A DNA stretch of 64,000 nucleotides, taken from the NCBI GenBank assembly GCA_025765615.1, contig JAIVFJ010000187.1, positions 60,970-124,969 on the forward strand. Reading direction: 5' to 3'. Every line of letters starts with the position of its first letter. The stretch's first letter is position 1. The position numbers and the translations under genes are program-made. The notes under the pieces are model-generated. The model saw nothing but the letters and a program-made list of their open reading frames with translations, was not told the origin of the DNA and did no database searches. Below are positions 1 through 64,000 of the stretch, in pieces. This stretch comes from Zopfochytrium polystomum (lineage: Eukaryota > Chytridiomycota > Chytridiomycetes > Chytridiales > Chytridiaceae).

Positions 1-568
1 ATTCTCCTGCAAAGCTCTCACACATTTTCCTCACAAGCATGAGCGAGCGTGATCAAATCAAGTATGCTTCCCGTGCATTTCCCATCCTCAAAGGCGCAGC
101 AAATTTTGGAGATTGGCTGGACGACCTAATTTCAGAACTATCCAACAAAAGCAATGGTCTCCGCCACTGCGTTGACCCAGACCGAATTAACGTATCACGC
201 AATGATCAAGTGGACCCCAATGATCCTAATGTCGGCCCAACATGCAGAGTACGTGTTGAGATTCGACCCACGGGGTACACTACGCCTGTTACTGATGATC
301 CCTTTGAGAACTACATCCAATCACATTGGATGGGGTGTTTGAAGGGCTCAGTAGATTCAATACTTGAATGGGGCGCTCGGAAGGGCTAATCTGTTCTCAA
401 TAAAAAGAGATAGGCAAAGGCGGCTGTTGTTCTAGCTTTGTTCATCCTACCGGTAGGAACAATGCAATTAGAACATGCACAAAAACGCTCAAACTACGCA
501 CTCTGCACATGTAACACAGCACAGCAAGCATGCAGAAGCAGTGTACCACTGCCCAATGCTCCGGAATT

Positions 569-680
569 CCGCTCTCTGCATCGGAATTCCGCTCTCTGCA
601 TCGGAATTCCGCTTCCTGATCTGGAATTCCTCTCTCTGCACCGGAATTCCGCTTCCTGATCTGGAATTCCAGCTTTCCTG
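569..680 (+). repeat. 20 bp tandem repeat with EcoRI-like core
   Basis: About five and a half tandem units of roughly 20 bases each begin GGAATTCC and continue CGCTCTCTGCATC or CGCTTCCTGATCT. Two unit types alternate in the second half. The array lies inside the solo LTR. Confidence 0.85.
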
Positions 681-909
681 CTGTGCTGTGCAATCTGAGC
701 AATGCAACAGGCATTTAGGATTCAGGGATTGCACCAATCACTGCATTTCTAAAAGTGAGATAAAAACTGAGCTCACCAGAGATTGCACCAATCATTGGAT
801 TTCTAAAAACAAGGAAAAAAGCGGCTTGTTTCCCAAACAAGCTTCCTGATTTGGAAACAACCAAACCAATTTACATGCAACTGTTTCTCAAACAAGCTGT
901 AAATTGGTT

Positions 910-1105
910 CCTGGTGGTACTCAGCCCAGACAAAGTGCTCAGCCCAAGGTGGTACTCAGCCCTGGCTGGTACTTAGCCCTGGGTGGTGCTCAGCCCAGGC
1001 TGGTACTCAGCCCTGGGTGGTGCTCAGCCCTGAGTGATGCCCAGCACTGGGTGGTACTCAGCCCTGAATGGGTACTTAGCCCAGGCTGGGGATTGGTGCT
1101 CAGCC
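910..1105 (+). repeat. Degenerate 15-30 bp tandem repeat in solo LTR
   Basis: Repeated variants of GGTGGTACTCAGCCC and GGCTGGTACTTAGCCC follow one another for nearly 200 bases. They form a minisatellite upstream of the TATA-like box of the solo LTR. Confidence 0.8.
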
Positions 1106-2619
1106 TGTTTTATCTCATTTCTGTGGCCTGCTCTGTGCAGGCCACTGCTCCCTCTGTTTTCTGATGGCTCCAACCTGCAGGAGTATAAAAGCAGCAACCT
1201 CTCACAGAGATCAAACAAGGAATCCGAACCCCCTCCTTGCTGCTTTGACAGAATCCAGTGCAAAACAAGCCAATCTCTCTTCCTCCATTTGCTCTCTCTT
1301 CCATCTCTGCCCACTCACTCCTCTCTCCTCTCTACATCCTCTCACTCCTCTCCCTTTTCCATCATCACTGCTCTCTCTCTCTCTCTCTCTCTCTTCATCC
1401 CCACACACACCAAGTCCCTCCAGTCCTGGGTGGGATTTCATCAGTACGCAGGGGGCCCAACCATGGCGAGCATTATGCATTTGCACGAGACGGGCGTGAG
1501 CCGGTCAAATGGTTCCCAGGGACAGAAGACCAGAACGCATACTGTATCCTTCTCATTCGACGACATGTTGAACCAGAGCTTCTACCACAGTTCCCCCGAC
1601 GAGGGCAGATATTTGCCTACACACTGCTTGGAGAAATTGCGATTGCATGTCGAACAACAGATCAAGGATTAGCAAAGGAAATTATTGATGATTTCGAACG
1701 TATAAAAATGGAACCTGCAGAATCATCCGAGTCATTTGCAATGCGCTTCATTACAGCTTACCACAAAGTAGAAAGCTTTGCAGAAAGTTCATCAGTGGAA
1801 ATCCGCAGTCGCATCACACCATTTTCCAAAGTTGTGCGAGTCTTCGTATCTGCCCTGAACAACACGCTAATCGATATGGGTGTTGCCAATATGTTCATGT
1901 TTGCAGGGAATCCTATCACTTCTGTTTCATCATTGACTAAACTAATCACCTTATTTAAATCTACCCGCCCGCCAAAATACATATGATGAGAGGCGGGATC
2001 GACTTCCTGCACAACAGGAGCGGGACCTGACAACAGCCATTCCAGAAGTCACTACACCAACAGCAAATGTAATTATTCGGCCAAAAGTACACTATAATCA
2101 ACTCCGTGGTCGTGGCAGTTATCATAAACCTCAGCAGTACCAGCCGTATCCTAATATCCGCCCAACAACCTTGCAGTACCAAAACCCTCAGTCCCAACAG
2201 TACACACCGCGCCCATATGGTGGTTTTGGCCGAGGCCGAGGAACATGGCGAGGACTAAGTTCACGTGGAACAGCAACAGGTGGTACCGCAATGGGACGCG
2301 GCTCTGGGGGGAGTTGGTACCCTGCACAGCAACAGTCTTTTGGAGTCCAATGTCATGCATGTGGAGGCTATGGTCATGTTGCTCGACAGTGTGCCAACAC
2401 ATTTCTTCAGCAATTGCAGCAACAGCAACAGAATCGACCACCAGCAAATCCAAATGCGCTCTTACTCCAGCAACCAAACCCTCCACAACAGCAGATACCT
2501 GAAAACCAAGCACTTCTGCTACAGAATGGTGATTGGGATGACCAGCAAAGTGAGCAGTATGCTGCAGAACAGCAATTGTGGATGGAAACGCAACTCCAAT
2601 CAGAGACTGAACTAGATGA

Positions 2620-4317
2620 AAGTCAACAGGATTTTTGGATGGCCCGGGAGTAATCCGGGCATTTGCAGTTAACGTCCCTTCCCTTCCAATTTCTTTTCCT
2701 GTACTCATCGACAACGGTTGCAATGTCACAACGCTTCGAGATTTCTCTCTCTTCATTCCCTATAGTTATACTCAGCAGAAATCTAGCATGCGTATCGCCA
2801 AAGAAGGACCTATTCTTACTTGTGAAGGATACGGCACAGCTCTCATACCACTCGCCAACAACATCACACTTATAATTGAAGGTGCCCAATATGCTCCAGA
2901 ATGTCCTGTCAACTTGGTCGCTGATCGGGACCTACAACTATGTGGCTTCTTCCATCTTGCACGAGACCTTCAACCTGGTACTATTTATCGTAGCAGTCCT
3001 GAGGAAGGAGATCCAGCCGTCCTTCAAATGATTCTTAGACATGGTCTCCAATGGTTCCCAACAGCAGCAAACCCCAACTTCAACTACAGCAAACAATTTA
3101 TTGCACACTGCGCCAGTAAATTTTACAACCTCTTCAGCTCTGCAGAACCAGTTGATACACTCAGTATACGCACAGCCTTTCTCAACAGCAAAGCTCCAAA
3201 CACTCAGCGCATGCATGAACGCCTCGGCCATATCCCTTATGCAAGACTACAAGCAATGAAGGAGCACCGTACATGTGATGACTTTCCTGACATTAAGCTG
3301 GACTTACTTGAAGAACCGTGTAAGGCCTGCATTATTGCCAAACAGACTCGTGCTGCTATTCCACATACAGATCCTCCAGATAAACTACCAGGCGAACATT
3401 TAGCCTTTGATCTAGAGGAAGTCAAACCAAAGTTTCGAGGACAATATGGCTTTGCTCTCATTGCCATTGACTATGCAAGTAATTATCTCTGGTTGACAAA
3501 CCTTCGGAGAAAGTCAGAAGCACTACCAGAGGCCATTAAGATCATCCAACAATTGGAGACAGTTAGGGATGTTCGTGTAAAGGGCGTCCGCTTTGATGGT
3601 GGGGAACTGAATTCACTTGCTTTTAACCGTTTCTGTGCATCACGTGGCATCCGCGTTGAAGTTAGTCCACCTCATACACCTGAGCTGAATGGGAAAGCAG
3701 AGCGAGCAGTTCGAACAGTCATGGATGTCACACGATCTCTTCTAAGACATGCTGGTTCACCATGGTCATGGTGGGGATACGCGATTCGACATGCAGTAGA
3801 TATCATCAATACACTTCCTGTCCTCAGCCGTGGATTACTATCTCCAGTTGAAACGCTTCTTGGATTCCCTCCATGCATCAGTCAATTCAGAGTTTTTGGC
3901 TCAGGATGTTTGTATCATATCACAGCAAAGGAACGTGGACAAACACATCAGTTTAAAAAGCTTGCAGAACGCGCCCGACCAGCAATTTACATTGGAAACA
4001 TTGGTCGTTCCATTGCTCGCTTGATTGACATCAGCACGGGTAGAGTAATCACTCATCGATTGGATGACCTTGTGGTTGCAGAAGACAGTTTCCCTCGCCT
4101 CAGCACCTCAGCAGCAGAGGATATTACTCAGGACCTCGTTCATCAGCTAACACCACTCCTCAGCAAAGATGAACTTACATCAACTGAACAAAACATCACC
4201 AACCTCCTTCGTGAAGCCAATGTTCGCGTGGATCAATTCCCAGAACCAAGACCAGCAGCGGTAGCTGAACGACAACCTTCCACAGAACTAGCACCAAACG
4301 AACATGAAGTGATCCAG
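2620..4317 (+). CDS. pol: Pol exon 1 of copia copy A1: protease and integrase
   Basis: The frame is open from about 2620, overlaps the end of gag and lies in the -1 frame relative to it, so it has no ATG of its own near the start. A protease-like motif VLIDNGCNVTTL comes first, with DNG in place of the usual DSG/DTG. The GAG-pre-integrase HHCC zinc site follows (HERLGH ... CKAC). The integrase core shows the DDE triad: Asp in HLAFDLEEV, Asp in GVRFDGGEL and Glu in ELNGKAERAV. Reading through to the first stop at 4333-4335 would end Pol before reverse transcriptase. Splicing at 4318, where CAG is followed by GTACGG, would instead join it to the RT exon in frame. This half of A1 pol is intact. 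Confidence 0.88.
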
Positions 4318-4868
4318 GTACGGCAGCGAAAGTGAATCGGATAACGATGTACAGCACGAAGTGTTGGAGGTGGCGGCACGACGGGATGGACTCCGTGTTA
4401 CCGCAATTAACGCCACCTCCAGTGGGCCTTACCTACGAGCACTAAAGCTGGGGGACCAATCGGATGAGTGAGGGCGGCGACCGGCTCTGTGACTGCAGGC
4501 GCACTCTCGGCTGGGAGTGACGTGGGTGGCGCAACCGAAGGCCCTGGGCCATACCGACCCTGCGGGAGCTAGTGTGGCGTGGACCCAAGTCAGAAGGGAT
4601 GGATGCCTGTTTGGGGAGCCCATTCCGTAAGGAACACCACCAGGGGAGATAGGTCCCTTGGCGCCTGACGTTACGCATGGGGGAAAATGCGGAAGGCGGG
4701 CTGTGGAGAGAGGAAGAGAAGGCTCTCTGGCACGGGGTGTCCCGAGCCGCATCGTGCAGAAGGCTCACCTGCCAATGATTTTTCTAACCTGCCAATGATT
4801 TTTCTATTTCCTTTTTCTGCATCCTAATACTCACAAACACCTCTGTAACTTTACTAACACCACCAAAG
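4318..4868 (+). other. Predicted spliceosomal intron inside pol (551 bp)
   Basis: The stretch between the integrase and reverse transcriptase reading frames has stops in all the relevant frames. It begins GTACGG after a complete CAG codon. It ends TTTACTAACACCACCAAAG, a textbook TACTAAC branch point with an AG 15 bases downstream. The next codon (CAT at 4869) is in the frame that continues without a stop through a proline-rich linker into reverse transcriptase, so both boundaries are phase 0. The same arrangement is in copies A3, A4 and the diverged copy B1. Splicing itself is inferred, not observed. Confidence 0.78.
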
Positions 4869-6514
4869 CATACCCCTGATGACAAAACAATTGCTGAAAC
4901 ACCAGCTAGAGACCTACCACGTCAAGCGCCACCACCAGAACCACCACCACCAGAGCCTCCACCTACACATGTGCGCAAATCACCATGCAGCCCTACGCGC
5001 AGCCCATCTCCAAAACATACTCGATCCAGACATCTATATTTAACCAGTGTCAAATGTCCAGACCCGGTAACACGCACTGAGGCCATGAGTGGAAAGTGGT
5101 CCAAAGAGTGGATTGCAGCAGAGCAAACAGAGATTGACGCTCTCAGAATGCTTGCAGCCTTCGAAGTCGTTGATCGACCCAAGAATGTCAATGTCGTGCA
5201 GAACAAATGGGTTTACAAGGTCAAGCTTCGACCAGACGGCAGCATTGAGCGCTTTCGCGCACGACTAGTGGCGAAGGGCTTTACACAGCGTCGTGGCGTT
5301 GATTTCTGGAACACTCACTCTCCTGTTGTTCGCATCAATAGTCTACGATGGCTCCTTGCTATGACAGCCTCAAACGGTTGGGACACAGCCATGGTCGATA
5401 TTAGCAATGCCTACCTCAACAGCAAACTTGATGTCCCCATCTACATGGAGCAACCAGATGGCTACCGTTCGGATGGCAAGGTCTGGCTTTTGCACAAAGC
5501 TGTCAACGGTATCAAGCAAGCGGGGCGTTGTTGGTACCAGGAACTCATTGGTCGTCTCAAGTCTGCCAGCTACCAACAAAGCGCAGCAGATCCGTGCATC
5601 CTCTTCAAGCGCACAAAGGAACGTATTATTTTCATTGCTATCTATGTTGATGATATTTGTTTCTTTGGGCACACAGAGGAAATCACCTCTGCCATCACTT
5701 TGCTAAAATCCTTCTACAAGCTCCGCGAACTAGGTCATATCAAGACCGTACTGAATATGGAAGTTCATCGAACACCAACTGGCATCTACTTGCATCAACG
5801 AGCTTACACCAAAGAGTTACTCCAACGCCATGCAGACCTAGTCAATGGAAAGAAGGCAGCAGTAACTGCTCTCCCTAGTCCTCTCACTCTTCAACCTCGA
5901 GAAAATGATGAACAGCAGCAGTCTCATATCTTGGCGCCTGCAGCAAGGACCCAAGCAAACACCACTTGCAGATCCTCATTCGAGTCCTTCAATATATGAA
6001 TGGTACACGTGAGTATGGTTTGCTTTATTCCAACACAGGGTCTGGAATTTTTGGCTACTCGGATGCTGCTCATGGAGTTCATGCTGATGGGAAATCACAA
6101 CTTGGCTACTTCGTTTTGTTTGGAAATACCGCTATCAGCTGGGCATCAACTCGCAGTCCTACAGTTATGCTGTCACCTCAGCAAGCAGAATACGTTGCAG
6201 TCTCAGAACTAGGACGAGAACTGGAGGCCATCTCACAACAACACACAGCACTTATGCTCCCGTCCCCGACTCCTATTCCAATCTATACTGACAACCAAGG
6301 CGTCATCAATTTGAGCTCAAACGATCTCTACACTAATAGGTCAAAACATATTCTGGTTAAGTATCACTATATCCGGGAACTGGTTAATCGACAAGTGATT
6401 CGACTGGAATGGATTCCTGGTGGCGAGCAACCAGCAGATTATCTTACAAAATCATTACCAGCTGCTTTGGGTACTTACCATCTTAGTCATATTGGTCTTT
6501 GTCATGTGCCTTAG
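4869..6514 (+). pseudogene. pol: Pol exon 2 of copia copy A1: reverse transcriptase and RNase H, frameshifted
   Basis: After a linker with repeated PPPEP motifs, the reverse transcriptase starts near 5090 (NKWVYKVKLRPDGS) and contains the catalytic IYVDDI motif near 5640. A net 79-base deletion near 5910, relative to copy A4, shifts the frame before RNase H. RNase H then reads in a second frame from 5966 with the acidic residues in GYSDAAHG, AEYVAVSE and IYTDNQG, and ends ADYLTKSL... at 6514. The deletion is shared exactly with copy A3. This copy cannot make an intact RT-RNase H protein. Confidence 0.9.
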
Positions 6515-6786
6515 TTTCTGTCCCCTTTCTTTATTTATATTGCATCCTGTTTCTCCTTCTCTTTCTTGCCCTTCTTCTTCTTCTGCATTGCTTCTTATAT
6601 TCCTGCATTCAAGCTTCTTTGCTCTCCATCTACAAATTTCATATGGGCATTCTTTTCTTATTGTTCTGCCACCTGGTGGCCAGTCATACCTGTTTATTGC
6701 TTTTCCTTAACCAGTGTACGGTTTCCTTACGTTGCCTATGGCGTAAGGTTTTCCTCCGTGCTGGCCCTTTTGCTCCTGCCCACAGC

Positions 6787-6797
6787 TTAGGGGGGAG
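6787..6797 (+). promoter_or_regulatory. Polypurine tract of copy A1
   Basis: The purine-rich CTTAGGGGGGAG immediately precedes the LTR start at 6798. This is the expected site for plus-strand DNA priming. The same tract precedes the LTR in A3, A4 and B1. Confidence 0.85.
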
Positions 6798-7043
6798 TGT
6801 TAGATTTTGGGTTTTTGCAGTAAGCAGTGTGCAGGAGCAACACCTCACACTGTAGTGCATGGGAGCACCAACTGTGATGAGGATTTGGTGCATTTTTTGT
6901 CACCTGGTCTTTGTCACAATTTTGTATAAAGCCAAACAGCATACATTGTACAACAGTCTCCCATCTCAGCTTCACCATCACAAGAGAGTAGTCCACCAGA
7001 GTAGTTCACCACCATCCACAAACAGCAGCAGTCATTTCTTTCA
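6798..7043 (+). repeat. Family A LTR (246 bp), shared by units A1 and A2
   Basis: The LTR starts TGTTAGATTTTGGG and ends CATTTCTTTCA. It has a TATA-like GTATAAAG near 6924. Identical-length copies occur at 8427-8672, 9170-9415 and 12731-12976, with a 247 bp copy at 19509-19755. It is followed directly by the leader of a second element, so it acts as 3' LTR of A1 and 5' LTR of A2. Confidence 0.93.
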
Positions 7044-7057
7044 TACAAAATTGTGAC
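7043..7057 (+). promoter_or_regulatory. Primer-binding-site position, complementary to LTR rather than to an evident tRNA
   Basis: The bases directly after the LTR, ATACAAAATTGTGAC, are the exact reverse complement of LTR bases 6913-6927 (15 of 15). No TGG-initiated tRNA-complementary motif is visible at the usual place. The same sequence follows the LTR in copies A4 and A5. Self-priming is one reading, but it is only inferred. Confidence 0.45.
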
Positions 7058-7934
7058 CCATCCCAATCATCTGGAGTATAAACAACAAGCAGAATCGAGG
7101 AAGAACGTGCAGAACGCAGCAACACACTTGAAAAACAAGTAAACAAACAGTGCCACTCACCACCACACATCACCAGCATCACTACCTGCAGAACCAACAC
7201 CTTCAGTTTTTGTACCCCCACCATTTCACCACGTCCACACCACTTTTAACACTGGGGAAGACGTTTTGACGATCGTTTTTCGCTGCAGCAGCGTTGCAGA
7301 GCGTGTAACAGCACTCACCCACAACATCAGCCACCTGATAACGGCGAATTTCGAGAGTTTACGTTTGCGACTTCTTTCAATTGCTTCAGGAATCGCTTAC
7401 CACCACAGGAAAGAGCTACTTCCACTCTATCTATCCACCAAATATCGTGATCTTCGACTGGTTCCTTGCAGAATAACAGCTGTCCGCGTTTTTACTGTTC
7501 AATTAGCACTCAACTCGTCGAAATTGCTGTATTAGAGCTTCCCACCAACACAACTCAGCCAAAACCAGACCAAATCACTTAAAACCAATTTCTCTGCACT
7601 CAGCAACTACTGATCTACGTGGGGCAACTCAGTGATTCTCCAATTTCGTCGTTGGCCTCTTGGGTTATTGAGTTACAAGCTGCATCTGCATTTTGGCCCA
7701 TCTAGTCACTCAATTTCGCTCCACAAACGTGACAAGTCTGTTTTTCTCAACACCAACTCGTTACACACATCACCTATCCACCTATCCACACCCATACCTT
7801 GACCATCAAGTGTCGTGTCACGCTTGTTGAGTCTGCTACTATTCCCTACGAAGGGTTATCACTAAATCAGGGAAATCACTGCCTTTCAAATTTCTATTCT
7901 CCTGCAAAGCTCTCACACATTTTCCTCACAAGCA

Positions 7935-8940
7935 TGAGCGAGCGTGATCAAATCAAGTATGCTTCCCGTGCATTCCCCATCCTCAAAGGCGCAGCAAATT
8001 TTGGAGATTGGCTGGACGACCTAATTTCAGAACTATCCAACAAAAGCAATGGTCTCCGCCACTGCGTTGACCCAGCCCGAATTAACGTATTACACAACGA
8101 TCAAGTGGACCCCAATGATCCTAATGTCGGCCCAACATGCAGAGTACGCTGGGGACCCAACCATGGCGAGCATTATGCATTTGCACGAGACGGGCGTGAG
8201 CCAGTCAAATGGGGTTCCCAGGGACAGAAGACCAGAACGCATACTGTATCCTTCTCATTCGACGACATGTTGAACCAGAGCTCCTACCACAGTTCCCCCG
8301 ACAAGGGCAGATTTTTGCCTACACACTGCTTGGAGAAATCGCGATTGCATGTCGAACAACAGATCAAGGATTCGCAAAGGAAATTATTGATGATTTTGAA
8401 CGTATAAAAATGGAACCTGCAGAATCTGTTAGATTTTGGGTTTTTGCAGTAAGCAGTGTGCAGGAGCAACACCTCACACTGTGGTGCATGGGAGCACCAA
8501 CTGTGATGAGGATTTGGTGCATTTTTTGTCACCTGGTCTTTGTCACAATTTTGTATAAAGCCAAACAGCATACATTGTACAACAGTCTCCCATCTCAGCT
8601 TCACCATCACAAGAGAGTAGTCCACCAGAGTAGTTCACCACCATCCACAAACAGCAAAAGTCATTTCTTTCAGAATCATCCGAGTCATTTGCAATGCGCT
8701 TCATTACGGCTTACCACAAAGTCGAAAGTTTTGCAGAAAGTTCATCAGTGGAAATCCAGAGTCGCATCACACCATTTTCCAAAGTTGTGCGAGTCTTCGT
8801 ATCTGCCCTGAACAACACGCTAATCGGTATGGGTGCTGCCAATACGTTCATGTTTGCAGCGAATCCTATTACTTCTGTTTCATCATTGACTAAACTAATC
8901 ACCTTATTTAAATCTACCGCCCGCCAAAATCCATATGATG
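7935..8940 (+). pseudogene. gag: gag fragment of unit A2
   Basis: The sequence matches the N-terminal half of family A Gag, from MSERDQIKY to the region before the zinc knuckle. A 2-base insertion after the codons for EPVKW shifts the frame. The solo LTR then separates the part ending with MEPAES from the part starting ESFAMRF. The C-terminal half with the zinc knuckle is missing. Confidence 0.85.
8427..8672 (+). mobile_element. Family A solo LTR with target-site duplication
   Basis: This complete 246 bp family A LTR lies in gag of unit A2. The 5-base duplication GAATC (8422-8426 and 8673-8677) flanks TG...CA ends. The family therefore inserts with 5 bp duplications and has inserted into its own copies. 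Confidence 0.92.
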
Positions 8941-9169
8941 AACATCAACACAGGCATTTTAGTTTTTGAGACCTGCACCTATAACAACTGTCCCTGTGCC
9001 CTTTTAATAATACTTACTCATTTTCAACAGGGCATAACAAATTAGGAATTAATGACATTGTGTTTTCCTCGTCTATCAACCCATGGAGCTGGCGGTTCAA
9101 TTTCTGGATTCCCTGATACAATTATCATTGACATGGCCACCTTTTGAGATCAGAGTGTTTTCAACCACA
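8941..9169. repeat. Fragment of an unidentified repeat, also present at 22114-22343
   Basis: The stretch matches the reverse complement of 22114-22343 with scattered substitutions. It ends TTCAACCACA directly against the LTR of copy A3, where the other copy continues CTGAAACTCTC. I do not recognise its coding content. Confidence 0.75.
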
Positions 9170-9415
9170 TGAAAGAAATGACTGCTGCTGTTTGTGGATG
9201 GTGGTGAACTACTCTGGTGGACTACTCTCTTGTGATGGTGAAGCTGAGATGGGAGACTGTTGTACAATGTATGCTGTTTGGCTTTATACAAAATTGTGAC
9301 AAAGACCAGGTGACAAAAAATGCACCAAATCCTCATCACAGTTGGTGCTCCCATGCACTACAGTGTGAGGTGTTGCTCCTGCACACTGCTTACTGCAAAA
9401 ACCCAAAATCTAACA
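9170..9415 (-). repeat. 3' LTR of copia copy A3
   Basis: This is a 246 bp family A LTR in minus orientation. It appears identical to the LTR at 6798-7043, including a variant base shared by these two and not by the other copies. Its outer edge abuts the repeat fragment at 8941-9169. Confidence 0.92.
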
Positions 9416-9698
9416 CTCCCCCCTAAGCTGTGGGCAGGAGCAAAAGGGCCAGCACGGAGGAAAACCTTACGCCATAGGCAACGTAAGGAAACCGTACACT
9501 GGTTAAGGAAAAGCAATAAACAGGTATGACTGGCCACCAGGTGGCAGAACAATAAGAAAAGAATGCCCATATGAAATTTGTAGATGGAGAGCAAAGAAGC
9601 TTGAATGCAGGAATATAAGAAGCAATGCAGAAGAAGAAGAAGGGCAAGAAAGAGAAGGAGAAACAGGATGCAATATAAATAAAGAAAGGGGACAGAAA

Positions 9699-11344
9699 CT
9701 AAGGCACATGACAAAGACCAATATGACTAAGATGGTAAGTACCCAAAGCAGCTGGTAATGATTTTGTAAGATAATCTGCTGGTTGCTCGCCACCAGGAAT
9801 CCATTCCAGTCGAATCACTTGTCGATTAACCAGTTCCCGGATATAGTGATACTTAACCAGAATATGTTTTGACCTATTAGTGTAGAGATCGTTTGAGCTC
9901 AAATTGATGACGCCTTGGTTGTCAGTATAGATTGGAATAGGAGTCGGGGACGGGAGCATAAGTGCTGTGTGTTGTTGTGAGATGGCCTCCAGTTCTCGTC
10001 CTAGTTCTGAGACTGCAACGTATTCTGCTTGCTGAGGTGACAGCATAACTGTAGGACTGCGAGTTGATGCCCAGCTGATAGCGGTATTTCCAAACAAAAC
10101 GAAGTAGCCAAGTTGTGATTTCCCATCAGCATGAACTCCATGAGCAGCATCCGAGTAGCCAAAAATTCCAGACCCTGTGTTGGAATAAAGCAAACCATAC
10201 TCACGTGTACCATTCATATATTGAAGGACTCGAATGAGGATCTGCAAGTGGTGTTTGCTTGGGTCCTTGCTGCAGGCGCCAAGATATGAGACTGCTGCTG
10301 TTCATCATTTTCTCGAGGTTGAAGAGTGAGAGGACTAGGGAGAGCAGTTACTGCTGCCTTCTTTCCATTGACTAGGTCTGCATGGCGTTGGAGTAACTCT
10401 TTGGTGTAAGCTCGTTGATGCAAGTAGATGCCAGTTGGTGTTCGATGAACTTCCATATTCAGTACGGTCTTGATATGACCTAGTTCGCGGAGCTTGTAGA
10501 AGGATTTTAGCAAAGTGATGGCAGAGGTGATTTCCTCTGTGTGCCCAAAGAAACAAATATCATCAACATAGATAGCAATGAAAATAATACGTTCCTTTGT
10601 GCGCTTGAAGAGGATGCACGGATCTGCTGCGCTTTGTTGGTAGCTGGCAGACTTGAGACGACCAATGAGTTCCTGGTACCAACAACGCCCCGCTTGCTTG
10701 ATACCGTTGACAGCTTTGTGCAAAAGCCAGACCTTGCCATCCGAACGGTAGCCATCTGGTTGCTCCATGTAGATGGGGACATCAAGTTTGCTGTTGAGGT
10801 AGGCATTGCTAATATCGACCATGGCTGTGTCCCAACCGTTTGAGGCTGTCATAGCAAGGAGCCATCGTAGACTATTGATGCGAACAACAGGAGAGTGAGT
10901 GTTCCAGAAATCAACGCCACGACGCTGTGTAAAGCCCTTCGCCACTAGTCGTGCGCGAAAGCGCTCAATGCTGCCGTCTGGTCGAAGCTTGACCTTGTAA
11001 ACCCATTTGTTCTGCACGACATTGACATTCTTGGGTCGATCAACGACTTCGAAGGCTGCAAGCATTCTGAGAGCGTCAATCTCTGTTTGCTCTGCTGCAA
11101 TCCACTCTTTGGACCACTTTCCACTCATGGCCTCAGTGCGTGTTACCGGGTCTGGACATTTGACACTGGTTAAATATAGATGTCTGGATCGAGTATGTTT
11201 TGGAGATGGGCTGCGCGTAGGGCTGCATGGTGATTTGCGCACATGTGTAGGTGGAGGCTCTGGTGGTGGTGGTTCTGGTGGTGGCGCTTGACGTGGTAGG
11301 TCTCTAGCTGGTGTTTCAGCAATTGTTTTGTCATCAGGGGTATG
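9699..11344 (-). pseudogene. pol: Pol exon 2 of copy A3: reverse transcriptase and RNase H, frameshifted
   Basis: This is the inverted twin of 4869-6514. Reverse transcriptase reads from the PPPEP-rich linker through IYVDDI and loses frame at the 79-base deletion. RNase H continues in another frame to the stop at 9699. The shared deletion shows that A1 and A3 descend from one already defective copy or are a direct duplication. Confidence 0.9.
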
Positions 11345-11895
11345 CTTTGGTGGTGTTAGTAAAGTTACAGAGGTGTTTGTGAGTATTAGGATGCAGAAAA
11401 AGGAAATAGAAAAATCATTGGCAGGTTAGAAAAATCATTGGCAGGTGAGCCTTCTGCACGATGCGGCTCGGGACACCCCGTGCCAGAGAGCCTTCTCTTC
11501 CTCTCTCCACAGCCCGCCTTCCGCATTTTCCCCCATGCGTAACGTCAGGCGCCAAGGGACCTATCTCCCCTGGTGGTGTTCCTTACGGAATGGGCTCCCC
11601 AAACAGGCATCCATCCCTTCTGACTTGGGTCCACGCCACACTAGCTCCCGCAGGGTCGGTATGGCCCAGGGCCTTCGGTTGCGCCACCCACGTCACTCCC
11701 AGCCGAGAGTGCGCCTGCAGTCACAGAGCCGGTCGCCGCCCTCACTCATCCGATTGGTCCCCCAGCTTTAGTGCTCGTAGGTAAGGCCCACTGGAGGTGG
11801 CGTTAATTGCGGTAACACGGAGTCCATCCCGTCGTGCCGCCACCTCCAACACTTCGTGCTGTACATCGTTATCCGATTCACTTTCGCTGCCGTAC
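11345..11895 (-). other. Predicted pol intron in copy A3
   Basis: This is the inverted copy of 4318-4868, with the same GTACGG donor, TACTAAC branch point and AG acceptor. Confidence 0.75.
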
Positions 11896-12730
11896 CTGGA
11901 TCACTTCATGTTCGTTTGGTGCTAGTTCTGTGGAAGGTTGTCGTTCAGCTACCGCTGCTGGTCTTGGTTCTGGGAATTGATCCACGCGAACATTGGCTTC
12001 ACGAAGGAGGTTGGTGATGTTTTGTTCAGTTGATGTAAGTTCATCTTTGCTGAGGAGTGGTGTTAGCTGATGAACGAGGTCCTGAGTAATATCCTCTGCT
12101 GCTGAGGTGCTGAGGCGAGGGAAACTGTCTTCTGCAACCACAAGGTCATCCAATCGATGAGTGATTACTCTACCCGTGCTGATGTCAATCAAGCGAGCAA
12201 TGGAACGACCAATGTTTCCAATGTAAATTGCTGGTCGGGCGCGTTCTGCAAGCTTTTTAAACTGATGTGTTTGTCCACGTTCCTTTGCTGTGATATGATA
12301 CAAACATCCTGAGCCAAAAACTCTGAATTGACTGATGCATGGAGGGAATCCAAGAAGCGTTTCAACTGGAGATAGTAATCCACGGCTGAGGACAGGAAGT
12401 GTATTGATGATATCTACTGCATGTCGAATCGCGTATCCCCACCATGACCATGGTGAACCAGCATGTCTTAGAAGAGATCGTGTGACATCCATGACTGTTC
12501 GAACTGCTCGCTCTGCTTTCCCATTCAGCTCAGGTGTATGAGGTGGACTAACTTCAACGCGGATGCCACGTGATGCACAGAAACGGTTAAAAGCAAGTGA
12601 ATTCAGTTCCCCACCATCAAAGCGGACGCCCTTTACACGAACATCCCTAACTGTCTCCAATTGTTGGATGATCTTAATGGCCTCTGGTAGTGCTTCTGAC
12701 TTTCTCCGAAGGTTTGTCAACCAGAGATAA
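11896..12730 (-). pseudogene. pol: C-terminal integrase fragment of copy A3
   Basis: The frame starts at the codons for YLWLTNLRRK within the integrase core. It keeps the second Asp (GVRFDGGEL) and the Glu (ELNGKAERAV) of the DDE triad but lacks the first Asp, the HHCC finger and the protease. Upstream, the LTR of copy A4 is fused directly to it, giving one long artificial open frame across LTR and integrase. Confidence 0.88.
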
Positions 12731-12976
12731 TGAAAGAAATGACTGCTGCTGTTTGTGGATGGTGGTGAACTACTCTGGTGGACTACTCTCTTATGATGGT
12801 GAAGCTGAGATGGGAGACTGTTGCACAATGTATGCTGTTTGGCTTTATACAAAATTGTGACAAAGACCAGGTGACAAAAAATGCACCAAATCCTCATCAC
12901 AGTTGGTGCTCCCATGCACCACAGTGTGAGGTGTTGCTCCTGCACACTGCTTACTGCAAAAACCCAAAATCTAACA
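12731..12976 (-). repeat. 3' LTR of copia element A4
   Basis: This is a 246 bp family A LTR with intact TG...CA ends. The polypurine tract lies just inside it at about 12977-12988. Its outer edge abuts truncated integrase of A3 without a recognisable duplication. Confidence 0.93.
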
Positions 12977-13259
12977 CTCCCCCCTAAGCTGTGGGCAGGA
13001 GCAAAAGGGCCAGCACGGAGGAAAACCTTACGCCATAGGCAACGTAAGGAAACCGTACACTGGTTAAGGAAAAGCAATAAACAGGTATGACTGGCCACCA
13101 GGTGGCAGAACAATAAGAAAAGAATGCCCATATGAAATTTGTAGATGGAGAGCAAAGAAGCTTGAATGCAGGAATATAAGAAGCAATGCAGAAGAAGAAG
13201 AAGGGCAAGAAAGAGAAGGAGAAACAGGATGTAATATAAATAAAGAAAGGGGACAGAAA

Positions 13260-14984
13260 CTAAGGCACATGACAAAGACCAATATGACTAAGATGGTAAG
13301 TACCCAAAGCAGCTGGTAATGATTTTGTAAGATAATCTGCTGGTTGCTCGCCACCAGGAATCCATTCCAGTCGAATCACTTGTCGATCAACCAGTTCCCT
13401 GATATAGTGATACTTAACCAGAATATGTTTTGACCTATTAGTGTAGAGATCATTTGAGCTCAAATTGATGACGCCTTGGTTGTCAGTATAGATTGGAATA
13501 GGAGTTGGGGATGGGAGCATAAGTGCTGTGTGCTGTTGTGAGATGGCCTCCAGTTCTCGTCCTAGTTCTGAGACTGCAACGTATTCTGCTTGCTGAGGTG
13601 ACAGCATAACTGTAGGACTGCGAGTTGATGCCCAGCTGATGGCGGTATTTCCAAGCAAAACGAAGTAGCCAAGTTGTGATTTCCCATCAGCATGAACTCC
13701 ATGAGCAGCATCCGAGTAGCCGAAAATTCCAGACCCTGTGTTGGAATAAAGCAAACCATACTCACGTGTACCATTGATATATTGAAGGACTCGAATGAGG
13801 ATCTGCAAGTGGTGTTTGCTTGGGTCCTTGCTGAAGGCGCCAAGATATGAGACTGCTGGTGCCAAGTCTGGTCGTGTGTGTGTTGCCAAATAGTTGATGC
13901 CACCAAGGATTGCTTGGTAGAGCTGTTGATTTGCTGTGGGTTCATCATTTTCTCGAGGTTGAAGACTGAGAGGACTGGGGAGAGCAGTTATTGCTGTCTT
14001 CTTTCCATTGACTAGGTCTGCATGGCGTTGGAGTAACTCTTTGGTGTAAGCTCGTTGATGCAAGTAAATGCCAGTTGGTGTTCGATGAACTTCCATATTC
14101 AGTACGGTCTTGATATGACCTAGTTCGCGGAGCTTATAGAAGGATTTTAGCAAATTGATGGCAGAGGTGATTTCCTCTGTGTGCCCAAAGAAACAAATAT
14201 CATCGACATAGATAGCAATGAAAATAATACGTTCCTTTGTGCGCTTGAAGAGGATGCACGGATCTGCTGCGCTTTGTTGGTAGTCGGCAGATTTGAGACG
14301 ACCAATGAGTTCCTGGTACCAACAACGCCCCGCTTGCTTGATACCGTTGACAGCTTTGTGCAAAAGCCAGACCTTGCCATCCGAACGGTAGCCATCTGGT
14401 TGCTCCATGTAGATGGGGACATCAAGTTTGCTGTTGAGGTAGGCATTGCTAATATCGACCATGGCTGTGTCCCAACCGTTTGAGGCTGTCATAGCAAGGA
14501 GCCATCGTAGACTATTGATGCGAACAACAGGAGAGTGAGTGTTCCAGAAATCAACGCCACGACGCTGTGTAAAGCCCTTCGCCACTAGTCGTGCGCGAAA
14601 GCGCTCAATGCTGCCGTCTGGTCGAAGCTTGACCTTGTAAACCCATTTGTTCTGTACGACATTGACATTCTTGGGTCGATCAACGACTTCGAAGGCTGCA
14701 AGCATTCTGAGAGCGTCAATCTCTGTTTGCTCTGCTGCAATCCACTCTTTGGACCACTTTCCACTCATGGCCTCAGTGCGTGTTACCGGGTCTGGACATT
14801 TGACACTGGTTAAATATAGATGTCCGGATCGAGTATGTTTTGGAGATGGGCTGCGCGTAGGGCTGCATGGTGATTTGCGCACATGTGTAGGTGGAGGCTC
14901 TGGTGGTGGTGGTTCTGGTGGTGGCGCTTGACGTGGTAGGTCTCTAGCTGGTGTTTCAGCAATTGTTTTGTCATCAGGGGTATG
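13260..14984 (-). CDS. pol: Pol exon 2 of element A4: reverse transcriptase and RNase H, intact
   Basis: The open frame joins a Pro-rich linker to reverse transcriptase, with IYVDDI as the catalytic Asp pair, and then to RNase H, with GYSDAAHG, AEYVAVSE, IYTDNQG and ADYLTK as the acidic sites. It includes the stretch LYQAILGGINYLATHTR, which is deleted in A1 and A3. There is no in-frame ATG at its beginning. Translation as part of Pol therefore needs the upstream intron to be removed, or some other mechanism. It would copy element RNA into DNA inside the particle. Confidence 0.9.
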   Translation of the reverse strand, partial: HTPDDKTIAETPARDLPRQAPPPEPPPPEPPPTHVRKSPCSPTRSPSPKHTRSGHLYLTSVKCPDPVTRTEAMSGKWSKEWIAAEQTEIDALRMLAAFEVVDRPKNVNVVQNKWVYKVKLRPDGSIERFRARLVAKGFTQRRGVDFWNTHSPVVRINSLRWLLAMTASNGWDTAMVDISNAYLNSKLDVPIYMEQPDGYRSDGKVWLLHKAVNGIKQAGRCWYQELIGRLKSADYQQSAADPCILFKRTKERIIFIAIYVDDICFFGHTEEITSAINLLKSFYKLRELGHIKTVLNMEVHRTPTGIYLHQRAYTKELLQRHADLVNGKKTAITALPSPLSLQPRENDEPTANQQLYQAILGGINYLATHTRPDLAPAVSYLGAFSKDPSKHHLQILIRVLQYINGTREYGLLYSNTGSGIFGYSDAAHGVHADGKSQLGYFVLLGNTAISWASTRSPTVMLSPQQAEYVAVSELGRELEAISQQHTALMLPSPTPIPIYTDNQGVINLSSNDLYTNRSKHILVKYHYIRELVDRQVIRLEWIPGGEQPADYLTKSLPAALGTYHLSHIGLCHVP

Positions 14985-15535
14985 CTTTGGTGGTGTTAGT
15001 AAAGTTACAGAGGTGTTTGTGAGTATTAGGATGCAGAAAAAGGAAATAGAAAAATCATTGGCAGGTTAGAAAAATCATTGGCAGGTGAGCCTTCTGCACG
15101 ATGCGGCTCGGGACACCCCGTGCCAGAGAGCCTTCTCTTCCTCTCTCCACAGCCCGCCTTCCGCACTTTCCCCCATGCGTAACGTCAGGCGCCAAGGGAC
15201 CTATCTCCCCTGGTGGTGTTCCTTACGGAATGGGCTCCCCAAACAGGCATCCATCCCTTCTGACTTGGGTCCACGCCACACTAGCTCCCGCAGGGTCGGT
15301 ATGGCCCAGGGCCTTCGGTTGCGCCACCCACGTCACTCCCAGCCGAGAGTGCGCCTGCAGTCACAGAGCCGGTCGCCGCCCTCACTCATCCGATTGGTCC
15401 CCCGGCTTTAGTGCTCGTAGGTAAGGCCCACTGGAGGTGGCGTTAATTGCGGTAACACGGAGTCCATCCCGTCGTGCCGCCACCTCCAACACTTCGTGCT
15501 GTACATCGTTATCCGATTCACTTTCGCTGCCGTAC
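14985..15535 (-). other. Predicted pol intron in element A4
   Basis: The segment is 551 bases, nearly identical to 4318-4868, with the donor GTACGG, TACTAAC branch point and AG acceptor preserved. Removal joins two complete codons and makes protease-integrase-RT-RNase H one frame. Confidence 0.78.
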
Positions 15536-17233
15536 CTGGATCACTTCATGTTCGTTTGGTGCTAGTTCTGTGGAAGGTTGTCGTTCAGCTACCGCTGCTG
15601 GTCTTGGTTCTGGGAATTGATCCACGCGAACATTGGCTTCACGAAGGAGGTTGGTGATGTTTTGTTCAGTTGATGTAAGTTCATCTTTGCTGAGGAGTGG
15701 TGTTAGCTGATGAACGAGGTCCTGAGTAATATCCTCTGCTGCTGAGGTGCTGAGGCGAGGGAAACTGTCTTCTGCAACCACAAGGTCATCCAATCGATGA
15801 GTGATTACTCTACCCGTGCTGATGTCAATCAAGCGAGCAATGGAACGACCAATGTTTCCAATGTAAATTGCTGGTCGGGCGCGTTCTGCAAGCTTTTTAA
15901 ACTGATGTGTTTGTCCACGTTCCTTTGCTGTGATATGATACAAACATCCTGAGCCAAAAACTCTGAATTGACTGATGCATGGAGGGAATCCAAGAAGCGT
16001 TTCAACTGGAGATAGTAATCCACGGCTGAGGACAGGAAGTGTATTGATGATATCTACTGCATGTCGAATCGCGTATCCCCACCATGACCATGGTGAACCA
16101 GCATGTCTTAGAAGAGATCGTGTGACATCCATGACTGTTCGAACTGCTCGCTCTGCTTTCCCATTCAGCTCAGGTGTATAAGGTGGACTGACTTCAACGC
16201 GGATGCCACGTGATGCACAGAAACGGTTAAAAGCGAGTGAATTCAGTTCCCCACCATCAAAGCGGACGCCCTTTACACGAACATCCCTAACTGTCTCCAA
16301 TTGTTGGATGATCTTAATGGCCTCTGGTAGTGCTTCTGACTTTCTCCGAAGGTTCGTCGACCAGAGATAATTACTTGCATAGTCAATGGCAATGAGAGCA
16401 AAGCCATATTGTCCTCGAAACTTTGGTTTGACTTCCACTAGATCAAAGGCTAAATATTCGCCTGGTACTTTATCTGGAGGATCTGTATGTGGAATAGCAG
16501 CACGAGTCTGTTTGGCAATAATGCAGGCCTTACACGGTTCTTCAAGTAAGTCCAGCTTAATGTCAGGAAAGTCAGCACATGTACGGCGCTCCTTCATTGC
16601 TCGTAGTCTTGCATAAGGGATATGGCCGAGGCGTTCATGCATGCGCTGAGTGTTTGGAGCTTTGCTGTTGAGAAAGGCTGTGCGTATACTGAGTGTATCA
16701 ACTGGTTCTGCAGAGCTGAAGAGGTTGTAAAATTTACTGGCGCAGTGTGCAATAAATTGTTTGCTGTAGTTGAAGTTGGGGTTTGCTGCTGTTGGGAACC
16801 ATTGGAGACCATGTCTAAGAATCATTTGAAGGACGGCTGGATCTCCTTCCTCAGGACTGCTACGATAAATAGTACCAGGTTGAAGGTCTCGTGCAAGATG
16901 GAAGAAGCCACATAGTTGTAGGTCCCGATCAGCGACCAAGTTGACAGGACATTCTGGAGCATATTGGGCACCTTCAATTATAAGTGTGATGTTGTTGGCG
17001 AGTGGTATGAGAGCTGTGCCGTATCCTTCACAAGTAAGAATAGGTCCTTCTTTGGCGATACGCATGCTAGATTTCTGCTGAGTATAACTATAGGGAATGA
17101 AGAGAGAGAAATCTCGAAGCGTTGTGACATTGCAACCGTTGTCGATGAGTACAGGAAAAGAAATTGGAAGGGAAGGGACGTTAACTGCAAATGCCCGGAT
17201 TACTCCCGGGCCATCCAAAAATCCTGTTGACTT
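15536..17233 (-). CDS. pol: Pol exon 1 of element A4: protease and integrase, intact
   Basis: The content is as in A1: the DNG-type protease motif, the HHCC finger, then the DDE integrase core (HLAFDLVEV in the related frame, GVRFDGGEL, ELNGKAERAV). The frame overlaps the end of gag in the -1 frame. The integrase would insert the cDNA. Without splicing, it ends at the stop at 15518, just inside the intron. Confidence 0.88.
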
Positions 17234-18618
17234 TCATCTAGTTCAGTCTCTGATTGGAGTTGCGTTTCCATCCACAATTGCTGTTCTGCAGCATACTGCT
17301 CACTTTGCTGGTCATCCCAATCACCGTTCTGTAGCAGAAGTGCTTGGTTTTCAGGTATCTGCTGTTGTGGAGGGTTTGGTTGCTGGAGTAAGAGCGCATT
17401 TGGATTTGCTGGTGGTCGATTCTGTTGCTGTTGCTGCAATTGCTGAAGAAATGTGTTGGCACACTGTCGAGCAACATGACCATAGCCTCCACATGCATGA
17501 CATTGGACTCCAAAAGACTGTTGCTGTGCAGGGTACCAACTCCCCCCAGAGTTGCGTCCCATTGCGGTACCACCTGTTGCTGTTCCACGTGAACTTAGTC
17601 CTCGCCATGTTCCTCGGCCTCGGCCAAAACCACCATATGGGCGCGGTGTGTACTGTTGGGACTGAGGGTTTTGGTACTGCAAGGTTGTTGGGCGGATATT
17701 AGGATACGGCTGGTACTGCTGAGGTTTATGATAACTGCCACGACCACGGAGTTGATTATAGTGTACTTTTGGCCGAATAATTACATTTGCTGTTGGTGTA
17801 GTGACTTCTGGAATGGCTGTTGTCAGGTCCCGCTCCTGTTGTGCTGCAAGTCGATCCCGCCTCTCATCATATGTATTTTGGCGGGCGGTAGATTTAAATA
17901 AGGTGATTAGTTTAGTCAATGATGAAACAGAAGTGATAGGATTCCCTGCAAACATGAACGTATTGGCAACACCCATATCGATTAGCGTGTTGTTCAGGGC
18001 AGATACGAAGACTCGCACAACTTTGGAAAATGGTGTGATGCGACTGCGGATTTCCACTGATGAACTTTCTGCAAAGCTTTCTACTTTGTGGTAAGCTGTA
18101 ATGAAGCGCATTGCAAATGACTCGGATGATTCTGCAGGTTCCATTTTTATACGTTCGAAATCATCAATAATTTCCTTTGCTAATCCTTGATCTGTTGTTC
18201 GACATGCAATCGCAATTTCTCCAAGCAGTGTGTAGGCAAATATCTGCCCTCGTCGGGGGAACTGTGGTAGAAGCTCTGGTTCAACATGTCGTCGAATGAG
18301 AAGGATACAGTATGCGTTCTGGTCTTCTGTCCCTGGGAACCATTTGACCGGCTCACGCCCGTCTCGTGCAAATGCATAATGCTCGCCATGGTTGGGCCCC
18401 CTGCGTACTCTGCATGTTGGGCCGACATTAGGATCATTGGGGTCCACTTGATCATTGCGTAATACATTAATTCGGTCTGGGTCAACACAGTGGCGGAGAC
18501 CATTGCTTTTGTTGGATAGTTCTGAAATTAGGTCGTCCAGCCAATCTCCAAAATTTGCTGCGCCTTTGAGGATGGGGAATGCACGGGAAGCATACTTGAT
18601 TTGATCACGCTCGCTCAT
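17200..18618 (-). CDS. gag: Gag of element A4, intact
   Basis: The protein is about 472 residues from the ATG at 18618, which is conserved in every copy. The open frame extends upstream to a TTG at 18753 but has no earlier ATG. The capsid-like region covers roughly residues 1-300. A Gly/Arg-rich and Gln-rich tail with the zinc knuckle CHACGGYGHVARQC follows. The frame ends just inside the pol overlap (17200-17233), where a T run (five T) lies in the overlap and could allow a -1 shift. Confidence 0.9.
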   Translation of the reverse strand: MSERDQIKYASRAFPILKGAANFGDWLDDLISELSNKSNGLRHCVDPDRINVLRNDQVDPNDPNVGPTCRVRRGPNHGEHYAFARDGREPVKWFPGTEDQNAYCILLIRRHVEPELLPQFPRRGQIFAYTLLGEIAIACRTTDQGLAKEIIDDFERIKMEPAESSESFAMRFITAYHKVESFAESSSVEIRSRITPFSKVVRVFVSALNNTLIDMGVANTFMFAGNPITSVSSLTKLITLFKSTARQNTYDERRDRLAAQQERDLTTAIPEVTTPTANVIIRPKVHYNQLRGRGSYHKPQQYQPYPNIRPTTLQYQNPQSQQYTPRPYGGFGRGRGTWRGLSSRGTATGGTAMGRNSGGSWYPAQQQSFGVQCHACGGYGHVARQCANTFLQQLQQQQQNRPPANPNALLLQQPNPPQQQIPENQALLLQNGDWDDQQSEQYAAEQQLWMETQLQSETELDESQQDFWMARE

Positions 18619-19508
18619 GCTTGTGAGGAAAATGTGTGAGAGCTTTGCAGGAGAATAGAAATTTGAAAGGCAGTGATTTCCCTGATTTAGTGATAACCCT
18701 TCGTAGGGAATAGTAGCAGACTCAACAAGCGTGACACGACACTTGATGGTCAAGGTATGGGTGTGGATAGGTGGATAGGTGATGTGTGTAACGAGTTGGT
18801 GTTGAGAAAAACAGACTTGTCACGTTTGTGGAGCGAAATTGAGTGACTAGATGGGCCAAAATGCAGATGCAGCTTGTAACTCAATAACCCAAGAGGCCAA
18901 CGACGAAATTGGAGAATCACTGAGTTGCCCCACGTAGATCAGTAGTTGCTGAGTGCAGAGAAATTGGTTTTAAGTGATTTGGTCTGGTTTTGGCTGAGTT
19001 GTGTTGGTGGGAAGCTCTAATACAGCAATTTCGACGAGTTGAGTGCTAATTGAACAGTAAAAACGCGGACAGCTGTTATTCTGCAAGGAACCAGTCGAAG
19101 ATCACGATATTTGGTGGATAGATAGAGTGGAAGTAGCTCTTTCCTGTGGTGGTAAGCGATTCCTGAAGCAATTGAAAGAAGTTGCAAACGTAAACTCTCG
19201 AAATTCGGCGTTATCAGGTGGCTGATGTTGTGGATGAGTGCTGTTACACGCTCTGCAACGCTGCTGCAGCGAAAAACGATCGTCAAAACGTCTTCCCCAG
19301 TGTTAAAAGTGGTGTGGACGTGGTGAAATGGTGGGGGTACAAAAACTGAAGGTGTTGGTTCTGCAGGTAGTGATGCTGGTGATGTGTGGTGGTGAGTGGC
19401 ACTGTTTGTTTACTTGTTTTTCAAGTGTGTTGCTGCGTTCTGCACGTTCTTCCTCGATTCTGCTTGTTGTTTATACTCCAGATGATTGGGATGGGTCACA
19501 ATTTTGTA
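18619..19508 (-). other. 5' leader of element A4
   Basis: These 890 bases lie between the 5' LTR and the gag ATG. The part next to the LTR carries the LTR-complementary primer-site sequence. No convincing coding region is present. The equivalent leader in A1/A2 is 7044-7934. Confidence 0.8.
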
Positions 19509-19755
19509 TGAAAGAAATGACTGCTGCTGTTTGTGGATGGTGGTGAACTACTCTGGTGGACTACTCTCTTGTGATGGTGAAGCTGAGATGGGAGACTGTT
19601 GTACAATGTATGCTGTTTGGCTTTATACAAAATTGTGACAAAGACCAGGTGACAAAAAATGCACCAAATCCTCATCACAGTTGGTGCTCCCATGAACCAC
19701 AGTGTGAGGGTGTTGCTCCTGCACACTGCTTACTGCAAAAACACAAAATCTTACA
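19509..19755 (-). repeat. 5' LTR of copia element A4
   Basis: This is a 247 bp family A LTR. It differs from the 3' LTR at 12731-12976 by about six changes: one inserted G, a lost C near its start and an altered terminus. A reduced LTR match implies age or recombination. Confidence 0.9.
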
Positions 19756-19787
19756 CTGACTTCAACGCGGATACCAGGTGATGCACA

Positions 19788-20093
19788 TGTTATGAATCAC
19801 CCTCTGGAAACCTCTGGAACCTTCTAGAACATTCCTATGGAACCTTGTGGAACCTTCTGGAACCTTCTTTGCTTTCCTGACTTGTCTTGTTGTCATTGGT
19901 ATCATTGATATCATTGTATTACTAATTGCTCTTTCTGGAACTTTCTTTGAGACTTGACAAGGAAGACTCTCAAAAGGTATTAAATGGGGATGGGGGACCT
20001 GTCCCATCCCTCAAGTGAATTATTGTTTCCAATACAATCATCACTCCTCTCAGTTCCTTGTCTGCCTTGTCCTGTCCTGCCCTGTTCCTGACA
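19788..20093 (-). mobile_element. Solo LTR of the Ty3/gypsy family seen at 28862
   Basis: The 306 bp segment begins TGTTATGAATCACC and ends CTGTTCCTGACA on the plus strand, with the 5-base duplication GCACA (19783-19787 and 20094-20098). It matches the reverse complement of the LTR at 28862-29163. The strand is set by comparison: the 28862 copy belongs to a minus-strand element whose LTR reads TGTCAGG...TAACA on the plus strand, so this copy is in the opposite orientation to that one. Strand assignment is less certain than identity. Confidence 0.82.
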
Positions 20094-21317
20094 GCACAGA
20101 AACGGTTAAAAGCAAGTGAATTCAGTTCCCCACCATCAAAGCAGACACCCTTCACACAAACATCCCTAACTGTCTCCAATTGTTGGATGATCTTAATGGC
20201 CTCTGGTAGTGCTTCTGACTTTCTCCGAAGGTTTGTCGACCAGAGATAATTACTTGCATAGTCATGGCAATGAGAGCAAAGCCATATTGTCCTAGAAACT
20301 TTGGTTTGACTTCCACTAGATCAAAGGCTAAATGTTTGCCTGGTAGTTTATCTGGAGGATCTGTATGTGGAATAGCAGCACAAATCTGTTTGGCAATAAT
20401 GCAGGCCTTACACGGTTCTTCAAGCAAGTCCAGCTTAATGTCAGGAACGTCAGCACATGTGCGGCGCTCCTTCATTGCTCGTAGTCTTGCATAAGGAAGG
20501 GATATGGCCAAGGTGTTCATGCAGGTCGTCCAACCAATCTCCAAAATTTGCTGCGCCTTTAAGAATAAGGAATGCACGGGAAGCATACTTGATTTGATCA
20601 TGTTCGCTCATGCTTGGGAGGTAATTGTGTGAGAGCTTTGCAGGAGAATAGAAATTTGAAATGCAGTGATTTTCCTGATTTAGTGGTAACCCTTTGTAGG
20701 GAATAGTAGCAGTCTTTAAGTCGACCTTCAACGAGCGTGGTACGACGCTTGATGGTCAAGGTATGGGTGTGGATAGCTGTTGCCAAGTTTGCACGCGTGT
20801 GTAGTGAGTTGAGGACAAGAAAAAACGCGTGTGTAGCGAGTTGAGGACGAGAAAAACAGACTTGTTACGGATTTGAAGCGAAAAATGAGTGGTTGGACAA
20901 CTGGATAGCGCAAAATATGGTTACAGCTCGTAACTCAATATTCTGCAATGAAAGTAGATGTATCTGATTGATCACTAAGTGGAATCACGAAGATTGGGCG
21001 CTGAGCAATGCAAGAAAATTGGATTGAGGCGATTTGGTTGGGTTTTGGCTGAGTTGTGCTAGAGAAAAGCTTCAATACAGCAAATTTGACAAGTTGAGTG
21101 CTAATTGAACAGTAAAAACGCGGACAGCTGTTGTCTTGCAAGGAACCAGTCGAGGATCACGACGTTTGGTGGGGGGACGAAAACTGAGCAAGTTGGTTGT
21201 GTGGGATTGGTGGTGGCAAGTGGCACTTTTCCAGTGTGTTGCTGCGTTCTGCACGTTCTTCCTCGTTTCTGCTCGTTGTTTATGATCCAGATGATTGGGA
21301 TGGGTCACAATTTTGTA

Positions 21318-21439
21318 TGAAAGAAATGACAGCTGCTGATTGTTGATGGTGGTGGACTACTCTCTTGTGATGGTGAAGGTGAGATGGGAGACTGTTTTGC
21401 TCCTGCACACTGCTTACTGCAAAAACCCAAAATCTAACA
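21318..21439 (-). repeat. Internally deleted family A LTR of copy A5
   Basis: Both ends match the 246 bp LTR (TGAAAGAAATGAC... and ...CCCAAAATCTAACA on the plus strand), but the middle is missing, leaving 122 bases. The primer-site sequence inside it is retained. Confidence 0.88.
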
Positions 21440-22410
21440 GATTAATGTTGGTTAGGATAATTCATCAGAGTGATGCAATTGAGGTGAGGACTCATGTATG
21501 GCTGTGGGCGATGTGGGACCCGGTGTGTTAGTATGTCTGTGTATAAAAGCTGAAGCAGTAAATTTGTGTGAGTTGAGGTCCCTAGCCAGGATCAAGTAAG
21601 CCTAGCAATAACAAGGTAGTCCATAGTTCGGCTCCTGAGTCCGGATTCATTTGGCTAAAATAGGGAGAGTTTCCCAAGCCAGTGGCCCGGCACCAAGAAG
21701 ACCATGCCAAGTTGGTGCCAATCCATGCTGAGACCACTTTGCAACTCTGTGCTGATGGTCATCGTTCACTTATTCCAAGCATCCTCCATTTAATAGGCAA
21801 TACAGTGCTGATGATCATCTTTCGCTTATCCCTAGCATCCTCCCCCCTAAGTGGAAGGTGATGTTTGATATTGCACTGACAAAGTGGTTAGAGGATTGTT
21901 AAACTTCTCAACCAGTCCTTGTTCTATCAATGAATGGACAGCAAATTGTCTTTGGCTGGAGTTATGTGAGCAAAGATAAAGAGAGGCTGAGCCTGATGTA
22001 ACAGAGTCCAAAGTCATGAGTAAATTGCACAAGGTTGCATGGTTGTGAGAGTTGGCACTTGCATAACTATTGGTCATCCCAATCACTAATATGTTTGATG
22101 GTGAGAGTTTCAGTGTGGTTGAAAACACTCTGATCTCAAAAGGTGGCCATGTCAATGATAATTGTTTCAGGGAATCCAGAAATTGAACCGCGGACTCCAT
22201 GGGTTGCTAGGCGAGCAAGACACCATATCATTAAATCCTAATTTGTTATGCCCTGTTGAAAATGAGTAAGTATTATTAAAAGGGCATAGGGGCAGTTGTT
22301 AGTGGTGCAGGTCTCCAAAAATTGAAATGCCTGTGTTGATGTTCATGGAATGATGAATCCTGAAAGAATGTCCTGAGGAACATTGCAGGCTCAAAGCATT
22401 TAGAGATGAG
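21440..22410. other. Unclassified repetitive region
   Basis: No confident gene is visible. A tract resembling a polypurine tract in minus orientation (CCCCCCTAAG at 21844-21853) and two diverged 40-base direct repeats at about 21740-21843 suggest remains of another LTR element. A minus-strand frame of 117 codons (21847-22200) has no recognisable domain. Bases 22114-22343 are the second copy of the repeat fragment at 8941-9169. Confidence 0.5.
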
Positions 22411-22559
22411 TTACCTTACTGGCTGTATGTTGAGAGGATAAAGGCAGTCACTTTGATGCATATCAAAAGAGAAGAGCAAAACAATTAGCAGATTAATTAT
22501 TAGTTGATGGAGCAAGTTGGTTTTTGAGGACCTCTGCTGTTTGCTCTTCAATTGATATG

Positions 22560-22885
22560 AAGAAGCAGATAACCAGGATAGTAACAGTTGGTGTGGTGAT
22601 TTCTGGTGGAGTAGTAGTTGAGCCTTTGTCACTTTGATTGACCAGCTTGATGTGTTGCTTATCATAGTTGTTTTGTCAAACAGGTTATTGAAGAGTGAGA
22701 TTAGTTTGGCTAAACTTGTTGACTGAGGAGCTGGGTTGCCGACAACAAGAAATACTTTTCCTTTCCCCATATCCAACAGGCTTTGGTCCAGTGAGCCAAC
22801 AAAGATTCAAACAACTTGTCCGAAAGGGCGAATACGATGGAGAAGTTCTCCAGCTGTTGATTTTGCAAACCTCTCGACTCTTATT
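22560..22885 (-). pseudogene. gag: Diverged copia gag fragment
   Basis: On the minus strand, MDMGKGKVFLVVGNPAP and SLAKLISLF correspond to family A Gag IDMGVANTFMFAGNPI and SLTKLITLF. In other frames, PEITTPT matches PEVTTPT of the same protein. Frameshifts break it. It stands head to head with the plus-strand pol fragment of B1, so an inversion or two insertions meet at about 22,885. Confidence 0.7.
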
Positions 22886-24262
22886 GCCAACAGGAACCTC
22901 CAGCTATGCGGTTACTATCACTTGGCACGAGACCTCCAACCAGGTGTTATTCACTGCAGCAGTCATGAAGAAGGTGACCCAGCAGTTCTTCAAATGATCA
23001 TATGGCACGGCTTCCAGTGGTTTCCAACTGCAGCAAACCCAACCTTCAATTACAGCACTCAATTTCTCGCCCATTGCGCCAGCAGATATTACAACTTTTT
23101 CACGTCAGCAGAACCTGCAGACGCACACAGCATTTGTGCAGCATTTCTCAACACCAAAAAACCAGACACTCGCCGACTGCACCAACGTCTAGGACACATT
23201 CCCTATGCTTGACTTCGCTCCATGAAGGAAAGGCGAACCTGTGCTGACTTTCCAGACATAGACTTAGAACTGCTTGAGGATGAGTGTAAGGCCTGTATTA
23301 TTGCAAAGCAGACACGTGCCTCTATTCCCCACACAGATCCTCCGGACAAGCTACCTGGGGAACACTTGGCGTTTGGCCTTGTGGAGGTCAAACCCAAGTT
23401 CAGGAGGCAGTACGGCTTTGCCCTCATTGCCATTGACTATGTCAGCAATTATATCTGGTCAACCAACCTACGACAGAAGTCTGATGCTTTACCAGAAGCC
23501 ATCAAAATCATTCAGCAACTCCAGATTGTGCGAGACTTTCAGGTTAAGTCAGTTAGGTTTGATGAGGGTCAACTTAAGTTGACTACTTTTGAACGCTTCT
23601 GTGTCTCTTGTGGGATACAGGTTGAAGTCAGTCCACCACACACCAGAGCTCAACGGCAAAGAAGATGTGCAGTTAGGACAGTCATGGATGTAACTCATTC
23701 ACTACTTCAGCATGCTGGCTCACCTTGGTCTTGGTGGGGTTATGCTATTTGACATGCCATGGACATCATCAACACACTGCCAGTTCCCAGTCGTGGTTTG
23801 CTTTCACCAGTTGAAATGCTACTTGGCTTTCCTCCCTGCATCAGCCACTTTAGGGTTTTTGGCACTGGTTGCCTCTACCATGTGACAGCCAAGGAATGCG
23901 GCAGCACACATCAGTACAAGAAACTGGCAGAACAAGCACGACCAGCAATATACATTGGCAATATAGGCCGATCCATTGCCTGGCTCATCGACATCAACAC
24001 TGGTCGCGTTATCACACATCGCCTCAGCGATCTCACCATCGCCGAAGACATCTTTCCCAAACTCAACAAATCAGATGCTGATGATGAAGCTTCAGAACTA
24101 CAGCATCACCACACGCCCTTACTCTCAGCTGACGAACTTCAGGAAACCAACACCAACATCAAGGCCCTCCTTCGTGAAGCAAATGTACACATTGAACAGC
24201 TACCTGAGCCAGAACCAACACCAGTGACCCCAGTGGAATTGGTAAAAAGTGCCACCCCTCAG
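22872..24262 (+). pseudogene. pol: Pol exon 1 remnant of B1: GAG-pre-integrase and integrase
   Basis: The matches run NRNLQLCGYYHLARDLQPG, then HQRLGHIPYA with a stop at 23212, then CKACIIAKQTRA and integrase with LAFGLVEV (first catalytic Asp changed to Gly), SVRFDEGQL and a damaged ELNGK region. A stop follows at 23750. Downstream, LSPVEMLLGFPPCIS and YIGNIGRSIA match family A. The last codons GCC ACC CCT CAG precede GTAAGC. Confidence 0.83.
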
Positions 24263-24760
24263 GTAAGCACAGTGAAAGTGAATCAGATAACGATGTACAG
24301 CTCTGGTGTTGGAGGTGACAGCACGATGGGTTGGATTCTGTGCTACTGCAATTAACGTCATCTCCTGTGGGCCTTATTGGGAGCACTATAGGCGTGACTG
24401 AGGGAGACCGGATCGGGGGGTAGACCGGCAATGTGAAGCAACTGAAGGCCCACGACAACTGAAGCCCCAGCTCATAGGCTAGTGTGGCCTGGACATGCGT
24501 CAGAGGAGGTGGAGTCCTGAGCAGGGAGCCCATTCCGTGAGGAGTGCCAACCAGGAGACAGTTATTCTCCTGATGTGGCCAGGCGAGACGCGGGGGCAGC
24601 GTTGAGGGCAGGCTGTGTATGGGGGAGTGGTTGCCTCACCTCATAGGGTACTGGGGGGAGCCCAGACCAGCATCGTGCAGAAGGCTCACCTGTGCATTTC
24701 ATCCTTGCTTACTTTTGTGCATTGGATATCTGAGACTGTTGTAAACTAATTCCTCCAAAG
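24263..24760 (+). other. Predicted pol intron in B1 (498 bp)
   Basis: The donor is GTAAGC, closer to consensus than in family A. The 3' end is AAACTAATTCCTCCAAAG, with a CTAAT branch point. Both boundaries are phase 0, as in A1, and the following codons encode the same Pro-rich linker. Interior blocks such as GGGAGCCCATTCCGT and ATCGTGCAGAAGGCTCACCTG are also conserved with family A. Confidence 0.72.
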
Positions 24761-26350
24761 TCCCTACAAGATAAAACAATGGCAGACACACCCACCAGCG
24801 ATGCGGCACAGGCTTCTCCACCTCCAGAACCGCCTCCACCAGAACCACCTCCTCATCACCAACATTTCACGTACACCATCACCTGACAACTCAGCCAAGT
24901 GTACACATTCTGGGCAAACCTACCTCACAAGCACAACATGTCCTGATCCTCAAACTCATGCAGAAGCCATGTCGGGTAAATCGTCCAAGCAGTGGATTCA
25001 GCAAAGCAGACTGAGATCGATGCCCTTCGCACTTAAGCAGCATTTGAAGTTGTGGAACGGCCCACCAACATCAACGTCGTGCAAAACAAATGGGTCCACA
25101 AGGTCAAACTTAAACCAGACGGCAGCATTGAGCGATTCCGTGAATGGCTTGTGGCTAAGGTCTTCACTCAACGTCATGGCATTGATTTTTGGAATACTCA
25201 CTCTCCTGTTGTCCAAATCAATAGTCTTCATTGGCTCATTGCCATGGCGGCTGCAAACAACTGGCACACTGCTATTGTCGACATCAGCAACACGTACCTA
25301 AACAGCATGCATGATGTGCCCATTTACATGGAGCAGCCAGACAGCTACTGCAGTGATGGCAAAGTCTGGCTACTGAAGAGAGCTGTTAATGGTATGAAGC
25401 AAGCTGGCCGGTTGTTGGTACCAAGAACTGATTGGCCACCTGAAGTCAAATGGATATCAGCTTGCACAACAGACCCTTGTATCCTCTTCCGCAAGTAGAT
25501 GGAAAAGTCATTTCCATTGCCATCTATGTTGATGATATTTGTTCTTTGGGGATTCTCGGGAGATCACCTTTGCCATCACACTGCTAAAATCTTGTTACAA
25601 GCTCTGCAAAATAGGAACAATCAAAACCATCCTCAGTATGCAACTGGAACAACGCCACAACGGAATCTTCTTGCACCAGAAAGCCTATATCAAGGATTTA
25701 CTTCAACGCCATGTCAACATTATCAACAACCGCACTGCAGTAACTGCCCTTCCCAGTAGTCTCAATCTTCAGCCACGTGGGATTGACCAAGCAGCTCCAG
25801 ACCAGAGACTGTACCAGGCAATCCTTGGTGGCATCAACTACCTTGCAACACACACGCAACCAGACCTTGCCCCAGCAGTTTCATACCTTGGTGCCTTCAG
25901 CAAGGATCTAATATAGCCGGTTACTCCGACGCTGCCCATGGTGTCCACTCAGATGGGAAATCACAGCTTGGTTACTATGTTCTATTTGGAGGAACAGCTA
26001 TTAGTTGGACATCTGTTTGGAGCAGCACTGTCATGCTGTCACCGCAGAAAGCTGAATATGTTGTTTGAACTGGGACGAGAACTTAAGGCACTATCCCAAA
26101 TCTACTCAGCACTTCAACTTCTGTCTCCAGCTCCTCTTGTCATCTACACTGACAACAGTGGTGCAATCAACCTCAGCTCAAATGATCTTTACACCAATAG
26201 GTCAAAGCATATCATGGTAAAGTATCATTATATTTGAGAACTCGTGGAACAAAAGGTTGTACAGCTTGAATGGATTGCTGGAAGGGAAGAGCCTCCAGAC
26301 TATATGACAAAATCTCTCTCAGCTATTCTCAGTGAATACCATCTGAGTTG
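24761..26350 (+). pseudogene. pol: Pol exon 2 remnant of B1: reverse transcriptase and RNase H
   Basis: The parts are recognisable in several frames. They are the linker SPPPEPPPPEPPP, NKWVHKVKLKPDGS, YLNSMHDVPIYMEQPD, the YVDDI region at about 25525 with a frame change beside it, LYQAILGGINYLATHTQPD, IYTDNSGAINLSSND and YMTKSLSA. Stops at 25498, 25914, 26067 and 26235 break it. Confidence 0.85.
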
Positions 26351-26631
26351 CATTGGTTTTCTTACCTTTGATTCATTTTTTCTTATCTGTGAAAATGTTT
26401 TCTTCTTTGTTCCTTTTCATTACTTTGACTCATTTTCTTTTACCTCTGAAGTTAATATGTGCCCCCATCCATTTCTGTTAGTGTTGTCTGTCCTTTCTGC
26501 TCTGCCATCCGATGGCCAGTCATACCTGTTTGTGATTCTTCTTTCTCTGGTGTACAGTTTCCTTAAGTTGACTCTGGCTTAAGGTTTTCCTCTGTGCCGG
26601 CCTTTGCTCCTGCCCACAGCTTAGGGGGGAG

Positions 26632-26835
26632 TGTTAGTTTTGGGCCTTTTGGTGTAAGCAGTGTGCGGGAGCTTGACCTGATACTGCTGCTCTGCAAGGA
26701 TGACTTGCAGCATTTTGCAAGTGATGGTCCTTGTAACAGTTTTGTATAAAGACAAACACACAACTGACAGAAGCCAAGATCAACCTCCCACCACCACCAC
26801 CTTCAGTAGTGTACTACCTCCATCTCCACAGCAGC
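26632..26835 (+). repeat. 3' LTR of B1
   Basis: It starts TGTTAGTTTTGGGCC after the polypurine tract. It keeps the family outline (AAGCAGTGTGC, TTTTGTATAAAGAC, CAACCTCCCACC). The right end is estimated at a CA near 26835, because no duplication or second LTR is visible. Confidence 0.65.
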
Positions 26836-27291
26836 ACAACCCATAGATAATCCAGCCCAACGAATTCTTTCACGCCCCGCCCTCGGCACCCTATGTATTC
26901 GCCGCACTGTCGTGATTCCCCAGGCTCCTCTGCGACAAGCGCTTCTGCGTTATCCCAATCCTGAGCCCCCTGACGTTCCCTGAGGATCTCCTCCCTGCTC
27001 ACATTTTCCGTGGTGTTGCCATTTCCCCTTCGTCTCCACTCACCACCCTCTCCACTGGACACTGGACACTCTCTGCAGGGCCTCGGCCCACCTTATTCTC
27101 TTCTTTTCTCTTTCCTTGGTTCTTGTTGCTTCTCTTCTTGTTATTTGTTTCCTGGTAGCGTTAACAGCTATGGTGGCCTGTGCGTGGAGACACGCTTGGA
27201 CCGTTCAAGGTTTTTGGCTCCCTGCGTGGCATTTCACTCTTCCTGTCACGCAGCTTCAGGCTGCGTGGAATAATAAAAAATAAAAATAAAA
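26836..27291. other. Unidentified segment ending in an A-rich tail
   Basis: This stretch lies between the B1 LTR and the broken gypsy protease. It is pyrimidine-rich in its middle and ends AATAATAAAAAATAAAAATAAAAATG, like the tail of a non-LTR retroelement. I see no convincing gene in it. Confidence 0.4.
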
Positions 27292-27969
27292 ATGACAAGG
27301 GTAGCATCAATGATGTTGCAGGATGATCCAGAGTCGATAAGGGCCGTGGTTGTGATGGTTGACTTGGGTGAGAGTTGAATCTTGACATCCATGGTGAGTT
27401 GGTGGGGCTTGGAATCTGAGGTATTTGTGGTGCTGGTGGTGGTGATGAAACAGGGGCAGCTTGGAGGAGGGTCCAGGGAATTGCCCCCCAGTGAGCCTGG
27501 ACCTGGGAGTTTGGGTGCTTCTTCCTTGAGCAGTCCTTGACAGCATGTTGCTTGGAGCCACAGTAGAAAAACAGTCCCTGCTGGGCCCTCCTTGTTTTCT
27601 CCTCTTGGCTCAGAGGACCCTTAGGAAGTATCTCAACTGCATCCATTTGCATGGGTTCAGGAACTGTAAGAGCTTGAGGGACTGGGGTAAGTCTTGATGT
27701 AGTTCCAACTTGTGTTTACTTCAGCCTCTTGGAGTAGAGTCTGTTGTCAATCTTGATGGCAAGGAGAATGTACTCTTCCAAGGTCTCAGGGATGTGCAGA
27801 GACTGGGAGAGCATGTCTTGGATAGACTCATGGAGACCATCATTGTTAGGCAGAACTGAATGGTTAGCAGCAAGAGGCACAAGACAGACCTGAACCTATT
27901 GTGACTGTCAGTTATAGTTCTCACGATGCCCATGGGAGAGCGAACCACTGCCAATGCAGACCTGGGCAC

Positions 27970-28235
27970 TGGCTTGCGCTGATGACAAATACTCCAAGTA
28001 TTAAGTGGAAGGGAAACCTGGTGTCAACAGTTTTCCTCCTCCTCTGCTCAAGCAGATAATATAGGAGAGGTTTTTGCCCTGTGCTGGTCACGCTCGCCTA
28101 GCAACTATATTACAGCGTGTATATCATCATCATGTATCAATAATTCATAACAGAGTTTTTCTCTTTCTCTCCAAGTTGGGGAGAAGGACCACCCACAAAC
28201 ACACATCTCCACTTCATTCACTCCTTCCACTCACT
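27970..28235. other. Unexplained insertion within gypsy gag
   Basis: These roughly 265 bases separate two parts of gag and do not continue its reading frame. They are rich in CT runs at the right side. I find no clear terminal repeat or target duplication. Confidence 0.4.
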
Positions 28236-28821
28236 CACTCAAAGTAGACTGTTTACAATCATGGTACAGCAGAGCTGCATCATTGTATCCAGAGTCTCTG
28301 GCTAGTTGCTTGAATTGGTTGATGTAGGCCACACAAGATTGCTTTCCTTGCTTGATATGCTTGAGCTTGGATCTTGCTGTCCAAGATGCGTAGGGGTCAC
28401 CAAAGGTAGCTTCCAGCCCCTCCCAGAGCTCTTGCAGGGTGGTGGGTGTGCTTGGGAGATCTGTACCATGATTGAGCTTGACCAGACAGGAGGGTGCTTG
28501 TGAAAAGAACCTTGACTTGCTCACTGGGAAATCTTGAAGGTTGGAGAAGGATGACATTCTCCACAGTGGCCATAAAGTTCCTGAGGTCTTTGGCCAGCCC
28601 AGTGAACTTGTCAGGGCTGGGAACCTTGGGCTCTCTTGCTTGGTTGGCTTGGGGCAGGGGAAGAGCTTGATGTTCCTGTTGGTGAAGTTGTTGTTGGAGC
28701 TGGTGCTGCTGGTGAAGGACTTGTTCTTGAAGTTGGTGTGTCTGTCTTGAAAGGGCTTGTAATTGGTCATCAAGGCTTGGAAGGCAGTTGCATCAGGGAA
28801 GGTGTTGTTTGGGTCAGACAT
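28231..28821 (-). pseudogene. gag: Ty3/gypsy gag, N-terminal part
   Basis: The 196-codon frame starts with the ATG at 28821 (MSDPNNTF). It contains the typical retrotransposon-gag stretch LWEGLEATFGDP, ARSKLKHIKQ and YINQFKQLARDSGYND, then leaves frame near 28,240. Downstream Gag sequence returns at about 27,900-27,700 (LPNNDGLHESIQDMLSQSL in another frame) and at the zinc knuckle YCGSKQHAVKDC, whose first Cys is replaced by Phe. Confidence 0.8.
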
Positions 28822-28861
28822 GATGGCAGAGAGTAGTAGGAGAGGGTGAAGTGAATTATGA

Positions 28862-29163
28862 TGTCAGGAACAGGACAGGACAAGGCAGACAAGGAACTGA
28901 GAGGAGCGATGATTGTATTGGAAACAATAATTCACTTGAGGGATGGAACAGGTTCCCCATCCCCCTTTTATACCTTTTGAGAGTCTTCCTTGTCAAGACT
29001 CAAGAAAGTTCCAGAAAGAGCAATTAGTAATACAATGATACCAATGATACCAATGACAACAAGACAAGTCAGGAAAGCAAAGAAGGTTCCAGAAGGTTCC
29101 ACAAGGTTCCATGAAGGAATGTTCTAGAAGGTTCCAGAGGTTTCCAGAGGGTGATTCATAACA
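28862..29163 (-). repeat. 5' LTR of Ty3/gypsy element
   Basis: The 302 bp segment reads TGTCAGG...TAACA on the plus strand and matches 19788-20093 in reverse complement. It includes repeated GGTTCCAGAAGGTTCC blocks and a TATA-like segment TTTTATACC at about 28974. Confidence 0.85.
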
Positions 29164-29184
29164 CATAGCTATTGCTATGAATCC

Positions 29185-29420
29185 AACACCATGGTCAGGT
29201 CAAACACTTTGACGTGAGGTTGCATTTCATACGGGACCACTTGGAGAAAAACGAGGTTCAACTCATTTATTGCCCAACAGACCTGATGATTAATGACCTT
29301 CTCATCAAAGCTCTTCCTGCAGCTTAACATGCAAAACTTGTATCACTGATGGGAATTTGCAGTCTCGCCAACCTCCAAGGTGTAAGCGTGGTTCCCATGC
29401 TCAAATCAGCACAATGCAAT
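29185..29420 (+). pseudogene. C-terminal RNase H remnant of another copia element
   Basis: The frame reads VKHFDVRLHFIRDHLEKNE, then IYCPTDLMINDLLIKALPAA and a stop. This is the standard end of Ty1/copia RNase H but distinct from family A. Just downstream, GAGCAATGCAACAGGC matches the solo LTR at 254-1443, which hints that both come from one family. Confidence 0.72.
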
Positions 29421-29626
29421 ATGAGCAATGCAACAGGCTGGATCAGAAACGAGCACAGGTTTGGTGTGTAGGCATCGTTCCTCCTGTGCTTTCTCAGTGA
29501 ATGTTACAGAGGCAACTGAGCGCAGTGGGATGAGAACATGTCAAATCAGGCGCTGACCCACTCAAGACAGAAGTGCGACCTGGCCGACCGTTCCGGGCGT
29601 TAAGCAGCCGCTTTGCGAACTTCATA
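29421..29626. other. Boundary between transposon island and host genes
   Basis: About 200 bases follow the last transposon remnant and precede the first host ATG. I see no gene or clear promoter motif. Confidence 0.4.
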
Positions 29627-32041
29627 ATGCTTCGAAAGCGAAACGGGCGTCCGCGAAAGGAGTTGGAACAACCGTGTCCAAGATCAGACGGTCATCAATC
29701 TCACGTCCGGAGCGATCAGCAAGAAACCATTGTTCTCGACAATGGCAGCGATTTCTCGAGCCACCAGAGCCGCGAAAGCGGAAGCATTATCGAACACTGC
29801 GCGTGCGATCGGAACGAGCCTGACAACGACGCAGGCGATGAGACGGGAAGATCGCCAAAGCGCCAGCGAGTAATCAGCCACACAAGCTCAGCGTCGCCTG
29901 CGTCCACTGCCTCCACTCCATCGACGGTCAAGTTCTACTCTGTTTCATCGAAATCAATGGCCCCTCCCACTGGTGTCGTTCCATATTCTCCCTCAATTTC
30001 CGACATGGATCACCAGGTCAGAGAAATACTTCTGCCGAGCGATCCTTCAATGGAGCCAAACTTCTTTCCTCTACGGAAGTTTGAACGGCGACTCCGCAGA
30101 ACGAAACGTATGGCACGATCAGGTACGTCTCAACTATTTTTGGGATCTACTGATGGCATCCTTGTTTTACCGATATTTGGTTTCTAAACATAGAAATCGA
30201 GTCAGATGATTGGAGGCGGTACCAATATTCTGGTCGCGTCAACTTCTGGCTGGACCCGGAACGAGATCACATTGAAAGAATTTCATGCAGAACTTGTTCA
30301 AAAGTAGAATTTATCGAGCGATTCGAAGCTCCAGGACTTCCAGTTGTGATAACAGAAGCATTGGATGATTGGCCTGCGGCAACCAATTGGCATCCGGAGG
30401 TCTGTTGAAACATGGTCTTCGGCTGTTCTGCTTTGACTTGTTAAAGCGCTCACACAGCGCAGAGCTGAAACTCTCTTTTTCAGAAACTGCTGCTTCGCTT
30501 CCACTCCGAGAAGTTCAAAATTGGCGAGGATGATGATGGCGAAATAGTCTATATGCAGTTTGCTGATTTTATGAGATACTCGCTACTCTCCTCCTGCCCA
30601 AACCCGGATCCTGCGAAACCGGTGGGGCTGGCCACTGCCGACGACAGCCCGCTCTACATTTTTGATGGAAACTTTGGAGACCGCTCCCGATCGAGCACTG
30701 CGAACGATATTGAAGCGGCTCGGCAGAAACGAAAGGAAAGACGTCGAAAGGAAAGAGAGCAGGAACGCGAAGAGGAGGAACGTTCTGAACGTCCGCGGGC
30801 AGCTTTGAACGAACTGCAAGAGCGACTGCGGGAAGAATCAAATCCTGAAGACGGCGACGACGAAATGGAGAGCGATCGCACCCGCGGAACCGTCTCTGCA
30901 CAGTCGCTATCCAGAGATGTTCCAGACATTCAGAAGTCCGTGTCCCCGACTCCTGCCGAAACCGATGGCTCCGTAAGACCACTGCAGGAGACTAAGCTCT
31001 TCATTAAGCTTCGGAAGCAAACTCGAGCGGGAAGCGCTTTTCCTGGCCGCGCCAGAAGTACGGAAGCTGTTCCCGATTCTGCGAACGGAAATTCCATAAT
31101 GGTTGCTGATGAGGAGGACCAAACAATGAACTTTACGCCGAGCTTACCGCCAGATGTTGAGCTTAAACCCTATCAGAATCACCACCAGATGGTGCTACCT
31201 CCTTCTACTCCCACAAGAGAGATGCTGAAGGACTATAATATTCCAAAGTACTTTATCGATGACTTGTTTCAGTACACTGGATCTCGGCGCCCACCGCACC
31301 GTTGGGTTGTCATCGGATCCGCCCGCTCTGGAACGGGCATTCACATAGTAAGTGTAGCATCACAAGTTCGGCGTTTAACTGACTGCAACCGACGACAGGA
31401 CCCACTGGGAACAAGTGCATGGAACGCTCTTCTCTTCGGACACAAAAGGTGAACGCCGCACCCTCCCTCAATTTTTCAACTGACACGAAGGGAAACTCGC
31501 AGATGGGCCTTGTTCCCGCCACATATTCCAAAATGGCAAGTCACTCTTCCAAACCTTCCGGACTCCGAAGCGTCGACTTGGTTTGGATTGGTTTATCCTG
31601 CGCTTAACGCTGAGTCCACTCGATGTCCGGCAACGGGAATGTTGCTGGCAGAGCGACTGGGGATGGTAGAGATCCTGCAGCGTCCCGGAGAAGTCGTTTT
31701 TGTTCCAGGCGGCTGGCATCATGTCGTTATCAATTTAGGTTAGACGTCAATTCTTGGTCTTGCTTACCGATCGCTCATCCTGCTTTTCGTGCTGACCGAA
31801 TACTGTCCTGCCACTGTTCCCTCACAACAACCAAGACTTCACTGTTGCCGTCACCCAAAACTTCTGCTCCACCACAAATTTTGAGTCCGTCTTCCTCCGG
31901 ACGCGCTCTTCCCGCCCCCGCCTCGCACAAAAGCTGCTCGCCCGCCTCTGCTCGCTCTCCGCCGGTCGCCCCGCGTTCCGCGGCCTCGTTGAGGCTGCCG
32001 CCAGGATGGCCACCGTGCCCGAGATGCCGCAGAGCAGTGGG

Positions 32042-32073
<32 letters not shown>

Positions 32074-32272
32074 CAGTGGCAGCGACGGGAGCGACGAGGG
32101 CGAGGAGGTCGTAGACACGGTGAGCGAGAGCTCGGACGAGGAAGGTCGGTGCATGTGCCGCAAGTGCAAAGTCAGGAGGCGGAGGCGGGAGGCGACAGAA
32201 GCGGCAGCGGCGGCGGCGGTAACTATGCCACCTACAGTAACGGCTGCAGGCAGTGGTGAGGGTTCAATTTAG
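29627..32272 (+). CDS. JMJD6: JmjC-domain oxygenase, JMJD6 family
   Basis: Six exons are predicted: 29627-30122, 30194-30399, 30484-31347, 31399-31448, 31503-31738 and 31836-32272, giving 762 residues. The JmjC core matches JMJD6 closely. [14 protein letters not shown] and [16 protein letters not shown] come first, then the Fe(II)-binding HxD in [15 protein letters not shown] and the distal His in [20 protein letters not shown]6 proteins are nuclear 2-oxoglutarate oxygenases acting as lysyl hydroxylases, with reported arginine demethylase activity, and are linked to splicing factors. Here about 185 disordered, charged residues are inserted between [10 protein letters not shown] and the next core block. 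The N-terminus has a basic [10 protein letters not shown] motif and the C-terminus a long Ser run. I chose the first ATG; the open frame extends slightly further upstream. Confidence 0.9.
32039..32080 (+). repeat. AGC/AGT trinucleotide run coding poly-serine
   Basis: A run of Ser codons lies in the C-terminal tail of the JMJD6-type gene. Confidence 0.85.
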
Positions 32273-32703
32273 CAGACGCGAGAGACCGATGAGCAGCGCG
32301 ACGATTTATAAACCTGTCCTTATTTGAGCCCACTGACACTTGTGCCCATCTCTGAGAATGGTCCGCATATACATTAGACAGGAACAGAAAACTGCGAGAA
32401 GGGGAGAAATTATGAACCTCTCCACCTACTGAGTACTAAAGTTGGCGAGTTCACTAAAGAGGAGGTCTCAAAAAAGGGGGCAGACTGCACGGTTCCCTTC
32501 TCCCACATATTGCTGTCAGAGGATAGGCTTTCACAGCAAAAAGGTTGGTCAGCGCGTTACCGAAGCCAATCAACTGGTTGAGACCACCGCGTCTGATTCC
32601 ATGAGAGGCTCCCTCTAGCTCTCTCCCGTGGGAAGGGCAGTACTTTCGACGTGGACCGTTGTGGCCTGCACTCTGATATGTGTGACACGTCAAAACGACA
32701 GGC
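32273..32703. other. Intergenic region JMJD6-SEH1
   Basis: This 431-base space separates two genes in the same orientation. It should hold the terminator of the first and the promoter of the second. I see no other gene. Confidence 0.5.
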
Positions 32704-34082
32704 ATGTTCTCTCCAACGTTGAACGCCGCCGGATCTGGATCAGCCGCGGTAACAGCTGTCGCGGAAGGCGCTGACGGTGTTCCTATCCACCCTTTCGACG
32801 CGGGTCACGAAGATCTTATCCACGATGTTGCGTACGACTTTTACGGAAAGCGGCTGGTGGCAAGTGTCACGTTCCATATTCTCCTATCCAGCGACACTCT
32901 CACAACGCTTCGCCAAACCTATTCCGCAGACTTGCTCGTCGGACCAAAAGCTCAAAGTGTGGGATTTTAATGAGGAATCATCTGCCTGGACTTTGAGCGA
33001 TGCGTGGAGGGTGGGTATGTTGGTTACATGACACAGGCAGAGCTAAACACGCTTCACTCTGTTTCTAGGGACACGATGGATCTATTCTCCGCGTCAGCTG
33101 GGCACATCCAGAGTTTGGCAACTTCTTTGCATCATGCTCGTTCGACTGGACCGTCAAGATCTGGGAGGAGCAGGAGCTAGGTACGTCGTCCGAAGTCGAT
33201 GTGGACCATCTCGAAGCGTTTCGCTTATACTGTAACAGAGCAAAGAAAATCTGGTCGCAGGTGGAAAGAACGAGCTGTGCTAAAGCCACGCAAAGCAGCA
33301 GTGCAAGCGGTTGAGTTTGCACCAAATCATCTGGGCATCAAGCTTGCTACATTTTCCGCTGACGGATGCGTCCGGATCTTCGAGGCGATGGATCCTTCCA
33401 ATATTAGCCAGTGGCAAGAGATGGTGGGTCGGAAACCCTGCGCTGCTTCGTATCGTAATCTGAGACTCGCAAACGCGTTCAGGGTGGCTTTGATGTGACA
33501 CCGAATGGGAGAGAAAGTGACCGCTTTTGCTTGTCGTGGTGCCCATCGCGGTTCCAACCTGAGATGATTGTAGTCGGATGCGGAAAAGAGAATTGTGCTC
33601 GGATATACCTGCACGATTCGAACAATTGGACGGCTATTGAGAACCTTGACTCGCACCAAGACACGGTGACAGACGTCGCATGGGCACCAAACATGGGACG
33701 GTGCGTGCTTATAAGCTTTTGTTTTACGTCCACTTTTGCGTCATCCAATACACCCTGAACTGTGTGCGCCAGGAGTTACCAACTGATCGCGACTGCGTCC
33801 AAGGACGGACGAGTTCGCATTTTCAAGCTCGTTGACGAAGATCGACCAAATCTTTTCACCTCGTCGTCGGTCATGGGCACTCCCCGGAAACTGGGACGGC
33901 TGAAAGCGCAGCCTGTCGCCTCTTTTGCCGACCACGGGGCCGAAGTTTGGCGCGTGGATTGGAATGTCGTCGGGACGGTCTTGTCTTCAAGCGGCGACGA
34001 CGGCAAGATTCGACTGTGGAAGAGCGGCTTTCTAGACGATTGGGGGTGTTGGAGGATTATCAGCGCCGAAGGCGTTGCGTAA
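32704..34082 (+). CDS. SEH1: Nucleoporin SEH1 (WD40 repeat protein)
   Basis: Six exons are predicted: 32704-32856, 32930-33010, 33069-33180, 33239-33423, 33483-33700 and 33773-34082, in frame throughout and giving 352 residues. WD40 blades match SEH1: [17 protein letters not shown], then [57 protein letters not shown] and the last blade [20 protein letters not shown]. The ending [16 protein letters not shown] is also typical. SEH1 is part of the Nup84/Nup107 Y-complex of the nuclear pore and of the SEA/GATOR2 complex at the vacuole or lysosome. The length is normal for the family. SEC13 is the main alternative, but the residue pattern favours SEH1. Confidence 0.92.
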
Positions 34083-34119
34083 ATGCAGGAAGAGTTGATT
34101 TCGTGTGGCTTCTTTTTTT

Positions 34120-34120
<1 letters not shown>

Positions 34121-34157
<37 letters not shown>
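34121..34157 (+). repeat. Poly-T tract (37 bases)
   Basis: An uninterrupted T run lies just after the SEH1 stop codon, in the presumed 3' untranslated region. Confidence 0.95.
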
Positions 34158-34160
<3 letters not shown>

Positions 34161-34275
34161 GGCGTCCCAGCGAGACGGTTGGTTCTCGGCCAAATTTCTA
34201 CCATTCTTGCCACATGCATTAATATAAATAAAAGAAAAGCGCCTTACAACTGCAAGATTTCCTAAACATAGATAG

Positions 34276-35374
34276 ATGATGGCTCAATCTGCCCTTTGGT
34301 TTGCGCTGCTTCTTCTGACCGCTGCCTCTTTCTTCGTGCAAGCATCCCCGGTGCCCGCAGACCACGCCAAACACTGCTTGACCGCGTCTCCGCAACGGTC
34401 ATCAACCAAATCGGCTGGGGCTCCTTCCAACGCTGTCTACGGTTCTCAAGCGCCAGGCGCTGGTTATGGCAGCGCGGTTAGCAGCTCGGCAGTGCTGTCG
34501 AATAGTAGTGGCTACTATCCGCCAAAGAACGCAGCGGTGACAGCCAGCGCTGCTGCCCCATCTCACCCTCCCACCTACGAAGGGAAGTTGACGGTGTCCC
34601 TTGCCAGCGAAAGTCGAGAAGCCACTCCGACGGTTGCGCCTCCAGTCACTCGCCCGCACAAGTATGGCGGCCAGCCCCTGCCAACTTCCTGCATTAGTAG
34701 CAGGCCAACAAGCACTGCGCAAGAGCCAACGAGCTCGGCCTCGGCCGAGCCAGTCAAAAACAAGTACCCCATCATTGGTGACATTGAGGATATTCTGGAG
34801 CCCATTGCGTCAATTGGAGGCTCCGCCATCAGCGAAGTTTTTCACGCTGCATCCTCTCTGGCTGGTTCTGCAGTGAGCTGTAAGCGTATTGCAAAGCAGG
34901 AGTTCGATGATGGCACACTCTAACCGTAAGCTTCACTCGGCGTTCATTTCAGCTGCTCCCTCGACTGTTAGCGAGTCCTCCAGTCTCAGCCATTGAATCA
35001 ATTGCGGTTCCTGTTGTGTCTAGTGCCGTGGAAGACTTGCCTATCCTGACTGACAGTGGTATGATTTGTATTGATGATAAACGCGTTAGAATGGTCACAT
35101 CGAAAATGTTAATCCTCTTGCGCCCGACCCAAAAAATACTTCAGCATCGGCGTTAAACCTTTATCAGGAGGGTTGGGCAACGACATCGACCGAAACTCCT
35201 ACCATAACAGTTACGCCTTCGGCAACGCCGTCAGCGGAAGGGACACCCACGGCTTCCTCTACGACGACGGAGGAGCCGCAGAAGCCCATCCAGAACCCCA
35301 ACGGTCTCCCCGCCAACAATGGGCCCATTGTGGTCCTCTCGGCTGGTGCAGGGCCGAATGGTGTCCCCCTTTAG
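34276..35374 (+). CDS. Secreted Ser/Thr-rich protein
   Basis: The N-terminus MMAQSALWFALLLLTAASFFVQASPVP is a clear signal peptide, with cleavage likely near ASP. Three exons fit (34276-34872, 34953-35058, 35145-35374) and give 310 residues. Without splicing, the frame would stop at 34923. The mature part is rich in Ser, Ala, Thr and Pro, with a Tyr/Gly segment and a Thr-rich tail (TPTITVTPSATPS), as in O-glycosylated wall or extracellular proteins. There is no C-terminal hydrophobic anchor. No enzyme domain is recognisable. Confidence 0.7.
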
Positions 35375-35464
35375 TGTATGATATATTGGTTGGGTGAAAT
35401 TGTCAACTGAACATGTCAACTGCTTCCTTTCATTGTTTTTGTTCGTCGCTTCTCCTTCCAATAA

Positions 35465-38441
35465 ATGCGAAACGCCAACAGCGCGTTGTTCACGCAATGC
35501 CCTCGGCAGGCTCTGCGTGCGAGCCGGCTCGCACCACTGCGCCATTGCCTCGCCAGCTTGATACCATCTCCCTTCACCAGCAGGCTATTGCGGCCAATGC
35601 AAGTCCGATCGTTCAGGGAACGAGACGATCGATCCTTCGGCCGCAGCGGCGGGTATGGCCGTCCACTCAGAGACTCTCGCGATGACCGATCCAACAACGA
35701 CTTCGGTCAGACTGGACCCCGCCACCGCGATTTCAAGCGCGACGGCCGCGAGCAACGCGATGCTCGCCACCAAGGCGGTTTTCACCGGAACAGTGGACCG
35801 TTATTCGGTAGGAGGAGTCGAGGGGGTCGCTGGTAGGGATGGTCGGAGCTTCCAGAGGGATGGTCAGCAAGAAGCATGGGCACAATCGGAGAGTTCAGAC
35901 TTCTCCGCACGGGCATTTGGTGATGATGCCGTCGCTCATAGCGGAGATGAAGGGCATTCTGACGGATTGTCGAGCTCGAACAGTTGAGTTCTCCGTTTCG
36001 TTGTGCACTTGCAAGCTCATCACTGATATTGGGACGTGTAAAAGAATTCTCTTTGAAGCTGGAGGATATGCTCGACTCATTCTTCAAGTCCAACATAGTC
36101 CGGAAGAAGTTGACGGCTTTTGGAGTGAAGAAGGAGCAGTTAAAAAAGTCCATGGACGCATTTGCTGGGAGCGTCATGGCGGGACAGAGTGGAAGGCGCT
36201 TCGCACTCTACCCTGAGAGAGGCCATTTTCTTGAAAAGTAGGCACTGCATTTATTCTCCTTTGTAAGTTAATTGTTTCCTTGGTCTCACAAACGATAGAA
36301 AACGTCGACCGGATTTTGCTGCCGGGCTTTATGAAAATCGTGAAAGAGCAGTTTCCCAAGGAGGAATCGGAGCACATAGGAACGCTTATGCGTCTCAGTG
36401 ACTTGCGAACTCCGGCAGAGTGGTATCCAGCAGCTCGTGCCATCAAACGGTACGTTTTGCGGCCCTTTTCACTGGCGTACATGGATGGACGCTGACACTG
36501 AAACAGCAAAATTATCATGCATGTCGGCCCTACCAACTCTGGCAAGACCCACCATGCATTAGAACGCCTGAAGAAAGCAGAGTCTGGCGTGTATGCTGGT
36601 CCTCTTCGTCTCCTGGCGCACGAGATCTATGATCGAATGAATTCTGCCGGAATCCCGTTTAACCTGCTCACCGGTGAAATGAGACGAGAGTCGGCCCACA
36701 TCGCCCGGTGGTCCGCGACTGTCGAGATGACCCCGCTCCATCGACCGTTCGAGGTTGCCGTCATTGACGAAATACAAATGATTGCGGACGAGCAGCGCGG
36801 CTGGGCATGGACTCAGGCGCTCTTGGGTCTACAGGCGTCCGAGATCCACCTTTGCGGGGAGCCGACCGCTGTTGATCTTGTGAAGCGGATTTGCGAGACA
36901 ACGGGCGACTCCGTGGAGGTGCGGACGTACAAGCGGTTGTCCGGCCTTGAGGTCCGCGAAAATGGCTTTCACGGACAGTTTTCAAAACTGAAAATGGGGG
37001 ATTGCTTGGTCGCATTCACAAGACGAAATATTTTTATGCTGAGAAAGATTGTGGAGGAGAAAACCCAAATACGTTGTGCCGTTGTTTACGGAAATCTGCC
37101 TCCAGGTATTCCTCTACCTTTGCTTTATTTTTCTTTCTTTTTTTTTTTTTTTTTCGTCACGACTGATAAATCACGTTTTGTGGCAGAGGTCAGAGCTGAG
37201 CAGGCTCGACTGTTTAATGACCAAGCCAACACCGGGTACGGCATTTTAGTCGCCTCTGACGCCATCGGCATGGGCCTGAACTTGTAAGTCTTACGTGGTC
37301 ACTAGCGAGACGCTTCCCTTGTTTCTTTCGTTGATATTCTTCCCGATTGCGCTAATAACGAAACTCAGGAATATTCGACGTGTAATTTTCTCGACCATGG
37401 AAAAATTTAATGGTCAGGCAATTGTTCCTCTCACGGACTCCCAAATCAAGCAGATTGGTGGACGTGCTGGTCGTTTCGGCACGAAGTTTGAAATCGGCGA
37501 AGTAACGACGTGTGTGCCCATTCCTCTTTCCTTTGAGCGTTGTTACTGACTACGGTAATTAGCCTTGTGAACAAAGACACACCGCGATTGAAACAAGCGA
37601 TGGCGAAGAAGTTCACCGATTCGCTTCGAAGCGCGGGACTGCACCCAACACTGGAGCAAATGGAGTTATTCGAGAGGGAGCTTCCAGGGCTGACGTTTGC
37701 TGAGTTGCTGGTGAGTTTTTCCCATCGGCATTAAGCTGGAAATATCTCAATTTTGTTGTTAATCAATCACTTCACAAAACGCGAACCAGGACAAATTTGA
37801 GATCTTAGCATCTGTCAATAACGAGTACTTTTTGTGCAACTTAGAGACGCAAAAGCAGGTGGCTGATCTCATCCAATCTGTTGCGCTGTCCCTGCAAGAC
37901 CGGTACACTTTTATTTCAGCGCCTACAAACGCCGAGGACGTCCGACTTGCGGCGCTGACGCTTCGAATGGCGAAAGCCGTTGCGAACGGCGACCGTGTGG
38001 ATTTGGAGGGAGCCATCCAGCTTCCGAACAGGCAGCCAACAAGTAGCGAAGCGCTGCGGGAACTCGAGGGCATGCACAAGGCCATTGTTTTGTACATGTG
38101 GCTTGCGTAAGTTCTGTTTTTCGTCGCCATACTTTCCATGCGCCTTTTGTACTCTGCAGCGACCAAACCTAAACACACAAATCGCCCCGCACAGCCAGCG
38201 ATTCCCGACCAACTTCTCTGACCTCGAAACGGCTTCTCACTTGAAAACGTCCGCGGAGGCCATGATCCAGCAGTCCCTACTTCTCATGTCCGCCAACGCG
38301 CCGAAGTGGATCAGGATGGGAGGCGCCAAGGCCAGCGACGATAAAGCCTCTCCCGCGGCCAAGATCCAGCAGCAGGTTAAAAAAATGGACAGCCTAGCCG
38401 CGAAAATGTTCTTGCCTGATAAGGCGGCAGCAACTGAATAA
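35465..38441 (+). CDS. SUV3: Mitochondrial ATP-dependent RNA helicase SUV3
   Basis: The helicase core is unmistakable: HVGPTNSGKTHHALERL (motif I), GPLRLLAHEIYDRMN, LLTGEM, VIDEIQMIADEQRGWAWTQ (motif II), HLCGEPTAVDL, VASDAIGMGLNL and QIGGRAGRFGTKF (motif VI). The SUV3 C-terminal region follows (GLHPTLEQMELFERELP). SUV3 unwinds RNA for the mitochondrial degradosome. The N-terminus is Arg-rich without early acidic residues, as in a mitochondrial targeting peptide. Clear exons are 36507-37105, 37187-37283, 37369-37509, 37563-37710, 37790-38106 and 38195-38441, all phase-consistent. Upstream, 35465-35832 joins 36016 in frame. The join from about 36221-36237 to 36299 keeps frame only if a GC donor at 36222 is used. 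A T-rich tract lies in the intron at 37106-37186. Confidence 0.92.
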
Positions 38442-38799
38442 CAGGCTCAAAAGCAAGGGAGTTTCGGTGAAGGGTGTTTGACTTTCTTCTATTGGTTCTA
38501 TTTGTTTTTGTATATCATAATTGCGTGGTGCTACCTGGAATAAAGTTGAGCATCCAAGGGAGTACACCCAGATTTTTGTTCACTCATTATTTATTGTTTT
38601 TTGTTTCCTTTCGTTTTTGTCTCTCTATTTGCGATTACGAATGCGCCGCATTGTTCTTTGTGAGCTTCCCAGAAAGTTCGCTGAACACATTCCGAAACGT
38701 GTTTGAGTTGCATGAAATTTCCGCTCCTTCTTTTCCATTTCCTTTTTTTGTTTTTCTCTTTGGCTCAACACAGGAAATGAAGAAGACAAAACCCCAAGT
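38442..38799. other. Convergent intergenic space
   Basis: This holds the 3' ends of SUV3 (plus) and the proline-rich gene (minus). A GGAATAAAG polyadenylation-like signal occurs at 38538-38546. No gene is seen. Confidence 0.5.
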
Positions 38800-40347
38800 C
38801 TATTCGTTGCTGATAATGCTGCTACCACGACCACCCGGCGCCCAACGCTCCGCACCGGCCGACCCCACCGACCCCACCGACCCCACCGACGCCACCGCCG
38901 CAGCTACTCCCGCTGCCGCCACTGCACCCAGCCCAACAGCCTGAGCCTGGTGCACGCCCTTCGCGCCAGCCTGGCCGCTGCTCATCAGCAGCTGCATCGC
39001 CCCGACCCCGAGCGACGTCCTCCGTTCGGGGATCACCGCCATCTTGCGCCCCTTGCGCACGATCGTCCCCGCCGCCGGCACCGGCGGCATCGGCGGCGGC
39101 ACCGCCGGTGCCGGAATCGTCGCGCCCGCCGTCGGGCTGCCCGGCGGCGTGCCGCTGCTGCTGGCCCCCGCGCTGCTCGGCGGCGGCGTCATCGACGACG
39201 TTAGCGACGGCGTCCCAGAGGCGTGCAGCATCTGCGGCCATTGCATGGGCGACGACAGCTGCGGTGGGGGGGTTGGCGAGTGCGCCGCGAGGGTAGGTGG
39301 AGCCATCGGCAGAGACGACGATGACGACAACGGCGGTGGTAACGCCGTAGCGCGGTGTGGCGGGGATGCTGGGTGATGCTGCTGTTGCTGGTGTTGGTGC
39401 TGGTGTTGTGTAATTCTCGAGGCCGGAAACGCAGGGAGGGGTGCTGGCGTCGAGGGGGATGGTGTGGGAAACACAGTGTGCGAAGGCGGAGACGGGGGCG
39501 ATGGAGGGGTTGCTGGCGGTTTGGCGGGCTCTGTGCTTTGCTGCCGGCGATGGTTTGACGGGTGCTGGTTGCTCTTCATCAGAGTCGCTGGTTGCGTCGG
39601 CGAGGAGGACCACGCGCTTCCAGAGCTGCCACTGCGGATTGATAATGGAGGCGGAGGCGGCGTGGGTGTAACGGACCTCGATCTGCCTTCATGTGCAGAA
39701 GGCCGCTGGAGTGTTGATGATGAGCCCGACAACGTTCTCGACAGGAGCAGGTGGTGGTGGGGATTGACGCTGCTGGCTGCGCCTTGTCGAACAGTGTTTG
39801 GAGTAGCTGCTGCGACGCTGGGGGGTATTGTTGTGACAGACGCGGCGGTGGCAGAGCTGTGACGTATGGCTGCAGGGTCGATGGCAGGTTCGAATTTGAC
39901 GGGGCCATGACGCCTCTGCGGTCCATAATCAGCCGATAGGACGGGCGACGACCGCTCGCTCTGGCTAACTTTTGGCATCTCGGCGGTCCAATTGTATTCC
40001 ACCAGATTTCTCGCCGGAAGGCCCGGTTGGCTCTGGGCCCTACGCCTTGAAGTGCGGTTGCCGCCGTGCGAGGATGGCTGAGGAGGAGGAGGGGACGGAG
40101 TATTGACCCGAGATGCACGAGAATGTGACGTCGACGATGGCGAGCCTCGTGACACGAAGCGGGAAGCAGCCGACGACGAGGCGATGTAAGCATCGACGGA
40201 GTGGGTGGGAATGGCCGCGAGGGACAGCGCGACGACATCGGCCGGCTCGAGACGGCGTGAGCTGCGGCTCCGCCTTCCGAGTGTGGTGTTGGCAGACGGT
40301 TTGGGATCGGCCCAACCACTAAGCACTGGGAATGTGGGAGAAGCCAT
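38800..40347 (-). CDS. Proline/serine-rich disordered protein
   Basis: This is an uninterrupted 515-codon frame from the ATG at 40347 (MASPTFPVLSGW) to 38800. Composition is dominated by Pro, Ser, Ala, Thr and Gln, with poly-Pro runs and a QHQHQHQQQQHH stretch, so most of it should be disordered. The most conserved-looking parts are the short N-terminal block (LEPADVVALSLAAIPTHSV), a middle block (ARNLVEYNWTAEMPKV) and a C-terminal basic/hydrophobic block (GRKMAVIPERRTSLGVGAMQ). No domain is recognised. The high GC content produces long antisense frames here, but codon use and the clean ATG favour this strand. Confidence 0.6.
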   Translation of the reverse strand: MASPTFPVLSGWADPKPSANTTLGRRSRSSRRLEPADVVALSLAAIPTHSVDAYIASSSAASRFVSRGSPSSTSHSRASRVNTPSPPPPQPSSHGGNRTSRRRAQSQPGLPARNLVEYNWTAEMPKVSQSERSSPVLSADYGPQRRHGPVKFEPAIDPAAIRHSSATAASVTTIPPSVAAATPNTVRQGAASSVNPHHHLLLSRTLSGSSSTLQRPSAHEGRSRSVTPTPPPPPLSIRSGSSGSAWSSSPTQPATLMKSNQHPSNHRRQQSTEPAKPPATPPSPPSPPSHTVFPTPSPSTPAPLPAFPASRITQHQHQHQQQQHHPASPPHRATALPPPLSSSSSLPMAPPTLAAHSPTPPPQLSSPMQWPQMLHASGTPSLTSSMTPPPSSAGASSSGTPPGSPTAGATIPAPAVPPPMPPVPAAGTIVRKGRKMAVIPERRTSLGVGAMQLLMSSGQAGAKGVHQAQAVGLGAVAAAGVAAAVASVGSVGSVGSAGAERWAPGGRGSSIISNE

Positions 40348-40415
40348 CCATCTATAATAGCAACGTCAGGGGTGCGTTGCTGGCGTTGCTGCGGGAAGCC
40401 AGCGGGAAGGTGAAG

Positions 40416-40418
<3 letters not shown>

Positions 40419-40482
<64 letters not shown>
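40419..40482 (+). repeat. (AG)32 dinucleotide repeat
   Basis: A perfect AG repeat of 64 bases starts 72 bases upstream of the start codon of the proline-rich gene, in its presumed promoter or 5' untranslated region. Confidence 0.97.
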
Positions 40483-40488
<6 letters not shown>

Positions 40489-40638
40489 AGAGAAGGAGGA
40501 CGAGGAGGGGAAGGAGTTGTTGTGGTGTTGCAAATCGACTTGCGCAAAAATTCGGAATTCGCAGCAGGTTTGTTGAAGGACAGGGAGACAGGGCGGGAGA
40601 CAGGAGAGGGTGGAACCAAAACAGGGCATAATTTGCAA

Positions 40639-40676
40639 ACAGACAGACAGACACAGAGACAGACAGACAGACAGAC
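40639..40676 (+). repeat. AGAC tetranucleotide repeat
   Basis: ACAGACAGACAG units with one interruption lie in the same upstream region as the AG repeat. Confidence 0.9.
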
Positions 40677-40876
40677 TACAAGCAAAAATTTTCCTTTTCC
40701 GTCCGTCTCCCTCTGTTTTTTCTCTCCGGTTTTTGGCTGCGCCCGATAGCCACAACAGGAGACAAACAAACAGGGGGAAACAAACAAAAAAAATGAAACA
40801 TAAAAATGCGCATCCACGCAGAGCCTTCTCCTTCAGCGAAAGTTTGCTCCATGACGACAGACCAAAAAAAGCAAGC

Positions 40877-40903
40877 AAAAAAAAAAAAAAAAAAAAAAAA
40901 AAA
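40877..40903 (+). repeat. Poly-A tract (27 bases)
   Basis: A homopolymer lies between the 5' side of the proline-rich gene and the 3' end of REC8. No gene is seen in 40348-40949. Confidence 0.95.
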
Positions 40904-40949
40904 GTACACTTGATGAATACACTGCTTCCACACACCGGTCGGTCTCACA

Positions 40950-43929
40950 CTACTGCCTCGACTCGGATTGGTCCGTACGGCCGATCTTGCTTCGCCACCA
41001 GTTCTCCTCGGGTCGCAAGCACAAGCACCTGGTAAAATGCCTGAACGTGCGCCCGTCGCTGCCGGCTCGCTTGCACAATTTCCGTGAACGACACTGCGTC
41101 GTGTCAAATTTGTAAAAACCACAGCGCAAAGGGTGAGGGCGATTAGGCCAGGGTGTGGAACTTACCGGGGTTGGAGCCTGCACGCGCACTAAGCGATTGA
41201 ATGTAACTGGTTTTGCAAAGTCTGTCAGGAATTTGGGCGCATATCGAGTGCAATGCCAATTTGTCCTACGTTTTGAACTCTCGACTCTCCACTGCCCCTG
41301 CTGTCCCATCGCCCGAAAAGAGCAAACTATTTTCTTCCGCGGCTGCCATGAAGCGCTGTCAGCGTTGCCCAAGACCACTGTTCTTTGTCACTCACTGGCA
41401 GAGTCCGCGAACATGCCTTCACTATCCTTTTGCCTCCCTCCAACGCTGTTCCTTGCGTTTTCCAAGCCGTCAGGCTCAAAGTCCGGTGGCCTCATTAATA
41501 AGTCTTCAACGTCAAGAAATCGATCTGACAGTTTTGCGGACTCTGGGAAGCAAAGTGAGAGATCAGTTCGTTTGACTCGGTGTCAACCTATCCAAATACA
41601 CAAAACCCACCGGTTTGCCGTGAACCTGCCGTGCGTGAGGCACTTTGCCAGGGCATGAGGCTCCTCGAGGCTGAAGTGGAACACTGCCAATTACCGACGC
41701 TGACTCCCGGCCAGCAGCTGCACGTGGTTGCTCAAAGTCTTCAAGGGGCGTTCTCTGGCCGCCGCGAGACTCCAAGAAGAACGCGTCGTCATAAACCCCA
41801 ACCGGTTCTCCAAGCAAAAATGCCCCTTCGTCGGGATCTTGGATGGGATCGTAAAACTCTGGATTGACCATTAACAAGTCTGTCCAAAGTCTTGCCAGTT
41901 TGCAAGCACTCGCTCCACTTACCACCGCCCACGCGACCATCATTGCCGGTTCTTGCCTTTCGCTTGCGTGGAGCCCGCTTTTCGAGGAGAAATCGCTCTA
42001 AACCCGCCTGAGGATGCGAAGTCTCATCGCACCACTGTACCTGGCTCCAATTCAGCGGCTCGAAAATCCCTCAATGTTGGGATAAGGGCCCCCACGGAGG
42101 GATTCTGTGCAAAGTAAAGTGTTCGACGGTGTTGCTCCAGCGCACTTCGGAACCGGTCTTGTCTTGCCTTGTTGGCGAAAAAGGTTTACTTTTAGCTTGC
42201 CCGATTCCAGCTTACTTTCTGCTTTTGAAGGAGCTCGTGTGCGACAATCGTTGCTAACGCTTCCGCTCGAAGGGCAACCATGATTTTGCTTGGAATTTCC
42301 GTCTGAAATTAAGGCGTTTGAGCAAAACTGGAACGGTAGGGGACCAAAGTTACTTCATAGTCGAACTTGTTCTTTGTTATCTTTCGCCGCTTTATCCTCC
42401 TCTCAAGTAAATCGGCACCACTTTCGTCTTCGAATACTTCGCTCAGCTTTGTGTTCAAAAGGCCCGTGTTTGGCGCAGCCCAGCTCTCCTCTCCGTCCCT
42501 GCCAAACTTTGGCCCTTCGCCGAAGTCCAACAGGTCGAAGCGGAATTCACCATCCTTTCGAGATAGTTTGAGGTGTTGACTCAAGATCGTCGCCTCAAGC
42601 TTACCGGTCTTCTTTTCTCCAGTTCACCACCGAGCCCGACCATGCTGCCTTGGCGCGAATAGTAAGACTGCGCTTCGTGAACCTTGAAATCCGTCAGCAT
42701 ATCGTTTCTCAACGCTGCGTGATCAATGGAACCCTGCGCTTGCCGCGACGATGCCGCAGAGCGCTTCGCAGGAGAGGAAGGCCCAGAAGTTTGACCGCCG
42801 CGATTTGTGGACACTTCACCTATTGCAGGTGGCGGGTCAAAGTTCAGATCGAAAAGAGGGTCATCAAATGCATTATTTCCGTTTCCATAATCCGGCTCGA
42901 ATAGATCCCAAAATCTTTCAATGCGTGATAAGAAGACGGGATTCCGATAAACAAACAGGTGTCGCAATAATACCCTGGGGTTCCGTAGGAGGATCCACTC
43001 CCAGCGAACGGAAACGATGATCTGTCGGAGAGGGTGTGAAGATGCAAAAAAGCGTCGTTTGTGGGTGAGGGTGCGACATTGATCGGCGTATCTACGATGC
43101 CCGGTGCTTTATTGCCAACGTGTGTCGACGGAAAACTGCTGTTTTCTTGGTGAGAGGACGCCGTTACAATCCAGCCGAAGTTCTGATCCTATCAATGTTG
43201 GTTGGCACCGCCAATATCTAGTTAGGGACGGCTTGCAATCGGTATTTCCTACCATCTCGTTGAGGAAGCGGAAGGGCTCTTCTGGCGCAATAAAGTCTTT
43301 GTCATTATCGGTTACTGTGATGGTTTTTTGGCTGACGTGCTCGTTCAGGTAACGAAACGGCGACTTAAAGAATACTTTTGCTTACTATGCCTCCACGACT
43401 GCCATATTGATTTCTGCGCCTGCTGAAAGATCACTGAAAACGCGTTTGAGACGAGCAAAAACTTGGTTGGCGTCAGAGTACAAGAAGCTGTAGAAACACG
43501 TTTTGGAGCATCTTTAAGACGAGTTCGTTGACATTATCGTTTGATACTGTACCTGTACTGATTGCCAAGGACACGCGCAGCTCCCATCATTAAGTTTGAA
43601 CTTAGCCTCAATGCCATAGGCTCGGGCGGGTCAACCAGGTAATTGCTGTTCAGAAGGGAAAATCAACGTGGCTAATTGTGATGAAGTGAGCTCACCATGC
43701 CTTGACCACATCTACGCTGCTAACCTCCTGCTGGCCACGATTAGCGATCCAGAATAGTTGTGCAGAGAGTGGCACTTACCTTGCGTGAAAGCTTTTTTAA
43801 ACCGGATGAAGAGGAGGATCCCAAAGAGCGTGCAGAGGTGGAGCCGACGGTGGCGGCCATCCAAATCACGGCCATCGCGGCACCATCTTTTTTGTTACCA
43901 ACGGTGAAAAGATTGTTGGAGAAGAACAT
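40950..43929 (-). CDS. REC8: Meiotic cohesin kleisin REC8
   Basis: About 14 short exons are inferred on the minus strand from the ATG at 43929 to a stop at 40950. The N-terminal kleisin domain reads MFFSNNLFTVGNKKDG, AMAVIWMAATVG, LKKLSRKEVSSVDVVKACNY, then PEPMALRLSSNLMMGAARVL. This pattern (VIW.AAT, SVD...AC, ALRLSSNL..G) is that of fungal Rec8, not mitotic Rad21. The last exon (41093-40950) gives the winged-helix end, with QAFYQVLVLATRGELVAKQD and RPYGPIRV, which binds the SMC1 head. The middle is acidic and disordered, as in the family, where separase cuts. REC8 holds sister chromatids together in meiosis. First exons: 43929-43781 and 43727-43696. Middle exon limits are less certain. Confidence 0.88.
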
Positions 43930-44338
43930 TGTCGCGAGAAAGGCTGCAAGGCAGCGATGGGGATGATCGAGCTCGAAAGTAACAAGCTGAGCTGTTGGCC
44001 GGTTGCGAGGAAGGTGTGCAGGACGACTGGCCACCCTGAAAGCGAGGCTGTGGAGTGGAACCAATCCTTCGTGCAGAATAGCAGTTCTTCTGAAGGATAT
44101 GGTCGGGCTCGGTGGTCTGGAAGCCCACGCCACGTTTACCGAGTTTGGAAGAAAGCAATTTTTTCTTCTTTTTTCCTATCTTTCGCACCGTCCGGCAGTT
44201 TCGGACATATTTGTGGGATACGTGGCTCAGGTTTGCGCTTGTGACCACTGTGTATTACTGACACTGTATGCGGCATGCGGCTGCTATCTATATTCTGATG
44301 CCCAGTGAGGGAGTCAGCGCTGAGCGTTATCCGTCAGA
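43930..44338. promoter_or_regulatory. Divergent promoter region of REC8 and Zip3-like gene
   Basis: These 409 bases separate the start codons of two meiotic genes transcribed away from each other, and should contain both promoters. I could not identify a specific regulatory motif by eye. Confidence 0.55.
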
Positions 44339-46311
44339 ATGAATGTTGAAGTGCCGCTCTCGCAACAGCAGCTTCCAGCCAGCGAAGATCTCGCTTACGA
44401 CCTTCGGCTTGACTGGTTGCACTGCAATAAGTAAGCGCGCATCTCGTGATTGTTCGCAGAATCCAGCACTTCACTTGCTGCTGCCCAAGACGAGAGTCAC
44501 AACGGAAACGCAATCTAATGACACATCGTTCATTCAGCTGCGGCAATTATGGACACGCAGTCACGCTACCGACAAATCCTGCTGACGGCTCAACCAACTC
44601 ATTACCCCCACCACCGAGCCAGCAACCACCACCCGCATTCTATATTTGCCAGTGCGGCCATGCACTATGCCGACGATGCCTTGGTCAGCCGCTTCCAGCC
44701 GATTTCGATGAGACAGACAGTTTGGCACATCAGTGCGTAGTATGTGGAAGCGTTGGTCCACTGCTGATCCTCAATGCAGAAGTACGGATGAGAAGACGCA
44801 CATATGACGTCCTAACACGACTTCATCAGATGCCTTCAGATGTGGAGAAGATGTTCACGCCCGCAATTTTCACCTTGGAGCAGGCTATACGGATGTATAA
44901 GGCAAGATCCTCCGTTATTGCCACAATTTCCCTCACACACTCTTCAGTTCCAGTTCGGCAATGCCGTTCGTCTAATACGGTTGTTGAAGCGGAAGTCGGA
45001 GTCACAGTGTCGGACTCTAGAGAATATTAAGCCAACAATCGCGAGGACTAAACAGTTGAGAAACACGCCTTATTATTGAAAGGATTTCGCTTAAGAGGCG
45101 GGACCGTCCATGCAGGGAGATCGAGCATCTTAGAGGTCGAAATAGAATGCTGTCCCGGGAAAACGATGCTTTGAAGTCTGAGATTGAGAAATTGCGTTCC
45201 AGCAAATTCAGGTACCGTCGTGTGCGGCTTGATTATTATCTTCACACCCTCAACCGTCTCAGGTACGACAAAGCAGTTTCTCAACATACGAGCCATGGCA
45301 GCGGCGACTTCTTCGACTCTTCTCGCGGCAATGGCCAAGCTTCTCGTCATATTCAGACACCGTCAGGACCTACTCGCTTGAGCATTCCACCTCAGGGCGC
45401 TCGGAATGGGAGCGACGTAGCCAGCACTGCCTCAAGTCCACGTTTGGGACTCGCATCTCCATATATGCGACATCGTTTCGAAGCTCCCAATCCAGTGCGG
45501 GGACCACTCAGCTCACACAGCAGCACAGCAAATAGTGACGGCGGCACTGAGTGGCCTGCGGTAGGAGTTTGGGGCGGCGAAGGCGGTGGGGATCCATTGA
45601 AGCCAAGAGCAGGCGGAAGTTCGCAACAAAGCCGCTCCTTCGCGCCTTCGGAGCGACAGCCGTTCCTCACCCCACTTCACCGCACTCAACAGCACTCGCA
45701 GGTGGACAACCATCGGCATCATACGCACAACAGGTCGTATCCGTCGCCAGTTGAGAACACTCCGAATGCTGATGCACGACCTAATACGGGGAACATCCCG
45801 GGGGAAAAGGCGAATCCGTACCAATCCCGTCGGCAACCGCCAAGAGATCGCTTTGACCATCTTCATGAACCTACTCTGCCAGCTTCCCGATCGGTAGAGA
45901 GGAGATGGAGCTCGGCCTCAAACTCTGAGAACGTGCCTGCTTATCACGAAAGTAGAAGCAGACAACCTCCCCCATCAAAAGACCAAAGTGACCATAAGGG
46001 GGGTTATGTGCCTTTCCATGGTGGCGGAAGAACCGGCGGGTATCACAGCGGGAGCGGAGAGCGAAGACCACTTTCAACCAGCAGCGGAAGACCCACTACT
46101 GGGCTAGCGGGAAGAGGAGAGGAGTGGGGAGAAGATGGTAAGCTCTACTCGATCACAAAATCCGATTGACAACATTCCAGGAAGAACTGTTCTGACACGA
46201 TCTCGACCATGGACTGGAAGCGCCAGCGGATCTGGGTTGCCAAAGGCGTCAATTGGAGGCGCGTCTGCTTTTGAGCCAGCTCGTGTTGGTACACCAATGT
46301 CCAGGCCATGA
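44339..46311 (+). CDS. Zip3/HEI10/RNF212-like RING protein (crossover factor)
   Basis: Predicted exons are 44339-44430, 44538-44781, 44830-44901, 44948-45054, 45116-46137 and 46181-46311, in frame throughout and giving about 555 residues. An extra 51-base intron at about 45211-45261 is possible. The RING is split by the first intron: LHCNNCGNY, then YICQCGHALCRRCLG, then HQCVVCGSVGP. A short MPSDVEKMF ... LEQAIRMYKFQFGN motif and a coiled coil (EIEHLRGRNRMLSREN) follow. The rest is a long Ser/Gly/Arg-rich tail. This layout is that of the Zip3 family of SUMO/ubiquitin E3 ligases, which mark crossover sites on meiotic chromosomes. The third intron (44902-44947) uses a GC donor. The divergent neighbour is REC8. 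Confidence 0.78.
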
Positions 46312-46620
46312 GGGTGACGGGGATGTTGGAGGAGGGGCGCAGCGGCAAGCTGAGGTATTCTAAAGAAAAAATGCACAAGTTGTTCGCGGCGGTGTTGATC
46401 GTTCGTTTCGTGACATTGCAGCCACCCCACCCAGGCGTCGATCCAGACACCGAATCCTGGCCCTCTTCCCTCTGCAGCGGTTAGAAATCGGGCATTCCCA
46501 ACCGCCTTCGCGACTGCACGAACGAATTCTCATATTCATCTCCGATCGCGTCTGCGGGCGCTAGTAATCCATCTTGTAATCCGTCCTCTGAGATCTTCCA
46601 GTCCTGTGATCACTCCCTCC
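46312..46620. other. Intergenic region
   Basis: These 309 bases lie between two plus-strand genes. No gene is seen; an additional 5' exon of the next gene cannot be excluded. Confidence 0.4.
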
Positions 46621-48909
46621 ATGGCCCCAAAGTGGAACGGCACACTGGGGCTGGACGCAATTGATGTAGACTCTGAACCAAAGGATGACGAGGAAGATCT
46701 TGCCGATTCCAGTTTGGAACTTCAAATCGTCGCAATGCAGCCGGCAGTTCATCGGAGTCCGGTGTCGTGTCCGCGCACTATTAACGCTGCTCACACGGAG
46801 ATTTCGCAACCAGATGCGATCATCATTGACGAGGCCTATGAAGGGACGATTCAGGTCTTGCCATTATCCGGGTATCCGGATGTCGGAAGTCGGCGATCCA
46901 AAGAGATGTGCGCCCCAGGCGATGCTCTTAACCTGGACAATTCGACCCTCCCACTCGGACATGGTGAAGTGCAGTTCAGGCAACCAAGCCTTCGACGGCG
47001 GACTTATACCCAACTTGCTCCTACCTCGAGTCAACTAGATGTGTTACATGCCCGAGCTAAGTGAGTCGAACACACCGTTCGATATGGCGTGTATGTTCAC
47101 CAATGCTTTAGGCTTAAATACCTTGACGAAGTTCTTCGGGACGGCTTCCCCCCCAGCTCTCCTGTTCTTGCCACTATCTCGTCTTTGAAAGTGCACATAC
47201 GGAGAATGGAGCATCGCCGGAGGACCCAAGTACCTATACTTCTTGGACAGCTTGGATTGTGCGCGCACAGTGTGACCGCGATGGTGGATCCGGCTGTTAA
47301 GGGGCTCTTTTCGCCTTTAGCCGAGGAAACATTGGAGCAAATCTGGCAGCGGATGGAGTCAAGGAACTCGCCTTACATGAATGCACTTGAATGTCTCCTC
47401 GCCGCAAGACAAACAGATCAAGCCGAGTGCGGACGTGCCATTGGCGAGTCCGCCGACATCTTGGATGCGGACCCGGAGGATGATCAGGAGGCCGGCCCGA
47501 ATTTGAAGGCAGCAACCAACCGGCTTTGCGAGCAGAGATCGCCTTCAAACAAACCTGTCTTTGTTCCCCCCGAAGAATTACGGGTTTACACGATTGGCGG
47601 GTACCGCCTTGCAGAGGACCAAATCTACCATGGAGAGGAAGCCCGTGCGGCCAACAGCCGCCCAAAGCGGGGTCGACTAGCGCAATCTTTTGTATCAAGA
47701 ACTTCACCATCCTCGACTGAACTGGCTGAACTGCAGCTTTTGCGTGGAGAAGACGACGTCGAAATGAAACGCAGAGCAGCTCGGATGGCAGGAACTGGTG
47801 TGACAACGCGCAGCGGCCGAGTTGTCGGCGCGCACGGTCGGGAGCCGAAGACAGCTCCATTTTACGATCTCCACGTTATTCAATCTTCAGAATCAGAGAC
47901 CTCGCCGCAAAAAATGAAGAACGGGACTAGTGGCAGCACACGACGAGCTGCGTTCCCAACCAACGACGGAGATGTTATAATGGTAAACGACTGTGAGTGG
48001 CCCCCTCCTTCAAGAAGTTACCGAGATGGTGAAGTCATCACAGATATATCCGCGCGGAGGAAACGGCCCCGCAAATCCGTCGCGTGCACTGATATTATCG
48101 TCCCAGGTGTGACAGTATCAGGCCCGACATTCGTGGAGCAAGGTTCTTCGGGCCATTGCTCAGACGACTCAATTGCATCGAATAGCAGTGAAGAGTTGAA
48201 CAAAATTCGGCGAGAAGGGAGGCATGCTCGTCAGAATAGGGACGAGCTGACTGGGAAGGAATCGAGTCGAGGAGAAGGTATCGTAGCAGGCAGAGAATCG
48301 AGGGCTCCAACAGTGGCCGCCGCCTCCGAAGACCCGATATGTATATCAGACTCGGAACCAACCGTTAAGTCAGTTGCCAGCGGATCGCGGCGCCGAAGAG
48401 AGAAAGAGTCTCGTAAACCAGATTATAGGGAACACGAAAAGGAAACTCACGCTGAGTTACATTGGACTAGAGCCGCGGTTTTCCGCCCAAATCACCCCAA
48501 CCGTACACCAGCGATGGCCGCCTCCAGCAAGATGCCAGGCGTATCAAATCTAAGTCAGTTTGTCGGTGCTCCTCGAACTATTCGTGACTCGCTTCCTGGA
48601 TCCCCACACGCTGGAGATCGAACGAGTTCCACTCCATCCATCGCCGCTGAGGCCAAAATTGTGAACAGAATGAAAAGTCGCGGAAAAGTTGGGGGCCTAC
48701 CGGCGGCGCAGCGACGGTTAACGCAGCGCGGAAAGTGCACGAATTGCCCTGCTGTAGGACCAGGTTACCTGAACGAAAAGTGCCAAAGCTGTCATAATGG
48801 TTTTTGGATTGAAGAGAAACAAACTGAAATCGCGAATGTGGACGAAATCGTTGACGATGATGATGACCAACAGAATTCCCCGTTCAGGAGGTCCCACAAA
48901 ATTGTTTAA
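46621..48909 (+). CDS. Unknown nuclear-type protein with C-terminal zinc ribbon
   Basis: Two exons (46621-47060, 47112-48909) give 745 residues from the first ATG (MAPKWNGTLGLDAIDVD). I do not recognise the family. A helical segment (residues about 135-250) follows the first exon: LHARAKLKYLDEVLRDGF ... EETLEQIWQRMESRN. The centre is basic and Ser-rich with KRPRK-type nuclear signals. Short hydrophobic-acidic motifs DAIIIDE and DPICISDSEP resemble SUMO-interacting motifs. Near the C-terminus, GKCTNCPAVGPGYLNEKCQSC forms a CxxC...CxxC pair able to bind one zinc ion, and an acidic DDDDDQ tail follows. A chromatin or SUMO-linked role is a guess from these motifs. Confidence 0.65.
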
Positions 48910-48953
48910 TAAACAATAAGTTGTTTATGTGTGGAAACAAACGAAAAGATGAA

Positions 48954-50149
48954 TTATCGCTGCGACGATTCCAAATTTTGAAGTATCGATCGAAGGTTTA
49001 AGAAAAAAAAGTCAGACGAGGTGACATCAGAACTATCAACCCTTGTTTCGAGGTCGATCAGCATTTTATAAAAAGACGTGTCATTCCGAATGAAACGGGA
49101 GAGCTCGCTGTAACAAGTAGGTCAGACAAACGCAAATAGAAGGAAGATTGCACTTACGGGATCTTCGACATCTTTTGCATCAGAACAGCGAAATTTTCTC
49201 GGACAAACGGTTTGTCGTGCAACATGCCAGCCATCGCAGAAACGAAGAAATCAGGACTGTCAGCGCATTGGTGCAAGAATTCGCCGGCCCAGTCTGCTAG
49301 TCGAAAATAGTGAGCCAAGACTGGAGGTGAGAACCAGAGAAAAAACTAAACCTGCGTCACCACACAATGTCAAGAGAATGGACGAAACAAGAGCGTGTAG
49401 TTCCGAGTCATGGGTTTTACGTTGAATCCAAGGATGGACAAAATCAACGGCGCGGCTGCTGAGGAAGGCCATTTTTCCCTTCGTATGAAAGGGGTTTTTC
49501 AGAATTGCGCCGTCGTTTCCAGAGGCTAGGACTTACCGTACTGCTTGCGAGATCCTCGAGGATACGTTCTAAGGAGTGCAAAGCCGACGAAACGGGTGTG
49601 ATGTGAACGGTTGAAAGAATAAGAAGTCGAAGCAGAATACGGATACGCGGTGGGTAGAGTTCAACCATCTTTTGAACTGGTGTTCCGTTCTCGCTGTGCA
49701 AACTCTGCTCAAATCTAGCCGACGCAAACGATATTATTTGACCCTACGTGCGATCCGGTTTGTCGCGCGGGTTAATAAGCATCATTGCGGAGGGTAGAAC
49801 TTGGTGGACAACCTGCTCCTCCGGACACACAGATACCTCGCTTAAAAGTCTCCTTACTGCTAAAGAGAAAAGAAGAAATTTCTCTTGGACGCTCGTGCCC
49901 TTTTCCGCAATCTTGTTGTATCCAAACGAGTACTTCATAATCGGCTCGGATTCAGAATGGCAGTCTTCTGCGAATTCCGAAAGGAGTGGAAAAGCAGTTG
50001 CAATTGCCTTCAATGTCTACAACCGGTCAGCAATATGAATAATCATTTACTTCAGACTGCAGTACCTGCGTTGAAGTTAATGTGGCAACAACAAAGTCCG
50101 GTAACGCCCAAAGTGCATTTTCTATTACAATTGGTGTCAGAATATTCAC

Positions 50150-50184
<35 letters not shown>

Positions 50185-52290
50185 AAGCAACTGGTTCTTG
50201 GCTCACCCGACGATTTTCGTTCTATTTTTGACTGCAGCATTCCAACCAAGACTGTCAATAAGCGGTCGGTGAGCGGAATAAGATCCCTGCCCTACTAAAA
50301 AGTCAACACTAGGTATATCATACCGTGGTTTTCTCACATTCGTGGACTCTTCTTTAACCGTCTTCACATTTGGGGATGCAATGCAACCGGCTGATAGCGT
50401 TTGTGTAGAGACTGCCGGAAAACTTATTTGTTGGTGCAAGAAACAAAGAAATCTCACCATCCTTGATTTGACGAGGTGCTTCTCGCGGGCGCCTCTTCTG
50501 GTTTCGACACTCTGAAGCGGCCAGAGCGCTTTGCTGGCTGAATAAGACTGAATAATGACTTCCCGAAGTATTCGGAGGCCGCTCTGAGGGAAAGCGGCCC
50601 ATAGCCACGAACGCTTTCATTCGATCAAGTCTTTCCTTGTACTGAACAGCATTAATTGGCAGTCAGGACCAAAATACATGTCTACTTACTGATTTCATCT
50701 GATATTGCATCCCGCGAATTCGTGAATCTTTTTCTTCAAGCTCAAGACGAAGTCCCCGAATCTGTGCACGTGACTTAGGTTGTGGAAGTTTAGTAGTTCA
50801 ATGCGTCAAACCTGGTCGCGAAAGTCTTTCGAACTGCGCCCTAGTTCAACGTTGTTTGCCAGAAGGCGCCGATTCTCGCGAGAAGTCCGAGCGAGCGCGC
50901 TTTCATATTTCCGAATAAACGCGTCAAGTTCCTGGGAGAAATCAGATTTGTTTTTGAGGTGCGGGTTCAACCTTCTTGATGGACTCCTCGAATGACGTCT
51001 TCCACAACCGGAATAGTTCGCTTGCATTCTTTTCAACCTTCTCATCATACCGATCCAGAGCCGCCTCGCGCGCTTCGATGTCACGCTCTTTCAGTTTCAG
51101 CTGCTCACTTTTTATCTGAATAGTATGGGGGTCAAACAACCTCTCTACCCAGAAATGACTCACACTTAATGTCAAAGATAGTTCTCGAAGTTCGAAACTA
51201 ACAGCCGATAGCTCACTCTGGCTTTGACGAAGCTGAGCTTCGGTCGGCCTCATTGAATGCAGCTGCGTTAGAAACCGCGATGGAGATGAATTGCATTGGT
51301 ACCGAAAAGAAATGGGATTCCTTCGACGAGGTAGTACAGAGGCATTTGCACGCAAATTTTCGTCAGTCGCCCGCAACCGAGTTTGTTTGCCACTGTCATT
51401 CGCCCTTTCATTCTGGCCAGCTTTTTTGGATGGCTCATCCTTTCGCCGGCGTGAATTCTTATTCAAAAGTCAGTCACAGGCAGCCTCAATTGACCTGACC
51501 ATTATCGACTTGACAGATTCGTCTGCTGAAGATAATATTTCGAGGAGCTCAGTCTTAAGGTCCGACACGGACATATGATCTGATAATTCCTTTGAGTCCT
51601 GATCCGCCTCGTTCGTCTTCATTAGAATGCTCCTTTAAAAGTCGATTTATCCAGCGAAACAACCCGAACCTCGAACGAGCCGTGTTGCGGTTCACTTAAG
51701 GTGTGACTTAAACTTTCCTTTCTTGGACCGCATTCATCGAAAACGCCACCATCCTCTCGCCTGTCGGCCCAAACTCGCAACTCTTCGGTAAGGCGGTTTG
51801 AATCGGTCATCCCTGATGGGTCAGCTTCATTTGAGAGCAAAGAATGACCAGTCCAAAGCGTGTGCCCTGTGATGGGAGGCTGTCGAATCGTTAGTATTAC
51901 TACTGGTATTGATTTGAAAACGATCGAACCTTGGAGCCTGAAAGATGACTTAAGTACAACGGCGATCCACGAGCGTGGTATTGGTCTTCCTCAAAACTGA
52001 ATGGATTGGCCCTTGACCCCGCTGGCACGTTGTCTCCTCCTGCTGAAAGGCCAAAAACACCCTCTGCCAAACAATATCAGATGCGTTCCTCGAATCGCGG
52101 CTTACCCAGCAGCTCTGATTCACTAATAGGAGTCGCGTTATGGGATTGTACGTTGGGTATGTTTGGTTCATTTCCCATTTCGGTGTGGTGAGAGAGATTG
52201 CAATCTCGCTCGCCAGTAACTGTCGGGCGGCGTCTCCCTCCTCTGTTCCTTTTCCGGCGCGTCGATTCTGCCAGGTTGCGGGGAAGCATG
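48954..52290 (-). CDS. CCDC138-like coiled-coil protein
   Basis: About 16 short exons are inferred on the minus strand from the ATG at 52290 to the stop at 48954. The N-terminal third is disordered. The middle is a coiled coil across several exons (KERDIEAREAALDRYDEKVEK, LDAFIRKYESALARTSRENR, IRGLRLELEEKDSRIRGM). The C-terminal half is helical: LIPLTDRLLTVLVGML, IRILLRLLILSTVHI, LERILEDLASST, DSPDFFVSAMAGML, VLMQKMSKI and FFFLNLRSILQNLE. The order and the end, QKMSKI followed by LNLRSILQNL, resemble human CCDC138, a centrosomal/basal-body-linked protein. A 32-base poly-A run lies in one intron (50151-50182). Exon limits are approximate, and the family assignment rests on pattern memory. Confidence 0.6.
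50151..50182 (+). repeat. Poly-A tract (32 bases)
   Basis: A homopolymer inside a predicted intron of the CCDC138-like gene. On the coding (minus) strand it is a T run upstream of the acceptor. Confidence 0.95.
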
Positions 52291-52418
52291 TCAAGGTCAA
52301 AGACGACCCTTCCCTGATGGGCGAGGTTTAGAATATGCGGAACGTGGGGCAACGCGGAAAACGCGAGAGGATGTAGCCCACCATACAAAATCGCTCGGAA
52401 CGGCCGAGGGCAGAGTAC

Positions 52419-55400
52419 ATGGAGAACTCGGATGTCGTCGCGTCGTCAGACGAAACATCGGAGGGGCTCTTGGCAGTGCCGTTGCTGTTGTCAGTCTCGC
52501 TGTCGCTGTTGGGGTTGAGGTTGTGCGTCTGCCGAAGTCCCATCCGCCCATCGCCTGCTCCTGCTGCTGGTGCAACGACTGCTGCTGCCGCTGCTGTTGC
52601 TGTTGCTGCTGCTGCGCCCCCGCCCATCTCGTTGATGATTGGTCGGTCAAACATGAAAGCACACAGTAAACGAAAAAAGAAAAAAAAAAGAAAAAGAAGA
52701 AAGAAAGACTCCAATGCTGACATGTCACCACCACCACCGCCGGCCCGCCCGCTTCCTCTTCCCGAGCCGTTGCCCCTCCCCGCCTTGGTCTTTGGTCATG
52801 TCTCCACGCAGGACGCCCGCGACAGGCCCGCCGTAGTCTTCTATCAGCCAAATACTTCCCTCCTGCCGCCTTCTTCTTCTTCTGCGTCATCCGCACAGCA
52901 CCATCCGAGACTGCACAACCATCATCAGGTCTACCCATCATCTATGTTCAGGCTTGCTCGCTGCTCAGATGGATCGTCCCTGTTGTACTTGAGCTACGGC
53001 AACTTGTGGCAAGCTGCACGGACTGTTGCCGCCATCCTCGACACGAAGATTCGGAATCTCGATCATCATCGATCCCACCACCGGATTGGTGTTGCCGTGT
53101 CGGAAGGACCGTATTTGCCTATGCTGCAACTGTCGCTGCTGCTGGTTCCGACTCCTGTTACCTTTGTCCCTCTCGACTTGACCGATCCTCGACTACCCTT
53201 GATTCTGGAGGACTCAGAACCGAGTTTGATTATAACGAGGGGCGAGACTGACGAGAGTACCTTAAGCGAAGCAGCAAAGCAACTCCATGGTGAGTTTTGC
53301 GCTTGGTCAGTGGGAAATTACTGACCAGTGAGCACTTGCAGTTATTCCGTCGACGGTCCAAATTCAACAGCTCATTGGCGAGGCAGTCACGATCCTCTCG
53401 TCCAGCTCGAGAGATCAGTGGCCAAAGCCTCCATTGATCGCTCCGTCACATGTTACCCACATTTTCTTCACTTCTGGAAGCACCGGTCGACCGAAAGGTT
53501 GCCTCGCGACGTTGAGCTCTCTAACCTCCTATTGTCTGGGGAAAAACACCGCCCATGCCGTTTCGAGGGACAGCACAGTATTTATTGCGTCCTCCCATAC
53601 ATTTGATCCATCCTACGGAGACGCTCTTGCAACATTGGTTGCTGGAGGTGTTATTGCCATTGCCCCACGCGCGGCAACGTTTCAAGCACTCGGGTCCTGT
53701 TTAGCAGCAACACGGGCGACACACACCTGCACCACTCCAGCTCTTTTCAATACTCTTCATTCCACCGCCACTGAGGCCAATAGTTGGACTCCGGACCGTC
53801 TTCCATTACTGCAAGTGGTGGCACTGGGGGGTGAACCGATGGGAGTCGACGTCGTCGATAAATGGGCGGAATCTGTTCAACTTCTCAACACTTATGGTGT
53901 TACGGAATGTTGCGTGTACCAAACTATCTCACGAGTTCCACACGATGTCGGGCATCCTCTCTTCAGAAAACGACTTGGTGAACCGATTGGCGAAAACCGT
54001 ATTTTACTTATGAGGAGTCGAGAGGACAACGGCGGTCGCGCTCGATTCAATGAGTTCGATCCAGAATCAATGGTGCCCGTTTTCTATACCACAATAATAA
54101 AACCGAACGGTCAGTCGCAGCCCCATTTCGATCCTCGCAGCATTGGAGAAATATGGATTTCAGGTCCACAAGTTGGGCCAGGATACCTAAAGCGGCCCGA
54201 CTTCACGAGTGCTCGCTTTATTGAGCATAAAGACTACGGCCGATGCTTCAGAACCGGCGATCTTGCTGCTCGTGCGACTTTCGAATCCCAAGCGGGTCGT
54301 GGCGAAAGCATCGTTTTTCTTGGCCGCTCAGATACACAAATCAAGGTTAACGGCCAACGTGTCGAAGTCGAGGAAATCGAGCAAATGTTACTCAAAGCCA
54401 CTTCAATTAATGGTGTCGCCTTGCTCGAAGACGTTGTTGTTGTGTTGAACTCCGGAATGAAGATTCTGGTTGCATATTGCGTGCCGAAAGAGTTGGATGT
54501 GTTTGTGGGCGACTGCTCGGCAAACGATCCATCACGAAGTGACGGCTCGGAAGCCGTTCTTATAGGCGTTCTGCGACACGTTGCCCAGCTCAGACTTCCT
54601 CGACACATGGTGCCTTCTCGCTTCATTGTTGCTTCCCAGCTGCCACAGACTACAACTGGGAAGAAGGCGCGAATGAAGCTGTCTCAGGAGGAATTGCCAC
54701 TGATTCCGTTTCCTGTGGCGGACGGATGCGGTGATGACGAGGTGGACCACGGCGGATGGTGCCGGATTGTCTCCGCAGTTTGGTCGGACGTTCTCGGAAC
54801 CAGCTTTTTTGCATCTGCTCGTTTGCCAAATACTTTCCATTTCGCAGAGCTTGGAGGAGATTCTCTTAAAGCTCTCAAAGTAGTGAGGCGATTGAAGGAT
54901 TTATGGGAGGCCGAGGTCCGCAGCCGGGATCCGGAGGGACACGCTCCAACTGTCGATGCAGGCGAATTTGGTGAAAATCTGACCGATTTCGCTCCCGGCG
55001 AACTATTGAAACGACCACTTCTCGGAGAATACGCATACCACCTGTTCTCTGCCTTTGGTACGTTCGACAACGCTGCCTCAGATTCTTCAACCTCACCGAA
55101 CAGAAAACCGTACTTGGAAGAAAACCCACCATCACCAGTGGTCAGCCTCCTGTTTCGTGCCTCTGCTCTGGGGCGTTGGCCACTCGTCCCGGTCATTGTT
55201 GCCCTGCTACCAACTTCGTTGAACTTTCCTCCTCGCGCCATGAATCCTCTTCACGCGGCTTGCCTCGGCGGACACACATCCACTGTAAAGCTCCTACTTG
55301 ACACACTGCCAGCAGCTTCTCCGTCCCTTCCCGACGCAACCGGTGCCACCCCGCTCCACTTGGCCTGCCAACACGGCCCCATCGAGCTTATCTCGCTCCT

Positions 55401-55860
55401 CCTTTCTGCCATCTCGCCCTTCAAACACACTTCAGCCACCGCCTCTCCGACCCTCACGCGCCAGCATCTTTCGGCCCTCACGCGCAAAGACGACTTTCAG
55501 CAGACCCCGCTGCACCACGCGGCCCGATCGAACGCTCCGGCGGCCGTGCTCGCGCACCTGCTGAGGATCTTGCCGGGATCGGAGCACGCCCCCCGCGACG
55601 TGTACGGGCGCACGCCGCTGCACTGGGCCGTCGTCAATGGCCATCTTGGATGCGTCAAGGTGCTGGTCGAGGCTGGCACCGGCGACGTTGGCGCGTTCGA
55701 CAAGGCCGGGGAAACTGCTCGAGAGATGGCGGAACGGAGAGCGAGATGCGGAGCGGCGGAGCGGGGCGCCGGTCGGCCTGCGAGCGTTTTTGGAGCCATC
55801 GCAGCGTTAGTGGGCGGAAGCGGGGGAACCGCAAGTCTGAAGAAATATGCAAAGAAATAA
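52419..55860 (+). CDS. Adenylation domain-carrier protein-ankyrin repeat fusion
   Basis: Two exons (52419-53289, 53342-55860) give up to 1129 residues. Later ATGs at 52653 and 52722 are alternative starts. Adenylation core motifs are in order: FTSGSTGRPKG (A3), HTFDPSYGD (A4, with the Asp that binds an amino group in amino-acid-activating enzymes), LLNTYGVTE (A5), CFRTGDLAA (A7), FLGRSDTQIKVNGQRVEVEE (A8) and TTTGKKARMKL with the catalytic Lys (A10). A carrier domain follows with FAELGGDSLKALKVV, whose Ser would take phosphopantetheine. Then come about five ankyrin repeats (MNPLHAACLGGH, ATPLHLACQHG, QTPLHHAARSN, RTPLHWAVVNGH). It should activate and tether a carboxylic, probably amino, acid. 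No condensation, reductase or thioesterase domain is present. The first 80-100 residues are low complexity with a Lys/Arg run. Confidence 0.85.
52556..52612 (+). repeat. GCT/CTG-rich trinucleotide run
   Basis: Imperfect GCTGCTGTTGCT repeats code Ala/Val in the putative N-terminus of the adenylation protein, if translation starts at 52419. Confidence 0.8.
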
Positions 55861-55991
55861 AATAGAAGCCTTCACAAGATATTTTCATATTTATTTCGGT
55901 GCCGGTAAACGTTTCCTTCCTTTTTGTTTTCAATTTTTGTTATCTTCTATGTATGTGAACAGCTTTCAGTGGGCTACTTCGCACTGTAACA

Positions 55992-58900
55992 TCACGTAGT
56001 TTTAAACACCTCCATCAGCCGTTCTCGCCCCCCTGCAAACAATTCTTCGACCGCCCAAGCCCCTCGACCAGCCCCGAGCGCCTCCACCTGCAGCCCAAAC
56101 TGTATCGCCTTTCCCTTCTTGTCGACACCGCTGCTATCCCCAGCATGCTTCGTGGCCCAAGATTGCTCCATCAGCTGCCCCTTTGTTGCTTTCAATACCA
56201 ACTCTGCACGTTTGAGGAGAGAAGCATCAGACGAGAATGTCGGCGTCGGCGAATTCAAAGGCGAAGGTGGGGGTAGCGAGCTGCCATTGCCAGGCATGTT
56301 ACTGGAAGGCGTCAAAGAAACCACTGCAAAGGGGTCACCGCCCGTCGGAAGCAGCAAAATCGGAACTGTAATGTCGTTAACGTCGCACTGTTGCGCAATT
56401 TTTAGAATGTTGCGATAACCAGTGAGGATCGCCGAACGGGGGTTGAGATCTTTGATGGCTGGAACAATAAATCGAGTTTGGCATCAACACCGAAAACTAC
56501 TCCGAAAACAGAATAACGTACATTCTTCTTCTATCACGAGGTGGAACACAACGTGTATTCGGGGAATATTGGAATGCTTTGTAATGAAAAAATCGCCTAC
56601 AGCAGTGCATAAGGACGTGGTACTTGCGTTGTGTCAACCTACAAACCTTCGCGCAATATGGGAGACCCCTCATTGTTCCTCTTAAACTTCATCTCTATCG
56701 CTTTCATTTGAGTCTCAAAGTCATCAAAATGAAATTCCGTTGTACGTTTACACTGCTGTATAAGACCTGGTAAAAAGGGATTGGTCAAATAATCAGGTCA
56801 TATTAAGCGCTCGTACCTTTGCTTCCTCCTTTTCCGGAGGCATACCCTTTCATCACTTCTTTAGCTCGGATGACAAGAATGACTCCACAAAGGCTTTCCG
56901 AGTATAAACTAGCAGCCGTTTGTGCTCTAATCGCAGTCTCTAATGCTGGATCATCAACACGAAATAATTGCTCGCCGAAAGAGCAAACGCTAAGTCGAAG
57001 ATTGTACATTGTGCGAACTTGGGTACCAAAGTAGGTGGTAAACGTCTCTGAAAGATCTGCAAAGTCATTCACTTCTTTCCCGCTGCATTATCGGTCGTCA
57101 GAGTTGAGCGCTTATGATCGAGAAGGGAAATCCATTTTACCGTTCAAGATCCTCCATCCCCAACGCCTCCATAGCCTTTCCCAAGAAGCTTGACATCCTC
57201 TTTAATCCTTGAGACGACGCTGTTGTCGCCACCAACTTTTGCTGCTGTTGCTGAATGAACGCCAGCGGAGAAAACCCACGCCTTCCTCCAGCAGGAACGG
57301 ACTCGGTGTTTGGAGTGCTGGATCCGCTACCTGAAGTGCCTAAAAATCTCGAAGGAAAACGAGGTGTGCTATTCCACGGGGTGGCAGAACCAGAAAAAGG
57401 TCTTCGCAGATTGGAGAGAGACGGCGAAGGTGAAAGGGGCTTTCGAGCTTCATTTTGAACGAAAGAGATCCGTTCCGCGATGCGTTCGGGTTGTTCAAGA
57501 AGCAGCATAATGGCCTCTTCCTTGCAAACCATCAATGCCAGGCAGATTAAGTTAAACAACATCGACTCACCAGATTTCGCCCTGACAAATCAAGTGCAGC
57601 CACCGCTTGCTCTTTAGTGAACCCCATGTCTTCAATTTCCTTGGTTTTCTTCAAACTTTCCGGCTAAGTTGTCATTTCAGCAATGGCCTGATGCCATTTC
57701 AGACAATGAATTGAAACATACATCCGCGGCGGCTCCCATCTTGTCAAGTGGCTGGGACTTCGAGTCCAACGATAGAATCTCCTGCGAGGGGCGTTTTTCC
57801 AGCTTTCTAATAGCTGCTGTGACGACGGCAGTCCCATCTCCCGTTCGACCACCAGAGGGAGAAGCTTTACCAAAAAAAAGGTCTTGCGATGTGGATCGAG
57901 AAAGGGTTCTTGACTGATTTCCACCAGAGACGTCGGTCCAGGACGGCTTCCTGCTCAAAGGTGGCCGTGCAGGGGTTGGCGGTGGTGGTTCAGAGGCTTG
58001 GGTATGCGAGGATCGGGCCTTCAGTTCTTCATACACCTTGACAACAAATTCGCGATACTCCTTGCGTTGTGTGGTTTGCAGATCTTGCATTTCACTCGCA
58101 GTGGTGGCCTGAAAAAGTTCCATCTCCTGAACATATATAAGCATTTCTAAATAATTCCTCCGCGGGGTAAGACTCCACCTCCAAATGTTGAGCAGAAAGT
58201 CGACCGAAAAGGCCTTGAAGTTGACTATCTGTCCGACTTGAATCGGCCACTTTCGAAATCTCTGCTTCGTGGCTACACATCCACCGAGCGTCAGCAGCGA
58301 CGACTTCCCAAGATCTGGATTTACCGAGACTGGATCTCACGAAATCCCGCATCGTGTTGAGAAATCATCTCTTCCATGGCTTGCGCGTAAGACTTCTCAA
58401 GTTGGAGAACAGTATCAAATATTGAGGAGTCAGTCGATTTCACGAGAGCAGCATACGCTCTGGTGAAAGTTGCAGAAGGCTGGGAGAAGTTCTAATTAAG
58501 AGGTGAAAGATTGTAGTCGTCGCATACATCCTCCAGCTGCGGCTCTAAGCCTGAGCACTGTCGATAAGCCAATCTATATGCATCGCCAGCGCGTTGCCTA
58601 TTGTCGTCTGTCAATCGTTGGAACGCTGGGGACAGCAAATCATTTTGGTTTAGAGTTCAGTGACGATGAGCCGAAAGCGAAAACCGCCTGCACCTTCATC
58701 AATCTCAGCATTGCGCTCGGCATCGACAGCCGTCTTTAGAGCACGAGAGACTGTTGCACGAATGGCTGGCTCCATAGAAGGAGGCAATCCCGAAGCGTTC
58801 ATCGCAGCGATGACAGCAGCTCGCCTCGCCGCCGCATTCATGAATTCATCGACGTTAACAGTGAGTTCTACAACCGTCTTTGTCTGAAGGGACGCGGGCT

Positions 58901-59132
58901 GCAGCGTAAGAGAGGTTCTTCGGGGATGGAGAGAGTGTGTTTGAGACGTCTGTGGCGGAGCAGGGGATAGTGGGGTCGATGTTGAAGTCGACGGCGAGGC
59001 AGCATTGTGGTAGACTTTGACACGCACAGATCGCGAACAATGGGTTGATTTCTCTGCAGATCCATCAGAGCTCGTGGACTCAGCTGCGGAAAGAAGAGCC
59101 GATCCAGGTGGTTCCGCAACGGCAATGGTCAT
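55992..59132 (-). CDS. FERRY complex subunit 3 homologue (C12orf4 family)
   Basis: This is a multi-exon minus-strand gene from the ATG at 59132 to the stop at 55992. Exon 1 (59132-58694) ends DAERNAEIDE and joins 58625-58528 (FQRLTDDNRQRAGDAYRLAY) in frame. A 36-base intron follows at 58527-58492. Blocks matching human C12orf4 occur in order: LEKSYAQAMEEMISQHDAGF, then QTTQRKEYREFVVKVYEEL, a UBA-like segment (IEDMGFTKEQAVAALDLSGR, EEAIMLLLEQPERIAE), FGTQVRTMYNLRLSVCSFG, AASLYSESLCGVILVI, TTEFHFDDFETQM, GYRNILKIAQQCDVNDITVP and KRAELVLKATKG. In animals the FERRY complex is a Rab5 effector that tethers mRNAs to early endosomes. Internal exon limits between 56,450 and 58,350 are approximate. Confidence 0.82.
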
Positions 59133-59225
59133 CGGCGGCCAGGCGTCGTTTGAGACCGAGAGGGCGAGAAGGTGCACAACCCCGCTCTGGTTCGGTGGTG
59201 ACGGGGCGGCGAAAATTCGGACCAA

Positions 59226-59751
59226 ATGAACAGTATGATGCCTCCACCACGACCTGGAGGAGCCTCCGCTCCGATCTCCGCATCAGCTCTTGCCCCCGTC
59301 GAAGCACCCTCGCAAACAGTCGGTCAAACAGCCATCCAAGCGCCTCGTGTCCCCTTCGATCGAACTCAGTTCGAATTCCTTCCTATTATCTTGGATGGCC
59401 TGAGGCGATTGCAGCAAGCAGGAAGCAGTGTTAGCGAGGCCGATGTTCAAGAGTTCAAACGCTTGGTAGCTTGTTGCCTCTTGAGTGTTGGCGAAACTCA
59501 TTCGATATCCTACCATGCAGATCGAAGTGGCAAAGCTCAAACTTGCAGCTGCGAAAGCAGACGCGTTGACTTTACCGGGGGCGGATCTTACACGGGAGCA
59601 GCAAGAAGCAGAGTTGGCTCGTCTGACTGCAATGCTCGACACCAAGAGATCCCAGCTGGAACAGTTTAGAAGTATGCCCATATTTCAGAGGCTAAACATG
59701 CTGGAGACCACGGCACATGATTCAGCCGAAGATGCAATGGAAACAAGCTGA
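59226..59751 (+). CDS. MED9: Mediator complex subunit 9
   Basis: Two exons (59226-59465, 59521-59751) give 156 residues in frame. After a Pro/Ala-rich N-terminus, FEFLPIILDGLRRLQQA matches the FxFLP start of the Med9 helical domain. EVAKLKLAAAKADALTLPGADLTREQQ and LDTKRSQLEQF match the second helix, which has the LPG.D.t.eeQ signature. MED9 is a small Mediator middle-module protein acting in RNA polymerase II transcription. It starts 93 bases from the divergent FERRY3 homologue. Confidence 0.8.
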
Positions 59752-59814
59752 TGGATCGAGGGCTGGGGCCGGACCACTATTATTATCAGGCTAAGTTATG
59801 ACAATACAAAACCC

Positions 59815-60129
59815 CTATCCACCAGACACAGGAGGAATCACTGCAACCTCATCGCCATCCTTAACGACAACACCATCGGTTCTGTAACCGTTCTCGTCCC
59901 ACAAGTGCTCTCGATCGACGTACTCCAGATTGATGGCGATCATTGCAGTTGCCAGAATACTAGACAGATCTGGGTGACGAGCTGTGATGAATTGGAGGAG
60001 GTGCGAGAGGGGGACAGAATCCTTCGTAGGCGCTTGATTGGCGGATTCCAGGTCGGTGACGGCTATGTCCTCGCTTGTTCGGCCGCTGGCAGCGTCCTTT
60101 GCCGTAGCGAAGTAGAGGAGGCGAATCAT
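59815..60129 (-). CDS. MOCS2A: Molybdopterin synthase small subunit (MOCS2A/MoaD)
   Basis: A single exon of 104 residues from the ATG at 60129. MIRLLYFATAKDAAS at the N-terminus and VVVKDGDEVAVIPPVSGG at the C-terminus are diagnostic of the MoaD ubiquitin-like sulfur carrier. The C-terminal Gly-Gly becomes a thiocarboxylate that donates sulfur to molybdopterin. The large subunit is not in the window. The length is slightly above the usual 80-90 because of an internal segment (VTDLESANQAPTKDS). The gene ends about 60 bases from the MED9 stop, tail to tail. Confidence 0.92.
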   Translation of the reverse strand: MIRLLYFATAKDAASGRTSEDIAVTDLESANQAPTKDSVPLSHLLQFITARHPDLSSILATAMIAINLEYVDREHLWDENGYRTDGVVVKDGDEVAVIPPVSGG

Positions 60130-60213
60130 GTAGACCTGACAAGTTGGTCACGTGTGTCCAAGAGGATTCAGGCGCAATTCCCTCTCAGCGGGTCTGGAAA
60201 GAAACTCCAGAAC

Positions 60214-60933
60214 ATGTTCCCCAGAACCTCAATGCACTGCAGCGTACTCGTCGCACTGCTCCTCCCTTCACCGTGGATTATGACGCCGGCGAACGGTCTT
60301 GTGGCTCCGCTGCTTCGCCCCATCGGAATGTACCCGCTTGCACCGCTTTCACCTTTCCGAATTTCATTGAACTACACTTTCTCGGGAGGCGACTCTGCCA
60401 AAACTGCAAGTTCTATTCAAGACGAGTACGACGACTCGATCATTCTGTTTGCGCGAGGAGACGGAAATGGACCGAAGACTGCAAGCCCCACGTCAGCAAT
60501 TACCATCACCGAACCAACGGGAAAATCCTCGACTTCGGCAACCACCAGTGTTCAAAGCTCGGTGTTTTCTTCACTGCCGACATCCTCCAGCACCCAGCCC
60601 TCAGTTTCGAAGAATAAGTCGACGAGCTCGTCAAAGTCAAAGAAACGAGTGACTCACCGTGCGACCTCTACCACAGGTAGTCGCACGGATACGTCCTCTC
60701 CGACCAGTAAGAGCACAACGTCCGGAAAAAAGACCCAGCAGCGATCAGCAACGAGTTCAAGCTGGAAGTGGCCTGGGACAGTCACGCCTAACCCTCATGG
60801 TACAGGCACGACATTGGTTTTCAGCCCAACGGCGACGGGAATACTGTCGTCAGCCGCAAGCACATCGACCGTTTCCAGTCTCTACCTTGTTTTGCTTTGT
60901 TTTACGGCAAACATCATCGCGCTTATTCAGTGA
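60214..60933 (+). CDS. Ser/Thr-rich cell-surface protein, probably GPI-anchored
   Basis: A 239-codon frame from the ATG at 60214. The N-terminus MHCSVLVALLLPSPWIM is hydrophobic, as in a signal peptide. The central part is Ser/Thr/Lys-rich (SSSKSKKRVTHRATSTTGS). The C-terminus, ILSSAASTSTVSSLYLVLLCFTANIIALIQ when read across 60838-60930, is Ser followed by a hydrophobic tail, as in GPI-anchor signals. The frame is open upstream into the antisense of MOCS2A, but the first sensible ATG is at 60214. Function is unknown beyond probable surface location. Confidence 0.65.
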   Translation: MFPRTSMHCSVLVALLLPSPWIMTPANGLVAPLLRPIGMYPLAPLSPFRISLNYTFSGGDSAKTASSIQDEYDDSIILFARGDGNGPKTASPTSAITITEPTGKSSTSATTSVQSSVFSSLPTSSSTQPSVSKNKSTSSSKSKKRVTHRATSTTGSRTDTSSPTSKSTTSGKKTQQRSATSSSWKWPGTVTPNPHGTGTTLVFSPTATGILSSAASTSTVSSLYLVLLCFTANIIALIQ

Positions 60934-61245
60934 TTTGGACGCTTTCGTTGTGTTTCTGGATTGCGCCCCGTTGTAACAGAAAAGGAAGAAATTGAGCCCT
61001 CACCATCCTGTGAGGTGATAGTTTGGCCTTCATCCAATCATTTTCTGCGGTGATGACAGGTGCCGATCGTTCCGCCCTTTGCGATCCGATCCGTCTGTTC
61101 TTCTATGAGGAGGCGTGCGGTGCCAGTGGAGATCTTCTATTTTTGTGCTTTGAAGTGTCATTCATTTCTTCAAAAATGGAGATCGCCATTCCAAAAAATA
61201 AAAAATAAAAAAATAAAAATAAAAAAAAGTAAAGAACTGGACAAT
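60934..61245. other. Intergenic region with A-rich tract
   Basis: These 312 bases lie between two plus-strand genes. An A-rich stretch (61187-61234, repeated AAAAATAAAA) lies just before the next start codon. No gene is recognised. Confidence 0.5.
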
Positions 61246-62122
61246 ATGACCGTCCTATACGACTGGCCCGTGCACGGCCTGATTGCAGCAGCTGCGTTGA
61301 CCGTACCTTTAGCTATCGTCCTACTTACGAAGGCCGCATACCATCGAAAGCTCCTCGCGCCGCCTTCGCCGCTAGCATCGTTGCGCTGGTGGGCATGGGC
61401 TGGAATCGCGCTGTGCATGCTTCATCAATTTGAGGAGCATGGAGTCGACTTCCTCGGCAGGCCGTACCATTTCCGCTCCTTCCTGTGCCGCTCTGCTGGC
61501 TTCTCTTCTCTTAAATCCTGTAAGCGTATAATCTTCACTTTCCGCCTTTCACTTCTTATTCTTTCATGAATGGGAACCGAGCCCTCCCACCTGATCGCTT
61601 TTCAATGAGCAGGCCCCGCTTCTGCCGAGTTTATATTCGCATCTAACGTGTGCACACTCTGGGTCGGCTGCGTCCTCGCCGCCTTGTATGCCAAGACGAA
61701 TCCGAACCTTGTTTCTCACCACGTTCTCCGTCCACCTGGTCAGCAGCTTCACCCACATCGTCCCGGCGTACTCGGCCCTCGCTCGTGGAGAATCGTGGAG
61801 AACCGCGTACAACCCAGGTCTTCTCAGTGCGGCACTTCTTGTCCTTCCTTGCAGTCTCTGGGTCCTGCGGCTTTGGTGGCAGCAAGCTGGCGGCGTCGCT
61901 ACCGGCAAGCCTGGGCGTCAAGGGAAGCCTGTTGGTTTTCTGACCAAAATTGTCAGGCTTGCAGTGGCCCTTTACTCCGGTGTCTGCATTTACCAAACGG
62001 CAATGATGTCGCTGGCCTGGAGGAGCCTGGGAATTGTGGGAGAGGACGGCCTATTCGCCATTCAACTTGGTCTTGGCCTTTTGCCGTTGGCCGTCTCCAG
62101 GGTTCTCATGCCGTCCTTCTAA
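61246..62122 (+). CDS. HXXEE-domain multi-pass membrane protein
   Basis: Three exons (61246-61519, 61613-61685, 61744-62122) give 241 residues in frame. About five to six hydrophobic segments are visible: LIAAAALTVPLAIVLLT, WWAWAGIALCMLHQ, FIFASNVCTLWVGCVLAAF, LLSAALLVLPCSLWVL, VRLAVALYSGVCIY and LFAIQLGLGLLPLAV. The motif LHQFEEHGVDF fits the HXXEE signature (His-x-x-Glu-Glu) that names this family of small membrane proteins of unknown function. The PAYSALARGE...YNPGLL segment also fits the family. Without the second intron the frame would be wrong, which supports the splice. Confidence 0.75.
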
Positions 62123-62212
62123 AGGACTTCTTTCTTTTCTGTTGCTCATTCCTCTCTCGTAGGGTATATTTGACGGTTTGAAGTTTTGCACAATAAATAC
62201 CCAGTGACGGAA

Positions 62213-64000
62213 TCAAAGGCAGACCATTTGTCTCAACTCCTCCATGGTCCGCTGGTCTCTACCGAGAGCCTCCTCGGCCAACTCTGCGACGTCCTTGGCG
62301 ATTGGTGAGACTGTTTCAGCAGCGTGTCCATCTCCGACAAGGACCATGACACCCTTCTGCTGGCTGCTCGCCTCTTTCCGACTCGTCCCCCTTTTTTTGG
62401 TCCGGCCCGAGCTGCTACTTTCGTCCGCCGTTGCGTCCACTCGGCTCGGCATCTCCATGTGCTGGGTGCTCACCTTCGTACTGCCGTTGACAGCGATAAT
62501 CCGTTTGGTCGCTCCATTGACTCGGTTCTTCGCTGCCGCCTCTCGGAGGCGCGCCTGCTTCTTCGCGTTCAATCGTTCCTGAAGCTCTTCAATTCTTCTG
62601 CGAGCCTCTCGTTCCTCCTCGGTCTCATCCAACACCACACTTTCCAACTCAGCTGCGGCTGGAACGGAGACAGAAACGGTTGGAGCCGTATTCAACGCAC
62701 TGCTCAACCCCAGTCGACGTAGCCGTCGCTCTTGCCGCTCAACGTCGATTTCGTGAAGCTTCTCCGACATCTGGCTGAGCCGTTGGGACTTGTGCGCCAA
62801 AATCTCATGGCGCTTGTTCTCCTCATGCTCACGGTGCCGAACGTGCATCACTGCAAGGCGTTCCTGCAGCTGTACCTCCCATCAGTATTGCTTGTGGACA
62901 TAAAAACCACGCACCAACCTCCATAATGGACGTCTCACTGAGCAAACCCGACTGGGAAGTTTCTGTCAAATCTAGCTTCCGCACAGCTGTTCCAACCGGA
63001 GGAATGCTGCGTTCCAGCAATCGAATCTGCTGAATCAGTTCAGCCTTCCTTGCCAACTTCCTCCTCTGCCTCTCGATCTCGCTTCTCCTTGAGCACTTGG
63101 TTTTCGAGCGCGACATCCATCGCTTTGTAATGACGAGGAACGAGTTTCAGCAATAACCCAAACTGTTTGGTAACATAAAAACCTCACCTTTCCGCACATT
63201 CTCTTCCACAACACGATCCCTCGCTGCGGCGACATATTCCTTGACTTCGTGCACTTCTTCAATCTTCTTCCGATTTTCCTCCTCCAATTCCTTGCGTGCT
63301 TCCTCAGCCTGATCTCGAAGCTGCCGTTTCGTTTGCTTCACTTGATCGACAACTTCGTGGTTGTCCCGCTCTTTGTCTTTCCGCGCTTGAAGCGCTTCCT
63401 CATGAAGCAGCTGAATCTCTAGTCTCCGCCGCGATAGCGCAAGTTTCTGCGTTGATTCCTCTTGAAAGCAACGGATGGCGTTAGCCCTACGTCTGAATTC
63501 TTGCCCTCTACCTTTGGCTCTAACCCCATCTTGCCAAGTTCCAAACTCTTCCGGATCTCTCAAGCTCCACTCCACCTGGTCAAGGCGCCGTTCCTCTTCA
63601 CGGCGAACCTTTCGGACGAGCGCGTCCTCTCGTAGGATCGTGGTCGTAGTCAGTTTCACTGGTTTCAAAACGGTCGCAGATCTCCGAGCTCTCCCTTCAG
63701 ATTTCGGCGTCGGCTTGAGACAAGCTTGGTGCTCGATGGATTTCAACAGCGGTGGCGGTGTGGTTGAAGGCACAAGAGGACGCGCGCTTGTGCGATTCAG
63801 CACTTTAAATTGATTGCGGTTGGCTTCCTCGTGCATCTTCTGCAAAAGGAAAAGGGTGCTTCAGGCAAGCTGATAGTTTAAACGTAAGGAAATACCTCCA
63901 CTCTGGCTCGGTTTTCGGCTTTGATTCTCTGAAGCGCTTCCTTTTCACCGCTTCCGCTGTAAAAGGTCTTTGGTATTGGCCGAGCCTGTTTGCGTGTCCT
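62213..64000 (-). CDS. CFAP99: Cilia- and flagella-associated protein 99 (CFAP99), 5' end outside window
   Basis: Exons visible on the minus strand: 64000-63896 (partial), 63839-63188, 63122-62919 and 62869-62213. The protein is a charged helical chain. Characteristic parts are RPIPKTFYSGSGEKEALQRI, then RRRLEIQLLHEEALQAR, a Lys/Glu-rich coiled coil, AELIQQIRLLERS, LDLTETSQSGLLSETSIMEL and QERLAVMHVRHREHEENKR. The pattern LIxQIRxxE...LDxT...GLLxExSxxEL.ERL is that of CFAP99, an axonemal protein. Its presence implies a motile flagellum in the life cycle. The disordered C-terminus ends at the stop at 62213. Confidence 0.78.

Follow-up and report, generated by a model that had tools for sequence, protein, structure and literature searches.

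A probable spliceosomal intron with a conserved RNA fold between the integrase and reverse transcriptase parts of Ty1/copia elements in Zopfochytrium polystomum

Introduction

LTR elements must avoid the packaging and copying of spliced RNA (excerpts of PMC3735527). In Ogre, a plant Ty3/gypsy element, an intron within the polyprotein region is partially spliced (excerpts of PMC6317226, PMC2533021 and PMC12786077), with the unspliced RNA serving as the genome and the spliced RNA encoding the full Pol. In the Ty1/copia elements copia, BARE1 and EVADE, host splicing produces a Gag-only RNA (excerpts of PMC3735527 and PMC12786077). Bianca, a plant Ty1/copia element, contains two ORFs lying 172 bp apart on average; in two-ORF groups the first ORF is GAG or GAG-PROT, and the excerpted text of PMC6317226 describes no splicing of Bianca. 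Retroviral and Cer1 systems (CTE, Rev, CERV) export unspliced RNA that retains its splice sites (excerpts of PMC10309623). In the yeast RPS17B intron, a segment downstream of the donor pairs with one upstream of the branch site, and this zipper stem shortens the structural distance to the branch point (excerpts of PMC2536676).

Here we analyze a stretch of 64,000 nucleotides from Zopfochytrium polystomum (the window), in which two families of Ty1/copia elements, A and B, contain an interval between integrase (IN) and reverse transcriptase (RT) that is very probably a spliceosomal intron. The logic proposed for A and B is that of Ogre. Ogre, however, is a Ty3/gypsy element with RT before IN, whereas the elements described here have an RVT_2-type RT with the IN side before it, and their intron lies between the two and has a conserved RNA fold inside. 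They share with copia, BARE1 and EVADE the Ty1/copia type and the use of host splicing, but here splicing would complete Pol. An earlier note on this DNA presented this arrangement as the reverse of the copia logic; the logic of the arrangement is already known from Ogre (excerpts of PMC6317226), which the note did not name. The need to export RNA bearing splice sites is shared with the CTE, Rev and CERV systems; here the structure is inside the intron, and export is only a candidate role for it. What is new is the superfamily, the position of the intron and the RNA module. The open-licence literature, in the excerpts available, yielded no IN-RT intron in Ty1/copia and no conserved RNA fold inside one.

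Results

In its first 25 kb, the window contains Ty1/copia elements: several near-identical copies and a single diverged one. In copy 1 (plus strand), the upstream PR-IN part of Pol occupies 2635-4317, in an ORF that itself extends to 4335, and the downstream part, 4869-6514, contains RT (RVT_2) and RNase H, the latter assigned by alignment to RT-RH proteins; this frame is broken near 5966-5999. Copy 3 (minus strand) has both frames open (RT-RNase H, 13260-14882; PR-IN, 15518-17218), a Gag-side ORF at 17200-18753 with no Pfam match, and paired LTRs of 246-247 nt with ends read by eye (3' LTR, 12731-12976; 5' LTR, 19509-19755). The RT frame matches RVT_2 (PF07727) with E values of 8e-54 and 1e-53 in Pfam. 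Among the Pfam matches of the upstream frame, SH3_retrovirus exceeds its cut-off, gag_pre-integrs and Pol_BBD stay below theirs, and no protease or integrase-core match was obtained from the upstream ORFs; the label PR-IN rests partly on gene order and is partly our assumption. With an RVT_2-type RT, an integrase part upstream of it and paired LTRs, the elements are Ty1/copia LTR retrotransposons. The closest named RT matches are from Chytriomyces confervae (44 and 45%). In copy 3, the PR-IN frame overlaps the Gag-side ORF by 19 nt (17200-17218, minus strand) and is in the -1 frame relative to it, so that a -1 frameshift may make Gag-PR-IN; a clear slippery heptamer was not recognized by eye in this overlap.

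Four intervals in the window, each with GT...ACTAAY...AG signals, part the integrase frame from the RT frame. Three belong to family A and are 551 nt long (copy 1, 4318-4868, plus strand; copy 2, 11345-11895, minus strand; copy 3, 14985-15535, minus strand), and the fourth, of 498 nt, belongs to the family B copy B1 (24263-24760, plus strand), whose frames are broken. The family A intervals have the sequence GTACGGCAGC...TTTACTAACACCACCAAAG and the same exon edges, the three copies being near-identical and hence not independent; the B1 interval reads GTAAGCACAG...AAACTAATTCCTCCAAAG. In copy 1 the donor GT (GTACGG) is at 4318-4319, a branch-site-like ACTAAC at 4853-4858, and the acceptor AG, in an AAAG rather than a YAG context, at 4867-4868. 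A branch-like ACTAAC or ACTAAT lies about 10 nt upstream of the AG in all four intervals, the acceptor being the first AG downstream of it in both families, and all four are in phase 0 at either end. The coordinates, splice signals and phase given in the earlier note are therefore correct on re-reading. In both families the interval contains stops in all three frames. Inside the interval, the exon-1 frame meets a stop after 5 codons in A and after 30 in B1; the unspliced end of exon 1 is thus not conserved.

To read the splice sites in more copies, a check suggested in the earlier note, the assembly (80.2 Mb, 761 contigs) was covered by two similarity searches with the interval as query. Each scored 40 matches, from 325 and 332 candidates, and we read the 30 best loci per search, a sampling that biases these 60 copies toward intact intervals. 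Among them, the donor GT is kept in 60/60 and the acceptor AG in 59/60, with L056 as the exception. All 30 A copies have the donor GTACGG or GTATGG, all 30 B copies have GTAAGC, and the acceptor is AAAG, not YAG, in 57 of the 60. AATTAAT replaces AACTAAT in 18 of the 30 B copies. Reading frames are open for at least 450 codons on each side of the interval in 22 of the 60, with 450 codons per side looked at. Seven of the family A loci read (L001-L007) form a sub-group in which 20 nt close to the 3' end of the intron are duplicated in tandem; this accounts for intron lengths of 551 as against 531 nt.

Exact donor-junction patterns, which give lower bounds on copy number, occur genome-wide at least 58 times for A and at least 52 times for B. 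A genome-wide pattern search for joined, intron-less A and B junctions, allowing up to 2 mismatches, found none, nor was a joined A junction with a gap of 0-30 nt found. Seven A-type RT matches missing from the intron lists were also retrieved with RT as the anchor; intron sequence is present at 7/7 of these loci, three of which (L088, L089 and L092) have no match across the 5' part of the intron.

The start of exon 2 is under coding constraint right after the acceptor. For the A-B pair L008/L032, 69 codons preceding the motif MSGKW could be aligned, with 21, 18 and 48 differences at first, second and third positions; the 37 codons aligned among the first 40 of exon 2 show 11, 9 and 23. Two other A-B pairs gave 16, 14 and 43, and 13, 15 and 40, for the exon-2 linker before MSGKW. 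An in-frame Met before MSGKW is absent from L008 and from the window copy, both of family A, and occurs once in B. The third-position bias, together with the lack of an in-frame Met in A, shows that the linker is translated and that, in A at any rate, translation begins upstream of it, which favors splicing over a separate start for RT.

Further elements were sought with an outside RT protein (P0001), for which 84 of 1834 candidates were scored. Outside the A/B list, as judged by eye, were 27 rows; 25 were read, and C22 and C54 were left unread. An intron reading GTGAGT...CAG is present in the IN-RT linker of 23 of the 25 copies read, which we call family C. It is 116 nt long in ten copies (C1) and 133-134 nt in thirteen (C2), and is in phase 0 on both sides where this was read (L061 and L065). 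The donor side is replaced in L076. The introns of A/B and C share linker and phase; because the linker is of low complexity, the same codon cannot be claimed for them.

The remaining copy, L064 (contig C70, 223400-226200), is exactly without the IN-RT intron. Its IN-side and RT-side sequences lie inside a single 669-codon open frame; it was retrieved because of its long-looking reading frame, its RT bears two TGA codons further on, and the copy is broken elsewhere. It is 97-98% identical to ten intron-bearing C1 copies across 354-415 nt. The C2 copies, 57-59% identical to it, have the intron too. Since both close and distant relatives contain the intron, its absence from C70 is derived, and exact loss from GT to AG is the hallmark of a spliced RNA that has been reverse-transcribed. 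This one genomic copy shows that the intron does get removed. The earlier note counted copies with continuous frames as evidence against an intron; C70 is such a copy, yet as an exact splice product it argues for splicing. Exact C1 junctions occur genome-wide as 17 donor junctions and 1 joined junction (C70), and the contrast in intron-less junctions between A plus B (0/110) and C1 (1/18) is not significant (p 0.14).

Next to its exons, the A/B intron is well conserved between families. In L008/L032, 374 of 464 ungapped positions are identical (80%; 101 gap columns), and two other A-B pairs gave 79-80%, compared with 73% overall for the exons beside the intron and 54-64% near the junctions. 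Third codon positions differ between A and B at 248/444 and 225/446 sites (Fisher p 1e-30 and 3e-23 against the intron). The statement of the earlier note that the flanking codons are conserved across B1 and family A holds only in part: in L008/L032 the last 75 codons of exon 1 are 54% and the first 40 of exon 2 are 61% identical in DNA, and the interval is better conserved than those codons. Intron conservation is patchy, at 44-90% per full 30-column block, and the alignment contains single-base and 37-nt gaps, which argue against a common reading frame in the intron. Within families, the intron is slightly more variable than the exons (A, 1.7% vs 1.2 and 1.6%; B, 0.6% vs 0.4 and 0.4%), so the constraint is visible only between families. 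Counts of differences by codon position within families were uninformative, since homologous flank runs out at some loci and the families are young.

Folding of 24 of the 48 distinct introns with RNAalifold gave a shared structure of 106 pairs, 20 of which show a two-sided change that keeps pairing. Its energy is -102.9, compared with -76.7 ± 5.8 (minimum -93.4) for alignments with columns permuted within blocks and classes (n=100), none of which was as low. Between the family majorities 18 pairs are compensated, against 10.6 ± 2.9 in the shuffles, 3/100 of which reach as many; a two-row A-B fold gave 27 compensated pairs against 17.8 ± 2.8 (maximum 23 among 40 shuffles). This covariation is informed by two separated families only, A and B. 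Single-sequence folding energies were not unusual against dinucleotide shuffles (z -0.86 and +0.34), and the minimum-energy folds of A and B disagree with one another and with the shared fold. The shared A-B fold and its compensated pairs support the earlier suggestion that the intron RNA itself has a role.

Rfam gave no family for the intron: no model reached its gathering score anywhere in the window, and relaxing the limit to an E value of 1 over 4200-5000 brought up nothing. Exact 30-mers of the module occur 79 times genome-wide; compared by eye with the known matches, all but six could be placed, and of these six, four proved to be A copies (L093-L096) and the other two to be B-related (L097 and L098). 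The exact 30-mer search of the genome thus found no module outside A/B-type elements. L097/L099 (contig C377, 22700-25700), considered as a new genomic context for the module, was rejected as an old, dead B-like copy, with an intron identity of 87% and RT pieces at 74% and 84%; a patch of short TGGAA-type repeats lies nearby.

The outermost helix of the shared fold is a predicted closing stem, with arms at 4323-4351 (intron nt 6-34) and 4749-4772 (intron nt 432-455) in copy 1 on the plus strand, which would enclose a structured RNA module of about 450 nt (4323-4772). In B the arms are in the same place (intron nt 7-35 with about 408-432). The stem contains one compensated pair, is as stable in 48/1000 shuffles for A and 11/1000 for B, and is missing from the single-sequence fold of A. 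Looping out its roughly 425-450 nt would shorten the five introns measured to 72-101 nt. The yeast RPS17B stem differs from that predicted for A/B, which encloses a conserved multi-helix module; to our knowledge, yeast zipper stems enclose no such module.

As the yardstick for host splice sites we used one gene in the window, a SUV3-like helicase gene (36330-38441, plus strand), a host exon of which has its named matches in early-branching fungi. Four of its introns, of 53, 57, 81 and 85 nt, were confirmed by frame and end in YAG, and two further introns were read by eye. With the predicted stem closed, the A/B intron would be of host size, its folded module kept clear of the splicing path. 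Elsewhere in the window (52419-55860, plus strand), a single ORF (53434-55860) combines an AMP-binding domain with ankyrin repeats, and further AMP-binding sequence lies just 5' of it.

Discussion

The splice signals, the phase, the constraint on the exon and the family C intron, which occupies the same linker, support the view, proposed in the earlier note, that IN and RT of A and B are parted by a spliceosomal intron. Removal yields one frame in the natural family C copy L064, and by phase alone in A/B; that A and B are themselves spliced we infer from their own sequence together with family C.

Several other explanations of the interval were considered. It could be non-coding DNA, inserted or decayed, that hitch-hikes in young copies, consistent with its being slightly more variable than the exons within families. 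Between families, however, it is better conserved than coding DNA and covaries, and family C has an intron in the same linker, with exact removal, so that this explanation is largely contradicted and highly improbable. More improbable still, to a degree that we would hardly entertain it, is a self-splicing group I or II intron: a large folded RNA lies within the coding region, but it has no Rfam match over the scope searched, its ends are of the GT...branch...AG type, and in family C the intron is short and of the ordinary GT-AG kind. Alternatively, the module could serve for internal ribosome entry or as a start region, so that RT-RNase H is made from unspliced RNA, as a large, conserved, GC-rich RNA immediately 5' of the RT frame might suggest. 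We consider this improbable. In L008 and the window copy the coding constraint on the linker precedes any Met, donor and acceptor are conserved, and family C, which lacks the module, is likewise laid out in two frames and includes an exact splice product.

The high intron identity could also reflect exchange between families by recombination instead of constraint, as 80% identity beside exon edges of 54-61% would allow. Exchange fits poorly with conservation that is patchy from block to block and with the compensated changes, and in the old dead B-like copy, too, the intron ranks above the RT pieces; this explanation has a small probability, slightly above that of ribosome entry. A stronger competitor, though one we still hold to be unlikely, accepts the intron and has the module only tune splicing efficiency, through a zipper-like structure and a weak 3' site, unrelated to the identity of the genome RNA. 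The position of the stem, the 72-101 nt that remain and the precedent of yeast RPS17B (excerpts of PMC2536676) agree with it. The shared structure of 106 pairs nevertheless far exceeds the closing stem, and family C does with a plain intron of 116-134 nt, so that a stem is needed only when there is a module to loop out.

We consider it probable that these Ty1/copia elements have a spliceosomal intron between IN and RT, that their unspliced RNA is the one copied, and that the A/B intron holds a module of about 450 nt looped out by a stem. Genomic copies carry the intron, from which it follows, as the earlier note supposed, that the RNA that is copied is unspliced. This RNA would be the template reverse-transcribed into new copies and could encode Gag and PR-IN, while spliced RNA would join PR-IN to RT-RNase H. 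Intron retention may, as the earlier note suggests, set the ratio of Pol parts. If the segment just past the donor pairs with one lying upstream of the branch site, the putative folded module would be looped out, and the spliceosome would meet an intron of 72-101 nt. The AAAG acceptor may make A/B splicing partial; it is unlike the YAG of the SUV3-like gene and of family C, and fits partial splicing.

Present only on the unspliced RNA, the module is in a good position to act as a mark on it, whether for packaging, for pairing or for export, or else to restrain splicing, and may serve it in one of these ways. Tentatively, we suggest that it could be a genome-identity tag, found on unspliced RNA only and needed for packaging, dimerization or export; spliced RNA would make enzyme without being copied, and the zipper-like stem would keep the module from blocking splicing. 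Such a tag would fit the finding of no intron-less A/B copy and of one in the plain-intron family C, a contrast that is not significant on its own. If the suggestion is true, messenger would be parted from genome by splicing alone. For LTR elements it is an open question how one RNA acts as both messenger and genome. Here that decision would depend on a single intron whose RNA structure is defined and covaries, and for which the plain-intron family C in the same genome provides a natural control.
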